Positions 1 to 56,586 of a stretch of DNA of 56,586 bases are shown here, piece by piece. The stretch is taken from positions 1 to 56,586 of the forward strand of contig DATJYL010000141.1 in assembly GCA_035499655.1 (NCBI GenBank), read 5' to 3'. The notes beneath the pieces are model-generated. The model did no database searches. It was not told the origin of the DNA and saw only the letters and a list, made by a program, of their open reading frames with translations. This DNA is from Pirellulales bacterium (lineage in GTDB: Bacteria; Planctomycetota; Planctomycetia; Pirellulales; JADZDJ01). The translations under genes and the position numbers were made by a program. The first letter of the stretch is position 1; every line of letters begins with the position of its first letter.

Positions 1-239
1 CCATTGATCCGCGAAACATGAGCCCCTGGTTTCAGTCGCTTATTATGCGGTTGTTCAAAGGCGAGCCCACGGTGCTGGGTCTGCTGGAAACGAATCCGTT
101 TCCCGACACGCCGCCGAACTTCATCCGTATTACCTTGTGCCAATACCGCTTTACCGACGCCGCCGAGCGAGAGCGGACCGGCGATTGGTGGAAACGCACC
201 GTAGTTTGGGTGGGACCCGCCATTTCGATCCGCCGTTAG
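1..239 (+). CDS. Lipase maturation factor family protein, C-terminal end (partial)
   Basis: The reading frame is already open at the left edge (in frame from base 3) and ends at TAG 237-239, so only about 78 C-terminal residues are present. What is visible is PRN-x-PWF near the start, then LLETNPFPD and a stretch with P-PNFIR...L-QYRFT followed by GDWWKR. This order matches the conserved tail of lipase maturation factor (LMF1/LMF2-like) proteins, where NPFPD-x-PP-x-(Y/F)(I/V)R and Y-x-FT-x(n)-WW(R/K)R are typical. In animals the family helps lipases fold in the ER; bacterial members are multi-spanning membrane proteins whose role is unknown. The membrane part lies outside the window. The internal ATG at 18 is not a true start because the homologous motif begins before it. 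Confidence 0.7.
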   Translation, partial: IDPRNMSPWFQSLIMRLFKGEPTVLGLLETNPFPDTPPNFIRITLCQYRFTDAAERERTGDWWKRTVVWVGPAISIRR

Positions 240-570
240 CACCGTTCCTCTTTCTGGCAAGGGCTTTTGTTTGAATCGGGTTAAAAATGTTCGATTTTGT
301 CAACATAACGCTCTCAACAGGTCGCTTTTCGACCACTTTTTTGCCTGCGACACGCCCGATAGTGGGAGGAAAAAATAATTGATCGGCCGCCGTTCCGCGA
401 TTACCATAGAGGAATCTATCTCTCAAACGCCCGGAACAATTCGGGTCAATCCGATTGGCGTTTGACGCGAGACGGCCCTAGGCCATTTTCAACATGCGGC
501 CTGCGGTCCACCATTTGCCACGCATTACAGTCGACACGCAGTCCTACACACCACGGAAGAGGCACCCACG
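240..570. other. Intergenic region upstream of the giant surface protein gene
   Basis: 331 bases with no convincing gene. A Shine-Dalgarno-like GGAAGAGG at 555-562 precedes the ATG at 571 by 8 bases. I see no terminator for the preceding gene and no promoter I would defend. Confidence 0.5.
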
Positions 571-3500
571 ATGAAGGTTTGGCGTCGCGGTTCGGTTCGT
601 CGTTCTCCGGCAAAGCGTCGTTGGTTATCCAGGCAAAATTCATTGCAGCGCAGCCAGCGCCGGTTGCTCTTGGAGCCGCTGGAAGACCGCAGCATGCTCA
701 GCGTTACGCTGCCGGCCATCACCGGACCCGATTCAGGCGGCGTGTACGATGTTCCCTCCGGCAAAGATCTGTACGTGCCGCTGGTGGGAACCGACACGGG
801 CCAAACCATCACGTATACCGCCAGCAGCAACAATGCCAACGTTACAGCAACGGTGTTGACCGGCAATCCCACGCTGTCGATCACCGTGCATGGCGTGACA
901 GGCACTAACAACACATCCTTTAGCGGAACGATGACGTTCCAATTGTTCGAAAACATCGCGCCGAACACCGTGCAGGCCATCATCAACTACGTCAATTCAG
1001 GCTTGTACACCGGGGCCAATTTCTACCGCGCCGAAACCGGGACTGGGTTTCAGTTGATCCAGGGCGGTGTGGAAATGACTTCTGGAAAAACGGAGCCGTC
1101 CGATATCGCTGGCGAAATCAATGTAGCCGCACTCTTCAACAGCCCCGGCATGCTGGCGATGGCCAACACCGGATCACCCGATACCGCGTCCGGCGAGTTT
1201 TTTATCACTGCGCCGAATATTCCATTGGCCAACGAACCCCAATCGTCGCTCAATTTTGGTTATACCGTCTTCGGGCAACTTCTAACGGGCCAAGACATTT
1301 ACAACGACATCGAGAATACCGCCACTACTAGCTCCGGCGGCATTGATTACGCGAAAAATGATGTGACCATCGATTCGGCCACCATCAATACCAACGATAC
1401 CCAGCATAGCGTTGTGCAAATTGCCGAACCCAGCAACTTTACCGGCTCGGCAGCCATCACCATCACCGCCACAGGTTCGGATGGGACGCACGCCACGCAA
1501 ACATTCACCGTGAGCGCCGCGCCGCCAACCAACACCACCGCTCAACCGGTCATTCTCAAACCGGTGTCGAATCTCACGACGAATCTCAACACCCCGGCGA
1601 ATCTACAATTGAGCGCCCTATTTGGCGCCGGCTATAGCACCGGCACCATTACCTACAGCGTGACGGGCAATACCACGTTCACCGGCGCGCCCAGCAATGT
1701 GACCGTGTCCGGGTCGGGCTCATCGGGCGCCCTTATCTTGACGCCCACTTCGGGGTTCACAGGCACCATCAATCTTGTGGCACATGTGGTCGACGTCCTG
1801 CCCAATGGCAGCGGTGGCACGTTCACCGTGCAAGATGCCCTGCCTTTCACCCTGACCGTCAACAACACCACCACGGTATTAACCGTGGGCATCACCTCGG
1901 TCACGGACCCCATTAATAACTCCAATGACACCAGCACCTCGGCCGTGGGCAACGGCGTGACCGGAACCACGGTTTCGGTCACTGCCACAGATGGCACCCA
2001 CACCACTTCCGCAAAAACGACCACTGTGGGCACGGGGGGCATGTGGGCGGTGAACGGAATTAATGTCAGCTCGCTGAGCGACGGCGCCATTACTTACACG
2101 GCCACCGCCACCGATTCGACCCACGCCACCGTCACGGACACCCAAACCGCCACCAAAACTACGGCGTTGCCCAGCGTTGCCCTCACCACGCTCACCAGTC
2201 CAATCAATTCCGGCAACGTCACCAATACTTCAGCCAGTGGCACAGGCACCGCGGGAAATACCGTCTCGGTCGTCGCCACCGATGGCACTCACACCACCAC
2301 CGCTCAAACCATGACGGTCCCCGCCGGCGGCTCCTGGTCGATTACCGGCATTAACGTCAGCGCGCTGAGCGACGGCACCATTACGTATAAGGCCACCACC
2401 ACCGATTCCGTCGGCAATACAGCGTCGGCCACGAAAACTACGATCAAAGACACCGTGGGGCCCAGCGTGTCGATTACTTCCGTCCCCTCTTCCATTACGA
2501 CCACCAATCAGACCAGTGTTACTGTCGGCGGTACCGGCGCGTCGGGCTTAACGATTTCGCTGGTGGCCACTGACGGCACGACTACCACCACGACCAAAAC
2601 GACGACCGTCGGTTCCGGCGGCACCTGGTCGATTAGCGGGATTAACGTTAGCGGGTTGAACGACGGCACCATTACCTTCACCGCCAGCTCCACCGACACC
2701 AACGGCAACACTAGCAGCACAAGCAAAACTTCGATCAAGAGCACCGCCGCCCCTGCGGTGGCCGTAACCACGGTCACCAGTCCGATCAACACCACCAATG
2801 TCACGAATACTTCCATCAGCGGAACTGGCACCGTTGGAGCAAGCATTTCGGTGGTGGCCAGCGACGGCACCCACAGCACGACGGCCACAACCACGACAAT
2901 CCCCATGGGCGGCAGCTGGTCGGTCACCGGCATTAATGTTAGCTCGCTGTCCGATGGAACGATAACCTATACGGTCACCGCCTCCAACGCCAGCGGCACG
3001 ACTACCATCACCAAGACCACGACCAAAGACACCGTGGCCCCCAGCGTTTCCATCACCACGGTGACCAGCCCGATCAATCTCGCCAACCAAACAAGCACGG
3101 CGATTAGCGGCACAGGCACTGCGGGAGATACCATCTCGGTCGTGGCCAGCGACGGCACCCACAGCACGACGGCTCAAACGACGCCGGTCCCCGTTGGCGG
3201 CTCCTGGTCGATCACCGGCATCAACGTCAGCGCGCTGAACGATGGCACCATTACATACACCGTCACCGCCACCGATGCCGCTAGCAACACGACGACTACC
3301 AGCAAAACTGCCACCAAAAATACCACCGTTCCGTCGGTGGCCATCACGACCGTCACGAATCCGATCAATACTTCGAACGATACCAGCACCGCCATCAGCG
3401 GCACAGGCACAACAGGCGCGACGATTTCTGTCGTGGCCAGCGACGGCACGCACAGCACCGCGCCCCAAACCACCACCGTGAGCTCCGGGACGTGGACGGT

Positions 3501-5337
3501 CAGCGGCATCGACGTTAGCGCACTGGACGACGGCACCATCACGTATACCGTCACCGCCACCAATTCGTTTAACAACACAGCAACCACCTCACAGACTGCT
3601 ACAAAGACTACCGTCATTACCGACGGCGAGGCAACGACCACGCAGGTGACGTCCGACCACGATACCGGCTCGACTTACGGCCAAACCGTTCAATTCACGG
3701 CGACCGTGAGCACCGGTTCGGCCGACACGCCGACGGGAACGGTGCAATTCCAAATCGACGGCGTCAACTTCGGCGCGCCCCAAACATTAAGCGGCGGCCA
3801 AGCCAGCATCTCGGTTTCCAGCCTGACGGCGACGACCCACACCATTACGGCCTTCTATCCAGGCGTTGATGCCCAATTCAACACGTCGCAGGGCTCCTTC
3901 AGCCAGGACGTTTCGCCCGCCATGCTGACCATCACCGCTGATGATAAGACGAAGGTCTTTGGCCAGGCGTTGCCGACCTTCACGGTCAGTTACAGCACGT
4001 TCGTCAATGGCGACACTTCAGCCAGCCTGACAACTCAGCCGACTTTGTCCACCACCGCCACGGCAACCAGCGCCGTCAACAACTACACCATTACGGTAAA
4101 CGGCGCGACAGATTCCAACTACACCATCGAATTCGATCCGGGCACACTGAGTGTTACGCAGGCCTCGACCACCATTAGCGTGCAGCCTTCCGCGTCGACC
4201 ATCGCGGTTTCGCAAAGCGTCACGCTCACGGCCACGGTGGCCGTGGTTTCTCCCGGTGCGGGCTCACCGACGGGAACCGTGACATTCATGGACGGGAGCA
4301 ACACCTTGGGCACCGGCTCGGTGAATTCCAGCGGCCAGGCCACGTATACCGTGCCGGCCAATACGCTGTCGCTGGACGTGCACAGCATCACGGCGGTATA
4401 CGGCGGCGATGCTAATTTCCAGGCCAGCCCGACATCGGACGCTGTTTCACTGACCGTGAATTCAATCGACAATACCTTGAAGCCCAGCGTGGGCATCTCC
4501 GGCCCAAGCATTGGCGTGCGCGGCCAGGTGTTGTCCTACACGTTCACCGTGACCGACCCCAACGCATCGGTGAACGAAGCGGCCGGATACAGTTACTCCA
4601 TCAACTGGGGCGACGGCCAAACACAAAGCATTGCCGCGGTTCCAAATTCTCTAACCCAAACCGTAACGCACACGTACACGGCCAGCCAGACCGATTCGCT
4701 GTCGGTCACCGTAGCTAACCAACTGAACGTTGCCAGCACCCCGGCGACGCAAAGCGTGGTCATTTCTGCTGTGGCGTTGGAGCCCGATGCGGCCAATCCC
4801 AGCCAAATGGATTTGTATGTCGGCGGCACAACCGGCAACGACCAAATCTCGGTGGTGCCCGCCTCGGGAAATAAACTCAGCGTGATGATTAATCGTCAAT
4901 CGCAAGGGTCATTTGCCGCGTCCGCAATTTACGTGTTCGGCGGAGCCGGGAACGACAACATCCAGATTTCGCCCAACATCCGTTTGCCTGCCGTACTTGA
5001 CGGAGGCGCCGGCAACGATTGGCTGGTTGGCGGCGCGGGCCGCAATATTCTCATCGGCGGCGCTGGAACCGATACCTTGCAAGGCGGCAAAAACGACGAC
5101 ATCATGATCGGCGGTTCTTCGACCTTTGAAGGCGACGCAAAATCGCTGAACTACTTGATGGCCGAATGGAATTCCGCCGACAGCCTCGCAGTGCGCGAAA
5201 ACGATTTGAATGGCACAGGCGGCGGCAGCGGCGCCAACGGCGAGGTGTTTCTTGAAATAGGCAGCACCGTGTTGAACGACAGCGTGGTCGATCAGTTGTT
5301 CGGCAACGGCGGCCACGATTGGACGCTGCCCAGCTAG
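571..5337 (+). CDS. Giant exported LEPR-XLL protein with cyclophilin, Ig-like, MBG/PKD-like and RTX repeats
   Basis: 1588 aa. GGAAGAGG eight bases upstream supports the start. Residues 30-44 hold the planctomycete N-terminal motif LLLEPLEDRSMLS after a basic leader. Residues about 115-265 are a cyclophilin-type peptidyl-prolyl isomerase domain (FYR, GFQLIQGG, GMLAMANT-x-PDTASGEFFI, FGYTVFGQ). Residues about 436-1013 are six tandem Ig-like repeats of 96-97 aa (SPIN...SGTGTAG...VVA(S/T)DGTH...GGSWSITGINVS(A/S)LSDGTITY). Then come a Big_3-like domain (1022-1117), an MBG-like domain starting ITADDKTKVFGQ (1118-1197), a second Big_3-like domain (1200-1297), a PKD-like domain (SINWGDGQ) and RTX-type calcium-binding nonapeptides GGAGND/GGAGTD (1454-1518). 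No C-terminal anchor is seen. The domain mix suggests a secreted or surface-attached adhesin or matrix protein; the role is inferred. Confidence 0.85.
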   Translation: MKVWRRGSVRRSPAKRRWLSRQNSLQRSQRRLLLEPLEDRSMLSVTLPAITGPDSGGVYDVPSGKDLYVPLVGTDTGQTITYTASSNNANVTATVLTGNPTLSITVHGVTGTNNTSFSGTMTFQLFENIAPNTVQAIINYVNSGLYTGANFYRAETGTGFQLIQGGVEMTSGKTEPSDIAGEINVAALFNSPGMLAMANTGSPDTASGEFFITAPNIPLANEPQSSLNFGYTVFGQLLTGQDIYNDIENTATTSSGGIDYAKNDVTIDSATINTNDTQHSVVQIAEPSNFTGSAAITITATGSDGTHATQTFTVSAAPPTNTTAQPVILKPVSNLTTNLNTPANLQLSALFGAGYSTGTITYSVTGNTTFTGAPSNVTVSGSGSSGALILTPTSGFTGTINLVAHVVDVLPNGSGGTFTVQDALPFTLTVNNTTTVLTVGITSVTDPINNSNDTSTSAVGNGVTGTTVSVTATDGTHTTSAKTTTVGTGGMWAVNGINVSSLSDGAITYTATATDSTHATVTDTQTATKTTALPSVALTTLTSPINSGNVTNTSASGTGTAGNTVSVVATDGTHTTTAQTMTVPAGGSWSITGINVSALSDGTITYKATTTDSVGNTASATKTTIKDTVGPSVSITSVPSSITTTNQTSVTVGGTGASGLTISLVATDGTTTTTTKTTTVGSGGTWSISGINVSGLNDGTITFTASSTDTNGNTSSTSKTSIKSTAAPAVAVTTVTSPINTTNVTNTSISGTGTVGASISVVASDGTHSTTATTTTIPMGGSWSVTGINVSSLSDGTITYTVTASNASGTTTITKTTTKDTVAPSVSITTVTSPINLANQTSTAISGTGTAGDTISVVASDGTHSTTAQTTPVPVGGSWSITGINVSALNDGTITYTVTATDAASNTTTTSKTATKNTTVPSVAITTVTNPINTSNDTSTAISGTGTTGATISVVASDGTHSTAPQTTTVSSGTWTVSGIDVSALDDGTITYTVTATNSFNNTATTSQTATKTTVITDGEATTTQVTSDHDTGSTYGQTVQFTATVSTGSADTPTGTVQFQIDGVNFGAPQTLSGGQASISVSSLTATTHTITAFYPGVDAQFNTSQGSFSQDVSPAMLTITADDKTKVFGQALPTFTVSYSTFVNGDTSASLTTQPTLSTTATATSAVNNYTITVNGATDSNYTIEFDPGTLSVTQASTTISVQPSASTIAVSQSVTLTATVAVVSPGAGSPTGTVTFMDGSNTLGTGSVNSSGQATYTVPANTLSLDVHSITAVYGGDANFQASPTSDAVSLTVNSIDNTLKPSVGISGPSIGVRGQVLSYTFTVTDPNASVNEAAGYSYSINWGDGQTQSIAAVPNSLTQTVTHTYTASQTDSLSVTVANQLNVASTPATQSVVISAVALEPDAANPSQMDLYVGGTTGNDQISVVPASGNKLSVMINRQSQGSFAASAIYVFGGAGNDNIQISPNIRLPAVLDGGAGNDWLVGGAGRNILIGGAGTDTLQGGKNDDIMIGGSSTFEGDAKSLNYLMAEWNSADSLAVRENDLNGTGGGSGANGEVFLEIGSTVLNDSVVDQLFGNGGHDWTLPS
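1876..3610 (+). repeat. Six in-gene tandem repeats of about 290 bp (Ig-like domains)
   Basis: Six consecutive coding units of about 288-291 bp, each translating to the same 96-97-aa Ig-like domain. Units 2, 4 and 5 are most alike (GTAG/GTVG, VVASDGTHSTTA, GGSWSITGINVSAL). The repetition is in frame with the 1588-aa protein and is best explained by domain duplication; such arrays can change copy number by recombination. Confidence 0.85.
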
Positions 5338-5375
5338 AGCGAACTTCAGTTCGGTGTAGCGTGTTCAAAACAGCT

Positions 5376-5393
5376 CGGCACAGAGCCGTTTTT
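5376..5393 (+). terminator. Weak terminator-like hairpin between convergent genes
   Basis: A short stem CGGC/GCCG (5376-5379 with 5385-5388) is followed by five T. It sits in the 54-base gap between the convergent surface-protein and kinase genes, where a terminator is expected. The stem is only four pairs, so support is modest. Confidence 0.4.
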
Positions 5394-7851
5394 ATTTCGC
5401 GGCTCCATCCATATTTTTCCGGAGTTTGCCCATCTTTTCCGGTGTGCAATCCGGATCGAGCTCCACGGCCCGGCTAAAATCGGCCTTGGCTTCTTCTGCG
5501 TGGTTTAACGCCTGGTGGCACAACGCCCGATTGTAATAGCACTCGGCCCGCTGCGGCGCCAGCGCAATGCAAACGTTGGCCGCCGACAATGCGTCTGCAT
5601 CATGCCCCAGTTGATAGTCGCACCGCATCTGCTGAAAATGGGCCCAAAAATCGTCCGGCTGCCGGGCAATTGCCGTGGCAAATTGCCGCCGCGCTTCGTC
5701 CAGCGCCCCGTGGTGCATTAGCCAGCGCCCTAGGCCGTCGTGCTCCCAAGCATTGTTGGCCACAGGCAGGGAATCGAGCGACACTTTTTCATCCCCATTG
5801 TTTCCGCCAGCCCGATAATCGCGCTCTTCCAAATCCAACAAAAAACTTGGGCCGCACACTGCCCGCGCTTCGGCCAGTTTTTCAATGGCCTGTTGCCGTA
5901 CCTCGGCAGCACCGGCCGGGGAAGCCAACTGCATGTCGAGCCGCGCCGACAGAATGGCCAAATCGAGCAAATCGCGCCGCAGCGCTTCCGGAAGCTTCTG
6001 GTTGTCGTCCTGTTTCGTCTTTTCTTCTCCCTGTGGTTCCGGCGACTTGTCGTTTGCGCCTTCGTCGCTTGAGTCGCGCGCAGGCGACTTCAACATTTCC
6101 CGGGCTTGCCAAATCGCGCGACACCCGGTGGCAATCTCGGCGAGTTTCGAATGATTCAGTGCCGATTCCGCGGTAGGTTCTTGGTCTAAAAATCGCAATT
6201 GTTCCACTAAATCGTGCAGCGCGGCCACTACTTGGGCTCGCTGTGCCGTGGCAATTTGCGTCTTCAGCCGGCTTTTAAGCTCGGCGTGCCCCGGGAACCA
6301 TTGCAGCGCATTCCACGCAGCCTGCGAATGTTGAATCGCCGGGCCAAATTCTCGATTGGCTAGTTCTTCTTGCGATTGTTGCAGGGCCGCTTCCGCGGTG
6401 CGGATGTGATCGCGATAGTACAGCGCCGCCACTCCGCAAATCACAATCACCACACCCATGCTGATTGCCAGCACGGGCAGCGCCAGCGGCTTGCGGCGAC
6501 GCCATTTTTGCCACCGTTCCAATACGCTGTGATTGCCTACCCCGCGCAACGGCAGGCTGGCCAAATGGCAACGCAAATCGGCGGCCAACTGCCCCGCGTC
6601 GTCATACCGGCCCGCAGGTGTTCTCGCCAGGCATTTGCACACAATATCTTCCAGTCCACGGCTGATTTGCGGATTGGCGTGGCGAAGTTTTTGCCGCAAC
6701 AAATTTGGGTTCTCCGGCGGAAGTTGGCCCGCCAGCGATTCGTACAGCAATACCCCCAGCGAATAAATATCGGACCGTGCGTCAAGCGGCCGTGCAATCG
6801 GCACGCCTTGCTTCACGCACTCGGTGGCCGCGCGTTGCTCCGGCGACATGTATCCGGGCGTGCCTCCCAAGCGGTCGATGTTTTTGTTCTGCAATCGCTG
6901 CGTTTCGCACGCCAGGTGAAAATCCAGCAACATCGGCTGCCCATCACCCGCCAGCAACACGTTCGAAGGCTTAATGTCCAAATGTACCAGCCCGCGCTGA
7001 TGAGCGTAAGAAAGCGCATCGGCCAAGCAAGCGCCGATCCAGCATACGGCGTCAATATACGATGAGCGCGACAAAAACCCAATCGCCGGGCCGCCCGCGA
7101 CAGCAAAGGCCGAAGTGCGCTCTTGCCGCTCGGCCAAATGCGCGACTATTTGACCGCCGCTGCGGCCACCAAGCACATGCTTCTCCAGGCTCGACAGCAC
7201 GCTGGCCCATGTGGCTCCGCCTAAATACGGCATGCACAGGGCGCGCAAATTCTCCGCCGGAAAATCGTGCACCAAATATAGGGGCACAATGTTCGTGTGC
7301 TGCAATCGGGCCAACGACAAATGTTCCTGGCCGCTGCGCGCCGTCACTTTCACCACCAATAGCCGATCCGACAGCGACGGTTGCGTGGCCAAAAACACCC
7401 GCCCTAGTGCTCCGCGCCCCAACTCTTCCAACAAGCATAAATCGCCTAACTGCTGGCCGGCCGTAGGAAATTGGGTGGCTTCATTCGGCGCGCGCAATAA
7501 CTGATGGCAATCCAGCACCACCGCCAAGGCATCCTGCCACTGTGGGAACCGCCGATAGTACTCGGCCGATTCCACCCGCTCACCGCGCTCTTCCCGCAGG
7601 CAAAATTCCTCGTACACCACCCGGACCGCGGCCTCCGCGTCGGCGGCCAACTCCGGACGCTCCGCCAGCCACTGCTCGGCGGTGCGTGCTTGTCCGGCGT
7701 GCCACTGGGCCGCCATTTCATCCAGCGTCGCCGCCAGCCGCGCATCCAACAAACCACCTGGGTGCGATGCTTGGGTCGGCCGCTCCACGACGTACGGCAC
7801 GGAAGGATTTGCATCTTTGGTTTCCGGCAGCGATTGCGAAGAAACACTCAT
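5392..7851 (-). CDS. Membrane Ser/Thr protein kinase with C-terminal TPR repeats
   Basis: 819 aa. Residues 1-120 form an N-terminal region typical of planctomycete kinases (AEQWLAERPEL, REERGE). The Hanks-type kinase domain runs from about 138 to 430: glycine loop GRGALGRV (145-152), presumed ATP lysine K168 in VVKV, catalytic loop HLDIKPSN with D292, then DFH at 310-312 where most kinases have DFG, activation segment GTPGYMSPEQ, and SDIYSLGVLLYE. A single membrane helix lies at about 455-479 after a basic stretch. The rest is probably extracytoplasmic and ends in TPR units (about 735-805: ECYYNRALCHQALNHAEEA). The kinase is the last gene of a minus-strand cluster after a LEPR-motif protein and an ECF sigma factor (69-base gap), so it may act in the same signalling path. 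The substrate is unknown. Confidence 0.92.
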   Translation of the reverse strand: MSVSSQSLPETKDANPSVPYVVERPTQASHPGGLLDARLAATLDEMAAQWHAGQARTAEQWLAERPELAADAEAAVRVVYEEFCLREERGERVESAEYYRRFPQWQDALAVVLDCHQLLRAPNEATQFPTAGQQLGDLCLLEELGRGALGRVFLATQPSLSDRLLVVKVTARSGQEHLSLARLQHTNIVPLYLVHDFPAENLRALCMPYLGGATWASVLSSLEKHVLGGRSGGQIVAHLAERQERTSAFAVAGGPAIGFLSRSSYIDAVCWIGACLADALSYAHQRGLVHLDIKPSNVLLAGDGQPMLLDFHLACETQRLQNKNIDRLGGTPGYMSPEQRAATECVKQGVPIARPLDARSDIYSLGVLLYESLAGQLPPENPNLLRQKLRHANPQISRGLEDIVCKCLARTPAGRYDDAGQLAADLRCHLASLPLRGVGNHSVLERWQKWRRRKPLALPVLAISMGVVIVICGVAALYYRDHIRTAEAALQQSQEELANREFGPAIQHSQAAWNALQWFPGHAELKSRLKTQIATAQRAQVVAALHDLVEQLRFLDQEPTAESALNHSKLAEIATGCRAIWQAREMLKSPARDSSDEGANDKSPEPQGEEKTKQDDNQKLPEALRRDLLDLAILSARLDMQLASPAGAAEVRQQAIEKLAEARAVCGPSFLLDLEERDYRAGGNNGDEKVSLDSLPVANNAWEHDGLGRWLMHHGALDEARRQFATAIARQPDDFWAHFQQMRCDYQLGHDADALSAANVCIALAPQRAECYYNRALCHQALNHAEEAKADFSRAVELDPDCTPEKMGKLRKNMDGAAK

Positions 7852-7920
7852 GTTGGCCGCCAGTTCTGAACCCCGCCCCCGGGATGGAACAGTTTCTGCG
7901 TGCAGGTTTTCTCCAGCGCG

Positions 7921-8493
7921 TTACACCGCCGGCTGCCGGCGCAGCCGAGCCACGCGCCGGGCAATATCGTACAAAATGCGGCGCACGCTCCCTTCGTGAA
8001 GTTTAGTCTGCCGTGCGATTTCCGCGATCGACGCCCCTTGCCGCTTCAGCTTGAGCAACTCGTAATGCGCCGGCGGACAAACCTGCACCATCTGCTGCCA
8101 TAATTCGTCGGCATAAAAATTCTCGCTGACGCGCGGGCAGCGGTCGACCGGCAAGCCGTCGATATTCTGCTGCGGCAGCGCCACTTCGCGCCGCAGTGAT
8201 TCGCGGTGCTTCCGCAACCGGTCGATAAACCGATTCCGCGTCATCTTGAACAAAAACGCCCGCAGTTGGTCCACATTGTCGAAATTCCATTTCGCTTGTT
8301 GCAGACCCGCCACAAAATCGGCCCACACCGATTGCACCACGTCGGCCGAATCGAACTTGGCCCGCAGCGAGCCCGCGATGTGGCGATGCACGACCATTCG
8401 CATGTAAGGCTCGAAGGCGATGAACATTTGCCTGACCGCAAATTCATCGCCCGAATTCAGCCGCGCCAATAGCGCGTCAAGAGAATCGTTCAT
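7921..8493 (-). CDS. ECF-type RNA polymerase sigma factor, planctomycete type
   Basis: 190 aa. Sigma region 2 is seen in FDSADVVQSVWADF and FLFKMTRNRFIDRLRKHRES. Region 4 helix-turn-helix is seen in YELLKLKRQGASIAEIARQT followed by EGSVRRILYDIARR. The length and the SADVVQSV signature fit ECF sigma factors common in planctomycetes that sit beside Ser/Thr kinases. It lies 22 bases after the upstream LEPR-motif gene and 69 bases before the kinase on the same strand, consistent with one transcript. It should direct RNA polymerase to a small target set; the targets cannot be read here. No zinc-finger anti-sigma gene adjoins it, so the kinase or the upstream protein may control its activity (inference). 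Confidence 0.92.
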   Translation of the reverse strand: MNDSLDALLARLNSGDEFAVRQMFIAFEPYMRMVVHRHIAGSLRAKFDSADVVQSVWADFVAGLQQAKWNFDNVDQLRAFLFKMTRNRFIDRLRKHRESLRREVALPQQNIDGLPVDRCPRVSENFYADELWQQMVQVCPPAHYELLKLKRQGASIAEIARQTKLHEGSVRRILYDIARRVARLRRQPAV

Positions 8494-8515
8494 CGTTTAC
8501 CGCCGTCGATTGGCT

Positions 8516-9709
8516 TCAGCCGGAATGGCCGTGCAGCCGCGCAAATAGCCAACTCGACGAAGCCTCTTCGTCCCGCCGGCCGGCTTCTTCCTCGCCGCGG
8601 CGTCGTAAATAATAAGTCGCGCCGGCTCCCAGCGCCGCCGCACTCACCGCGGCGATCATGGGCACTAGGTGCATGTCGTCCAACCAGTGGCTGACCTCAG
8701 TTCCCAGCGATTCCATTTCGCTCATCACCGTGTGCAACGCCCGTTCGATGCCTCTCATGTCGAGCGGAATGCCTGCCAGCGACGCCTTGCAAACCGTCGT
8801 TTCGGCCTGCCCAACCGTTGCACGAGAATGGATGAAAGCTGCGTCTGTCAGCCGCTCGACTTGAATGCCGTTGCCTGATCCTGCCGTTTGGAAGGCCGAA
8901 CGCACAGCCGTCGCCGTATTCACCACAATGTTCGCCGGAGCTTGGGCACCGACGAAAGTTTGCATCCAGGCAGTGCCCGCGCCGTCAAGCAGAGGAATCG
9001 AAGGCGCCACGGAAGCGATGGCGGAAAACAACGCCGTTTTCATCGAGCCCGCCGCCGCATACGCCGACGTAACCAATGCGGAATGCGAATTAACCGCCGC
9101 CGTGAAATCGGCGGGCGTCACACGAACGGTCGTTGCCAATGGCGTTTGGCTGGGCGACATCGCACTGGCCGGGTGTGGCAGGGCGTCCAGGGACGGACTA
9201 ACGTTGGGCTTCATCCCGCCGGCCGGAGCAACATCGGCACGTAAATTTGACCCACTCTGGCCCGCTGGGGTGCCAGATTCTGCGTACATCGCGCTTGAAT
9301 TGTTGCTGGTCGTGCTGAAGATCACAATCAATTCGGTCGGCGCGCCGAATACGATGCCCATCGATCCCCCGCCCACTCCACCATAATCTGCCAGGTCCAT
9401 GCTCATCATCGGCGGTTCGTAAAATCCAAATCCGACGGGAGCAAAGCCGCCCGATTCGGCGTACATCGATCCCATGTTGTCGGAATAGTGTGACGCAACG
9501 CCGAATGAACCACCGCCGATTTTTTGGGACGCTTCGCCAATCGCATTGATGTCACGGTCGCCGCTGAACATGACCGTCGGCGCGACCGGTAAATCGAACA
9601 ACGCTCCGCCGTTCAACACGCAGCGCGATTCAAGTCGTTCGATTTTTCGCGCTCCCCGAGTTCGATACAGCGCGCGACCAGACGGGGCACGGCCAAGAAA
9701 TCTCTCCAT
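8516..9709 (-). CDS. LEPR-XLL-motif protein with a C-terminal transmembrane helix
   Basis: 397 aa; not recognised as a known enzyme. AAGGA nine bases before the ATG supports the start. Residues about 22-34 carry the motif RKIERLESRCVLNG shared with three other proteins here. The middle is Ala/Ser/Gly-rich without clear domains. One hydrophobic helix lies near the end (about 350-368, MIAAVSAAALGAGATYY), followed by a basic then acidic 29-residue tail (RRRGEEEAGRR). That topology predicts a large extracytoplasmic part and a short cytoplasmic tail. It is first in the minus-strand cluster with an ECF sigma factor and a kinase. A sensor or membrane-bound regulator is possible but unproven. Confidence 0.75.
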   Translation of the reverse strand: MERFLGRAPSGRALYRTRGARKIERLESRCVLNGGALFDLPVAPTVMFSGDRDINAIGEASQKIGGGSFGVASHYSDNMGSMYAESGGFAPVGFGFYEPPMMSMDLADYGGVGGGSMGIVFGAPTELIVIFSTTSNNSSAMYAESGTPAGQSGSNLRADVAPAGGMKPNVSPSLDALPHPASAMSPSQTPLATTVRVTPADFTAAVNSHSALVTSAYAAAGSMKTALFSAIASVAPSIPLLDGAGTAWMQTFVGAQAPANIVVNTATAVRSAFQTAGSGNGIQVERLTDAAFIHSRATVGQAETTVCKASLAGIPLDMRGIERALHTVMSEMESLGTEVSHWLDDMHLVPMIAAVSAAALGAGATYYLRRRGEEEAGRRDEEASSSWLFARLHGHSG

Positions 9710-10152
9710 GAGAGTGTTCCTTAAAGCGAAAAGATAGGCGGGATGAAGCGTAGAAAGCGGGTTCGGCTACCGCACTGCATGTCTACAATTTATCTGTTTC
9801 CAGTGTATTTGCTTTCTTGCCCCAAAGTCAATCATTCGGACGAAAAATCGATCTTATTTCCCGCCACGAGACTCCCGTAGGAATTTTTGATTTTTTTGCG
9901 CGCGCTAAAACAGTCGCGTTTCGTTCTTAATGATAGCCACCGGCGAATCTTGGGGCGGAGCTGTCGATTTCCAGTCGCTATTGGTTTGCGTAAGGCATTA
10001 AGCGGCACGGAATTCACGCCTCTCCTTTCCCCAATTTGACGCCTCGCCTGCCGAACCCAGATCGGCAGTGGTTCACTCGCAGATTTGTTCAGGCATCGTT
10101 AGTTCGCTAGCACAACCATCAACTCAGGGGCGTCCGTTGCGGAGTTGCGACC
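9710..10152. other. Divergent intergenic region between two LEPR-motif genes
   Basis: 443 bases between divergently transcribed genes; it must hold promoters for both. AT-richer than its surroundings around 9785-9905 (runs such as ATTTTTGATTTTTTTG). GGAG at 10141-10144 is the Shine-Dalgarno site of the right-hand gene. No defined operator recognised. Confidence 0.5.
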
Positions 10153-11232
10153 ATGACTCGAAATTTCAACAACGCGAATCGCCCGTTACGCATCGAACGT
10201 TTGGAACAGCGGCAACTGCTTTGCGGAGCGGCCGCCACAGGCTCCCTCTTGCAAGCAGCCGCTCATAGCGCGTTGGTTGCCGGAGCGCACACTTCCTCCG
10301 CCGTGACAAACACCTTGAAATCTTCCACCAGTAGCGGCGCGTCGGACGAAAGCACTGACACTTATTTTTTTGCCACGCTCACCAATAGCTCAGGCGAAAT
10401 CGTCGGCACCGCCTCATTCGAAACGGAAGTCAGCGGCACGACAACCAAGGAAAGCTTGGTTATCGCGGTGGTTGGCGGTGCAGCCAATGCCAGTTACGAA
10501 GTGACGGTGGGCACTACCGACCTGGGTGCGCTCACGACCGATGCCAACGGCAACGGCCGCCTAATTCTAACCTCGTCCACTTCCACGAGCAGCACCACGT
10601 CCAGTGCCGCAACCGCCAATTGCGCCGGCACAGGCAACACCACGACCGGCACGTTGCCCACCGGTTTTACTTTGGCGGCCGGCGCGACCATCAACTTGGC
10701 TTCGACCGACACCACGGTCGATCCGCTAAACGGCACATTCGCCGCCTCCACCGGCGAAATTGGCGAGGGCAACGGCAACGGTTATGGCGGCAATGGCTAC
10801 GGCGGCTGCCACGGATCCGATGCCTCCATCACCCGCTCGGTCGCCACGCTGACCGATTCCGCTTCCGGCGCGACGGTTGGAAAATCGGTGTTCACTACCA
10901 TTACGCACAGCGACGGCACCACGGTGGACATTCTGCGAGTGCATTTGACGGGCACCGATGTCAGCAGCACCTTCGATGTTTCCGTCGACGGCACCGATGT
11001 CGGCTCCATCACCACCGACGCCAACGGCAACGGTTATTTGATCCTGTCATCCAATCCCAAAACTTCCAACGTCGGCCAGTTGCCTTCCGGCATTACCTCG
11101 CCGACAGCTATCACTATTACCAACAGCGTTACAGGCACCACAATTACCGGTAATTACAGCGCTTCGTCGTCGTCCAGCGCTGCCGGCGGTGTGCTTGCCT
11201 CCGCGAATAGATTTTTTCTGCGAAGATGGTAA
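10153..11232 (+). CDS. Exported LEPR-XLL-motif protein with a duplicated domain
   Basis: 359 aa, function not recognised. GGAG eight bases upstream supports the ATG. Residues 13-25 show the motif LRIERLEQRQLLCG. Two copies of one domain are visible: residues about 71-141 (ATLTNSSGEIVGTASF ... YEVTVGTTDLGALTTDANGNG) and about 224-300 (ATLTDSASGATVGKSVF ... FDVSVDGTDVGSITTDANGNG). They share V-T-D-(L/V)G-(A/S)-(L/I)-TTDANGNG-x-LIL(T/S)S. A Gly/Asn-rich linker (GNGNGYGGNGYGG) separates them. The TTDANGNG loop looks like a metal-binding or tight-turn element, but this is only a shape argument. The gene lies 95 bases before the sedolisin gene on the same strand, so the two may be co-expressed. Confidence 0.8.
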   Translation: MTRNFNNANRPLRIERLEQRQLLCGAAATGSLLQAAAHSALVAGAHTSSAVTNTLKSSTSSGASDESTDTYFFATLTNSSGEIVGTASFETEVSGTTTKESLVIAVVGGAANASYEVTVGTTDLGALTTDANGNGRLILTSSTSTSSTTSSAATANCAGTGNTTTGTLPTGFTLAAGATINLASTDTTVDPLNGTFAASTGEIGEGNGNGYGGNGYGGCHGSDASITRSVATLTDSASGATVGKSVFTTITHSDGTTVDILRVHLTGTDVSSTFDVSVDGTDVGSITTDANGNGYLILSSNPKTSNVGQLPSGITSPTAITITNSVTGTTITGNYSASSSSSAAGGVLASANRFFLRRW

Positions 11233-11327
11233 ACTGATCGTCATACCAAAGTGTGAATGCCTGTTCGGCAACCGAAAGCTCCCCGCATAGGTCTACCCGC
11301 CTGAGAGACAGAAGGAAACGACCCGAC

Positions 11328-12926
11328 ATGAAAGCGCCAATCCGCCGTGGGCGTGCATTGAAAATCGAAACGCTGGAAGTCCGCCAAGTGCTGAGCGCTT
11401 CGACAGCCAGCCTGCTTGTGACGCCCAATTTGCTCGTTGTTCCCGATGCCAATTCGTCCACCGTGCAAGGCTTTTCCCCCGCGCAAATCAAAGCCGCTTA
11501 TTCGTTCAGCGGAATTACCTTTGGCAGCACTGTGGCCACCGGAGCGGGCGAAACTATCGCCATTGTCGACGCCTACAACGACCCAAACATCGTCAGCGAC
11601 CTGGCCACGTTCGATAAGCAATTCGGACTGGCGGCTCCCCCCAGCTTCAAAGTCGTCAACGAATCCGGCGGCACCAGCTTGCCGCAAAACGATCAGGGCT
11701 GGGCTGCCGAAATCGCTCTTGATGTCGAATGGGCCCATTCCATTGCGCCGGGTGCAAATATCTTGCTGGTCGAGGCCAGTTCCGCAAACACTTCCGATTT
11801 AGACAAAGCGGAAGATTTTGCCCGTAATGCCTCCGGCGTCGTCGTCGTGTCTAACAGTTGGGGCGGCAGCGAATACAACGGCGAATCATCGGAAGATGCG
11901 CACTTCACGTCCCCGTCAGGCAAAGGCGTCGCGTTCACCGTGGCGGCCGGCGACGATGGCACGGGAGCGGAGTATCCGTCGGCTTCGCCCGATGTCGTCA
12001 GCGTGGGCGGCACGTCGCTTCGGGTCACTTCATCGGGCAGTTATTCCAGCGAAAGCGTGTGGTCCGATGGCGGCGGCGGCGACAGCCGATACGAAGGCTT
12101 GCCCAGCTATCAAACCGGACTGGGAATATCCAATCGCGGCACACCCGACGTTTCGTACGACGCCAATCCCAACACCGGCGTGGCCGTTTACGACAGTTAC
12201 GGCAGCGGCGGTTGGGCTGAGTACGGCGGAACCAGCATCGGCGCACCACAATGGGCTGGGCTAATTGCCCTGGCCGATCAGGGTCGATCACTCGCCCATG
12301 AAAGCTCGCTGTCCAACGTTCAGGATGTGCTGTACGCACTTCCCAAAAGCGACTTCCACGATATTACCTCCGGCTCCGACGGTAACTCGGCTGCCACCGG
12401 GTACGATTTGGCTTCCGGTCTGGGCACTCCGATTGCCAGCAGTGTCATTCGCGATTTGGTTGCCTATACCGGTTCGACCACTTTCACGCAGGCTTCACCG
12501 GTGACCACAACTCGCGGCCACGGATTCTTCTTCGGTTTCGGTGGCTTCGGCGGGTTTGGCGGCGGTTTCTTCTTCGGCTTCGATGTGCCCTCCGGCGGAC
12601 AGGGCGCCATTGCGGCCGGCTCTGCAACCGATTCGGCCGACAGCGGCGGTGCTTCCGGAGCGGCTTTGCCAAGCAATGCCGCCATTTCGGCGATCGATTC
12701 GTTCTTTGCCGGCGTCAACGACAATAATTCCTCTTCCACGTCCGGGTTGACATCGAACGATTCGCTGGCCGCCGACAATGGCGCCACCTTGCAACAAATT
12801 ACCGTCGATCAATCCGACGCCGGCGATGGGTCCGCTTGCTCCTCAGCATTATCAACGGATGCAGGCGCCGTTTTGTCGCTGTCCGGCAATTTGGTCGATG
12901 CCCACTTTGCATCGCTGGACGGTTAA
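11328..12926 (+). CDS. Sedolisin-family (S53) serine-carboxyl protease with LEPR-XLL N-terminus
   Basis: 532 aa. The start at 11328 is chosen because GAAGGA lies 11 bases upstream and the protein then begins MKAPIRRG with the motif LKIETLEVRQVLSA; an earlier in-frame start at 11253 would add 25 unneeded residues. The S53 catalytic set is visible: E128 and D132 in AAEIALDVEW, the oxyanion aspartate D209 in VAAGDDG, and S303 in YGGTSIGAPQWAGL. A late TGYDLASGLGTP motif is also typical. There is little room for the long pro-domain of classic sedolisins. After about residue 395 comes a Gly/Phe-rich stretch (FFFGFGGFGGFGGGFF) and a Ser/Asp-rich tail of about 120 residues. A secreted acid-type protease is likely. 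A decayed copy of its last 120 bp lies at 15851-15972. Confidence 0.92.
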   Translation: MKAPIRRGRALKIETLEVRQVLSASTASLLVTPNLLVVPDANSSTVQGFSPAQIKAAYSFSGITFGSTVATGAGETIAIVDAYNDPNIVSDLATFDKQFGLAAPPSFKVVNESGGTSLPQNDQGWAAEIALDVEWAHSIAPGANILLVEASSANTSDLDKAEDFARNASGVVVVSNSWGGSEYNGESSEDAHFTSPSGKGVAFTVAAGDDGTGAEYPSASPDVVSVGGTSLRVTSSGSYSSESVWSDGGGGDSRYEGLPSYQTGLGISNRGTPDVSYDANPNTGVAVYDSYGSGGWAEYGGTSIGAPQWAGLIALADQGRSLAHESSLSNVQDVLYALPKSDFHDITSGSDGNSAATGYDLASGLGTPIASSVIRDLVAYTGSTTFTQASPVTTTRGHGFFFGFGGFGGFGGGFFFGFDVPSGGQGAIAAGSATDSADSGGASGAALPSNAAISAIDSFFAGVNDNNSSSTSGLTSNDSLAADNGATLQQITVDQSDAGDGSACSSALSTDAGAVLSLSGNLVDAHFASLDG

Positions 12927-13071
12927 TCTGTCGCACAGCCCGTGGCGTCACACAATGCCATAGAACACAGCAGGATGGATTTCCCGATCCCCACGATCCC
13001 CACGATCCCCCAAGGATCCATCCTCTCGGCGAAGGGACTCGCCGTCTATCAATGCGGTGAGTGATTCCAAA

Positions 13072-13094
13072 CCCACGGGCTTGCGACCCGTGGG
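13072..13094. repeat. CCCACGGG/CCCGTGGG hairpin between convergent genes
   Basis: Perfect 8-bp stem with a 7-base loop in the 219-base gap between the sedolisin gene and the convergent CARDB gene. There is no T-run, so it resembles a dispersed palindrome rather than a classic terminator. The same gap has a small tandem of CCCCACGAT (about 12986-13010) enclosed by GGATGGAT (12972) and ATCCATCC (13015). Confidence 0.6.
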
Positions 13095-13145
13095 CTTAGA
13101 TGGCTATTGATGTTTATCTGCCGTTCAGTTGGAGTTATCTGCCGG

Positions 13146-14693
13146 TCAATTGGCGGTGGTTTCCAGGGCGGCCCGATCGACCACGGCCGTGTTGTTGGTC
13201 TCGTCGATTTCGGCCACGTTATTCAGTATGTCGACGCCAATGAACAATTTGGTGAAGACGGCGGGCTTGCCCTCAGGACCGGCCATTCTTAAAGCCGCTT
13301 GCGGCAGCCGCACAGAGACCGTTCTCACTTCGCCGGCGGCCAGCGAGTCGATTTCGACAATCGCTCGCGGGGCGTCGTCGGACAGCTTATCGCCGAGTCC
13401 GGCGAAAACTCCGATCAGGAACTTGCCGGCCGCTTGCGTGCCTTGGTTGCGGAACTTTACGGTGTAAGCCGGACCGGCAACCAACGTGGCCGGAGCGTCC
13501 AAGCGGACATCTTCCAGCACCAGGTCTGCGCCGGTCGTAGCCTTGGCAGCCGCTGCAGCGGAAGGTGTGGTGGAAGCATTCGGCGTTGCATCGGTGGTCG
13601 TCGTGGTGTCCGTGGTGGTTGCAGACGAATTGGAGACGCTGCTGTCATCGAACCCGCCCCCGAAGACCGAGCCGCCCGAGGTCATCGGAGGCTTCATATT
13701 GCCTGGCTTCGTTGTTCCGCTGTTCGAAGTCGGCGGGGCAAAACCGGTGTTGAAGCCGGTGGAGGCAACCACCTTGCTGACCGGTTGCATTGTCTCTCCT
13801 TTGGAGATAGTTGTGCCCGGGATACCGGTCGTGTTGTGAACGTCCATCTTGCTTTGCGTGGCAACTTTGCCTGGGGTGAAGAATGTTTGCCCCACAATGG
13901 CGTTCTCGTAGCCGGCAGTCGCATCGACAGGGCTGACGTTGCGGTTGCTGACCTGGGTGGCCTTATTGAGAGCGTTTTCGCTGCCGGCTCCGTGGTAAAT
14001 GGTGTTGCCTGCGCTGAAACGGGCGTCAGGTGGAATCGGCGCTAATCCGGAGCCCGTCAAAACAAGCGTGAGGGTGATCGGCGCCCCACAAGTCGCTTCC
14101 GTAAGCCCAATCGCCCCGTTGACAATAGGCCCCAGGTCCGATTCTAAGCCGGAAACAACATTTCCAAGTCCACCGGCCAGGCCGCCTAGCAAATCCATCG
14201 TATGCATGGGCTGGACGGAGTTGGCCATGACGCGGTTTGAATTCAGTGCAGTCCTATTGGGATTAAAGTTCGTCGATTGATCGATGGCCCCTGCCGTCGC
14301 GGCTTTGGCACTGACGGCATTGGCGGTAACGTGGTCTTGCGAACCGACGGTCGTGGGAACGGTTGATTTGCCGCTGATTCCGCTTAGGTTGGCTTTTTGG
14401 ACCGCGCTGGTGGTCGAGGCGGAGCCGGCCGTCGTGCTGAAGTTGCCCAGCTTGTTGCCGCTGGGGGGAGGAATGGGAATTGAAGGAGTCGCAGCCAATG
14501 TTTTAACGCTCTTGCTTGAAAACTGGGTATTGATCGTGGAGCCGTTGGAGGCATGAGAAACGGCATGGCTTGCGCCGCTGCTGCTGCTGCCGCCACCACC
14601 GCCGCCATGAGCCAGCGCCACTTGCGGAATGGCCGTTCCCACGGTCGCCAGGGTTAATAACACGATTCGGAAATTACTTGTTACAGTTTTCAT
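13146..14693 (-). CDS. Secreted CARDB-domain protein
   Basis: 515 aa. A signal peptide is clear (MKTVTSNF, hydrophobic core, cleavage after QVALA). The mature N-terminus is His/Gly/Ser-rich (GGGGGGSSSSG), and the middle is low complexity. Residues about 389-505 form a CARDB-type Ig-like domain (VKFRNQGTQAAGKF, RLPQAALRM, DETNNTAVVD), a fold found in bacterial surface proteins that mediates adhesion or packing. No catalytic motif is seen. The 18 bases just upstream of the start (14695-14712) recur almost exactly before the next secreted gene, so the two probably share expression signals. Confidence 0.82.
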   Translation of the reverse strand: MKTVTSNFRIVLLTLATVGTAIPQVALAHGGGGGGSSSSGASHAVSHASNGSTINTQFSSKSVKTLAATPSIPIPPPSGNKLGNFSTTAGSASTTSAVQKANLSGISGKSTVPTTVGSQDHVTANAVSAKAATAGAIDQSTNFNPNRTALNSNRVMANSVQPMHTMDLLGGLAGGLGNVVSGLESDLGPIVNGAIGLTEATCGAPITLTLVLTGSGLAPIPPDARFSAGNTIYHGAGSENALNKATQVSNRNVSPVDATAGYENAIVGQTFFTPGKVATQSKMDVHNTTGIPGTTISKGETMQPVSKVVASTGFNTGFAPPTSNSGTTKPGNMKPPMTSGGSVFGGGFDDSSVSNSSATTTDTTTTTDATPNASTTPSAAAAAKATTGADLVLEDVRLDAPATLVAGPAYTVKFRNQGTQAAGKFLIGVFAGLGDKLSDDAPRAIVEIDSLAAGEVRTVSVRLPQAALRMAGPEGKPAVFTKLFIGVDILNNVAEIDETNNTAVVDRAALETTAN

Positions 14694-14694
14694 G

Positions 14695-14712
14695 ATCCAC
14701 GCTCGCTTTCTT
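14695..14712 (-). promoter_or_regulatory. Shared leader block upstream of the CARDB gene
   Basis: On the minus strand AAGAAAG(C)GAGCGTGGAT precedes the ATG. The same block with one change lies at 15729-15746 before the second secreted gene. About 80 bases upstream of each start there is also a common TTCACGCT-type motif (near 14770 and 15800). Conservation outside the coding part suggests a shared promoter or leader, or a common ancestor. Confidence 0.5.
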
Positions 14713-14854
14713 GGATTTTGAAGGTTATTTGGGGACGGCCATGCCGGCCTTCACTCTTATTGAGCGTGAAACTGGGACAGATGTTACGGGAAGCATCCCG
14801 GCGGGCTGGTAGTTCAGGAACATGCTGCCCACGGTCGCCGCTCTATAGAAGCGC

Positions 14855-14897
14855 AAAAAACCGCGGTGTTTGCCGGCCATTACCGACAAACACCGCG
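14855..14897 (-). terminator. Strong rho-independent terminator
   Basis: Read on the minus strand: an 11-bp perfect stem CGCGGTGTTTG/CAAACACCGCG (14897-14887 with 14872-14862), a 14-base loop, then a run of six T. It begins 30 bases after the stop of the secreted protein at 14927-15730 and should end that transcript. Confidence 0.9.
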
Positions 14898-14926
14898 AAG
14901 GATTGCCCAATTTATCGCAGGTTTTG

Positions 14927-15730
14927 TTACTTAATGTGCGGCACTGAGCCGCCTGGCGGCAGGCTGCTGAGGGGCACGGCGATGTTCATTGGATCAAGAT
15001 GATAAATACTGCGGTTAAGGAAGGGGTCCGGTCGGCTGGTTAAGGGGGGATTCTGCTGCTCATCCGTCAGTTCGGTGTGATCGCCGGAGATGTTCTTGAT
15101 GCCGGTTTTCGTCGGCGCGAATTGGCTATCCAGTGTTCGGGGTGAGGCATAAAGAGCGCGTTCCAGCGGCGACAACAGCCCTGTACCCGCCGGTCCTTCA
15201 CCGCCAAGACCGGTTTGCGCATCTGTTAATTCGGTGTGGTCACCGTTAATGTTTTTGATGTCGGTTTTGGTCGAGGCAAATTGACTGCTTCGAGTCTGGT
15301 TGGTCACGGTTTCGGAATGTTCCAGCAGACTACTGATTCGTTCAGGTTCCTTGTTGCCGCCATGCACATTATCACTGCCAGTTGGCTGAGCTGTAATGTG
15401 CAATGTTTGGGGCGAATTGAATTGCGAGAGCACCTGGCCGGGCAATTTCGGGCCCAGCTGGCTGAGATTGACATGTTCGGATTCGTTGAACGACTTCGAC
15501 AGGTGAAACGGATCCTGGTGGGGAGAACGCTTCGGCACCGGAACTTCGCTGGTCGAAATTTTCCCAAGCGTGTTGCCCGAAGTAGACAACGAGCCGCTGG
15601 AGGAATGAATCGCAGACACGTGCGAAACGGAACTGGGGCCTTTGGCCCAAACCGAGGACGGCATCAACATGCTGGCAGTCGCCAGGATCGAGACCGTATT
15701 ACGTAAATATTTATTGAAACTCGTCATCAT
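14927..15730 (-). CDS. Small secreted protein with two internal repeats
   Basis: 267 aa. Signal peptide (MMTSFNKYLRN, hydrophobic core, cleavage near SVWAKG). The mature protein is Ser/His-rich and carries two copies of a motif: SQFASTKTDIKNINGDHTEL and SQFAPTKTGIKNISGDHTEL. No known domain is recognised. Two ATG codons stand in tandem at 15730 and 15727; alignment of the leader with that of the CARDB gene favours 15727, but they differ by one residue only. A strong terminator follows. An exported structural or matrix protein is plausible; the function is unknown. Confidence 0.75.
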   Translation of the reverse strand: MMTSFNKYLRNTVSILATASMLMPSSVWAKGPSSVSHVSAIHSSSGSLSTSGNTLGKISTSEVPVPKRSPHQDPFHLSKSFNESEHVNLSQLGPKLPGQVLSQFNSPQTLHITAQPTGSDNVHGGNKEPERISSLLEHSETVTNQTRSSQFASTKTDIKNINGDHTELTDAQTGLGGEGPAGTGLLSPLERALYASPRTLDSQFAPTKTGIKNISGDHTELTDEQQNPPLTSRPDPFLNRSIYHLDPMNIAVPLSSLPPGGSVPHIK

Positions 15731-15746
15731 CCACGCTCACTTTCTT
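15729..15746 (-). promoter_or_regulatory. Shared leader block upstream of the second secreted gene
   Basis: Minus-strand AAGAAAG(T)GAGCGTGGAT, 17 of 18 bases as at 14695-14712. It overlaps the first of the two tandem ATG codons, which favours translation from the second. Confidence 0.5.
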
Positions 15747-15850
15747 AATTGCAGATGCGGCCGCCGAAATAGCAGCCGTATACCCCTATAAGCGTGAATC
15801 CAGAAGCTTTGTTGCAGATAATTTCGAACATACGGGCTGACTTTTGCGTT

Positions 15851-15972
15851 AACCATCGATCAAACCGCGATGGCAATAGTCCGCTTGCTCGTCAGCATGA
15901 TTGATCGATGTGGCCGCCGAATTGTCGCTGTCCGGCAATGAAGTCGATGCCCACTTTGCATCGCTGGACGGG
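15851..15972 (+). pseudogene. Decayed copy of the 3' end of the sedolisin gene
   Basis: The segment aligns with 12801-12923, the last 41 codons of the sedolisin gene, in the same orientation. The final 51 bases (15922-15972 against 12873-12923) differ at only three or four positions and encode the same SLSGN-x-VDAHFASLDG. Upstream, a 2-base length difference and an in-frame TGA break the frame. No protease domain is present, so this is a relic of a second sedolisin-like gene or of a partial duplication. Confidence 0.8.
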
Positions 15973-16002
15973 TGTGCGTCAACGCAGAGTTTATCTCATC
16001 CG

Positions 16003-18306
16003 TTACTCAGCCACTGCGGTATCTTCCGCCAGCTCCAGCCGCAAATAATCGTAAATGATGCCGCTGGTTAACCCGCCGGCCGGAACGGTTAGCACCATCG
16101 TGTTTTTGCCCGCATGCATCAGCGCGGCATCAAACGACAGATTGCGCTCCGACCAATACCCGCCGATGCCGTCGCGGTTGATCGTGGCGTTGTAAAATGG
16201 CATGTTGACGGTCCCGGCCGCTTTGCCGTTCACGGTCACATCAATGGTTCGGGTTCCCGCGCCGCAAATGGCCAACCGCAACGTGGCTTTGCCGTGCATG
16301 TCTTGCGGCAAATTGAACGTGATCGTCCACGGAGTGGCTCGGCCCCGGCCGGTGGCGTCGGCATCAGTGTCCGATGCGTCATGCGGCACCTGTTCAAAGA
16401 ACCAATCTTTGTGGAAATCGGACGTGTCCACGTCGTAATGCACGTCATTGGGGAATAGCTTGGCGTATTGCACGTACCAGCCCCAGTGAAAATAATCATC
16501 CCCTTTGAAAAACTCCGCGCCGGTTCGGTTGGGAATGCCAATTTCCCACAATTGCTTGCCGTACCGCACCGGCGTCCATTGCAGTTTTCCTAAATCGATC
16601 TTATCGCCCGCTTTCACTTCAATCGACGCTTGCGAGAACTCGCCTAGCACTCCGTCAGCGATGGCGTGTAGCTGATAGGTGCCAGGCCGAATGTTGGGAA
16701 TCACGAAGTGCCCGTCCTCGTCTCCTTGTACCCAAAACTCATAATGCTTGGCGTCGTTTTGCCAATCGGTAACGCTGGGACCGCGACCAAATCCGCGCCC
16801 GCCAAAACCAAAGCCGCCATAACCACCAAAGCCACCAGGGCCTAAACCGCGTGTGCTCCCCGCTGAATCCGCTTTGCTTTGATCCGTTCCGCCGCTGCCT
16901 CCTCTGTCATTTCCAGGATTCGCACCGTTGGGATTTGCACTATTGGAAGCTGAACTACCCGGAGTCGCACCGCCGGAAGCCGAGCTGTTGGCAGTGGAAG
17001 TATCAGGGGCAGTTTTGTCCGAAGTAGCGCCATTCCGGGTTGCGCCGCTGGAAGAGGCACTGCTCGAAGAAACGCCGCTGGAAGAGGCGCTATCGGTTGC
17101 GCCACTGCCTAAGGACGAGCCAGCGCTCGCGCTTGCACCATTGGACGGGGCAGGGGGTTTTTGATCCGGAAACGCCAAACCCACCAGCAAATTCGGCAGC
17201 TTCGTGGTCGTGGCTTGCGGATCGTTGAGCACAATTTGCCCGCTCAGGGTGCCGCGCTGGTCACGGTGCGGATAATCGACCCCTTGCACCCAATCGTACG
17301 GCCACGCTTGGCTTTCTTGTTTGGCTTTGGCCAGCGCGTCGTCGTACATCTCTTGCGGCGTGTCTTTCGAGTTCAAATAAATCATGATCGGCCCCACCAC
17401 TTTGCTCCATGCTTCCCCGGCCGGAATCCGGCAAATGCTGCCGCCGTAGTGCGTGCCCCGCCAATAATCCAACAGCGTCGGCGCGCCGCCAGGATTGGCA
17501 TCCAGGTGCCCGGTCAACTCGTACTTGGTCGCCCCGCCGGAGAGAAACTCCGTCGACGGGTTGATGAAGTACAACCCAATGTGCTGCGTCGTGCTCGACC
17601 AGCCAAAGGCTGGAATTCTGAATTGATAGGCCGAGTAATCGTACTTATGCTCCGCTTCTCCTTTGTACGTGCCGGTGTTCAACCGTCGAACTTCTTTCAT
17701 ATTCAATTGCGTGCCGGCCGCCCAGTCGGCGGCGGTCGGCATCAGCCGGTTGCGCTGTGCGTCGATCGAAAGCCAATCAAACATGTTGGGTAGCTTCACC
17801 CCGTAGCGCGATTCCCCCACCGAGCCCGGACCGGTCTTGGCGTCGTGGCTAAAAATGGCGTAGGTATACACGCCGCTGTCGTTTTGTCCCATCGCATAGC
17901 GCACTTCCATTTGAACGTTGTTGGTGCCGCCCCCCACGCCACCGGTGGCGGTTCCCTTAATCGAAACTTCCGCGCGCTCGCCGTGATTGGTCCCCGGATC
18001 AATCGTGATCGACGCCACCGGACTCGCCGGCGATTGCTCCCAGTAACCAGCATGATGACCCGAATCGTAACCCATCAACTCCTTGCCCTTGTACGTCAGC
18101 GACGTCAAATCGCCCGATCGCTTGGATATCACCGCGGTGCAGTAGCGGTTGCTAAACGTGTAGCTTTGGCCGTGATCGACCAGCGTGACCTGGTCCAAAG
18201 TCCCGGTGCTAGACACATCATCAGCCTGCCCGGTAAACAGCATGACCGGCGCTGTGGCAAGCACTGCCAGAATCGCCGACACAATCCCCATTCTTTTCAG
18301 CGGCAT
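16003..18306 (-). CDS. Secreted rhamnogalacturonan-lyase-like protein (PL4-like)
   Basis: 767 aa. The start at 18306 is supported by GAGG nine bases upstream and by a signal peptide beginning there (MPLKRMGIVSAILAV...). Residues about 36-300 resemble the N-terminal catalytic domain of family 4 polysaccharide lyases (SNRYCTAVISKRSGDLTSL, YKGKELMGY, W-x-GTHYGG). A second, fn3/carboxypeptidase-regulatory-like domain starts RGTLSGQIVL and resumes FVIPNIRPGTYQLHAIADG. A third, carbohydrate-binding-like domain follows (LWEIGIPNRTGAEFFKGDDY ... NLPQDMHGKATLRLAICGAG). The enzyme would cleave rhamnogalacturonan I-like pectin outside the cytoplasm; catalytic residues were not mapped, so activity is inferred. 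Unusual: about 120 residues (383-502) of Ser/Ala/Gly/Asn-rich sequence split the second domain. Confidence 0.82.
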   Translation of the reverse strand: MPLKRMGIVSAILAVLATAPVMLFTGQADDVSSTGTLDQVTLVDHGQSYTFSNRYCTAVISKRSGDLTSLTYKGKELMGYDSGHHAGYWEQSPASPVASITIDPGTNHGERAEVSIKGTATGGVGGGTNNVQMEVRYAMGQNDSGVYTYAIFSHDAKTGPGSVGESRYGVKLPNMFDWLSIDAQRNRLMPTAADWAAGTQLNMKEVRRLNTGTYKGEAEHKYDYSAYQFRIPAFGWSSTTQHIGLYFINPSTEFLSGGATKYELTGHLDANPGGAPTLLDYWRGTHYGGSICRIPAGEAWSKVVGPIMIYLNSKDTPQEMYDDALAKAKQESQAWPYDWVQGVDYPHRDQRGTLSGQIVLNDPQATTTKLPNLLVGLAFPDQKPPAPSNGASASAGSSLGSGATDSASSSGVSSSSASSSGATRNGATSDKTAPDTSTANSSASGGATPGSSASNSANPNGANPGNDRGGSGGTDQSKADSAGSTRGLGPGGFGGYGGFGFGGRGFGRGPSVTDWQNDAKHYEFWVQGDEDGHFVIPNIRPGTYQLHAIADGVLGEFSQASIEVKAGDKIDLGKLQWTPVRYGKQLWEIGIPNRTGAEFFKGDDYFHWGWYVQYAKLFPNDVHYDVDTSDFHKDWFFEQVPHDASDTDADATGRGRATPWTITFNLPQDMHGKATLRLAICGAGTRTIDVTVNGKAAGTVNMPFYNATINRDGIGGYWSERNLSFDAALMHAGKNTMVLTVPAGGLTSGIIYDYLRLELAEDTAVAE

Positions 18307-18480
18307 GAGTGAAATCCTCGTCACCAAAATTGGGTCAAGCGATGGCTGGCCTGACCTTTTATATATTGAACGACGCCCGCGAATCGAAAACAATAGACGC
18401 TCGCCCAGGCCGGCACATCCCACAACCCCACGCCGCCGGGCATCCATTTAACCCCGCTGGCCGTCTTTCGAGCCGCTTTT

Positions 18481-19056
18481 ATGCTCAGTTTAACCTCCGA
18501 AACTTCACAGCGTTGGCTGGCCCAGGTCGATGCCCACCTGGACGAAATCCTCATCGACCACGCCCATTGCGAGAAAAAAGCCGCCGGCACGGCCCTGAAC
18601 CTGATTTTCGCCTATGTCGACCGGGTCGAACTGTGCCGCGAACTGGCCGATATTGTGAATGAAGAACTCGACCACTTTCGCCAGGTCCTCGATTTGCTCC
18701 AGCGTCGCCGCATTCGCTTCCGCCGCCTAACCCCGCCCGCCTATGGCCGCAAATTGAACGACCTGGTCCGCAAATTGGAACCCGGCAAGGCGGTCGATCG
18801 GCTCCTGGTGGCGGGCCTGATCGAAGCTCGCAGTTGCGAACGCTTCGACTTGCTGCGGCAGCACGTGTCCGACCCTGAGCTGGCCTCGTTCTACGGCAGC
18901 CTGTTCGAGAGCGAAGCCCGGCACCACAGCACGTACGTTCGTCTGGCCAAGCTGTTTGCCAAGGACGAAATTGTCGACCGCCGCTTGGACGATCTGGCCG
19001 CCGCCGAAGCCGAAATCATTGCCGCCGGCGATCCGCTGCCGCGCATGCACAGTTAG
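18481..19056 (+). CDS. miaE: tRNA-(ms2io6A)-hydroxylase MiaE
   Basis: 191 aa, the usual length. MiaE is a ferritin-like di-iron monooxygenase that hydroxylates the isopentenyl side chain of ms2i6A at tRNA position 37. Visible ligand motifs are HAHCEKKAA (28-35, E31), NEELDHF (60-66, E62 and H65), IEARSCERF (114-122, E115) and ESEARHHSTY (143-152). The gene is divergent from the lyase gene across 174 bases and is followed at once by a GC hairpin. No miaA or miaB gene is in the window. Confidence 0.93.
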   Translation: MLSLTSETSQRWLAQVDAHLDEILIDHAHCEKKAAGTALNLIFAYVDRVELCRELADIVNEELDHFRQVLDLLQRRRIRFRRLTPPAYGRKLNDLVRKLEPGKAVDRLLVAGLIEARSCERFDLLRQHVSDPELASFYGSLFESEARHHSTYVRLAKLFAKDEIVDRRLDDLAAAEAEIIAAGDPLPRMHS

Positions 19057-19076
19057 CCGCCGGGCTTGCCCGGCGG
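19057..19076 (+). terminator. GC-rich hairpin directly after miaE
   Basis: Perfect 9-bp stem CCGCCGGGC/GCCCGGCGG with a 2-base loop, starting one base after the miaE stop. It lacks a T-run, so it may be a processing or stability hairpin or a dispersed palindrome instead of a rho-independent terminator. Confidence 0.5.
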
Positions 19077-19211
19077 GTAGATGCCTTATCGTTCATCATT
19101 CCCGCTCTGCTAGCGCCTTGCGGCTAAACCTCGATGGCTCATTGAACTTTTCCGCCCCCAGCGCACCTTATCTTTCATACGGCAATTCATCCGGCCGGAA
19201 GCGAACCTCCG

Positions 19212-19769
19212 ATGGCTGACCAATTGAATTCGTTCTATTGGAAAGTCTTGGTCGTACGCTGCCAAATTGGCGATAGCTCTGCCTTCGAGGAGTTGGTGAC
19301 CGCCTGCCAACCTCGTCTGCGCGGATTTCTGTTCAAGTTGGCCGGCCGGGAAGCCGTCGACGATTTGGCGCAAGAAGTGTGGATGGACGTGTTTCGTGAC
19401 CTGCCGCGGCTGGCCAATTCCGATTCCTTCCTGCCCTGGTTTTACCGCATTGCCCGCAATCGGGCATATCGGCGGTTCCGCAGCCGCGGACAAACCGTCG
19501 AATCGCTCGACGCGCAAAATTTGAACGTTGCCGATGAACCAAGCCCCGCCGACGATTTTACCGCCGAAGACGCCCAGGCCGTGCATGCCGCACTCGATGG
19601 TCTCAGCCCCGAGCATCGCGAAGTGCTGCTGCTGCGGTTCATGGAAGACATGAATTACGACGACATTGCCGCCGTGGTCGGTTGCCACGTCGGCACCGTG
19701 AAATCCCGGCTGCACCACGCCAAACAAGCTTTACGCACCATTTTGGAGAAAACCCATGAGCCCCGGTGA
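19212..19769 (+). CDS. RNA polymerase sigma factor, sigma-70 ECF (RpoE-like)
   Basis: 185 aa. Region 2: VDDLAQEVWMDVFRDLPRL and FLPWFYRIARNRAYRRFR. Region 4: LSPEHREVLLLRFMEDMNYD, DIAAVVGCHVGTVKSRLHHA. This is the standard ECF form, distinct from the kinase-linked type at 7921-8493. Its last 14 bases overlap the start of a two-helix membrane protein, which strongly suggests a co-translated sigma/regulator pair. Confidence 0.94.
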   Translation: MADQLNSFYWKVLVVRCQIGDSSAFEELVTACQPRLRGFLFKLAGREAVDDLAQEVWMDVFRDLPRLANSDSFLPWFYRIARNRAYRRFRSRGQTVESLDAQNLNVADEPSPADDFTAEDAQAVHAALDGLSPEHREVLLLRFMEDMNYDDIAAVVGCHVGTVKSRLHHAKQALRTILEKTHEPR

Positions 19770-20364
19770 TTTTTCCGCCGCATTCCAAAATCAATTGGCC
19801 GCACCGTTTTCCCCCATGCCTAGCGCCCACGACATCGCCGCCGAAATTGTCCGCCGCGATCATAGCCGCATTCGCTGGCTGGCCGTCCTGTGTCTGCTGC
19901 TGTGGATCGTCGGCGCCGCCGGCATGGGCTTGCTCGTGTATGGCCTGAACCAATTTGTCATGGGCGTACGGCTTAATAACACCCGCGAATTCCTCGAGCT
20001 CAAATCGCAACAAACCGACCAGCCGGCGACTGCTGACAAGGCTCATGATGATTTGGCGTCGCTGAATTTAAACGCACGGTCGAGCCCGCCACAGCAAACG
20101 TCCGATACCCAGTTCCAACCATCCGGCGACTCATCGCTCGCTCAAAAGGTCGATCAGGCACACGCGCGCATGCTGTCCGATGGCACCGACTTGTTTCACC
20201 ACGCACTTCCTTACATCGACGCCGCACTCGTTTGCCTGTTCTTAGCCGCTTTGTGCACCGTGTGGCTGGTCTTCGCCTCGCGCCGGACCACACTCAATCG
20301 CATCAACATCAGTTTGGCTCAAATCTCCGAGCAACTGCGGCAATTGGCCAAACCAACCGGCTAA
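19756..20364 (+). CDS. Two-helix membrane protein coupled to the sigma factor; candidate anti-sigma factor
   Basis: 202 aa. The ATG lies inside the sigma gene (14-base overlap), a typical translational-coupling arrangement. Helix 1 is at about 41-63 (WLAVLCLLLWIVGAAG), preceded by a basic cytoplasmic segment of about 40 residues that could bind the sigma factor. Helix 2 is at about 154-174. The loop between them, about 90 residues, is Gln/Ser/Asp-rich and should lie outside. The C-terminus has a short amphipathic stretch (INISLAQISEQLRQLAK). There is no HxxxCxxC zinc-finger motif, so it is not a ZAS-type anti-sigma factor. The role rests on gene position only. Confidence 0.75.
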   Translation: MSPGDFSAAFQNQLAAPFSPMPSAHDIAAEIVRRDHSRIRWLAVLCLLLWIVGAAGMGLLVYGLNQFVMGVRLNNTREFLELKSQQTDQPATADKAHDDLASLNLNARSSPPQQTSDTQFQPSGDSSLAQKVDQAHARMLSDGTDLFHHALPYIDAALVCLFLAALCTVWLVFASRRTTLNRINISLAQISEQLRQLAKPTG

Positions 20365-20657
20365 TGACGAACGATGCTTGCTCCGGCCATGTCAAACCTT
20401 GCCGATTAGCGATTCCCTCCGGGCCGCCGGCAACGGACAAACGACAAATGACAACCAAGGTGCAGTCACGCCAGCCCGAATGCCGACCTTTGCTGTAGGC
20501 CCAGGCGTCTTGTGCAAACTGCTAGCACCGCGCGCCGGCCCGGAATAATCGGCACACCTTCACACGGTTTCATGCTAAACCGCAACCGCAGCACAAACTT
20601 CGCCGCTCAACTGGCCACTGACCACTAACCAACCCCGAACCCTGAAATCCGACAAGG

Positions 20658-21932
20658 ATGTCGCTTTTCGGAAGTAGTCGAGATGACCGCCGCCGCCGAA
20701 ACCTGGCGGAGGATTTAGCGGGCGAATCGTTCGCACCGTCGGCTGCCGGTACGTCTAAGCCGGCCGGCAAGCCGGAGCGTTACACTGCCTCCGCCCGGCG
20801 CGAAAATCATCGCCACACGACCGATTTCATTCCCCGCAGTTGGCTCACCGTAGCACTGTGGTATGTCGCCGCCTTGGCCGCCGTCGGCGGGTTGCTGTTC
20901 GGCTATGTCAGGTTGTGCGATCAAGCGCGCGACCAATCCAATTCGCTTGGCCTGGCCCCCTTGTTCGATGCCGCCAACGGCGGCAGCCTGGCCGGCTGGT
21001 TCTCGTCGCTATTGTTTGGCTTTTCCGCTGCCGGCAGCGTGCTCATTTATTCCATCCGCCGCCACAAGCTCGATGATTACCGCGGCCGTTACCGCCTGTG
21101 GCTCTGGTCCGCCGTCGCCTGGCTGGTGATGAGCATCGATGCCACGGCCAACTTGCACACCCCCTTTGCCTTGGCGATGGCGCACTTCACCGGCTGGTCG
21201 ATGCTTGCCGGCGGAGCGATTTGGTGGATCGGCATTTGGGGCGGCATCGTGGGCATTCTCGCCTTGCGATTGCTCTTGGAAGTGCGCGAAAGCCGCACCG
21301 CCACCCTCGGCTTCACCCTGGCGTTTTCGCTCTGGGCCGCCGCGCTTGCCACCGATTACGGCTGGCTGCACTTAGGCCAATCGCCACAAATGAGCGCCGC
21401 GCTAGTAGCAATTGCCGGCCGCTTAGTGGGGCAAGTTACGCTGTTTTTCACCATCGCGCTGTACGCCCGGCACGTGCTGCTCGATGCCGAAGGATTGCTC
21501 ACGCTGCGCCAGCGCAAGCTGAAGCGCGAAAAAGCACCGAAGAAAGCGAAAGCAGCGCGGGCCGCAGATCAGCGCGCCGACAGCGCCGCCGAGCGCTTGA
21601 AATCCTCCCGTATTGATGCAGCCCACAAAACCCCCGCGTCGCCTTCCGCCGCACCTTTGGCCGCCATGGTGCAGCGCTCAGCCGCCAACTCCGGCTCTGC
21701 CGGGGGATCGACGTCGACAAATTCCACGTCGAAAAGCTACGGCAGTTCCGCCGATGACGACGACCGCGACAGCAATCGCTACTCCAAAAATCGCGCCGGC
21801 CAAAATCGCTTCGACGACGAAGAGGACGAAGATGACAGCGATTCCTACGGCGCGGGCCGCAAGCTCTCCAAAGCGGAACGCAAACGCCTCCGCAAACAAA
21901 TGCGCCGCCAACAGCGCGAAGACGATGAATGA
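20658..21932 (+). CDS. Polytopic membrane protein with charged C-terminal tail
   Basis: 424 aa, family not recognised. About 60 charged N-terminal residues precede six or seven predicted helices (for example WLTVALWYVAALAAVGGLL, LWLWSAVAWLVMSI, GGAIWWIGIWGGIVGILAL, LVGQVTLFFTIALYA). From about residue 280 the tail is long, hydrophilic and highly charged (KREKAPKKAKAARAADQRAD, later an Asp/Glu run, ending RKQMRRQQREDDE). AAGG directly abuts the ATG, too close for a standard ribosome site, so the start is uncertain. The stop TGA (21930-21932) falls inside a dispersed AATGACC repeat. Confidence 0.78.
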   Translation: MSLFGSSRDDRRRRNLAEDLAGESFAPSAAGTSKPAGKPERYTASARRENHRHTTDFIPRSWLTVALWYVAALAAVGGLLFGYVRLCDQARDQSNSLGLAPLFDAANGGSLAGWFSSLLFGFSAAGSVLIYSIRRHKLDDYRGRYRLWLWSAVAWLVMSIDATANLHTPFALAMAHFTGWSMLAGGAIWWIGIWGGIVGILALRLLLEVRESRTATLGFTLAFSLWAAALATDYGWLHLGQSPQMSAALVAIAGRLVGQVTLFFTIALYARHVLLDAEGLLTLRQRKLKREKAPKKAKAARAADQRADSAAERLKSSRIDAAHKTPASPSAAPLAAMVQRSAANSGSAGGSTSTNSTSKSYGSSADDDDRDSNRYSKNRAGQNRFDDEEDEDDSDSYGAGRKLSKAERKRLRKQMRRQQREDDE

Positions 21933-21988
21933 CCAATGACCGAATCCCAATGACCAATGCGTTGTTGGGCAGCGGGTCGTTGGTCATT
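21928..21988. repeat. TGACCAAT foldback repeat
   Basis: An array AATGACCAATGACC...CCCAATGACCAA (21928-21957) is followed by the inverse CGTTGGTCATT (21978-21988). This family recurs at 30353-30431, in 32555-32700, at 51323-51443 and at 54430-54504. The left arm begins within the stop codon of the preceding gene. Confidence 0.85.
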
Positions 21989-22085
21989 TCTGCTGCCATT
22001 CCCCATTCCACACTCCCCATTCCCCACTAGCCCGTTTCTCTGGTAGCTTAGTTCTCAATAAGCTCAAAGTTTCAGAGGATGAGGC

Positions 22086-23654
22086 ATGGCTAGTCCCGTT
22101 CGCACACGTTTCGCTCCCAGTCCCACCGGGTATTTGCACATCGGCGGCGTGCGCACGGCCCTGTTCAATTGGCTGTTTGCTCGGCGGCACGGCGGTCAAT
22201 TTCTGCTGAGAATTGACGATACCGACCAGGAGCGCAATGTGGCCGAGGCGCTCGCGCCCATTTTGCACGGCTTTCGTTGGCTGGGCATCGATTGGGATGA
22301 AGGGCCCGAAGTCGGCGGCCCGTTCGCACCGTACTACCAATCGCAGCGGCGCGATCGCTATCAGCAAGCCATCAACAAACTGCTCGACGGCGGTTTCGCT
22401 TACTGCGATTACGCCACCACCGAGGAAATTCAGGCCGAGCGCGCCGCCGCCGAAGCCGCCAAGCAGCCCTTTATTTACAGCCGCCGCTGGATGGCCGACA
22501 CCGTCGATACCCAGCGCCGCTTCGAAGCCGAAGGCCGCAAAGGCGTAGTCCGACTGAACATGCCGCACGAGGGGCAACTCGTCATTCACGACCTGATCCG
22601 CGGCGACGTGCAGTTCGATTGGGTCCGCGAGCAAGATCACGTCATCCAGCGCGCCGACGGCACGCCGCTATACAACCTGGCGACGGTCGTCGACGATCAC
22701 GATTTCCAAATTTCGCACGTCATTCGGGCCGAGGAACATCTTTCCAACACGCCGCGGCAGGTGTTCGTGGCCCAATCGCTGGGTTACCCGTTGCCCGAGT
22801 ACGCCCACGTGCCGTTTGTGGCCGAGCCCGGCAGCAAAAACAAACTGAGCAAGCGCAAGCTCGGGCAATACCTGAAGAACCAAGATTTCGCCCGACTGTA
22901 CAAACACGGCGTCGACATCGCGGCCAAGCTTAACTTGGCGGCGACCGCCGAAACGTTCAACCCGGTGATCGTCGATTTTTACGAGCAAGTCGGCTACCTG
23001 CCCGACGCCATCATCAACTATTTGATGCTGCTGGGCTGGTCGTTCGACGACAAAACGGAATTCTTCACGCGCGAGCAAATGATCGACAGCTTTTCACTGG
23101 AGCGCGTGAACAAAGCCCCGGCCAGCTTCGACCCCAAAAAACTATGGGCCTTCGAAGACCACTACCTGCAAGAGCTGCCGCTGAAGCAGAAAGTAGCCAA
23201 GACGTTGCCGTTTTTGCAACGCGCCGGATTAGTGGCTGAGCCGACGCCGTGCGACGTGGGCCCGCAACTGACAAAAATCGTTGCCGCCGCCGCCGACCGG
23301 ATAAAAGTGTTCGGCGACATACTGGACTACGCCGATTTTTTCCTGCCCGACGATCAGTTGCCCTACGACGAAGCCGCCTTCGACAAACGCATTCGCAATA
23401 CTCCCGGCGCCGCCGAAATTTTAACCGCGGTCAAAGAATTATTGGCCACGGTCGAACCGTTCGAACCGCCGCAACTGGAAACGACGCTGAAAGCTATCGT
23501 CGAGCAGCGCCAAATGAAAATGGCCGATCTGGTGCATCCGCTGCGCATCGCGCTGACCGGCAAAGGCGTCGGCTTCGGCCTGTTCGACACGCTGTCTATT
23601 CTCGGCCGCGAAAAATGCCTAGCCCGCATCGACCGAGCTTTGGCACGAAAGTGA
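22086..23654 (+). CDS. gltX: Glutamyl-tRNA synthetase
   Basis: 522 aa. Class I aminoacyl-tRNA synthetase that charges tRNA-Glu. The HIGH motif is HIGG at 18-21 in RFAPSPTGYLHIGG; the KMSKS counterpart is KLSKR at 253-257. The C-terminal anticodon-binding part continues to residue 522. AGAGGA lies 7 bases before the ATG. A separate glnS gene is present at 26017, so this enzyme is probably discriminating. No neighbouring gene is functionally linked. Confidence 0.97.
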   Translation: MASPVRTRFAPSPTGYLHIGGVRTALFNWLFARRHGGQFLLRIDDTDQERNVAEALAPILHGFRWLGIDWDEGPEVGGPFAPYYQSQRRDRYQQAINKLLDGGFAYCDYATTEEIQAERAAAEAAKQPFIYSRRWMADTVDTQRRFEAEGRKGVVRLNMPHEGQLVIHDLIRGDVQFDWVREQDHVIQRADGTPLYNLATVVDDHDFQISHVIRAEEHLSNTPRQVFVAQSLGYPLPEYAHVPFVAEPGSKNKLSKRKLGQYLKNQDFARLYKHGVDIAAKLNLAATAETFNPVIVDFYEQVGYLPDAIINYLMLLGWSFDDKTEFFTREQMIDSFSLERVNKAPASFDPKKLWAFEDHYLQELPLKQKVAKTLPFLQRAGLVAEPTPCDVGPQLTKIVAAAADRIKVFGDILDYADFFLPDDQLPYDEAAFDKRIRNTPGAAEILTAVKELLATVEPFEPPQLETTLKAIVEQRQMKMADLVHPLRIALTGKGVGFGLFDTLSILGREKCLARIDRALARK

Positions 23655-23737
23655 ATGAATCCGAAGCTATGGCCCAAAGGACGGACGTTGGCCACACGAT
23701 ATTTTTCGGAACAACATGGAAAATTAGGTGCTGAATT

Positions 23738-23830
23738 GTGGCCCAAAGGGCCAAGCTATGTCAGCCCAGGCCAACGGCCTGGGTCGATATCATCCCGCAT
23801 AATCAAATAAGCCCAAACGGGGCGAACTAG
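23738..23830 (+). repeat. 93-nt three-palindrome module, left copy
   Basis: Three palindromes in order: GTGGCCCAAAGGGCCAA, CAGCCCAGGCC-AAC-GGCCTGGGTC, and AGCCCAAACGGGGCGAA. The same order and total length occur in direct orientation at 24561-24653, on the other side of the Y1 transposase gene. A fragment of the first palindrome also lies near 23666-23690. Confidence 0.9.
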
Positions 23831-23839
23831 AGCCCCTTC

Positions 23840-24295
23840 ATGCCGCAATCGTTATCCAAGGTCATCGTTCACACGACATTCAGCACTAAGGGTCGTGTCC
23901 CGCTCTTACAAGATGTGGCTTTGCGGCGTGAACTTTACGCTTACCTCGCTACGGTGCTGAAGAATATCGATTGTCCCGCGCTGGTAATCGGCGGAATTGC
24001 CGACCATATTCACATTCTGAATTTGCTGGCGCGAACGCGCACGATTGCGGAAGTGATCGAGGAAGCCAAAACTTCCACTTCGAAATGGATCAAGACGAAG
24101 GCCGCATCGCTGCGCGATTTCCATTGGCAAAACGGTTACGGCATGTTTTCCGTCAGCGAATCGAAAGTGCCTGACGCGCGGCGATACATCGAAAATCAGG
24201 AGGAGCACCACCGCACATTGACTTTTCAAGAAGAATTTCGCGCGCTTTGCCAGCGGCACGGCATTCAGATCGACGAACGATATGTGTGGGATTGA
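23840..24295 (+). CDS. Y1 (HUH) transposase, IS200/REP-associated type
   Basis: 151 aa, full length. HUH motif H56-I-H58 in GGIADHIHIL; catalytic tyrosine Y116 in RRYIENQEEHH; N-terminal HTTFSTKGRVPLL fits family Transposase_17. These enzymes cut and join single-stranded DNA at hairpin-bearing ends. No accessory TnpB is present. The gene is flanked by direct copies of a 93-nt three-palindrome module and by further palindromes on its right. That is the layout of REP-associated tyrosine transposases (RAYTs), which are usually domesticated, or of an IS200-type element. Its catalytic residues are intact, so it could be active. Confidence 0.92.
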   Translation: MPQSLSKVIVHTTFSTKGRVPLLQDVALRRELYAYLATVLKNIDCPALVIGGIADHIHILNLLARTRTIAEVIEEAKTSTSKWIKTKAASLRDFHWQNGYGMFSVSESKVPDARRYIENQEEHHRTLTFQEEFRALCQRHGIQIDERYVWD

Positions 24296-24560
24296 TTTCA
24301 GTGCGCCCCGTTGGGGCTTTAGGTTTCGTGTGCGTCCGTAAACCCAGGCCGACGTCCCGGCGCGCCGGGACTTGGCCTGGGCTAGCATAGTTCAACCCGT
24401 TGGGCTGCATCTGCACGTCGTAACGACCAATGCAAAGTGCATTTACCAACATGCGCCTTTTGAAAATACATCGCCGGCTGAAATGTGGCCCAAAGGGCCT
24501 AATGCGGCCAGTCCGGGCTCAATGAAATTGGGCGATATCGTTGATTCGATATCCGAAACT
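24296..24560. repeat. Additional palindromes right of the Y1 transposase
   Basis: Gene-free. Contains GCGCCCCGTTGGGGCTTT (24303-24320, the third palindrome of the module inverted), a nested palindrome AACCCAGGCC...GGCGCGCC...GGCCTGGGC (24342-24384), CAACCCGTTGGGCTGC (about 24396-24411), and another GTGGCCCAAAGGGCC (24484-24498). They appear to be inverted or partial versions of the 93-nt module. Confidence 0.8.
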
Positions 24561-24653
24561 GTGGCCCAAAGGGCCAACCGATGTCAGCCCAGGCCAACGG
24601 CCTGGGTCAACGTGCCCAATCACTACCGTTAGCCCCAACGGGGCGAAATTAGG
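24561..24653 (+). repeat. 93-nt three-palindrome module, right copy
   Basis: Same three palindromes, same order and same length as 23738-23830, differing mainly in the spacers. Its last bases (GGGGCGAAATTAG) contain the TAA stop of the convergent HEAT gene (24649-24651). Confidence 0.9.
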
Positions 24654-25056
24654 ATTTCAGCTTGAGCTCGATTTGCTCAATCGCCTCATCAATCCACTGC
24701 CGAAATTCTTGGGCATCGCCTTGCTTGGAAAATTGTTTTGTCTGCGCTTGACGAAGAACTGCCAGTGATTCAGGCGACGCCAGTGCAACCAGCCCATCCA
24801 GCGCTTGTTGCCAAACCGCAGTGTTTGGATCGTGCAGCGCTTCGCCGAGCAACGGAATAATGGACAAATCGCGCCTCTGCCACAAAACTTCGATGGCGAA
24901 TTCACGAATACTCGGGTCTGACTCGCTGCGATAGAGCGCGACCAAATCAGGAACAACGCTACTGTCCGATTCCAATAGACCGAAGAATGCGGCGCTGTTA
25001 TCCTCGGCTCTTAGCCGTTCTAAATAATATGCGGCTACGTCAGAATAAACTTGCAT
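24649..25056 (-). CDS. HEAT-repeat protein
   Basis: 135 aa from ATG 25056. This start lies four bases after the stop of the upstream VOC gene, so the two are probably co-transcribed; an in-frame TTG at 25086 would overlap that gene. The sequence is helical and shows HEAT-like units (DLVALYRSESDPSIREFAIEVL, IIPLLGEALHDPNTAVWQQA, LDGLVALASPESLAVL). HEAT proteins bind other proteins; no enzyme motif is seen. The stop codon lies inside the right 93-nt repeat module, so the native C-terminus may have been altered. Confidence 0.8.
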   Translation of the reverse strand: MQVYSDVAAYYLERLRAEDNSAAFFGLLESDSSVVPDLVALYRSESDPSIREFAIEVLWQRRDLSIIPLLGEALHDPNTAVWQQALDGLVALASPESLAVLRQAQTKQFSKQGDAQEFRQWIDEAIEQIELKLKS

Positions 25057-25060
25057 CGGG

Positions 25061-25513
25061 TTAGCCCTGTTTCGCCTTCTCCGCAAAAAACTTCGCTGCC
25101 CGCTGCTGAATTTCCTGCGTCGTCAACACTTCCTTGTGCGTCGCGATCCACCACATGTTGCCGACCGGGTCTTTCACGCTGGCGGTGCGGTCGCCATAGA
25201 ACATGTCGGTCGGCTCGGTTTGCGATTCTCCGCCCGCCGCCACGGCCTGTCGGTAAGTGGCATCGCAGTCGGGCACATATAAATACAGTACGGTCGGCCA
25301 GGTGTGGTGTCCCGCCGGCGGCTCGCCAACCATCAACAGCGAATCGCCAATCCGCACCTGGGCGTGCAGCACGCCTCCATCGGGCCGCGTGAATTTTTCA
25401 CCCACTACGCCACCAAATGCCTGCTGGGCGAACTCGAGCAACCGGGCCGCATTGGGCACGACCAAATACGGCGTAACGGCGTGGCAATTTTCGGGGATGT
25501 AATTTGCTTTCAT
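25061..25513 (-). CDS. VOC family (glyoxalase/PhnB-like) protein
   Basis: 150 aa. The start at 25513 is chosen because GGAG lies nine bases upstream and the protein then begins MKANYIPENCHAVTPYLVV, the usual form. The vicinal-oxygen-chelate fold is indicated by TPYLVVPNAARLLEFAQQAF, HAQVRIGDSLLMVGE and the C-terminal DPVGNMWWIATHKE. PhnB-like members are small metalloproteins of often unknown substrate. Two paired beta-alpha-beta-beta-beta units fit the length. Substrate not predictable. Confidence 0.88.
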   Translation of the reverse strand: MKANYIPENCHAVTPYLVVPNAARLLEFAQQAFGGVVGEKFTRPDGGVLHAQVRIGDSLLMVGEPPAGHHTWPTVLYLYVPDCDATYRQAVAAGGESQTEPTDMFYGDRTASVKDPVGNMWWIATHKEVLTTQEIQQRAAKFFAEKAKQG

Positions 25514-25544
25514 GTTTCGCGGCTCCAAGGATGAGGAGCAGGGT

Positions 25545-25823
25545 TTAACTTGCCGGTGACCGACGTCCAGCCAGAATGACGAACCAGGTGCCCAGCACGC
25601 ACACTGCTATGGTCGCCAACAACGCCATCCACCAACTTCCCGCCGGCAGACACAGCACGCCGGCGAATGCTAAAATGCTTGCTTGCCAAACAAAAGGCAG
25701 CGTCGGCGAAATGCTATTGCTGGGGTCGGAACTTTTGCTATGCGTTTGTCGATATTCCCTGCGCACCGCAATGAACACTTCGAAGCCGGCCAGCAACAAA
25801 AAGAACAATCCGGCCCAAATCAT
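25545..25823 (-). CDS. Small membrane protein, three predicted helices
   Basis: 92 aa, no family recognised. AAGG seven bases before the ATG supports the start. Helices: [38 protein letters not shown] and [20 protein letters not shown], with a short Ser-rich cytoplasmic or periplasmic loop. It lies 31 bases upstream of the VOC gene on the same strand and may be in one transcript with it. It overlaps a spurious upstream extension of the glnS frame on the other strand. Confidence 0.65.
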
Positions 25824-26016
25824 CAGCGCACCTTGGAAAATCAGGCTCAGTTACCTGGTTCGCAGAATAGCTCAGTATAGTGCACTGGGCTGGCACTTAC
25901 AAAACCTGATGGCAGTGACGCTCTTGCTTGAAACAGCCCCTTGCGAGAAACTATCGACCGTGTCCTCTCCCAGGCACTATATAAAGGCACCCAATACCAA
26001 TTACCGTCAATTCATC

Positions 26017-27807
26017 ATGCCCGACGAACCCCGTTCGCTGAATTTCATCGAAGAAATTATCGAGGAGCACGCCCGCACCGGCCGGTTTGGCAATCGGGTG
26101 CAAACGCGGTTCCCGCCGGAGCCCAACGGTTATTTGCACATTGGCCACGCCAAAAGCATCTGCCTGAATTTCGGTCTGTCGATCAAATACCAGGGCACGT
26201 GCAACCTGCGGTTCGACGACACCAACCCGACCAAGGAAGAAGAAGAATACGTCGAATCGATCGAGGAAGATGTCCGCTGGCTCGGCTTCCACGTGCCGCC
26301 GCCCTTGTACGCCAGCGATTACTTCGAGCAAATTCACGCCTGGGCCATCCAGCTCATTGAAGCCGGCCACGCCTATGTGTGCGATCTGAACGCCGACCAA
26401 ATCCGCGAATATCGCGGCACGCTCACTACGCCGGGCAAAAACAGCCCGTTCCGCAACCGGCCCGTCGCGGAAAATCTCGACCTGTTCGCCCGTATGGGAA
26501 AAGGAGAATTTCCCGAAGGCTCGCGCACGTTGCGGGCGAAAGTCGACATGGCCCATCCCAATTTGAACATGCGCGACCCGGTCATGTACCGCATTTTGTA
26601 CTCCAAGCATCACCGCACGGGCGACCGCTGGTGCATTTATCCCATGTACGATTGGGCCCACGGTCAAAGCGATTCCATCGAAAACGTGACGCACAGCATT
26701 TGCACGCTGGAATTTGAAAACCACCGCCCACTGTACGATTGGTATTTGGACCGCATCATTGAATGTAATTCTCATAAAGCCGCGACCGCTGGTCGCGCTG
26801 CCACCCCGTACCCCGGCCCTCTCCCACAAGGGGCGAGGGAGAAATCCACGCCACACGCATCCATCATCCATCCCCAGCAAATCGAATTCGCCCGCCTCAA
26901 TCTCACCTACACCGTAATGAGCAAGCGCCGGCTGTTAGAACTGGTGAAAGACAAGCACGTCGCCGGCTGGGACGATCCGCGGATGCCGACGATTTGTGGT
27001 TTGCGCCGCCGCGGTTACACGCCCGAATCGATCCGCCTGTTCTGCGACCGCATTGGCGTGGCCAAATTCAACAGCACCATCGACATGGCCGTGCTGGAAG
27101 GTTCGGTCCGCGAAGATTTGAACCGCCGTGCTCCGCGCCGCATGGCCGTGCTGCGGCCGTTAAAAGTGGTGCTCGATAATTACCCGGCCGACAAAACCGA
27201 AATGCTCGAAGCGGTGAACAACCCAGAAGACCCCGCCGTCGGCAAACGGCAAGTCCCGTTTTCGCGTACGCTATATATCGAGCAGGACGATTTCCGCGAA
27301 GAGCCGCCGAAAAAATTCTTTCGCTTGGCCCCCGGCGCCGAGGTGCGGCTGCGGTATGCATACATCATTAAATGCGTCAGCGTTGCCAAGGACGCCAGCG
27401 GCAATATTACGGAAGTGCATTGCACGTACGATCCGGAAACCAAAAGCGGCATGCCGCAATCGGACCGCAAAGTGAAGGGCACCATTCACTGGGTCAGCGC
27501 ATCGCACGCCGTGACCGCGCCGGTGCGGCTGTACGATTATTTGTTCAACAAAGCCGATCCGGACGAATTCCCCGCCGGCCAAAATTACTTGATCAATCTC
27601 AACCCCAATTCGCTGGAAACGCTGACCGATGCCAAATTGGAGCCCAGCTTGGCCGATGCCGCTCCCGGCGATAGCTTCCAATTCGAACGCAACGGTTACT
27701 TCATCGCCGACAAGCTCGATTCCCGGCCCGGCCGGTCCGTCTTCAACCGCACCGTCACGCTCAAAGATACCTGGGCCAAAATCGAACAGAAAGCCGGCGG
27801 TAAATAG
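26017..27807 (+). CDS. glnS: Glutaminyl-tRNA synthetase with an in-frame repeat insertion
   Basis: 596 aa from ATG 26017 ([10 protein letters not shown]...). The frame stays open upstream to 25576 but that part does not resemble GlnS. HIGH motif at 41-44 ([17 protein letters not shown]), KMSKS counterpart MSK(R) at 301-303, plus [17 protein letters not shown] and the C-terminal beta-barrel part (PYDxK-like segments, ending [11 protein letters not shown]). It charges tRNA-Gln. Odd: between [10 protein letters not shown] and [12 protein letters not shown], where GlnS proteins normally run on directly, about 29 extra residues (254-282) come from two palindromic DNA repeats. The insertion keeps the frame and sits in a surface loop before the KMSKS region, so the enzyme is probably functional. 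Confidence 0.95.
26776..26862 (+). repeat. Two palindromic repeats inserted in frame in glnS
   Basis: Module one (26776-26802) starts AAAGCCGCGACCG and ends TCGCGCTGCC; a relative lies at 34121-34147. Module two (26811-26841) is CCCCGGCCCTCTCCC plus ACAAGGGGCGAGGGAG, related to 50873-50906 and 51980-52020. Both read through without stops. Confidence 0.85.
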
Positions 27808-27860
27808 TCCAGCAATAGCTGCCAATTGACGGCCCACCAACAGTACCTATACTGTTGTTC

Positions 27861-28367
27861 ATGGATATCCTTGACCGCTTGCTGGGCCACGATTCCTGGA
27901 CCACGCGCCAATTGCTCGTGCGCTGCCGCGAATTAACAGACGAACAGCTCGACACGCAATTCGACATTGCCCACCGTTCCGTTCGGGCTACTCTGCTGCA
28001 CATGATCCGCAACATGGAAGTCTGGACCGACCTAATTGCCGAGCAACCAATCCGTCCGAACCAAAATAATTTGCCCGAGGGGCGCTCCGTCGACGGCCTC
28101 CTGCGCCGGCTCGATATTGTCTCCGCCGATTTAGCGGCCGTCAGCACGCGCCTGCAGCGTGAAAACAAACTCGACGAATGCTTCGTCGATCATTTGGACG
28201 ACCCGCCGCGGAAAAAGCCCTACGGCGGGGCCATCGTCCACGTGATTACGCACAGCATGCACCATCGGGCCCAACTGCTGTACCTGCTGCGATTACTGGG
28301 GCTGCAAAATTTACCCGAAGGGGATGCCCTTGGTTGGGAAATGCAATTGCGGCGGAATTCAAGCTGA
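27861..28367 (+). CDS. DinB-family protein
   Basis: 168 aa from ATG 27861. The four-helix DinB/YfiT-like fold is indicated by LDRLLGHDSWTTRQLLVRC, LLHMIRNMEVWTDLI and HVITHSMHHRAQLLYLLRLLG. The spaced histidines (HD, LLHMI, HxxHH) are those that bind a metal in this superfamily. Members include damage-inducible proteins and thiol-dependent S-transferases; the substrate is unknown. A second DinB-like gene starts 20 bases after the stop, suggesting a tandem pair. Confidence 0.85.
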   Translation: MDILDRLLGHDSWTTRQLLVRCRELTDEQLDTQFDIAHRSVRATLLHMIRNMEVWTDLIAEQPIRPNQNNLPEGRSVDGLLRRLDIVSADLAAVSTRLQRENKLDECFVDHLDDPPRKKPYGGAIVHVITHSMHHRAQLLYLLRLLGLQNLPEGDALGWEMQLRRNSS

Positions 28368-28387
28368 TTCACGAAAGGGCCTTTCTG

Positions 28388-28894
28388 ATGTTGGAACTTT
28401 ACAAGCAAACGGTCGCCAGCCAGTTCGAAGCCGCCCTGGCCATGCTAAAACAGTGCGTTACCGCCTGCCCGAGCGAGTACTGGGAAGGCAAAATCGCCAA
28501 CGACACGTTCCGCTACGTGGCCTATCACACGCTCTTCTTTGCCGAATTCTATCTCTCGACCAGCGATGCCGAATTTAAGTTGCATCATTTTCATGATCGC
28601 GGCGGCGACGAACGGGGCAAACAGGCGAGTCCCGGCCTGTCTCAGCCAGATACGCTGGAATACGCCCGGCTGGTCCACCAGAAGCTGCGCGACGCACTAG
28701 CCGCCGAAACGGTGCAATCGCTCGCCGGCCCTTCGGGCATCGCCCGCCGAAAATGCTCCCGCGCTGAGTTGCACATTTACAACCTGCGCCACGTCCAGCA
28801 CCATACCGGCGCCATGTACGCCTACTTGCGTCGTATCGAACCCACCCTGGCCGACAACCAATCGCTCCCCTGGGTCAGCTCCGGCTGGCGATAA
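28388..28894 (+). CDS. DinB-like protein (second of pair)
   Basis: 168 aa from ATG 28388 (MLELYKQTVASQFEAALAML); the frame is open further upstream but that part overlaps the preceding gene. Histidines in YVAYHTLFFAEFYLS and LRHVQHHTGAMYAYLRR occupy the DinB positions. The two proteins are weakly similar and equal in length, so they may come from an old duplication. Role unknown. Confidence 0.82.
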   Translation: MLELYKQTVASQFEAALAMLKQCVTACPSEYWEGKIANDTFRYVAYHTLFFAEFYLSTSDAEFKLHHFHDRGGDERGKQASPGLSQPDTLEYARLVHQKLRDALAAETVQSLAGPSGIARRKCSRAELHIYNLRHVQHHTGAMYAYLRRIEPTLADNQSLPWVSSGWR

Positions 28895-28932
28895 GAACCG
28901 AGTTTTCAATTCCAAAAGATCACGGGGCGACA

Positions 28933-29208
28933 ATGCAATTTGAATGGGATCTTCAAAAAGCAACTCGAAATTTGGCCCGCCACGGTGTATCCTTTGAGGA
29001 GGCGGCCACGGTGTTCGCAGATCCGCAGGCCATGACGTATTTTGATCCCGATCACTCCGATCAAGAAGATCGATTCCTCACGATTGGAAATTCCTCTGCA
29101 GGACGATTATTGATGGTTTCACATACCGATCGGGGTGAACTCACAAGAATTATCAATTCCCGCAAATTAACTCGACGGGAGCGGAAACAGTATGAAGAAG
29201 AAACGTAA
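28933..29208 (+). CDS. brnT: BrnT-family toxin
   Basis: 91 aa, the family's length. Conserved order: FEWDLQKATRNLARHGVSFE, EAATVFADP, DPDHSDQEDRFLTIGNS, then RIINSRKLTRRERKQYEE. BrnT toxins are RelE-fold ribonucleases that block translation. The next gene overlaps by 17 bases and should encode the antitoxin. Confidence 0.9.
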   Translation: MQFEWDLQKATRNLARHGVSFEEAATVFADPQAMTYFDPDHSDQEDRFLTIGNSSAGRLLMVSHTDRGELTRIINSRKLTRRERKQYEEET

Positions 29209-29395
29209 CGCAAAGAAAAACGGCGAATTGCGTGAACAATACGACCTCAAGAAACTTAAGGGCGGTGTGCGAGGAAAGTACGCCAAGCGCTATCGCTCTG
29301 GAACCAATCTGGCGCTCCTAACACCAGAAGTGCGGGCGGCATTTCCTACCGATGCCGCTGTCAACCAGGCATTGCAATCTCTAATGCTGCATTAA
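29192..29395 (+). CDS. Antitoxin of the BrnT-type pair
   Basis: 67 aa, starting inside the toxin gene. The N-terminus is very basic (MKKKRNAKKN), then YDLKKLKGGVRGKYAKRY and LTPEVRAAFPTDAAVNQALQ, a pattern common in small antitoxins paired with BrnT-like toxins. The C-terminal part probably forms a ribbon-helix-helix-like dimer that binds the operator (family knowledge). It is shorter and more basic than typical BrnA. Confidence 0.82.
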   Translation: MKKKRNAKKNGELREQYDLKKLKGGVRGKYAKRYRSGTNLALLTPEVRAAFPTDAAVNQALQSLMLH

Positions 29396-29460
29396 ATTTC
29401 GTTGAACCTTTGCTGCGAAAATCTGTGATCGGTTAACTGATCTCGCGCCAAAGTTTGCTG

Positions 29461-29952
29461 TTACCCCTGCCGCACCACGTCCCCCGCTTGCAGCGTGCCG
29501 GAAGTTAAAATTTCCGCCCGCAGTCCGCCCCGGTGAAGCAGGGCTTGCCTGATCCCCGGCACGGTCAGCTTTTCTAAATGCCCGCACGGCTCGCACAGCT
29601 TGATGCCCCGCAGCCGCACCGGCCCGACCAGAAATTCGCGCCCCACTAAATGATTCAGCGGCACGCCGCGCACCAGCAAATTGCGGCGCGATTGGGCCGG
29701 CGCAATCGTCACCTCGCAATCTCGGGCGACTGCCTCCAGGGCCTCCGCTTCAATCAGCGTGATCTGTGTTTCCGGATCAATGGTTGTCGGGTCGGCCGCC
29801 GTATCGGGCCAGTCGGAAAATGTGCCGCTGCCCGCAGAGTAACGGTCCCCTTGCAGACCCTTGGCGGCAATCGCTTGGGCGCTTTCCACCGGTTGCATCG
29901 GCCCCGCTTTCATCGATCCAATAAAAATCGCTTCGAGTGTTCCTTCAAACAT
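29461..29952 (-). CDS. MOSC-domain protein
   Basis: 163 aa. The ATG at 29952 overlaps the stop of the upstream gene as ATGA, so translation is coupled. The frame is open much further upstream, but that part shadows the neighbouring gene. Visible motifs: GLQGDRYSAGSGTFS, ITLIEAEALEAV, RRNLLVRGVPLNHLVGREF, and LCEPCGHLEKL with the conserved cysteine. MOSC domains relate to molybdenum-cofactor sulfurases and mARC/YiiM-type proteins and are thought to carry sulfur. The substrate is unknown. Confidence 0.88.
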   Translation of the reverse strand: MFEGTLEAIFIGSMKAGPMQPVESAQAIAAKGLQGDRYSAGSGTFSDWPDTAADPTTIDPETQITLIEAEALEAVARDCEVTIAPAQSRRNLLVRGVPLNHLVGREFLVGPVRLRGIKLCEPCGHLEKLTVPGIRQALLHRGGLRAEILTSGTLQAGDVVRQG

Positions 29953-30338
29953 CAGTTTGCTTCCGTCTGAGATTTCATCGGTTTCATGTGTGTCCAGTAG
30001 CCAAATTTCACCTTGCTGATGGCTTTCCACTGGGCCTTCAAAGTGGCGATGACCGGATCGGGAACGATAGGGACCGTGGACAATTTCCGAAAGTGCGAAT
30101 ACAAGAGCGACATTTCTGGGCAAGGAAATTGCCACACGGAACCGATGCCCAGTCCTGCCGTTGGGTCGTGCAGCATCAGCAGATAAATCGTGCCGCCGTA
30201 GCGATGTGGCTGGCTCAGCTCCCAGCCGGAGTTGCCGCGGGGGCATTTTTCCAACTTCATTCGTTTGCGCCGAGCATACTTGGCGACCACCTCGGCGATG
30301 GGTTCGAAGAGACGTTCGATATCGTCAGCGTTTGACAT
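29952..30338 (-). CDS. Hypothetical protein coupled to the MOSC gene
   Basis: 128 aa from ATG 30338 (MSNADDIERLFEPIAEVVAK). No family recognised. Soluble, with a basic N-terminal helix (KYARRKRMKLEKCPRGNSGW) and a Trp/Tyr-rich later part (YGGTIYLLMLHD, VKFGYWTHMKP). A 4-base ATGA overlap with the MOSC gene suggests a joint role. The reading frame further upstream runs through a dispersed repeat and is not counted. Confidence 0.65.
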   Translation of the reverse strand: MSNADDIERLFEPIAEVVAKYARRKRMKLEKCPRGNSGWELSQPHRYGGTIYLLMLHDPTAGLGIGSVWQFPCPEMSLLYSHFRKLSTVPIVPDPVIATLKAQWKAISKVKFGYWTHMKPMKSQTEAN

Positions 30339-30352
30339 AGGAGTCCGGTTGA

Positions 30353-30431
30353 AAATGTCCAATGACCAAGCACCAATGACCAATGATCCTCGGAAATAAC
30401 AAAGGAGCAAGGACGAATGACCAAGGGCCAA
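30353..30431. repeat. TGACCAAT-family repeat
   Basis: AATGTCCAATGACCAAGCACC, then AATGACCAATG and, 30 bases on, GACGAATGACCAAGG. Only the one orientation is present here, unlike the foldback copies elsewhere. It lies upstream of the hypothetical/MOSC pair. Confidence 0.75.
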
Positions 30432-30528
30432 AGACCGCCGTTGCGGGGCGTTAGTTCGCGCTTCATAATGTGGCAAGTTTTGGCCGCCATGCAAGCCGGA
30501 CTTCAAAAATCGCCCCAAGGAATTTCCC

Positions 30529-31431
30529 ATGCCGCTGTTGGTCGTCGGTTCCGTCGCCTTAGATAGTGTCGAAACTCCCACCCAGCGCCGCGATAACGTC
30601 CTGGGCGGGGCGGCGGTCTTCTTTTCCTACTCGGCCAGTTATTTTTCGCCCGTGCAGTTGGTGGGGGTGGTCGGTGAAGATTGGCCCGCCGAGCACACCC
30701 AACTGCTCGAAAGCCGCGGCATCGACACCGCCGGCCTGCATATCGTCAAAGGGGGCAAAACGTTTCGCTGGACCGGTAAATACCAGCCCAACATGAACGA
30801 CCGCGAAACGCTGGAAGTCCACCTGAACGTCTTCGGTGATTTCAATCCGGTATTGCCCGAAGCGTACAAGCGTTGCAAGTTCTTGTTCCTGGCCAACGGC
30901 TCCCCCGTGCTGCAAATGAAAGTGCTCGATCAAGTCGATGGCGCCCTGCTCACCGTGGCCGACACCATGGACTTGTGGATCAACATCCAGCACGATGATT
31001 TAATGCGCCTGTTTAAGCGGATCGACGGCCTGGTCATCAACGACGCCGAGGCGAAGCTGCTCACCGGCGACGAAAATTTGGTCCGCGCCGGCAAAGCCAT
31101 TTTGAAGTTTGGCCCGAAGTTTGTGATTGTGAAAAAAGGGGAGCACGGGGCGATGTTTTTCAGCGAGCACGAAACCTACGTCATGCCCGCTTATCCCACG
31201 CCGAACGTGATCGATCCGACCGGGGCCGGCGACAGCTTTGCCGGCGGCATGATGGGCTACCTGGCCGAAAAAAATAACTTCGACCCCCGCACGCTGAAAG
31301 AAGCCCTGGCCTATGGCATTCTCACCGCCAGCTTTACCGTCGAAGATTTTTCGCTTGAGCGGCTGAAAAAAATCGAACGCCCCGACCTGGAACGCCGCAT
31401 GCAAGAATACAAAAAAATGCTGAGTTTTTGA
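30529..31431 (+). CDS. PfkB-family carbohydrate/nucleoside kinase
   Basis: 300 aa. AAGGA seven bases upstream supports the ATG. Ribokinase-like signatures: GSVALDSVET and LGGAAVFFSYSA at the N-terminus, NDAEAKLLTGDE mid-protein, and the PfkB motif DPTGAGDSFAGG near the C-terminus with the catalytic aspartate in GAGD. It phosphorylates a sugar or nucleoside with ATP; the substrate cannot be told from the sequence. Followed 10 bases later by the left inverted repeat of the GxxExxY cassette. Confidence 0.93.
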   Translation: MPLLVVGSVALDSVETPTQRRDNVLGGAAVFFSYSASYFSPVQLVGVVGEDWPAEHTQLLESRGIDTAGLHIVKGGKTFRWTGKYQPNMNDRETLEVHLNVFGDFNPVLPEAYKRCKFLFLANGSPVLQMKVLDQVDGALLTVADTMDLWINIQHDDLMRLFKRIDGLVINDAEAKLLTGDENLVRAGKAILKFGPKFVIVKKGEHGAMFFSEHETYVMPAYPTPNVIDPTGAGDSFAGGMMGYLAEKNNFDPRTLKEALAYGILTASFTVEDFSLERLKKIERPDLERRMQEYKKMLSF

Positions 31432-31441
31432 ACCAGGTTTG

Positions 31442-31918
31442 AACCGCAGAGACGCGGAGACGCAGAGAGGGCAAGGAAGAAATAATGGGGCAGGATGGCG
31501 AACGGTACGAGAATCGGATTACGGAAGCCATTATTGGGGCAGCGATCGAAGTGCATCGGTCGCTGGGGCCGGGATTGCTTGAATCGGCCTATGAAGAGTG
31601 TTTGTGTTATGAATTGAGTGTCCGCGAACTGAAATTTCAGCGACAAGTGCCGCTGCCCGTTCGGTATAAAGAAGTTTTATTGGATTGCCGATACCGAATT
31701 GATTTAGTTGTCGAAAATGTGATTGTCGAATTAAAAACAGTTGAGAAACTACTACCCATTCACGACGCTCAATTGCTCACCTATTTGAAACTTTTTAATA
31801 GCCCCATCGGTTTGCCGATCAACTTCCAAGTTCCTGTCCTCAAAGACGGAATCAAACGAGTCGTGCATCATTTCTAAACTTGCTTTTATCCTCTCCGCGT
31901 CTCTGCGTCTCCGCGGTT
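31442..31918 (+). mobile_element. Candidate cassette: GxxExxY gene between 29-nt inverted repeats
   Basis: Left arm 31442-31470 (AACCGCAGAGACGCGGAGAC...) and right arm 31890-31918 are inverted copies matching at 26 of 29 bases. The three differences are G/A switches in the alternating GCAGAGAC/GCGGAGAC units. The 477-bp unit holds exactly one gene with its own ribosome site. No target-site duplication was identified with certainty. That it moves is inference. Confidence 0.55.
31485..31877 (+). CDS. GxxExxY protein, predicted PD-(D/E)XK nuclease
   Basis: 130 aa. AAGGAAG lies six or seven bases before the ATG. The family motif GxxExxY is at 30-36 (GLLESAY) in [15 protein letters not shown]. 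The nuclease signature E33 ... D73 (YRIDLVV) ... E82-L-K84 (VIVELKTV) is intact, so catalytic activity is plausible. The function of the family is not established. Because the gene is exactly enclosed by inverted repeats, the protein may act on those repeats (inference). Confidence 0.88.
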
Positions 31919-31944
31919 AATTCTGAATTTTATTGCTCATCGCC

Positions 31945-32520
31945 ATGTCCGTGCTGCGAGTTTTTACTGCTGTCGAAATTTCCCCGGAAATCCGCTCCGC
32001 CGCACTGCGGCTTATCGAACGGCTGCGTGTGGCTTCGGCCAAAGTCACGTGGACCAAAGCCGCCAACTTGCACTACACGCTCAAATTCCTCGGCGACGTG
32101 CCGATGGAAAAAACCGCCGCCATTTGTCAGGCGGTGAAAGCCGCCGCCGAACCCTTCACCCCCTTCGACATCGTCTCGGCCGGCGTCGGGGCGTTTCCCT
32201 CAGCCGGTCATCCCCGCACGCTGTGGCTGGGCGTAACCGACGGGGCCGAGCAAATGGAATTGCTCTTTCAAGCCCAGGAACGCCTGCTGGAACCGCTCGG
32301 TTTTCCGCGCGAGCATCGCCGCTTCACGGCCCATTTAACGCTGGGCCGTGTGCGCGATTCGAGCCCCGCGGCATTGCATCAACTGACGGAACTGCTGCGC
32401 AAACACGCCGAATTCGACGCCGGCGCCATGACCGTCGACAGCGTCACCGTCTTTTCCAGCACCCTCGGTCGCGATGGCCCAACCTACGAAGTTCTTTCCC
32501 GCGCGACCCTGAACGGCTAA
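31945..32520 (+). CDS. thpR: RNA 2',3'-cyclic phosphodiesterase
   Basis: 191 aa from ATG 31945. The two HxTx motifs of the 2H phosphoesterase superfamily are present: H43-Y-T45 in LHYTLKFLGDV and H130-L-T132 in FTAHLTLGRVR. The N-terminus (RVFTAVEISPEIR) and the AFPSAGHPRTLWLGV segment are typical of ThpR/LigT. It opens 2',3'-cyclic RNA ends; the in vivo role is unclear. Confidence 0.92.
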   Translation: MSVLRVFTAVEISPEIRSAALRLIERLRVASAKVTWTKAANLHYTLKFLGDVPMEKTAAICQAVKAAAEPFTPFDIVSAGVGAFPSAGHPRTLWLGVTDGAEQMELLFQAQERLLEPLGFPREHRRFTAHLTLGRVRDSSPAALHQLTELLRKHAEFDAGAMTVDSVTVFSSTLGRDGPTYEVLSRATLNG

Positions 32521-32523
32521 ATT

Positions 32524-32734
32524 CACCACGGAGGCACAGAGACACGGAGCGGAAAATGACGAAGGACTAATGACGAATGTCTAATGAATGACCAATGACC
32601 AAGTCACAATGACCAAGGATGCTGAGCGCTTCATCATTCGGATTTAGCTTCGCCACTTCGTGTGGTCATTCTTTCGACATTCGTCATTCGACATTAGGAA
32701 TTCGCTGCACTGCGCTCTCCGTGCCTCCGTGGTG
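32524..32734. repeat. Nested foldback repeat between convergent genes
   Basis: Outer arms: CACCACGGAGGCACAGAGAC... (32524-32551) and its inverse ending GTGCCTCCGTGGTG (32713-32734), the same family as the GxxExxY arms. Inner arms: AATGACGAAGGACTAATGACG... (from 32555) and the inverse ending CGTCATTCGACATT (to about 32696), the TGACCAAT-like family. It holds no gene and fills the gap between thpR and the convergent PPOX gene. Confidence 0.85.
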
Positions 32735-32739
32735 AAAAT

Positions 32740-33345
32740 CTACTGACCACGCTGCGCCAGTTCCGCTTCCAGTTCCTTAATCCGTGTTTGTAGTTGTTCG
32801 ATGATGGGCGCTACATCTTTCACCGCCACACGCTTGTGAATATGTTGCGGGCAGTTCATGTCCCAAGCTGTCAGCGTGAACACGATCGCCCGTTCGGGTT
32901 TGCCGGCGCGATATTCTGAATCGGCCAGTTGTGAGAGCAGGGCCTCGTCGTTCTCCACCACTTTGGCCGTGCCCCACAATTTCACGCGCCGGCTATGAGC
33001 GTAATCCATCAAAAAAATAAATGCCTTTGGGTTCTCCGATAAATTGCCCAGCGTAATGTATTGCCGGTTGCCGCCGAAATCGGCAAAGGCCAGCGTGTGC
33101 TCGTCGATCACTTTCAAAAACCCAGGCGAGCCGCCGCGGTATTGAATGTACGGCTGTCCCGCGGCGTTAGCCGTGCCCAGATAGAACATGTCCAGGCCGC
33201 TAATGAACTTCGCCAATTGCGGCGTGACGACCGTCTCCCAGCCGGTATCTTCTTCCATTTCGGCGTAGATGTTCCGCGAGCCTTTTTCAGTTTGTATGGC
33301 TTTCACGGCAGGGGTGAACGCAACATCGCTGGGAATTTCGGCCAT
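32740..33345 (-). CDS. Pyridoxamine 5'-phosphate oxidase-family flavoprotein
   Basis: 201 aa. The start at 33345 is set by GGAG nine bases upstream and the N-terminus MAEIPSDVAFTPAVKAIQ. The split-barrel FMN-binding fold is indicated by MFYLGTANAAGQPYIQYRGG, TLAFADFGGNRQYITLGNLS and HSRRVKLWGTAKVV. The C-terminal 30 residues are a coiled coil (IIEQLQTRIKELEAELAQ). Such proteins often bind FMN, F420 or haem; this one lacks clear PdxH signatures, so it is not assigned to vitamin B6 synthesis. Confidence 0.87.
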   Translation of the reverse strand: MAEIPSDVAFTPAVKAIQTEKGSRNIYAEMEEDTGWETVVTPQLAKFISGLDMFYLGTANAAGQPYIQYRGGSPGFLKVIDEHTLAFADFGGNRQYITLGNLSENPKAFIFLMDYAHSRRVKLWGTAKVVENDEALLSQLADSEYRAGKPERAIVFTLTAWDMNCPQHIHKRVAVKDVAPIIEQLQTRIKELEAELAQRGQ

Positions 33346-34502
33346 GACTGAATTCTCCGTAACCGCAAACCGCTGCAGGCGCAAAACAGATGAACTGAGA
33401 CATAGCATTGTACAGAACCAGGCAATAGACCGCAGAATGGATTTCTGCGAATTCGTTCTGACGGTGCGCGATGTTTGTCAGTGGCCGGCTGTACCATCTG
33501 CCGGCACGCCATCGAATCGCCGGTGCCGGGCCGCCCGCGCCAGCCGTCGGCCGCAACGGCCCACACTCGCATTGCTGCGAAGGGGAAGCGCCTTGTAAAC
33601 TTGCCCATCCCGGCATGGAAGCTTGCCCCTATGAATTTGAAAGTGGCGTGTGATGGCCTCTTGCGTCACGCACGCCTGCCCACCGCGTCCAAACTATCCT
33701 CTTCCGTGAAAAACAGGTCGGAAGTGTATCCCGACATTTTCACTTCGCCCCGAGCGAACGCCGTTTGACGCCGTCAGGCCCCCCATCTGGACCGCCCGAC
33801 GAAAATTTGCATCCTCGATTATTCATAGTTAAATTAATTATCGCCGAGCCCAATGGGAACGCCGCGACGCGAGGCACTCCAGCATTTCCGCTGACCGTGT
33901 TTTACTCACTTGCAGCCGGTCGGCTGGGCTCGGCATGTACGATTGTTTAATCGTCCCTAGTCCGTTGCAAGCAAGGTACCTGGGACACAAACAGGCTGCT
34001 CCAACCTCATCGTTTAGTCGCGAGCAGCAGGCGAGCGCTCTCATCCGGCCGCCGTCCCCATCACAAAGCTGGCGATGGCATCGTCGGCCCACGCGCTCGT
34101 TTGCCCATGCACCGCCGTACAAAGCCGCGACCGTCGCTCGCGCTGCCGGCCAGTCCCTCTTTGCCCGCCCGCCGCCCAACTCATTTAGCCCCGGTCAATG
34201 ACCTGCGGTAAAAAACATCACCACGGCCGCTAATCTCTGCTTTCTCGTCAATTGCAGCCCCCGAGCTTTCCGGCAACCGCCCCAATTTTTCCGTGGAAAT
34301 CGGGCCTCTCCATCCGCTGCAAAAATTCCAGACAAAATCGGCGAAACTCTACTTGATTCAGCGGGAAAAACCGATATACTGTCCACGTGTTCAGTAATCG
34401 GGTAAAATTGCCGATAAACCAAATGGCACTGGCCGGGGCATTTCGCAGGACGCGGCCAGCTTGCACTTTCGGGCTTTCTGCGACATAAAGGATGCACATT
34501 GC
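33346..34502. other. Gene-free 1.16-kb region before recA
   Basis: No ORF here has convincing coding character. It contains scattered repeat relics: AAAGCCGCGACCG...GCGCTGCC (34121-34147, as in glnS), a GTTTAGTCGCGAGCAGCAGGC stretch (34012-34031) resembling 42509-42530, and a small hairpin ACGATT-GTTT-AATCGT (33940-33955). The recA promoter must lie at its right end. I could not identify a LexA-like operator or an ncRNA. Confidence 0.5.
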
Positions 34503-35678
34503 ATGGTTACTGCCGTAAAAACAGACAATGGAAAAGTCGACGCCGGAAAAGGCGACACGGGAAAAGTCGACACCGTAAAGCCGAACAATCGTATGGCCAA
34601 AAAAGAATCAACCGAAAAATCCTCGGAGGGTAAATCCAAGGCGCATAAAGACCCGCTCGCCGAGCATCCCCAATTGAAAAACACCATCGCCCAAATCGAA
34701 AAAACTTTCGGCGAAGGCTCCATCATGCCGCTGGGCTCCACCGAGGCCGCCGCCGGCCGCATCCAGGGCATTCCCACCGGCAGTTTATCGCTCGACCTGG
34801 CCTTGGGAGGCGTCGGCCTTCCCAAGGGACGCATCATCGAAATCTTCGGTCCCGAATCCAGCGGCAAAACCACGCTCGCCTTGCATGCCGTGGCCCGGGC
34901 ACAAAAGGAAGGGGGCATTGCCGCCTTCATCGATGCCGAACATGCCCTCGATCCCACCTGGGCTAAAAAATTGGGCGTCAATTTGGAAACGCTGCTGGTC
35001 AGCCAGCCCGGCAGCGGCGAAGAGGCCATGAACATTACCGAAATGCTCATCAAAAGCAATGCGGTCGATGTGATTGTCATCGATTCGGTCGCCGCCCTGG
35101 TGCCGCAGAAAGAATTGGAAGGCGAAATGGGCGATTCCCATGTCGGTTTGCAAGCCCGGCTCATGAGTCAGGCCATGCGCAAGCTGACCGGTGCCATTTC
35201 CAAAAGCAAAACCTGCGTAATCTTCATCAATCAAATCCGCGAAAAAATTGGCGTCATGTTCGGCAGCCCCGAAACCACGCCGGGCGGTCGGGCACTGAAG
35301 TTTTATTCCTCCTGCCGCATCGACGTCCGGCGGATCGGTCAATTGAAGGACGGCGAGGAAGTCATCGGCCAGCGCGTGCGGGCTAAAGTCGTCAAAAACA
35401 AAGTCGCCCCGCCGTTCCGTGTGGCCGAGTTCGATATGCTCCACGCCAACGGCATCAGTTACGAAGGCGACGTGCTCGATTTGGCGGTGGCGCAAAAACT
35501 GATTGTACGCAGCGGCGCATGGTTCAAATATGGCGAAACGCATTTGGGCCAAGGTCGCGAAAAAGTCCGCCAATACCTGGCCGAGAATCCTAAATTTACG
35601 GAAGAACTGCGCGAAAAAATTCTCGTTGCCGGCATCAACACCGTCGTCGCCAGCGCCGGCAGCGCGGGTGAAGAATAG
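34503..35678 (+). CDS. recA: Recombinase RecA
   Basis: 391 aa. RecA forms filaments on single-stranded DNA for homologous recombination and, in many bacteria, triggers LexA cleavage. Walker A GPESSGKT at 116-123, Walker [11 protein letters not shown], and the L2-region motif [18 protein letters not shown] are intact. The start at 34503 is chosen because AAGGA lies nine bases upstream. It adds a 30-residue hydrophilic extension with a small internal repeat ([15 protein letters not shown]) before MAKKES, which would be the conventional start (34593). A strong terminator follows. Confidence 0.96.
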
Positions 35679-35707
35679 ACCGGGTGACAAATCTCGTCGT
35701 GGTCGCC

Positions 35708-35739
35708 AGCCCTGGGGTTGCAACCCCAGGGCTTTTTTT
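35708..35739 (+). terminator. Rho-independent terminator of recA
   Basis: Perfect palindrome AGCCCTGGGG-TTGCAA-CCCCAGGGCT (10-bp stem) with a run of seven T, 29 bases after the recA stop. Textbook intrinsic terminator. Confidence 0.95.
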
Positions 35740-35855
35740 GCGCGAGCTGATCGCCCGTATGCTTTTACGCCGCTACTTGCAAGCCGCCAGTCCGCCTAGT
35801 CGCTGTTTCGCTAGCCGGATATGATAATCCGTCTGTTTGCTGTTAATTCTTAGTT

Positions 35856-35883
35856 CTCTCCGTGTCTCTGCGCCTCTGCGGTG
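35856..35883 (-). repeat. Solo copy of the CAGAGACACGGAG repeat
   Basis: CTCTCCGTGTCTCTGCGCCT continuing CTGCGGTG: same family as the arms at 31442-31470/31890-31918 and 32524/32734, in the right-arm orientation. It has no partner nearby and lies 27 bases before alaS. Confidence 0.85.
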
Positions 35884-35910
35884 AAAAATCCGCTTGAATG
35901 ATTTCCTTCC

Positions 35911-38523
35911 ATGAAAACTGACGAAATTCGCGAAAAGTATTTAGCGTTCTTTGAATCGAAAAAATGCATCCGCCGGCCCAGCGACGTCCTCGTGCCGCGG
36001 TGGGATCCGTCCGTGCTGTTCACGCCCGCCGGCATGAATCAGTTCAAAGATCATTTCTTGGGCAAGTGCAAACTGGAATTCACGCGGGCCACCACCTGTC
36101 AAAAATGCCTCCGCACCGGCGACATCGACAACGTGGGCCGCACCGCCTATCACCACACGTTTTTCGAAATGCTCGGCAATTTCAGCTTCGGCGATTATTT
36201 CAAGCCCGAAGCCATAAGTTGGGCCTGGGAATTTTTGACGGCGAAAAAATGGATGGGCATTGCGCCGGAACGGCTGTCGGTTTCCGTCTATTTGGATGAC
36301 GACGAGGCCTACCACATCTGGCACGACGAAATCAAAGTGCCGACCGAGCGAATTCAACGCATGGGCGAGGACGATAACTTCTGGCCCGCCGGCGCCCCCA
36401 GCAAAGGCCCCGACGGCGTTTGTGGACCGTGCAGCGAAATCTTCTTTCACGCGCCCGGCGGCGGCGAAGTGGAAATCTGGAATCTGGTCTTCACCCAGTT
36501 CAACCGCTTGGGAACTCCGCCGAACAATTTGCGGCCGCTCCCCAGCAAAAACATCGACACCGGCATGGGCCTGGAACGCATGGCCGCAGTCATGCAAGGA
36601 GTGGAAACCAATTTTCACATCGACATTTTGCGGCCGCTGGTCGAAGCCGCCGGCGAAGTGTGCAAGCAAAAGTACGATCCGAAAAGCGACAATGGCCGCC
36701 GGCTGCGGCGGATTGCCGACCACGTTCGCGCCTGCGCCTTCGCCATTCACGAGGAAGTCGTGCCCGGGCCCAAAAAGCAGGGCTATGTCATCAAGCGGCT
36801 CCTGCGCCGCGCGGTGCTCGACGGCCATCAAATGGGAGTCCGACAGCCGTTCTTGCATCAATTGGTCGGCACGGTGGCCGACGTTATGAAGCAGCCGTAT
36901 CCGGAATTAAGAACCACCATCGAGCGCGTTTCGAAAATCATTCGCAGCGAGGAAGAAAGTTTCCTCCGCACCATCGACAGCGGTCTGAATCTCATTGACC
37001 GATTGTTCGACTCGATGAAGCGCGATGGCCGCTCGCTGATTACCGGCGCCGAAGCCGCCGATCTCTACACCACTCACGGTTTCCCCCCGGAGTTGTTGGA
37101 GCAAATCGGCGCGGAGCATAATCTGCAGCTCGATTGGGCCGGCTTCAAAACCGCCATGGAGGAGCATGGCCTGGAAAGCGGCGGCGGCAAGGTGGCCGAC
37201 GTCTTCACCCACAGCCCTGTCGACAGTTTAGCAAAGGCCATGGAACCCACCAAGTTTTTGGGTTACGAAACCACCCAGGCTCCAGGCAAAGTGGTGGGCA
37301 TCATTGCCCAAGATCACCTCTGCGAAGTCATGCAAGAAGTTGGCGAGGCCGCGCCGGTCACGGTCGTGCTCGATCAATCGCCGTTCTATGGCGAATCGGG
37401 CGGCCAGGTGGGCGATACGGGGGAAATCGTCGGGCCTCGGCTGCGGTTCGATGTCATCGACTCCCAAAAAGAAAAAGGCTTCGTCCTGCACCGCGGTCAT
37501 TTGCGCGAAGGGGTGTTAAAGCTGGGCCAGACCGTGACGGCCAAAGTGAATACCGAACGGCGCGACGGAATCCGCCGCGCGCACTCCGCCACGCACGTAT
37601 TGCACTACGCCTTGCAAAAATTCTTGGGCAAGCACGCACAGCAGCAGGGCTCCAAGGTCGATGCCGATTGGCTGCGGTTCGATTTCGCCAATCCGGCGGC
37701 GGTCGACCGCGACACGCTGGCGAAAATCGAAGACGAAGTAAACCGGCAAATTCTGGCCGCCGAGCCCGTCAGTTGGAAGCTGCTGCCCATCGCCGAGGCG
37801 CGGCAAGCCGGCGCCATGATGCTGTTCGGCGAAAAATATCCCGATGTCGTGCGGATGGTCAGCATGGGCCAGTTCAGCAAGGAACTGTGCGGCGGTACGC
37901 ACGTCAGCAGCACCGGCCAAATCGGCCTGTTTCGCCTGGCACACGAAGAAAGCGTTTCGGCCGGCACGCGCCGCATTGTCGCCTGGACGGGCCAGGGGGC
38001 CATCAAGCAAGCGCGGGAAGATCAACACGTGCTGGCCGAAGCCGCCGCCGCACTGCGTGTGCCTGTGGCCGAAGTGCCGCACCGTCTGGCGTCGCTGGCC
38101 AAGGAAGTGCGCGATCTGAAAAAGCAATTGGCCGCAGGTCCCAAAGCCGGCGGTGTGACCGCCGAAAAGCTAATTGAAGAGTCCGCCAAAGTCGGCGGCG
38201 CAACCGTCATCGTCGTCGAAACGCCCGGCGTCGATGCCGCCGGCATGCGCGAACTGGTCGATTTGGTCCGCCGCAAAGTCAGTCCCGCCGCCATCCTGCT
38301 GGCCAGTGCCGCCGAAGATAAAGTCACCCTGATCGCCGGGCTGACGCGCGATTTGGTCGACCGCGGCCTCAGTGCCGGAAAATGGATCAACTCGGCCGCC
38401 GAAATCGTGGGCGGCCGGGGCGGCGGCAAGCCCGACATGGCCCAAGCCGGCGGCAAATCGCCCGAGAAACTCCCCGCCGCGCTGCAGGCGGCCCGCCAGC
38501 AAATTGAAGCGCTTTTGAAATAG
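35911..38523 (+). CDS. alaS: Alanyl-tRNA synthetase
   Basis: 870 aa, the usual length. Class II synthetase with N-terminal catalytic domain (MKTDEIREKYLAFFESK, DVLVPRWDPSVLFTPAGMNQ, YHHTFFEMLGNFSFGDYF). The editing domain has HSATHVLHYAL (HxxxH, about 557) and CGGTHVSSTG (CxxxH, about 660). The C-Ala/DHHA1 domain ends GGRGGGKPDMAQAGG. It charges tRNA-Ala and clears Ser/Gly mischarging. Translation seems to lack a strong Shine-Dalgarno site (TTCCTTCC precedes the ATG). Confidence 0.97.
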   Translation: MKTDEIREKYLAFFESKKCIRRPSDVLVPRWDPSVLFTPAGMNQFKDHFLGKCKLEFTRATTCQKCLRTGDIDNVGRTAYHHTFFEMLGNFSFGDYFKPEAISWAWEFLTAKKWMGIAPERLSVSVYLDDDEAYHIWHDEIKVPTERIQRMGEDDNFWPAGAPSKGPDGVCGPCSEIFFHAPGGGEVEIWNLVFTQFNRLGTPPNNLRPLPSKNIDTGMGLERMAAVMQGVETNFHIDILRPLVEAAGEVCKQKYDPKSDNGRRLRRIADHVRACAFAIHEEVVPGPKKQGYVIKRLLRRAVLDGHQMGVRQPFLHQLVGTVADVMKQPYPELRTTIERVSKIIRSEEESFLRTIDSGLNLIDRLFDSMKRDGRSLITGAEAADLYTTHGFPPELLEQIGAEHNLQLDWAGFKTAMEEHGLESGGGKVADVFTHSPVDSLAKAMEPTKFLGYETTQAPGKVVGIIAQDHLCEVMQEVGEAAPVTVVLDQSPFYGESGGQVGDTGEIVGPRLRFDVIDSQKEKGFVLHRGHLREGVLKLGQTVTAKVNTERRDGIRRAHSATHVLHYALQKFLGKHAQQQGSKVDADWLRFDFANPAAVDRDTLAKIEDEVNRQILAAEPVSWKLLPIAEARQAGAMMLFGEKYPDVVRMVSMGQFSKELCGGTHVSSTGQIGLFRLAHEESVSAGTRRIVAWTGQGAIKQAREDQHVLAEAAAALRVPVAEVPHRLASLAKEVRDLKKQLAAGPKAGGVTAEKLIEESAKVGGATVIVVETPGVDAAGMRELVDLVRRKVSPAAILLASAAEDKVTLIAGLTRDLVDRGLSAGKWINSAAEIVGGRGGGKPDMAQAGGKSPEKLPAALQAARQQIEALLK

Positions 38524-38612
38524 CATATAATAGCAGAGGCAATCGTCGCATTCTTGCTTGCCAATTCTGGCAGCCGCGGCGGATTGCTAACTCGTGGATA
38601 AGGAGCCGTGTC

Positions 38613-38864
38613 ATGCCGCACTGGGTTTGGTTCATCATCATCGGGATTGTTGCCGGTTGGTTGGCGGGCCTCATTATGAAAGGGGGCGGTTATGGACTGT
38701 TGGGCGATTTGGTCGTCGGCGTCATCGGCGCGCTACTGGGCGGCTGGCTGTTCGGCCTGCTGAGAATATCCGCCGGCGGCGGCCTCATTGGCGAATTGAT
38801 CGTGGCTCTCGTCGGCGCCATCGTGCTGATCGCCCTGCTGCGGTTACTCAAGCGCGCCGCGTGA
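38613..38864 (+). CDS. GlsB/YeaQ/YmgE-family small membrane protein
   Basis: 83 aa. Three glycine-rich helices: WVWFIIIGIVAGWLAGLIM, LLGDLVVGVIGALLGGWLFG, and LIGELIVALVGAIVLIALL. The order GxxAGWLAG ... GxxGDxxxGxxGAxxGG is the signature of the transglycosylase-associated (YeaQ/GlsB) family, linked to general stress in other bacteria. It follows alaS by 89 bases. Confidence 0.93.
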   Translation: MPHWVWFIIIGIVAGWLAGLIMKGGGYGLLGDLVVGVIGALLGGWLFGLLRISAGGGLIGELIVALVGAIVLIALLRLLKRAA

Positions 38865-38891
38865 AGCTGAGTCTCTGTGGAATAAACCAAA

Positions 38892-39410
38892 TTACAGCTG
38901 CGACTTAATCGCCGCCAGCGCGCTGCCGTAGTCCGGCTCGTCGGTCACTTCTTTAACGACCTGGTCGTAAACGACTTTGCCGTCTTTATCGAGCACGAAC
39001 ACCCCGCGGGCCAAAATTTTCAGTTCGTCAATCAGCACGCCCCAGTTCTTGCCGAAGCTGCGGTCTTGGTAATCGCTGCCCACACGCATGTTCTTAATGC
39101 TTTCGGCCCCGCAAAAGCGGTTCATCGCAAACGGCAAATCCAGGCTGACCGTCACCGCGTTGATCCGATCGCCCAACACCCCAATTTGCTCGTTGAATTT
39201 TTTCGTTTGCAGCGCGCAAACCGGCGTGTCGAGCGAGGGCACAACGCTAATCAGCGTGGGCTTACCCTTCAAATCAGCCGGCTTGATCGTTTTCAGGCCA
39301 CCTTCAAAGTAATGCAAGGTGAAATCAGGCGCTGCTGCGCCCACTTTGACCGCCTCGCCAACCAAGGTAAGTGGATTGCCCTTGAACGTGACTGCTCCGG
39401 AACGTGCCAT
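38892..39410 (-). CDS. tpx: Thiol peroxidase (Tpx)
   Basis: 172 aa. Atypical 2-Cys peroxiredoxin that reduces peroxides using thioredoxin. Peroxidatic cysteine C65 in PSLDTPVCALQTKKF; resolving cysteine C100 in MNRFCGAE; the 35-residue spacing fits Tpx. Other family features are GxxAPDFTL near the N-terminus and DEPDYGSALAAI at the end. Cytoplasmic. It faces the BON/STAS genes across an intergenic gap. Confidence 0.95.
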   Translation of the reverse strand: MARSGAVTFKGNPLTLVGEAVKVGAAAPDFTLHYFEGGLKTIKPADLKGKPTLISVVPSLDTPVCALQTKKFNEQIGVLGDRINAVTVSLDLPFAMNRFCGAESIKNMRVGSDYQDRSFGKNWGVLIDELKILARGVFVLDKDGKVVYDQVVKEVTDEPDYGSALAAIKSQL

Positions 39411-39728
39411 GATGAACCTCGCTTGATGAAAGGGGGTTCCGCCAACAATTGCTAGCTTTTAGCGGAAATGCCACAGGAAATCGAAACGAAAAACCAGGCT
39501 AGCTGGTCAGTATCGCCATTCAACCGCAGCCTGCAAGGGGGCGAGATCGCTGGGAATCGAACTGTAATTACCATGGGAATTTTGCCTGCGGTGGACACTG
39601 CCTGTGCCGATGGTCTGCGATTTGCTGCTGGCCAACTTCATGTTGCAACGCCGTCTTAAATGCTTATGATAATTCTCGGGGAAGTAATCGTTAGGCAAAC
39701 CTCTTTCTGGCGGAAGGGAGGGCTCTAT

Positions 39729-40115
39729 ATGCTCACCGCACAAGCTGTGGCTGGGTGGCACTTCGATGTGGATCGTGGGCCCGATTGGATGTTTGTTCGC
39801 TTGCGGCCCGCGCACGATGGCGGCGCCGAAGAGCTTGCTCTGGCGGCACGAATTTGGTCCATCTTGGAGCAGAGCTTCACGTATCGGTTGGTCCTGGAAC
39901 TCGATCATATCGAGCTCTTGCAAAGTTGCCTGATTGCGCAATTAGTGATGTTGTCAAAGCGCATTCACTCGCACGGCGGCATGCTGCGGTTGTGCGGCCT
40001 CTCGCCGGGTAATCAGCAAGTGCTGCACGTTTGTCGCTTGGAAGGCTGTCTGCCGAATTACGACAACCGGGGCGACGCCGTGATGGGAACGCAACGACCG
40101 TTGCAGCCCAGGTAA
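39729..40115 (+). CDS. STAS-domain protein, probable anti-sigma-factor antagonist-like
   Basis: 128 aa from ATG 39729; GGGAGG lies about seven bases upstream, which rules out the longer frame from 39660. The STAS fold is suggested by FTYRLVLELDHIELLQSCLI, AQLVMLSKRIHSHGGMLRLC and GLSPGNQQVLHVCRLEGCLP. The residue normally phosphorylated in SpoIIAA-type antagonists (Ser in the D-S-S/T motif) would fall at LLQSC. Regulatory role inferred from family. Confidence 0.85.
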   Translation: MLTAQAVAGWHFDVDRGPDWMFVRLRPAHDGGAEELALAARIWSILEQSFTYRLVLELDHIELLQSCLIAQLVMLSKRIHSHGGMLRLCGLSPGNQQVLHVCRLEGCLPNYDNRGDAVMGTQRPLQPR

Positions 40116-40191
40116 TCACTCGGTAAAGAAACGGACAATCCAGCCGCCCTGTTTTCTGGACGGGACGATTGAATCGGCGACCGTTCGTTTT

Positions 40192-40572
40192 TTAGATCCA
40201 GTTCACTTCCAACTGGTTTTCCACGCGGTCGATGCCGTCCAGCCGGAACAACGTTTCCTGGGCCATCTGCTTTTGATACCAGGAACTGACCTGCCCCTTC
40301 AGCGTGACGCGGCCTTCACTGGCCTCAAACCGCAAGTTGCGGGTGTGCAAATGTGGATTTTGCCGTAGCGCGGTGGAAACTCGTTCTTCAAATTGTTCGG
40401 CAAGCTGGTCGGCTTGCAATCGCGCTTCAAGAGAAAGGTCGGCGGACGACATAAAGGCCAGTGCTCGTAGGAAAGGTTTTAAGAGGCGGGGCGGCAGGCG
40501 ACGAAGGCGGTCGCGGGCAACTTCACTGGCGATCGGCCTGCTAAAAAAGCATCGGCCACACTCCGCGACCAT
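40192..40572 (-). CDS. BON-domain protein
   Basis: 126 aa from the first ATG at 40572; a later ATG at 40452 is also possible. Residues about 55-125 form a BON domain: VSTALRQNPHLHTRNLRFEA, GRVTLKGQVSSWYQKQMAQE, DGIDRVENQLEVNW. BON domains bind membranes or phospholipid surfaces and occur in periplasmic proteins such as OsmY. No signal peptide is convincing with either start, so location is unclear. Confidence 0.8.
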   Translation of the reverse strand: MVAECGRCFFSRPIASEVARDRLRRLPPRLLKPFLRALAFMSSADLSLEARLQADQLAEQFEERVSTALRQNPHLHTRNLRFEASEGRVTLKGQVSSWYQKQMAQETLFRLDGIDRVENQLEVNWI

Positions 40573-40737
40573 GTGAAGTTTTAACCTTTGGGAAATCCGC
40601 AATAGTTAGTGAAAAAGGTCCGGCCGTAAGGAATTTTCCGGCCGAGCGGGTGTGCGGCGGAAAGCCGCCTCTACCAAGCAATTCACCCCTGGCGGCAGTC
40701 GGCCAATCAACAGTATTAACCAGCCGTTTCCTGCCGC

Positions 40738-42363
40738 TTATTGCAGCCAGCCGGGCAGCTTACCGGCGGGGGGCAATTGGACCACCGTGGCCGATTTGAT
40801 GTCCGGCGCGGCCCGCACCGCCGCCAACGCCGCGGCCCCGGGTTCGTCATCCAAATTCAACACCCCGGTTGCGGCCCCACCGGCTTCACTGCGGCCTACC
40901 GCCATCTGGGCAATGTTCACATGATGCTGCCCAAAAATCGTGCCCACCCGGCCAATGATGCCAGGCACGTCCGTATGCGTGAAGACCAACAGCACGCCGT
41001 CCAAATATGCTTCCAGGCGATGTTCGTCGATCTGCACCAGTCGCGGCATGTTGCTGCCAAACAGGGTGGCCGCCGCTCGGCGAGTTTCGCCGTCCGTGGT
41101 CACCTGCGCGCTAATCAACGAGTTGAACGCTCCCCGATCTTGCCGCGATTGCTCCACCAATTCAATTCCCCGCTCCCGCAGCAGCACTTCCGAGTTCACA
41201 ATGTTCACGTCTTCGACCAAGGCCGATTCCAGCAATCCGCAGGCGAATGCGGCGCTCAGCAATTTCGTATTCTTCCCCGCTATTTCCCCCCGATAATGAA
41301 GCTCGCACCGCTTGGGGCTCCCGCGCACCAGTTGCGCTAAGAGCCGTCCCAATCGGAATGCAACATCCAAATGGCCCCGCAATGCTTCCAGCGTCTTCGG
41401 ATCAAGTGGGCTCATATTCACCGCGTGGCGAATCGCCCCCGTGGTGAGAAAATCAACCAGTAAGCCGACCCCTTCCACAGCCACTTGGGTTTGCGCTTCT
41501 TCCGTGCTGGCGCCCAAGTGCGGCGTGCACAACACGCCGGGCATTCCAAACAGCGGACTGTCCGTGCACGGTTCGTCGGCGTAAACATCCAGCGCCACGC
41601 CGGCTATGCGGCCCGCTTTCAAACCCTCGGCTAGCGCCGCCTCGTCGTAAATGCCGCCTCGGGCACAATTAATCAGCCGCACCCCGGTCCGCAATAGCGG
41701 CAGCGTTTCCGCATTCACAATGCCTTTGGTTTCCTCAGTCAGCGGCGTGTGAACGGTCAGGTAATCGACACGCGGCAGCAAATCGCGAATGCTGTCGACC
41801 GGTTCCACGCCCATTTCGGCAGCCCGATCTTTATTCAAAAACGGATCGTAGCCCAGCACGCGCATTTCAAATGCTTTGGCCCGCTTCGCCACCGCCTGAC
41901 CGATCCGCCCCAAACCGACAATCCCCAGCGTCTTTTCGGCCAGTTGCGTCCCCATGTATTTATTCCGGTCCCAGCGATGTTCAATCAGGCTTTGATAAGC
42001 CGGGGCCACATTCCGCGACAGCGCCAGCATCAGCGCCCAGGTGTGCTCGGCGGTGCTCAGCGTGTTGCCCGCCGGCGTGTTCATCACCACGATGCCCAAT
42101 CGCGTGGCCGCTTCTTTATCGATGTTGTCGGTTCCCACGCCCGCCCGCACAATCGCCTTCAGCCGATGATTGCCGGCCAGCGCATCGGCCGTAATCTTCA
42201 CCCCGCTGCGGCAAATCGCCCCTTCAAACTGGGCCAGTGTTTCGCGCAAGCCCTCTTCTTTCAGTCCCGTCCGGACTTGATATTCGATCCCTTTCGCTCG
42301 CGCCTCTTCCAACAATTTCAGGCCGTCCGGGCTCAGCGTATCGAGTACGACAATGCGGGGCAT
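40738..42363 (-). CDS. serA: D-3-phosphoglycerate dehydrogenase
   Basis: 541 aa, long form. First step of serine synthesis: 3-phosphoglycerate + NAD to 3-phosphohydroxypyruvate. NAD site GLGRIG at 150-155. Catalytic triad segments: NCARGGIYDEAAL (Arg), DVYADEP (Glu) and CTPHLGAST (His). After about residue 320 there is an intervening domain, then a C-terminal ACT domain (TDVPGIIGRVGTIFGQHHVN, IAQMAVGR) that binds serine in many members for feedback control. Same strand as serC, with 190 bases of repeats between. Confidence 0.97.
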   Translation of the reverse strand: MPRIVVLDTLSPDGLKLLEEARAKGIEYQVRTGLKEEGLRETLAQFEGAICRSGVKITADALAGNHRLKAIVRAGVGTDNIDKEAATRLGIVVMNTPAGNTLSTAEHTWALMLALSRNVAPAYQSLIEHRWDRNKYMGTQLAEKTLGIVGLGRIGQAVAKRAKAFEMRVLGYDPFLNKDRAAEMGVEPVDSIRDLLPRVDYLTVHTPLTEETKGIVNAETLPLLRTGVRLINCARGGIYDEAALAEGLKAGRIAGVALDVYADEPCTDSPLFGMPGVLCTPHLGASTEEAQTQVAVEGVGLLVDFLTTGAIRHAVNMSPLDPKTLEALRGHLDVAFRLGRLLAQLVRGSPKRCELHYRGEIAGKNTKLLSAAFACGLLESALVEDVNIVNSEVLLRERGIELVEQSRQDRGAFNSLISAQVTTDGETRRAAATLFGSNMPRLVQIDEHRLEAYLDGVLLVFTHTDVPGIIGRVGTIFGQHHVNIAQMAVGRSEAGGAATGVLNLDDEPGAAALAAVRAAPDIKSATVVQLPPAGKLPGWLQ

Positions 42364-42425
42364 GGGGAAGTGTCTTGAGGGGTGAGCGTTGTGATGGGCA
42401 AATGATGATGATTACTGCTGGTCAT

Positions 42426-42515
42426 CCATCCGCTTGCGGTTTAGCATGCGATTGTGGTTTTGTTTCCATCCGCTTGCCGCTTAGCCGTTCGTGGTCCATC
42501 CGCTTGCGGTTTAGC
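42426..42515. repeat. Three CCATCCGCTTGCGGTTTAGC repeats between serC and serA
   Basis: Copies at 42426-42445, 42466-42485 (two changes) and 42496-42515; a fourth lies upstream of serC at 43712-43731. Each contains the small palindrome CCGCTTGCGG. The third is extended by CGCGAGCCGTCAGGCGAGC. Confidence 0.85.
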
Positions 42516-42553
42516 CGCGAGCCGTCAGGCGAGCGCGCCGGCCGAAACATGAT

Positions 42554-43648
42554 TCATCCTCGTTGTTTCACAAAATCGAGCATATATTGCCGCAGCGTTT
42601 CCACGCCTGCGCGCGGCATGGCGTTGTATATCGAAGCCCGAATGCCGCCCACCGAGCGGTGCCCTTTCAAATCGATCAACTTGTGCTGCTTGGCGCCTTC
42701 GAGAAATGCTTTTTCGATTTCTTCGTTGGGCAGCCGAAACGTGACGTTCATCTGCGACCGGCAGTTCGCTTGCGCATGCCCCTGATAAAACTTCGGATGC
42801 TGATCGAGCACATCGTACAATAGCGCCGCTTTGGATCGGTTCAGCTCCTGCATTTTGGCCAGCCCCCCAATTTCGTTTTTCAGCCACCGGCAAATCAGCA
42901 TCACCACGTAAATGCCAAACGTCGGCGGCGTGTTGTACCGCGATTCATTGGCCGCATATTGGCGATAATCGAGCATCGGCGGCAAATTCGGCGCGGCGCC
43001 CTGCATGACGTCGTCCCGGATAATCACCACCGTCACGCCCGACGGACCCGCGTTCTTCTGCGCGCAAGCGTACAGCAAGCCGTATTTGCTAATCGGCACC
43101 GGCTTGCTCAAAAAATTGCTGGATGCATCGCACACCAGCGGCACTCCGCCCACTTCCGGCGGCGACGGAAACTCCACCCCCTGGATCGTTTCGTTGTCGG
43201 TGTAATGAACGTAAGCTGCGCTGGGCGTCAGTTTCAACTCTCCCGACTTTGGCAGCCGATCATAATTCGTAGCTTTGCCGTCCCAGGAAACATGCGCTTC
43301 CCCTTCGCGCCGGGCTTCCTCAATCGCCTTTTTGCCCCATGTGCCGGTGAGAACGTAATCGGCGCTTTTGCCCGTCCCGCGCAGCAGGTTCATCGCCACC
43401 ATGGTAAACTGCAAGCTGGCGCCCCCCTGAAGAAACAAAAGATGGTAACCCTCGGGCACGCCCAGCAAATCGCGCAGGCCTTGGGTGGCCTCGGCCAAAA
43501 TGGCGTCGAACGCTTTGCTCCGGTGGCTGATCTCCAGAATCGACATCCCCACGCCAGGCAGCGCCAGCAGTTCCCGCTGAGCGTGTTCCAAAACACTCAC
43601 CGGCAAAACGGCCGGACCGGGCGAAAAATTGAAAACACGCTCTGTCAT
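42554..43648 (-). CDS. serC: Phosphoserine aminotransferase
   Basis: 364 aa. PLP enzyme converting 3-phosphohydroxypyruvate and glutamate to phosphoserine. N-terminus FNFSPGPAVLPVSVLE is characteristic. The PLP lysine is in ACAQKNAGPSGVTVV, with CDASSNFLSKP upstream of it and GGIRASIYNAMP near the end. It precedes serA on the same strand. The two are separated and flanked by the CCATCCGC repeats, so co-transcription is likely but not certain. Confidence 0.97.
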   Translation of the reverse strand: MTERVFNFSPGPAVLPVSVLEHAQRELLALPGVGMSILEISHRSKAFDAILAEATQGLRDLLGVPEGYHLLFLQGGASLQFTMVAMNLLRGTGKSADYVLTGTWGKKAIEEARREGEAHVSWDGKATNYDRLPKSGELKLTPSAAYVHYTDNETIQGVEFPSPPEVGGVPLVCDASSNFLSKPVPISKYGLLYACAQKNAGPSGVTVVIIRDDVMQGAAPNLPPMLDYRQYAANESRYNTPPTFGIYVVMLICRWLKNEIGGLAKMQELNRSKAALLYDVLDQHPKFYQGHAQANCRSQMNVTFRLPNEEIEKAFLEGAKQHKLIDLKGHRSVGGIRASIYNAMPRAGVETLRQYMLDFVKQRG

Positions 43649-43711
43649 GGGTGATGTGTTCGAGTGGTGAGTATTCCGGCGACAGTAACCGATCCGCTGA
43701 CAATGGACTAT

Positions 43712-43731
43712 CCATCCGCTTGCGGTTTAGC
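43712..43731. repeat. CCATCCGCTTGCGGTTTAGC repeat, copy upstream of serC
   Basis: Same 20-mer and same orientation as the cluster at 42426-42515. Together they enclose serC. Confidence 0.85.
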
Positions 43732-43798
43732 ACGCTTCCTTCCGTGAATCACGCAGAATACGCCGCTGGGGCAAAGTGGTCAAGGACGCTAATTCGAT

Positions 43799-43878
43799 GG
43801 TAGTGGGCCAATTTGAACATAGCCCGACTGTGTCAGTCGGGAAAAGCGGCTGTCGGAATTTCAAATTGTCCCACCACC
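43799..43878. mobile_element. 80-bp foldback element (MITE-like)
   Basis: Terminal inverted repeats of 19 bases: GGTAGTGGGCCAATTTGAA (43799-43817) and TTCAAATTGTCCCACCACC (43860-43878), two mismatches. Inside is a perfect hairpin CCCGACTG-TGT-CAGTCGGG. The first 46 bases recur without a mismatch at 56541-56586, where the window ends. It lies in the gap between serC and the SDR gene. No gene inside. Confidence 0.8.
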
Positions 43879-43992
43879 AATTCGATGACAGCACTGCCCC
43901 TCCCCCGGTTCGATCCCAAGCGAACAAGCTGGAAGTGACTTGGGCCGACCAATTGTGATAATTTGCCTTGCCAATCAAAGGAAAATACGGGC

Positions 43993-44829
43993 ATGGATGC
44001 CGCAAAAAAACGCGCTTTAGTGACCGGCGCTAGCAGTGGGTTTGGCGCGGAGATTGCCCGCGTCCTGGCGCAGCGCGGTTTCAACCTCGTAATTGCCGCG
44101 CGCCGCCGCGATCGCCTGGAAACGCTGGCCGAACAATTCCGCCGCGAACATCACGTCGATGTGGCCGTGTTTGCTTCCGATCTTTCCACATCCACCGGCC
44201 CACGCCAATTGTTCGACGTCGTTCGCGCCGCCGGTTTGCAAATCGACATCCTCGTCAACAATGCCGGCTTGGGGCATTTCGGTCCTTTCTTGGAGCAATC
44301 GCTGGAGCAAATCGAACAGATGATTGCGGTCGATGTTTCCGCGACAACCGCGCTCACGCGGCTGTATGCCCAGGCTATGGTCGCACAAGGTTATGGACGC
44401 ATCTTGCAGGTCTCGTCATTCGCCGCGCTGCAGCCGATTCCCCGCTACAGCGTCTACTCCGCCGCCAAGGCCTATTTGGTTGCCCTGGCGCAGGGGCTGC
44501 AGCACGAACTGCGCAAAACGGGCGTCCGCATCAGCGTCGTTGCCCCGGGTTTCATGAAGACGGAGTTCCACGACGTCGCGCTTCACGAGCGGACATTTCT
44601 TATGAAACTCACCAACGTCCCGGTCTGGTACACGGCGCGGCGGGCCGTGGTCGGCATGCTCCGCGGAAAACTGCTCATCACGCCGGGCCCGGTTTATCAA
44701 ATCAATGGAGTCCTGGTCCGGTTTTTACCGCGCCGCCTGGCGTCGGCCATTTCCGCGCTCTCCGTGGGCGGAAAACAAATGAGCCCCGAAATCGCCGCCC
44801 AAGAAATGGCTGCAAACGAACGTAAATAA
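43993..44829 (+). CDS. Short-chain dehydrogenase/reductase
   Basis: 278 aa from ATG 43993 (AAAGGA upstream). Classical SDR signatures: TGASSGFG cofactor loop at 11-18, NNAGLG, Ser in VSSFAAL and catalytic YSAAK. The C-terminus has extra residues with PGPVYQINGVLVRFLPRR. Residues RRRDR after the second strand (IAARRRDR) suggest NADP preference. Substrate unknown. A second SDR follows on the same strand after 54 bases. Confidence 0.93.
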   Translation: MDAAKKRALVTGASSGFGAEIARVLAQRGFNLVIAARRRDRLETLAEQFRREHHVDVAVFASDLSTSTGPRQLFDVVRAAGLQIDILVNNAGLGHFGPFLEQSLEQIEQMIAVDVSATTALTRLYAQAMVAQGYGRILQVSSFAALQPIPRYSVYSAAKAYLVALAQGLQHELRKTGVRISVVAPGFMKTEFHDVALHERTFLMKLTNVPVWYTARRAVVGMLRGKLLITPGPVYQINGVLVRFLPRRLASAISALSVGGKQMSPEIAAQEMAANERK

Positions 44830-44883
44830 ACCCCAGTCAATCTTCGAGAAGCCCAAATCAGAGAATGCAAATCGGAGTCGCAC

Positions 44884-45780
44884 ATGAAACATCTCAAAGG
44901 CAAACGCTGCTTCCTCACCGGAGCGGCTTCGGGCATTGGCCGGGCACTGGCGCTGCGATTGGCTGGCGAAGGCGTCCATTTGTATCTCGTCGATGTCGAT
45001 GCGGCAGGCCTGCAAACCATCGTCGACGAGTGCCGCCGCCGCGGCGTCGTGGCCGTCGGCCGCCCCTGCGATTTATCGCAACCGACGCAAATCTCGGCCG
45101 CCATCGCCGATTTGCTCGCGCGCTGGAAATACATCGATCTGCTCGTGAACAATGCCGGCGTCGCCTATTACGGACCCACCGAAAAAATGACCGGCCCGCA
45201 ATGGGACTGGCTCATGTCCATCAATTTGTTGGCGCCCGTGCAAATTACGCGGGAGCTACTGCCCACGTTGTTGGCGCGAAACGGCGCTCACATTCTCAAC
45301 GTCTGCAGCATCTCCGGCATCGTCGCCGGAGGGCGTTTTTCCGCCTACCACACCAGCAAGTTTGGCTTGACGGGCTTCACCGAAGCGCTGCGGGCCGAAT
45401 ACAACCGCAAGGGCATCGGCGTCACCAATTTGTGCCCGGGCCCAGTCAGCAGCAACTTATACAACCGGGCCATCAGCGGCCGCAGCCGCGGCCAGCCGGT
45501 GCCCAATCCGCCCGCTTGGTTATCCGCCTCGCCCGATTACGTTGCGCGCCGAGGCGTCTCGGGCATCAAACGCAACAAGCGGCTGGTGCTGGTCACGCCG
45601 TTGGCCAGATTGTTATTTGCTCTAAAGCGCATTTCCCCCGCGTTCTTAGATTCGCTCAATCACGTCACCCGCCGCCGGCGTCCCGTTCCCGCCGACACCA
45701 CCCACACCGAACCGCCCCCGCAATTCGAAATGGCCCTGACAGATTTAGCGGCGGTAGTGTCACAGAATGTGGCGGCCTGA
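44884..45780 (+). CDS. Short-chain dehydrogenase/reductase
   Basis: 298 aa; GGAG seven bases before the ATG. TGAASGIG cofactor loop at 13-20, NNAGVAYYG, Ser in CSISG, catalytic YHTSK, and an Asp after the second strand (YLVDVDA) that favours NAD. The C-terminal extension of about 70 residues (LARLLFALKRISPAFLDSLN...) resembles membrane-associating SDRs. It probably forms a unit with the preceding SDR. A longer ORF in another frame over the same DNA is a shadow. Confidence 0.93.
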   Translation: MKHLKGKRCFLTGAASGIGRALALRLAGEGVHLYLVDVDAAGLQTIVDECRRRGVVAVGRPCDLSQPTQISAAIADLLARWKYIDLLVNNAGVAYYGPTEKMTGPQWDWLMSINLLAPVQITRELLPTLLARNGAHILNVCSISGIVAGGRFSAYHTSKFGLTGFTEALRAEYNRKGIGVTNLCPGPVSSNLYNRAISGRSRGQPVPNPPAWLSASPDYVARRGVSGIKRNKRLVLVTPLARLLFALKRISPAFLDSLNHVTRRRRPVPADTTHTEPPPQFEMALTDLAAVVSQNVAA

Positions 45781-45792
45781 TAGTTTTGGCAA

Positions 45793-46563
45793 CTACCGGT
45801 ACGTTGCATCCGGCGCTGCCACCAACCGCGTGCCACCGGCACTGGTGTATGGCGCGCCGGTCACACCGGCTTGCTGCAAAGCGTTCACGCGCTGGGCCAG
45901 TTCCGGCTGGTTGCGGTCCACCATTAAGGCCCGTTGATAGTTCGCCATGGCCTGGTTCACATCCCCCGATTCCTCGCGCAACCGCCCCAATGCGGCCAAA
46001 GCGCGCGGATCGTTGGGCGAAACCGCCAACGCCGAAGTCAGACAATCGGTGGCTGATTTCTTGTCCCCGAATTCTTCGTACATGCGGGCCAACTCGATCT
46101 TCGGCGCGGCCTGCGACGGATTTTCTGTCGACCAATCTTCCAGCATCTTGAACGCTTCCTCCGATCGGCCTTGTTCCACCAGCAGCACCGCCAGACCGCG
46201 GCGGCATTCCACGTGGTTGGGGTTGTGATCCAAACACTGCCGGTAATAACTTTCGGCCTGGGCGGTGTCGGCCGGCTTTTGTTGCAACTTGCCTTGGCGG
46301 TGATAGTATGCCGCCAGGTTGTAATAGCTGTCAGGGTTGTTCGGATCGTTTTGCATGGCTTCGCGGAAGTCACTCGCAGCACCGTCGTAGTTGCCCATCT
46401 GAAACAACCGCACCCCCTCGGAGTTTTCCCCCGTCGACATCCAGCCGCATCCCCCGAGTCCGCTGAAGCATAATCCGGCGGTCAGCGCCGAAATGACTTT
46501 TAGGCAGCGGCCGATACCGGCCTGCCGAAGAATGACGTAATGATCGAAGCGCGCACGGTTCAC
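45793..46563 (-). CDS. TPR-repeat lipoprotein
   Basis: 256 aa. The start is a GTG at 46563: GGAGG sits eight bases upstream, and the upstream open frame lacks such a site. After a basic N-terminus, a hydrophobic stretch leads to the lipobox GLGG-C39, predicting a lipid-anchored protein. Several TPR units follow (GVRLFQMGNYDGAASDFREA, DSYYNLAAYYHRQGKLQ, AESYYRQCLDHNPNHVECRR, ALAALGRLREESGDVNQA, MANYQRALMVDRNQPEL). It probably scaffolds other envelope proteins. Convergent with the SDR pair (12 bases apart). Confidence 0.88.
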   Translation of the reverse strand: MNRARFDHYVILRQAGIGRCLKVISALTAGLCFSGLGGCGWMSTGENSEGVRLFQMGNYDGAASDFREAMQNDPNNPDSYYNLAAYYHRQGKLQQKPADTAQAESYYRQCLDHNPNHVECRRGLAVLLVEQGRSEEAFKMLEDWSTENPSQAAPKIELARMYEEFGDKKSATDCLTSALAVSPNDPRALAALGRLREESGDVNQAMANYQRALMVDRNQPELAQRVNALQQAGVTGAPYTSAGGTRLVAAPDATYR

Positions 46564-46813
46564 GGGTTGCGCCTCCTTCCGCTGGTGTGATACGTTGGCT
46601 GAACAGCCCCTGGATGGCTTGAATGCGTACGGCGCGCGAAATCCTTCGGCGGAGACGTGCAAGCCCAGAAAAGCGGGCAAACCATAGTTTCTGCCCGCCG
46701 CTTGTGCAAGGGCAAAAATGTGCCGCCATCACAGCGATCAGAAAAAATTGCCCCAACAATCAGAGCACGCTAGCGATGCTAGCCTTTGTGCCGCAGCCCA
46801 TTGGCGTTGGAAA

Positions 46814-47170
46814 TCAACCGTGCGCCGCAGGATTCGGTTCGCTCGGTGTTTCCATCAAGGTGGTCGGGTTCACTTTGGTATAGCCCAGGCTACGGATCAC
46901 TTCCAGCACTTCGCTGCACGTGGGGAACATCCGGCCGCTGCTCCGTTTGTACCGATCCAGGGCGTGCATGAACTCGACTTCTTCCTCCGAATAATCGCGC
47001 TCGCAGGTGGTGGGGTCTATCTGTCGGCGGCGGTTTACTTTTTCGCGCCGTTGCAGCTTGCGGCGTTCGACGGGCACAGCCTGAACAGCACTCCGGCGGT
47101 CGGCGGCAAGGCGACGCTCTGTGCTCCCTCGGCGGTCGACTACGGCGGCGGCAGTTTTCATTTTGGACAC
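46814..47170 (-). CDS. Arg-rich hypothetical protein of a planctomycete type
   Basis: 118 aa from GTG 47170 (AAGG eight bases upstream); ATG 47161 is an alternative. The N-terminal half is built of arginine clusters ([31 protein letters not shown]). The second half, [45 protein letters not shown], looks like a conserved helical domain. The RR spacing suggests binding of RNA or other acidic partners. No known function. Confidence 0.78.
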
Positions 47171-47479
47171 GTGTTTCGCCTTTTCTGACTGGGGAATAGA
47201 CGCAAACCACAAGAAGTATAGGCCCTGTACCTACGACAGAGGAAATCGGACCGCCCCCATGTTAAACATCAACGCCTGGGAAAAATGTACGGTTTTAGGG
47301 AGATAATCGCATGGTGCGGGTTTTCCCGATGGGGCGATTTTGACGGTCGTGGGGCGCAGCCCGTCGGTCCCCAATCAGATCGATGGCCCAGCACGAGGAA
47401 AAACCGCCGCCGGCCGCTTAGCAGCGAGCGGCCCCCCTGGACAGAAGCCCCTTCTACAAGCCGCTTGCAAAAATGCCGC
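47171..47479. other. Intergenic region, nothing certain
   Basis: 309 bases. Contains scattered palindromic fragments (CGGCCGCTTAGCAGCGAGCGGCC near 47419, and an AAGCCGCTTGC fragment near 47459) similar to the CCGCTTGCGG family. No gene or terminator is seen. Confidence 0.4.
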
Positions 47480-47953
47480 TTATAAAAACCGATTCGCCAG
47501 CCAGAAGGCGTTAAACGCCGTATAAACCGAACCCGTCACCGGTTTGAAATCTTCCGCCACACGGTCCACTCGTTTGAGAACTTCCGCAGTCAATTTCTGC
47601 GGCTGCGTTTCACTGGGGCCATTGCTCGCTTCGTGGATTGCCGCCGGTCCCCGCCAGCTAATCACCGCAATCAATAGCGCCGCGGCAATGGCAACCACCG
47701 CGCTGGCACGCAGCCGCCAACGCTTTTGCTCCCGCCGCTGCACGTCAACCGCTTGCATGACTCGCAAGGCGAAATCAGGGGACGGTTCCTCCCGTGTGTT
47801 CGGCAACGTCTCGAACAATGACATTTGTGTCGACAGTAATTGATCACATTCCGGACAACTACGTGCGTGCGCGCACAGCAAAAGATCGAGCTGCGGCGAC
47901 CGGCGCTCATCGAGCACGGCATTCAGCCGCGATTTGAACGTGGCACAAGTCAT
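47480..47953 (-). CDS. Membrane anti-sigma factor with zinc-finger motif
   Basis: 157 aa from ATG 47953, eight bases after the sigma gene's stop. The zinc-binding anti-sigma motif H29-x3-C33-x2-C36 is present (CAHARSCPECDQLL). One transmembrane helix spans about 82-100 (ASAVVAIAAALLIAVISW), leaving a short external domain. It should hold the preceding ECF sigma factor inactive at the membrane until an envelope signal arrives. Confidence 0.92.
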   Translation of the reverse strand: MTCATFKSRLNAVLDERRSPQLDLLLCAHARSCPECDQLLSTQMSLFETLPNTREEPSPDFALRVMQAVDVQRREQKRWRLRASAVVAIAAALLIAVISWRGPAAIHEASNGPSETQPQKLTAEVLKRVDRVAEDFKPVTGSVYTAFNAFWLANRFL

Positions 47954-47963
47954 TTCACTGCCG

Positions 47964-48530
47964 TTAGATTTGGCGTATGGCACGTGACACCTCCCCCACA
48001 ACTTCTCGTTTGCGAAGCATTTCCACCAATTCCCGCCGCGCCCGGTGCACCCACGTTTTCACGGTTCCCAACGGGCAATCAAGTGCGGCTCCAATTTCAG
48101 CGTAACTCAACTCTTCCTCGTGAAACAACTTAAATGCCAGCCGATATTCCTCCCGCAGCCGCCCCATCGCCCGCTGCAATTCCTCCGCCAAATGGCGGGC
48201 CGGTTTGCCGTCAGGCTGCCGGTCCGGCACTTGCTCGACCAATTGCGTTGTGCTGGGGCGTCGCATCCGTTGCCCCAAACAAGTCCGGCAGCGATTGCCG
48301 GCAATCGCCAATAGCCAAGGCAAAAACTCCCGCTGCGAATCCCACTGCCGCAGGCTCCGAAATGCCCGAACGAATGTTTCCTGCGCCATGTCTTCCGCGT
48401 CCTGTCGCTGGCCAAGCATGCGCAAGCACAGCCCGAAAACCGGGCTCTGGTAGCGGTCTACCAAGGCCAACATCGCGGTTTGGTCGCCGGCCAGCGAGCG
48501 CTGGACTAGGTCTCGCACATCGTCAGCCAA
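47964..48530 (-). CDS. ECF sigma factor (RpoE-like)
   Basis: 188 aa. Region 2: QRQDAEDMAQETFVRAFRSL and FLPWLLAIAGNRCRTCLGQR. Region 4: LREEYRLAFKLFHEEELSYA, EIGAALDCPLGTVKTWVHRA, RRELVEML. Followed at once by a zinc-finger anti-sigma gene, the classical ECF operon layout. The inducing signal is unknown. Confidence 0.95.
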   Translation of the reverse strand: MADDVRDLVQRSLAGDQTAMLALVDRYQSPVFGLCLRMLGQRQDAEDMAQETFVRAFRSLRQWDSQREFLPWLLAIAGNRCRTCLGQRMRRPSTTQLVEQVPDRQPDGKPARHLAEELQRAMGRLREEYRLAFKLFHEEELSYAEIGAALDCPLGTVKTWVHRARRELVEMLRKREVVGEVSRAIRQI

Positions 48531-48681
48531 TGCAGGGTCCCTTTTGTCTGGCGGAAGGCGGTTCTAAAGCGTATACCCGCCAGGAACCATTGTTGTTTCA
48601 AATCGCTAGAAAAAGCAACCTCTGGCGCCGTTGGCGTAAAGAACCGCCATACATTGCTGATTCGGCACAGCTGCGGCAGGC

Positions 48682-48942
48682 TTACTTCTTCCCCGTCACC
48701 TGCTGCCAGACATCGCGGGCAATACCACGCAATTCGCGGAGCGAAACATCTTCCAGACGCTGAGCTTGCTCGGCCAGCCGCTCGTTGATTTTCACGGCCG
48801 TTTCCTGCATTACTTCGTGCGTTTCCTGCGAGCCGCCGCACAGCACAAAATTATCTCCCTTGGTAATGCGCGTTTGCCCATCGGCGGCATCAAACGCCAC
48901 ACCTAAAATACCGGCTTTACGCTTACGCTTGACGGCTCGCAC
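48682..48942 (-). CDS. Small hypothetical protein
   Basis: 86 aa from GTG 48942; GAGGA precedes the start by five bases. N-terminus basic (RAVKRKRKAGILGVAFD), then AADGQTRITKGDNFVLCGGS, QETHEVMQETAVKINERL. A beta-hairpin followed by a long helix is predicted. No family is named with confidence. Confidence 0.65.
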   Translation of the reverse strand: MRAVKRKRKAGILGVAFDAADGQTRITKGDNFVLCGGSQETHEVMQETAVKINERLAEQAQRLEDVSLRELRGIARDVWQQVTGKK

Positions 48943-48963
48943 GCATTCCTCGGCAAAAAGTAG

Positions 48964-48983
48964 GTCAGGCTTTCGAGCCTGAC
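48964..48983. repeat. GTCAGGCT-TTCG-AGCCTGAC hairpin
   Basis: Perfect 8-bp stem with a UUCG-type loop in the 225-base gap between the small hypothetical gene and the FHA gene. The UUCG tetraloop makes an unusually stable RNA hairpin. No T-run; probably a dispersed palindrome. Confidence 0.8.
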
Positions 48984-49167
48984 AAACGCAGTGACTTTTC
49001 TAGACAACTAGCTGGCGTCCTGCCCTTTATTCATATCGCGCCGGTCGCCTCTGGAACTATAGATAGGATAGCACAGCCCGGTCAAGCTTGACGCTATCCA
49101 GACAACCGTTCACCGTAACCGGCTTAGATTTCGGTTTAGCGCCGGCGCTGAGCCAGCCGCACCGGGC

Positions 49168-49887
49168 TTAACCGTTCCGGTTACTGAACAGCTTTTTCAG
49201 CGCCAGATTTGCGGCCTCGCGGCTGTCTTTAGGAACTGCCGGAGTCGGCGCCATAAATTTACCGGTTGTCTTAACAGCCGGCATCCCGCCCGATTCGCTA
49301 ACTTTGGCCTCCTCCGGCGATGCCGGTGGATTCGCTTTCGCATCCACCGGCTTGATCGTCGTCGTCTCGTCGGTGGGTGTTTTCAGAAACGCGGTTTCTC
49401 TCACCGACATGGCCGGAGTTTCGTGCGCGGGTTGACCGCGTTCTTCCAGATCATCCGTCTCGTTATCGGCCGGAACCGGGGTCAACCAATCGCTGATATC
49501 TTGATCGCCTTTGCCCGCCTTTGCTCCCGTGGCGGTGCGCTGGGCGGCGTCTTTTACATCTTTGACCTTGGGGCGCTTCTTGCCCCCGACACGCGAAGTC
49601 AATTCCACTTCGAACTCCAAATTGCCGACCTTGATACGGTCGCCATTGTGCAGTTCGTGCTGTCCCACCACTTTTTGTTCGTTGACAATCGTGCCGTTGC
49701 GGCTGCCAAAATCGCGGATTGCGCAAAAGCCTTCTTCGACCAACAGCACGCAATGATGCCGGCTCACAGTCTCGCTATGGGGGCGCAGGTGGCAGTCGTC
49801 GGCACGCCCGATGAGAAACTTGCTGACCGTAATCGGTATTTCCTTGCCGGCGCTGCGGCCGGTCAGCAGCTTGAGAGTTAATTCCAT
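49168..49887 (-). CDS. FHA-domain protein
   Basis: 239 aa. N-terminal forkhead-associated domain (about 1-97) with the phosphothreonine-binding signature FLIGRADDC, SRHHC and FGSRNGT. The rest is hydrophilic and Pro/Thr/Glu-rich, ending AANLALKKLFSNRNG, a short helix that may bind a partner. FHA proteins read Ser/Thr kinase signals, so a link with the kinase at 5392-7851 or others is possible but not shown by position. Confidence 0.93.
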   Translation of the reverse strand: MELTLKLLTGRSAGKEIPITVSKFLIGRADDCHLRPHSETVSRHHCVLLVEEGFCAIRDFGSRNGTIVNEQKVVGQHELHNGDRIKVGNLEFEVELTSRVGGKKRPKVKDVKDAAQRTATGAKAGKGDQDISDWLTPVPADNETDDLEERGQPAHETPAMSVRETAFLKTPTDETTTIKPVDAKANPPASPEEAKVSESGGMPAVKTTGKFMAPTPAVPKDSREAANLALKKLFSNRNG

Positions 49888-50472
49888 GCTCCGCCTCGGT
49901 TCCGTAACGTGGTACTGCGATACATCTAATAATAATTGCGAAAATTCACCACGACGAAATTGTGCGTTGCCGGAACAGCACGCTCTGATACTTCCTGGCT
50001 TGCTCCCTATTTAGAAAAAAATTGTTCACTCAAACCACGCAAGCTTAGCCGCCCAGTCCGCGTTCCGCGCCCCCCTCTTTGGAAAAAAGAAGATAACGAT
50101 AAGCCTTAAAGAGGACCTGCGGCGCGTTTGGTCTGATCACACTGAACCAAACATTCCAATGGCCGACACGGGCCTGGCCCGTGTGTCGACAGTTACTTCC
50201 CACAAGCCCGATCTTACCGGATCGGCGCTCTCCAGTCAAAGAATCCCCCCATCAGTGTCCTGGCTGTCCCCCGGCAGCCAAAACCTTTCTCGAGATGACA
50301 TCGGCCGCCACTCGCAGCCGACTCAATTCAGATTTTGCCCAAACTCTGGTTTCAAAAGCCTAAAACCGCCGCCTCCCGCTGCAAAACCTTCTCCCAACGA
50401 GAGTTCCGCCAGCACACCGCCTAATCGGAAGCAGTTTTATGAAGGCTTAATCATTTTCGGCCCATCCGTCGA
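49888..50472. other. Intergenic region before the glycine cleavage operon's 3' end
   Basis: 585 bases without a convincing gene. Contains the palindrome CACGGGCC-T-GGCCCGTG (50167-50183) and an A-rich stretch at about 50015-50025. The FHA promoter should lie near 49900-50000. No other structure seen. Confidence 0.45.
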
Positions 50473-51294
50473 TTAGCGCCGGCAAGTCCAGCCCGCGTCA
50501 CCAAATTTTCCTCTTTCGATTGCTCGGGCCGCTGACACTACTGCCTCGGGCAGTGCCTCTCGCTGTTGATCCAGCGATAATCGGGCAGCCAGCCGTACGG
50601 GCCAAACCTCCAGCAGCCCGTTCATTCCCCGTAAATTTGCGCCTGCCATTTCTTTGGAACCGTCGATGAAATCGGCAATTCCGGGAAGCTCCGGCGCAAA
50701 CGGCGACCGGGCCCACAGCACGCTGCCGTGTTGCAGCACCGCCCCGCGCTGCCGCCGCTGCGCGCTACCGGCGATTTTGTGACCAGCCAGCAGCACGTCC
50801 CCCTGTTCGCGCCGCTGAAAACACAAAAACGGTTTATTCAAACCAGAGCTTGTGTTAGTGCAGGTTTCAAAACCCTCTCCCTTTGGGAGAGGGTAGGGTG
50901 AGGGTGCTGACGCCGGCTCGCATTGTGTGGCCGCAGCGCCAAACTCCGCCAGCGTTTCGATCAAGCTCCGGTGTACCGCCTGGTACAGCTTTTCAGCCCG
51001 CGCGGCAAGCGGATGCGCAAAGGGCAGGGCAACGCTGTAGGTCAATTCGCGGTCGTGCAAAATCGCACCGCCGCCGCTGGCACGCCGCACCAGCGCACAC
51101 CCGGCGCTGGCCGCGTGCAATTTCCGATCGTCGTGCGGCTGAAAATATCCCAGCGATAGCGTCGGTTCCCGCCACGTGTAAAACCGTAGCGTGGCAATTC
51201 CGTCATTCTGCGCCGATTCCAACAGCGCTTCATCCAGCGCCATGTTCCACGCGCCCGATGCCGGCGGATCGATGATGAGGCGACAGGAATTCAC
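50473..51294 (-). CDS. Lipoate-protein ligase A-family protein
   Basis: 273 aa from GTG 51294; the frame is open to 51345 only through repeat DNA, so the start is uncertain. The BPL/LplA/LipB fold is visible: NMALDEALLES, RRASGGGAILHDRELTYSVA, and GHKIAGSAQRRQRGAVLQHG with the catalytic lysine in GHKIAGSAQ. It lies last in the gcv operon and should attach lipoyl or octanoyl groups, most likely to GcvH. About 12 residues (130-141, SAPSPYPLPKGEG) come from an in-frame palindromic repeat in a loop. Confidence 0.88.
   Translation of the reverse strand: MNSCRLIIDPPASGAWNMALDEALLESAQNDGIATLRFYTWREPTLSLGYFQPHDDRKLHAASAGCALVRRASGGGAILHDRELTYSVALPFAHPLAARAEKLYQAVHRSLIETLAEFGAAATQCEPASAPSPYPLPKGEGFETCTNTSSGLNKPFLCFQRREQGDVLLAGHKIAGSAQRRQRGAVLQHGSVLWARSPFAPELPGIADFIDGSKEMAGANLRGMNGLLEVWPVRLAARLSLDQQREALPEAVVSAARAIERGKFGDAGWTCRR
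50873..50906 (-). repeat. CCCTCTCCC/GGGAGAGGG palindrome inside the lplA-like gene
   Basis: CCCTCTCCC-TTT-GGGAGAGGG followed by TAGGGTGAGGGTG on the plus strand. In the sense strand of the gene it reads PSPYPLPKGEG. Same family and same orientation to the coding strand as the copies in gcvPB (51980-52020) and glnS (26811-26841). Confidence 0.88.
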
Positions 51295-51322
51295 AGCAAT
51301 GGCGAAAGCCGAATTTCGAATG

Positions 51323-51443
51323 AATGACCAATCTCCAAGCACCAATGACCAATGAGAGCAGGCAAGCAGTTTTGGTCCTTATTGGTCATTGGGATTTGGT
51401 CATTGGTCATTTCTCATCCATTGGGATTTGGTCATTGGTCATT
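51323..51443. repeat. TGACCAAT foldback array between gcvPB and the lplA-like gene
   Basis: Left arm AATGACCAATCTCC...AATGACCAATGA (51323-51355); two inverse arms ATTGGTCATTGGGATTTGG... (51380-51410) and ATTGGGATTTGGTCATTGG... (51420-51443). The last arm contains the TGA stop of gcvPB (51439-51441). Confidence 0.88.
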
Positions 51444-52941
51444 CTCGTGCCGGCATCCACCGCATCACCGGCTGTCGTGCCGCGCGCACTTCGTCGGGTC
51501 GGCTAATGGGCGTCGTGTGCGGCGCTGCGTGCAACAACTCCGGCGATTCTTCCGTAATGCGAAACAAAGTCTCGGCAAAAGCGTCCAGCGTCTCCTTGCT
51601 TTCCGTTTCCGTCGGCTCAATCATCATCGCTTCCTTCACCGTCAGCGGAAAGTAAACCGTCGGGGCATGAAAGCCATAATCCAACAGCCGCTTGGCCACG
51701 TCCATGGCCGAAACGCCTCGATCCGCTTTTAGCTTGCTCGCCGTCGCCACAAACTCGTGCAGGCACCGGTCCCCCTGCGGCACGGGGAAAATGTGCTTCA
51801 CCCGGCTCAGCAAATAATTGGCGTTGAGCACTGCATTTTCCGAAACCGCCCGCAAACCTTGCGGACCATACGTGCGAATGTAGCAGTATGCCCGCACAAA
51901 CACGCCCACCTGCCCGAAAAAGCTGCGCACCCGACCGATCGATTTCGGCCGCTGCTTGACCAGCCGATAAACAAAATTTCCCTCTCCCTTGATGGGAGAG
52001 GGTTGGGATAAGGGTGAAGGCGCTCTTTCCACCACCGGCAGCGGCAAATACGGCTCCAAAAATTTCCGCACGGCGATGGGTCCGGCGCCCGGGCCGCCGC
52101 CGCCGTGTGGCCCGCTGAAAGTTTTGTGCGGATTGAAGTGCATCATGTCCGCCCCAAAATCGCCCGGCCGCGCAATTCCCAAAATCGCGTTCATGTTCGC
52201 GCCGTCTAAATAAATCAGCCCCCCTTGTTCGTGCACTAAATTCGCGATCTCGCGCACCTGCCGTTCGAACAATCCCAGCGTGTTCGGATTGGTGATCATG
52301 AACACGGCCGTGTCGCTTCCCAAATGCGATTTCAATTCGCCCATCTCCACCGAGCCGTCCGCTGCGCTGCGGATCGTCACCGCCTCAAAGCCCGCCATGG
52401 CTGCGCTCGCCGGATTGGTGCCGTGCGCGCTGTCCGGCGCCAACACTTTCGTCCGCTTCTCGCCTCGGTCGCGGAAATAGGCCGCCGCCACCATCAGCGC
52501 CGTAAGCTCACCATGCGCCCCGGCGGCCGGCTGTAGCGAAACCGCATCTAATCCCGCTATTTCCGCCAAAATGGTTTGCATCTCGAACAGCAACTGCAAC
52601 ATCCCTTGCAGCGTTTCCTCCGGCTGGTACGGATGTAAATCGGCAATCCCCGCCATCGCCGCCACGCGCTCATTCCGCTTGGGGTTGTACTTCATCGTGC
52701 ACGAACCCAACGGATAAAAATGCGTGTCGATCGACATGTTCAGCGTCGAAAGATTGGCGTAATGCCGCACAATCTCCGGCTCAGCCAATTCCGGAAGCGG
52801 CGGCCGCGACGATGCAATCGCCTCGGCCGGCAACAGCTCTTCCACCGGCGTCGCCGGCACGTCGGCGCACGGTATCTGCGCACTCCGCCTCCCAGGACGC
52901 GAAAGTTCGAACAGTAATTGTGTGGCCCGGGTATTACGCAT
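51439..52941 (-). CDS. gcvPB: Glycine dehydrogenase (decarboxylating) subunit 2
   Basis: 500 aa. Beta subunit of the two-part P-protein, which decarboxylates glycine and passes aminomethyl to GcvH. PLP lysine K273 in NPHKTFSGPHGGG; other family blocks are YPLGSCTMKYNPK, LQPAAGAHGELTAL and RAYCYIRTYGPQGLRA. Two oddities: an in-frame palindromic repeat adds about 16 residues (307-322, APSPLSQPSPIKGEG) in a loop between the two main domains, and the stop codon falls in a TGACCAAT repeat. No Shine-Dalgarno site is visible, because the bases before the ATG belong to another repeat. Confidence 0.97.
   Translation of the reverse strand: MRNTRATQLLFELSRPGRRSAQIPCADVPATPVEELLPAEAIASSRPPLPELAEPEIVRHYANLSTLNMSIDTHFYPLGSCTMKYNPKRNERVAAMAGIADLHPYQPEETLQGMLQLLFEMQTILAEIAGLDAVSLQPAAGAHGELTALMVAAAYFRDRGEKRTKVLAPDSAHGTNPASAAMAGFEAVTIRSAADGSVEMGELKSHLGSDTAVFMITNPNTLGLFERQVREIANLVHEQGGLIYLDGANMNAILGIARPGDFGADMMHFNPHKTFSGPHGGGGPGAGPIAVRKFLEPYLPLPVVERAPSPLSQPSPIKGEGNFVYRLVKQRPKSIGRVRSFFGQVGVFVRAYCYIRTYGPQGLRAVSENAVLNANYLLSRVKHIFPVPQGDRCLHEFVATASKLKADRGVSAMDVAKRLLDYGFHAPTVYFPLTVKEAMMIEPTETESKETLDAFAETLFRITEESPELLHAAPHTTPISRPDEVRAARQPVMRWMPARE
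51980..52020 (-). repeat. CCCTCTCCC/GGGAGAGGG palindrome inside gcvPB
   Basis: CCCTCTCCC-TTGAT-GGGAGAGGG followed by TTGGGATAAGGGTGAAGG. Same family as 50873-50906; its 5' half in the sense strand is read in a different frame than in the lplA-like gene, and both frames lack stops. Confidence 0.88.
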
Positions 52942-52949
52942 AATTAAAC

Positions 52950-53042
52950 GCAGAAAGCGGAAGGCAAAAGGCAGAAGCTAAACTGCCGGCGCTCTTTCCA
53001 CATTCTGCTTTCTGCCTTCTGCTTTCTGCCTTCTGCCTTCCT
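52950..53042. repeat. GGCAGAA foldback repeat at the gcvPA-gcvPB junction
   Basis: Left arm CGCAGAAAGCGGAAGGCAAA...GCAGAAG (52950-52976) and right arm built of CTGCTTTCTGCCTT units (about 53003-53042), inverse of each other. The right arm is coding (C-terminus of gcvPA); the left arm abuts the gcvPA stop at 52978 and the gcvPB start at 52941. Confidence 0.88.
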
Positions 53043-54375
53043 TAAAAACCACCGCCAGCCCCTCAATTTCTTCTCGTGTCCGCTTCTCCGTGACGCACAC
53101 CAGCACGCTATCCGCCAACTCCGGATACCACTGCCCCAGCGGCACGCCGGCAAAATAACCGCAATCCAGTGCCTCAGACAGCAACTCGTCCACACCACCC
53201 GCCGTATCGCGCAGCACAAACTCTTTGAACATGGGCCGCTCAAATTTTTTCGTCAACCGCTTTCCACTCGTGAGTTTTTCCAGTGCGTAGTGGGCTTTGC
53301 GAACGCACGCCGTGGCGATTTCCCGCATTCCCTGCGGTCCCATCGCCGCCAAGTACACGCTGGCCCGCAGCGCAAACAGCCCTTGATTCGTGCAAATGTT
53401 GCTCGTGGCTTTTTCACGGCGAATGTGCTGTTCCCGAGTTTGCAGCGTCAGCACCCAGCAGCGCTTGCCTCGCCGATCGACCGTTTGCCCGGCAATCCGC
53501 CCCGGCATCCGCCGCACAAACTGCTCCCGGCACGCCATGATGCCCAAGTAAGGACCGCCGTACTGCATGGGCGTCCCCAGCGATTGCCCTTCGGACACCA
53601 CAATATCCGCCCCATAATCCCCCGGCCGCTTGAGCAGGCCCAGGCTGATCGGATCGACCGAAACCGCCGCCAGCGCTCCGCGCTCATGCGCCGCTTTCAC
53701 CAGCGATTGCACATTTTCCAAACAACCAAAAAAATTCGGATGTTGCACAAACACGCAAGCGGTGTCGTCGGTCAGTGCGGCGGCCAATTCATGCGAATTG
53801 ACCGTCCCCTCCGGCGTGCCCACCGTGACCAATTCCGTTTCCAAATTCGCCAAATACGTTTGCAAAATCTGCCGGTATTCCGGATGCACACTCGCCGGCA
53901 CCACCACGCGTCCTTGCCGGCCGGTGGCGTGAATGCACATCAGCACCGCTTCCGTCGCCGCGCTCCCGCCGTCGTACAGACTGGCGTTGGCCACGTCCAT
54001 GCCCGTCAGTTGCGTGATCAGCGTTTGATACTCGAAAAACGCTTGCAAATTCCCCTGGCTGGCCTCCGCCTGATACGGCGTGTACGAAGTGTAAAACTCG
54101 CCGCGCCCCGCCACGTAATCGACCACCGCCGGAACAAAATGATCGTAGCTCCCGCCTCCCAGGAAGCACACTTTTTGCCCGCAGGCCACATTCCGCGCCG
54201 CCAACTGACCCAAGTGCGCCGTCAGCTCCAACTCCGACAGCGCCGGCGGAATATTCAATTCCCGATTCAACCGCAGCTCGGCCGGAATTTGTGCGAATAG
54301 TTCGTCGATCGATTTTACGCCGATCGCTTCCAGCATCGCTTGCTGATCCGCCGGCGTATTAAGAATGTAAGACAT
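52978..54375 (-). CDS. gcvPA: Glycine dehydrogenase (decarboxylating) subunit 1
   Basis: 465 aa from ATG 54375 (MSYILNTPADQQAMLEAIGV); the frame upstream is open only by chance. Alpha subunit of the P-protein. Family blocks: FLGGGSYDHFVPAVVDYVAG, FYTSYTPYQAEASQGNLQAF, YDGGSAATEAVLM, PNFFGCLENV and ATSNICTNQGLFALRA. The last 19 or so residues (KEGRRQKAEGRKQNVERAPAV) derive from a GGCAGAA-type repeat and extend the protein past its normal end. It lies between gcvH and gcvPB in the operon. Confidence 0.97.
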   Translation of the reverse strand: MSYILNTPADQQAMLEAIGVKSIDELFAQIPAELRLNRELNIPPALSELELTAHLGQLAARNVACGQKVCFLGGGSYDHFVPAVVDYVAGRGEFYTSYTPYQAEASQGNLQAFFEYQTLITQLTGMDVANASLYDGGSAATEAVLMCIHATGRQGRVVVPASVHPEYRQILQTYLANLETELVTVGTPEGTVNSHELAAALTDDTACVFVQHPNFFGCLENVQSLVKAAHERGALAAVSVDPISLGLLKRPGDYGADIVVSEGQSLGTPMQYGGPYLGIMACREQFVRRMPGRIAGQTVDRRGKRCWVLTLQTREQHIRREKATSNICTNQGLFALRASVYLAAMGPQGMREIATACVRKAHYALEKLTSGKRLTKKFERPMFKEFVLRDTAGGVDELLSEALDCGYFAGVPLGQWYPELADSVLVCVTEKRTREEIEGLAVVFKEGRRQKAEGRKQNVERAPAV

Positions 54376-54429
54376 GCTGACCAATAAATTGAAACGGGGG
54401 CAATTGCAAGATTTTACGGGCGCCGACTG

Positions 54430-54504
54430 AATGACCAATGTCCAAGCGCCAATGACCAACGCTTTGGCGCCTTATTGGTCATTGGGATTTGGTCATTGGT
54501 CATT
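54430..54504. repeat. TGACCAAT foldback repeat between gcvH and gcvPA
   Basis: Arms AATGACCAATGTCC...CAATGACCAA (54430-54459) and TTGGTCATTGGGATTTGG...TCATT (54475-54504) pair with few mismatches; the middle (GGCGC) forms the tip. It starts right after the gcvH stop. Confidence 0.9.
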
Positions 54505-54505
54505 T

Positions 54506-54904
54506 CTAATGTTGTTCCTCGGCGCACATCTTTTGATACGCTTGGTAATCCAGCAGGTTCTTCAGGGCGGTTTCGTCCGTCAATTTAATTTTAACCAGCC
54601 AGCCCGCGCCGTATGGGTCGTTATTCAGCGTTTCCAGCTTGTTGGGCAGGGAGGTGTTGACTTCCACAATTTCGCCATCCACCGGGCTGTATAAATCGCT
54701 CACTGCCTTGACCGATTCAATTTCGCCGAACGATTCGCCCGCCTTCACCTTGCGGCCAAGGGCCGGCAATTGCATGAACACCAAATCGGTCAGCGCCTCG
54801 ACCGCGAACGCCGAAACGCCCACCGTGGCAATTTTCCCGCCCGGCCCAGCTTCAACCGCGGCCCACTCATGCGTTTTGGCGTACAACAGTTCTTGCGGTT
54901 TCAC
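54506..54904 (-). CDS. gcvH: Glycine cleavage system H protein
   Basis: 132 aa. Small lipoyl carrier that shuttles aminomethyl between the P- and T-proteins. The lipoylated lysine is K66 in EIESVKAVSDLYSPV; N-terminal YAKTHEWAAVE and C-terminal WLVKIKLTD are typical. Between gcvT and gcvPA on the same strand. Confidence 0.97.
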   Translation of the reverse strand: MKPQELLYAKTHEWAAVEAGPGGKIATVGVSAFAVEALTDLVFMQLPALGRKVKAGESFGEIESVKAVSDLYSPVDGEIVEVNTSLPNKLETLNNDPYGAGWLVKIKLTDETALKNLLDYQAYQKMCAEEQH

Positions 54905-54981
54905 GTCATGCTCCCCATTTATTTTTTGATTTGGAATTGTAGATGGAAAAATTCAACCAGCGATGGCTGATCATTGGAACT

Positions 54982-55102
54982 CAGATGAACGCGGATAAAA
55001 CAGATGAACACAGATTGGCCTAGCCTGGGTAACAGTTTGCCACACCCATGAAATAATTTGATAATTATCTGTGTTTATCCTTTTCATCCGTGTTCATCTG
55101 TG
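54982..55102. repeat. GATGAACACGGATAA foldback repeat between gcvT and gcvH
   Basis: Arm one CAGATGAACGCGGATAAAAC...CACAGAT (54982-55015), arm two ATCTGTGTTTATCC...TCATCTGTG (55067-55102): about 34 paired bases with a 51-base loop. It fills most of the 241-base gcvT-gcvH gap. Confidence 0.9.
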
Positions 55103-55145
55103 CCTCTTTGACGATATTCTTGCTTTACGCGCTGTCGTTCAAATC

Positions 55146-56306
55146 CTAACGTCGCTTGTAAAACGGCAACTTCACCACCCGGGCCGGTTCGCGGCTGCCG
55201 CGGATGTCGACAAATAACTCGGTTCCCGGCTGCGCGAATTGCGGCGGCACATAACCCATCGCAATCGGCTTTTGCAGCGTGGGCGAAAACGTCCCGCTGC
55301 TGATTTCACCAATCGGCTGCCCGCTGTCTGACTTCCCAAAAATCGCATAATGCTCCCGCGCCGCCCGCTTCCCGGCCAACTCTAATCCAACCCGCACTCG
55401 CTTCGGTCCCTCGCGCTTCACGGCCGCCAACACCTCACAGCCCGGAAACTTTCGGCCCTCCAAATTCACCGCAAACCCCAGCCCAGCTTCTAGTGGATTG
55501 GTTTGCTCGTTCAATTCGTGCCCGTACAGCGGCATCGCCGCTTCCAGCCGCAGCGTATCGCGCGCGCCCAAACCAGCAGCCATCCCGCCCAGTTTGCTGG
55601 CTCGTGTGGTCAACACTTCCCAAATCTGCGGGGCAATTTCCTCATCGCAGATAATTTCGAAGCCATCCTCGCCAGTATAACCGGTGCGGCTAAACATGAC
55701 GCCGTCGCCGTCGAACAATCCCATCCAGCAGGTGTAATAACCCATCGATTTGAAATCTTGAACCGGAGCCGGTTTGATGGCCGTTTCGACAACTGGCTCC
55801 AACAACTCCACCGCTTTGGGGCCTTGCACGGCAATCATTGCGGACTGAAGCGTATCGTCGCTAACCGTCAAGGTATTGGAATGGCCAAGTTCGCTTTGCC
55901 AAATCGTTTGCTGGTTGCCGAGCCATTGAACAATCTTTTCGCGGTTACTGGCATTCACGACCATGCCGAAATTTTCTCCGCCATCGTATCCGCGATAAAT
56001 CAGCACATCGTCCAGAATGCCGCCGTCTTCATTTGTGACCAGCGAGTAGCGAACTTGGCCGGCGCGCATATCGCTCACACGCCGCGTTACAACCGAATCC
56101 AAGAAGTCCGCAGCATGGGAACCAAAAAATCGCAGCCGCCCCATGTGCGAGACATCAAACAACCCCGCCGCTGTGCGCGTCGCCGTATGCTCGGCCACGA
56201 TCGACGTGTATTGCACCGGCATCGACCAGCCGGCAAAATCGACCATCCGCCCGCCATGCGCGGCATGCCAATCGTGGAGCGGCGTTGTCAAAAGAGTAAC
56301 AGTCAC
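55146..56306 (-). CDS. gcvT: Glycine cleavage system T protein (aminomethyltransferase)
   Basis: 386 aa from GTG 56306. Transfers the aminomethyl carbon from GcvH to tetrahydrofolate, releasing ammonia. This start gives the usual N-terminus (LLTTPLHDWHAAHGGRMVDF); the open frame to 56447 adds an unrelated leader. Motifs: AGWSMPVQYTSI, LFDVSHMGRLRFFG, FSRTGYTGEDGFEI, GLGARDTLRLEAAMPLYGHE and the C-terminal GYVPPQFAQPGTEL. First gene of the gcv operon seen here. The GTG overlaps the stop of an upstream open frame as GTGA. No glycine riboswitch was recognised upstream. Confidence 0.96.
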   Translation of the reverse strand: MTVTLLTTPLHDWHAAHGGRMVDFAGWSMPVQYTSIVAEHTATRTAAGLFDVSHMGRLRFFGSHAADFLDSVVTRRVSDMRAGQVRYSLVTNEDGGILDDVLIYRGYDGGENFGMVVNASNREKIVQWLGNQQTIWQSELGHSNTLTVSDDTLQSAMIAVQGPKAVELLEPVVETAIKPAPVQDFKSMGYYTCWMGLFDGDGVMFSRTGYTGEDGFEIICDEEIAPQIWEVLTTRASKLGGMAAGLGARDTLRLEAAMPLYGHELNEQTNPLEAGLGFAVNLEGRKFPGCEVLAAVKREGPKRVRVGLELAGKRAAREHYAIFGKSDSGQPIGEISSGTFSPTLQKPIAMGYVPPQFAQPGTELFVDIRGSREPARVVKLPFYKRR

Positions 56307-56586
56307 AGTGATCCGTCGCCGTGAAACCGCCGGGCCCCGCGCCCACATGATCGGACAGGCCGTTGCCAGCCGCGCGTTCCCAACGATATCAGCGTTAATA
56401 CGCCGCAGTTCAAGATGCCAAGGATGAAATCGTACCAGTCGATCCAACTGCGGTATTGTAACTGCGCGCGCGACAACTTCCAGGGGCCGCGCACGGTGCC
56501 TTGTTCCCGCAGTAAATGTAATGCCAGATATGCCTGGACGGGTAGTGGGCCAATTTGAACATAGCCCGACTGTGTCAGTCGGGAAA
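56303..56586 (-). CDS. Possible C-terminal end of an unidentified gene upstream of gcvT (partial)
   Basis: An open frame from the window's right edge to TGA 56305-56303, about 94 residues. It contains AYLALHLLREQGTVRGPWKL and YRSWIDWYDFILGILNCGVL, which looks protein-like (amphipathic then hydrophobic). A GTGA overlap with gcvT would fit translational coupling. Against it, its first residues derive from a foldback repeat and the last 30 look unstructured. Low confidence; a chance open frame is equally possible. Confidence 0.3.
   Translation of the reverse strand, partial: SRLTQSGYVQIGPLPVQAYLALHLLREQGTVRGPWKLSRAQLQYRSWIDWYDFILGILNCGVLTLISLGTRGWQRPVRSCGRGARRFHGDGSL
56541..56586. repeat. Truncated copy of the 80-bp foldback element
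   Basis: 46 bases identical to 43799-43844, same orientation, running off the window edge. Includes the left terminal repeat and the CCCGACTG/CAGTCGGG hairpin. Confidence 0.9.

Follow-up and report, generated by a model that had tools for sequence, protein, structure and literature searches.

Among Y1 transposases, TnpAY1 subclass 1.2 was surveyed by Quentin et al. (2018, PMC6006769), who found it mostly in Cyanobacteria and Bacteroidetes. Its members carry the motifs DH[IV]H, WQ and Y---Q--HH, are about 150 residues long with a conserved C-terminal tail, and occur in low copy number with low identity among copies; IS-type hairpins are generally lacking and no REP is listed for them. In the known TnpAREP (RAYT) systems, cleavage is guided by the foot GTAG 5' of the hairpin, with AG as the presumed selector of CT (PMC8266576). 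An earlier study of the TIRtrons already mentions that some Y1 genes have double palindromic repeats (Di Nocera, 2013, PMC3733652). A further relevant element comes from RNA discovery: the Acido-Lenti-1 motif (RF01687) was rated 'probably RNA' (Rfam; Weinberg, 2010, PMC2864571), and its function is still little known in 2026 (PMC13298647). The literature that we covered, which is a part of the whole, treats it as a probable RNA, gives no function and makes no link to a transposase that we could find.

The locus described here lies in what we call the window, the whole 56,586-nt stretch of Pirellulales DNA analysed (contig DATJYL010000141.1, one of 244 contigs of a 4.54 Mb draft genome, 97% complete). 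A Y1 transposase gene, tnpA, sits between gltX (22086–23654) and a minus-strand HEAT-repeat ORF (24649–25086), surrounded by repeated modules of three hairpins, P1, P2 and P3. The features of the region 23,738–24,653 and its edge are as follows, with bit scores from R1, the covariance model of P1-linker-P2 that we used for genome searches:

23671–23683, plus strand: degenerate P1-like repeat 5' of module A, after gltX, with 2 mismatches to P1
23740–23752, plus strand: module A, P1 hairpin, GGCCC-AAA-GGGCC
23753–23764, plus strand: module A, linker, AAGCTATGTCAG, its 3' end forming the AG foot of P2
23765–23783, plus strand: module A, P2 hairpin, CCCAGGCC-AAC-GGCCTGGG, R1 match of 62 bits
23811–23823, plus strand: module A, P3 hairpin, imperfect, GCCC-AAACG-GGGC
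23840–24295, plus strand: tnpA, Y1/HUH transposase of 151 aa (Y1_Tnp, PF01797)
24305–24317, minus strand: module B (inverted), P3', GCCCC-GTT-GGGGC followed by TTT, 9 nt past the tnpA stop
24343–24381, minus strand: module B (inverted), P2', with an extra hairpin nested in its loop, R1 match at 24343–24406 on the minus strand, 40.9 bits
24393–24407, minus strand: module B (inverted), P1', CAACCC-GTT-GGGCTG
24487–24520, plus strand: decayed module, P1 intact (24487–24499), P2 degenerate
24563–24575, plus strand: module C, P1, in direct orientation
24588–24606, plus strand: module C, P2, R1 match of 59.5 bits
24632–24644, plus strand: module C, P3, GCCCC-AAC-GGGGC, near the stop of the minus-strand HEAT-repeat ORF

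Since a complete inverted module (B) lies directly 3' of tnpA, the gene is bracketed by the inverted modules A and B, in the order P1-P2-P3-tnpA-P3'-P2'-P1'. Module C is an additional direct copy and 24487–24520 a decayed one. The first-pass annotation of this DNA, made from the letters alone, had described a Y1 transposase accompanied by a composite of several unlike palindromes, and this is borne out; it had also seen the flanking modules as direct, which holds for A and C, whereas the arrangement around the gene itself is inverted. The further inverted or partial modules that it placed to the right are present, with the complete inverted module next to the gene under-weighted. Nor do the direct modules have an identical length of 93 nt: P1 and P2 repeat from A to C at a spacing of 823 and P3 at 821, so P1 to P3 measures 84 nt in A and 82 nt in C.

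Stems in the window are 5–6 bp in P1, 8 bp in P2 and 5 bp in P3, and P1 carries a GTGG foot. Modules A and C, folded as single-stranded DNA, each give three hairpins with z of about -3. P1 and P3 share a 5-bp stem, a 3-nt loop and the same orientation and are probably one hairpin type, so the 'three distinct palindromes' of the first-pass annotation may come down to only two types, arranged short-long-short. A search of the window for the P2 pattern CCCAGGCC-N0-30-GGCCTGGG gives 3 matches, against 0 in 100 shuffles. Single hairpins searched for with mismatches tell us nothing taken alone: GGCCCAAAGGGCC, at up to 2 mismatches, is found 6 times against 3.6 expected, which is not above chance by itself, and its three exact copies are all at the tnpA locus. 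We also note that, within 24632–24651 of the window, module C P3 lies about 5 nt beyond the stop codon of the minus-strand HEAT-repeat ORF and so might double as the terminator of that ORF.

By its motifs, the tnpA product belongs with TnpAY1 subclass 1.2 as defined in Table 1 of PMC6006769. It matches Y1_Tnp (PF01797) with 68.6 bits against a cut-off of 23, and in an alignment of 33 members (A3) the catalytic H56 and H58 and Tyr116 are invariant, in agreement with the earlier claim that the HUH and tyrosine residues are kept. The HUH motif reads D55-H56-I57-H58, as in DH[IV]H; W96 and Q97 form an invariant WQ; and Y116, Q120, H123 and H124, within Y116-IENQ-EEHH, provide an invariant Y---Q--HH signature. 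Together with the length of 151 aa, close to the roughly 148 aa of the subclass, and the conserved C-terminal tail (F129, E132, D145, E146, Y148 and W150 are at least 90% conserved), these features suggest the assignment to subclass 1.2, and the low copy number and low identity among copies are also as in that subclass. The structure of TnpA was predicted with a pLDDT of 92, and Foldseek places this predicted structure within the Y1 HUH fold of IS200/IS605, with the ISDra2 and IS608 TnpA as closest matches (2xqc, E 9e-9; 2vic, E 1.7e-8); E. coli TnpAREP was matched too (4er8, E 1e-5).

The modules accompany this enzyme far beyond the window. We surveyed the loci of 80 homologues from a GTDB-based collection and 28 from the same order, the closest homologues found being mostly from Planctomycetota, for a generic P1-P2 doublet (a P1 with a 5-bp GC-rich stem and a loop of 3–5, then 8–15 nt, then a P2 with a stem of at least 7 bp). 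Such a doublet is near 84 of the 108 genes. In the 100 loci whose flanks reach 200 nt or more on each side it is found upstream in module orientation at 45 and downstream inverted at 50, with both at 30, while Markov shuffles of the same loci gave 0–3 and windows 1.5–3.5 kb away 0–2. Doublets flank 62 of the 80 homologue loci, and 13 of the 14 phylum-level groups have them, among these Planctomycetota (23/28), Verrucomicrobiota (13/14), Hydrogenedentota (4/5), Bacteroidota (8/16) and Gammaproteobacteria (4/4). Between P2 and the gene, P3 is present for 40 of 60 upstream and 42 of 58 downstream doublets, where shuffling leads one to expect 3.6 and 2.9. The spacing from P2 to P3 is about 23 nt across homologue loci, and the median distance from the start of P1 to the gene is 109/111 nt. 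The prominence of Planctomycetota and Verrucomicrobiota differs from the taxa of the subclass 1.2 survey, and so do the composite hairpin modules flanking most of the homologues found, as that survey listed no REP.

The stems themselves vary from locus to locus, and yet the P2 arms on the left and right of the gene are identical in 22 of 30 loci (permutation mean 8.9, maximum 16). In alignment A2, 12 of 13 base pairs changed on both sides; as the doublets had been picked for perfect stems, this covariation is not proof of pairing, and we used the shuffle, distant-window and left-right controls instead. Directly 5' of P2 the foot xxAG is present in 94 of 114 flank doublets. Given the role ascribed to AG in the TnpAREP foot (PMC8266576), xxAG could plausibly act as a guide for cleavage. 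We also looked 3' of P1 and P3 for a universal cut site of the CT kind; many copies have CT or TT at about +5/+6, but this is not constant, and so we do not claim a cut site. Nor does the CT that known TnpAREP enzymes cut keep one position across all linkers.

The gene and its modules are also inherited together. The sister species G001, the only other genome of the genus compared, has an 86%-identical tnpA at the same gltX-glyoxalase site, with a forward module 5' and an inverted module 3' as in the window; two extra P1-like repeats stand where the window has its degenerate P1-like repeat after gltX. Within the genome of the window, a paralogue on contig C179 (59% identity) has the same module plan with other stems (TGGGCC/GGCCCA, CCAGGGGC/GCCCCTGG and GCCCC/GGGGC), and a paralogue on C73 (40% identity, YIQNQERHH) has a doublet family of its own. 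The C73 paralogue (L037, 900–2950), which keeps Y---Q--HH, lies within a dense array of alternating palindromes, CCCCAACC/GGTTGGGG and GGGCCTCCGGCCC.

Across 397 genomes of the order, R1 at E≤1e-6 detects modules in 160 of 185 genomes with the gene (86%) and in 26 of 212 without it (12%; Fisher 1.5e-54, uncorrected for phylogeny). Palindromes widespread in genomes lacking this transposase were what the first-pass annotation had named as fatal to its reading, and the outcome is in favour of that reading. The exceptions at this threshold, 25 genomes with the gene and no module and 26 with a module and no gene, may reflect draft genomes, gene loss and the limits of the model.

Gene-free copies are dispersed through intergenic DNA, as in REP/REPIN systems. 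In the window's genome R1 matches the window copies and contigs C179, C99, C214, C197, C21 and C191. Module-only copies far from the gene, which the first-pass annotation had proposed looking for, are exemplified by solitary modules, complete from P1 through P2 to P3, at C214:14565 and at C197:22682; inverted pairs without the gene are found on C99 (three modules in all, no Y1 gene), C21 and C191. The sequences at C214 and C197 are alike between P1 and P3 and differ beyond these limits, so P1 to P3 behaves as the unit. In sister species G001 the orthologous intergenic region lacks the C197 module, and for the C214 site only one flank could be aligned. Doublets number about 15–20 in this genome, far under typical REP and REPIN counts, which are often above 100, and 37–87 in other complete or near-complete genomes; three genomes without the gene have none. 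On C21 (L201, 770–1110), two Acido-Lenti-1-type doublets of a C73-like stem family lie between the arms of a module pair, an arrangement of nested repeats of different systems.

Two further genomes, G164 and G204, whose chromosomes are closely related, differ by one clean presence/absence of 401 nt that holds an inverted module pair and, to either side of it, about 90 nt outside any module. Because of this extra DNA, the ends and cut sites cannot be read from the 401-nt difference, which could also be a deletion, and the comparison contains several rearranged regions besides. A rearrangement of about 48 kb (G164:C1:5206900–5258600, L235 and L252, versus G204:C1:5707400–5711000, L251) has module arrays at its breakpoints, as if inter-module recombination had moved the segment. 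Both genomes also contain a second family of modules, whose linkers include CAATTTGCATAG (G164:C1:2075459–2077306; L236, L240, L242), apparently tied to a second tnpA at G164:C1:2075954.

Could all this be a conventional insertion sequence of the IS200/IS605 type with complex ends, its gene-free inverted pairs being MITEs? The class 1 Y---Q motif, the predicted fold, the hairpins, the fact that IS608 and ISDra2 TnpA are the closest solved structures, and the inverted module pairs on C21, C191 and C99 and in the G164 insert would all suit such an element. However, the paralogues are just 59% and 40% identical and not recent IS copies, near-identical copies being absent; the gene occupies the same site in the sister species; and single modules disperse too (C214, C197). 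The gene is nearly absent from plasmids (2 of 72,556) and from phages, no tnpB was found among ORFs of at least 80 aa around it, and the IS200 equivalog model NF033573 gives 41.9 bits, under its cut-off of 55. The inverted modules around the gene likewise differ from IS200/IS605. We therefore regard a conventional insertion sequence as unlikely, though it is the best surviving of the alternatives.

The P1-P2 half of the module leads to Acido-Lenti-1. An Rfam scan of the locus returned matches to this family only, and these were the two direct doublets of the window, both full length and on the reverse strand: module C at 24606–24562 (28.4 bits, E 4e-4) and module A at 23783–23739 (27.0 bits, E 9e-4), both under the gathering cut-off of 37 bits. 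The RF01687 consensus, an 8-bp stem, a 12-nt linker and a 5-bp stem with a UUC triloop, is exactly the reverse complement of P1-linker-P2, that is, P2'-P1'. Matches at gathering level are found in the same genome at L036 (46.7 bits) and L201 (41.5 bits), and the gene-free copies on C99 and C21 are of this level. They are also found on both flanks of tnpA at L137, L154 and L111 and on one flank at L062 (from an acidobacterial genome), L089, L150 and L155. RF01687 is present in 152 of the 185 genomes with the gene and in 26 of the 212 without it, the gene is present in 91% of genomes with a strong match (E≤1e-7), and none of 14 control genomes has the motif. On the Bacteroidota contig L126 (5122–5464), two gathering-level matches lie about 2.5 kb from a tnpA homologue, not adjoining it.

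RF01687 is thus probably the P2'-P1' half of the module, and a DNA-level repeat rather than an RNA gene, although the papers that we covered present the family as a candidate RNA of unknown function and mention no associated gene. The converse reading, that the doublets represent a true small RNA or a UTR element regulating tnpA and other genes, with the transposase link secondary, draws on the 'probably RNA' rating in Rfam and Weinberg 2010, on the position of P3' directly past the tnpA stop, and on the report for ISPpu9 that transposase mRNA can be regulated by REP-like structures (PMC8450116). However, the doublets are found in both orientations around one gene (L137, L154, L111), so the upstream 'RNA' strand would be antisense to the gene, and they form inverted pairs and arrays, as REP DNA does. 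Stem mismatches comprise 6 G.T and 11 A.C over P1 and P2, with 13 others in P2, and G.U is not enriched on either strand. The numbers are small, and with the copies on both strands around one gene this pattern fits DNA better than RNA. An RNA element in the first place is, on this evidence, somewhat less probable still than a conventional insertion sequence.

Like the REPtrons, REPINs and BIMEs of RAYT/TnpAREP systems, the system has an HUH/Tyr enzyme, inverted flanking hairpins, dispersed gene-free copies and a conserved 5' foot ahead of a hairpin. The first-pass annotation had thought of RAYTs, and beyond the REPtron-like layout, GT[AG]G-like feet do occur, as GTGG at P1 in the window and as GTAG before P2 in 3 of the 114 doublets. 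Membership in class 2 is nevertheless already refuted, leaving a working analogy alone: the enzyme has Y---Q--HH instead of Y---NP, the RAYT model NF047646 gives 26.5 bits against a cut-off of 80, a profile search of the PDB matched IS608/ISDra2 TnpA and not 4er8, the foot is xxAG (TCAG at P2 in the window) and not the GT[AG]G guide of class-2 RAYTs, and the unit is a short-long-short triple unlike those of REP systems. A class-2 REPtron is therefore a very improbable reading of the locus. The same genome does hold a class-2-like Y1 gene with the motif Y-VRLNP (C80; L039, about 1910–2385), interrupted by a TAA stop; palindromes of a different family, GCGGCTG/CAGCCGC, flank it, and it is probably a dead REPtron. 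TIRtrons (TIRYTs) share a Y1 gene between inverted repeats, some of them double palindromic, but by description (PMC3733652) most of those published fall in subclass 2.1, where the protein has an HTH at its C-terminus and there is a GGGGWSAS motif.

That the hairpins are ordinary GC-rich terminators or chance palindromes beside a transposase, as the TTT after P3' and the position of module C P3 beside the HEAT-repeat gene stop might suggest, is hardly credible, since the order, spacing and orientation of the three hairpins recur across phyla on both sides of the gene with shuffles near zero, and the modules co-occur with the gene.

We conclude that the locus is probably a REPtron-like system, in which a subclass 1.2 HUH transposase is paired with a composite repeat of three hairpins that it would process in single-stranded form. 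The computed support consists of the anatomy of the modules, their conservation across phyla, the left-right stem match, the co-occurrence of gene and module and the dispersed gene-free copies; the catalytic residues are intact, and the modules are co-inherited and co-distributed with the gene. The cognate DNA would be P1 (short), a linker of about 12 nt, P2 (long), about 23 nt and P3 (short), with inverted copies flanking tnpA on either side, and with gene-free copies elsewhere, single or in inverted pairs. We propose that a dimer of the enzyme would recognise the folded hairpins in single-stranded, lagging-strand DNA, through the hairpin and the xxAG foot of P2. Tyr116 would cut beside the hairpins, near this foot, and then rejoin the strands. 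The modules would spread in trans while the gene mostly stays.

We also favour, with less assurance, the broader view that subclass 1.2 is the enzyme of short-long-short hairpin repeats spanning phyla, and that Acido-Lenti-1 is half of such a repeat and so a substrate in the form of single-stranded DNA rather than an RNA gene. It may be that an earlier description exists in literature beyond our partial coverage. The arrangement is real and widely conserved, and its main interest lies in what is likely a new identity for an orphan Rfam family. A candidate substrate emerges for a transposase subclass said to have none, and a candidate RNA family unexplained since 2010 gains a proposed identity. 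Annotation pipelines that call Acido-Lenti-1 an sRNA gene may be reporting DNA repeats, and the copies downstream of protease genes in Tannerella forsythia, guessed to be regulatory (PMC13298647), may likewise be transposase-linked DNA repeats.
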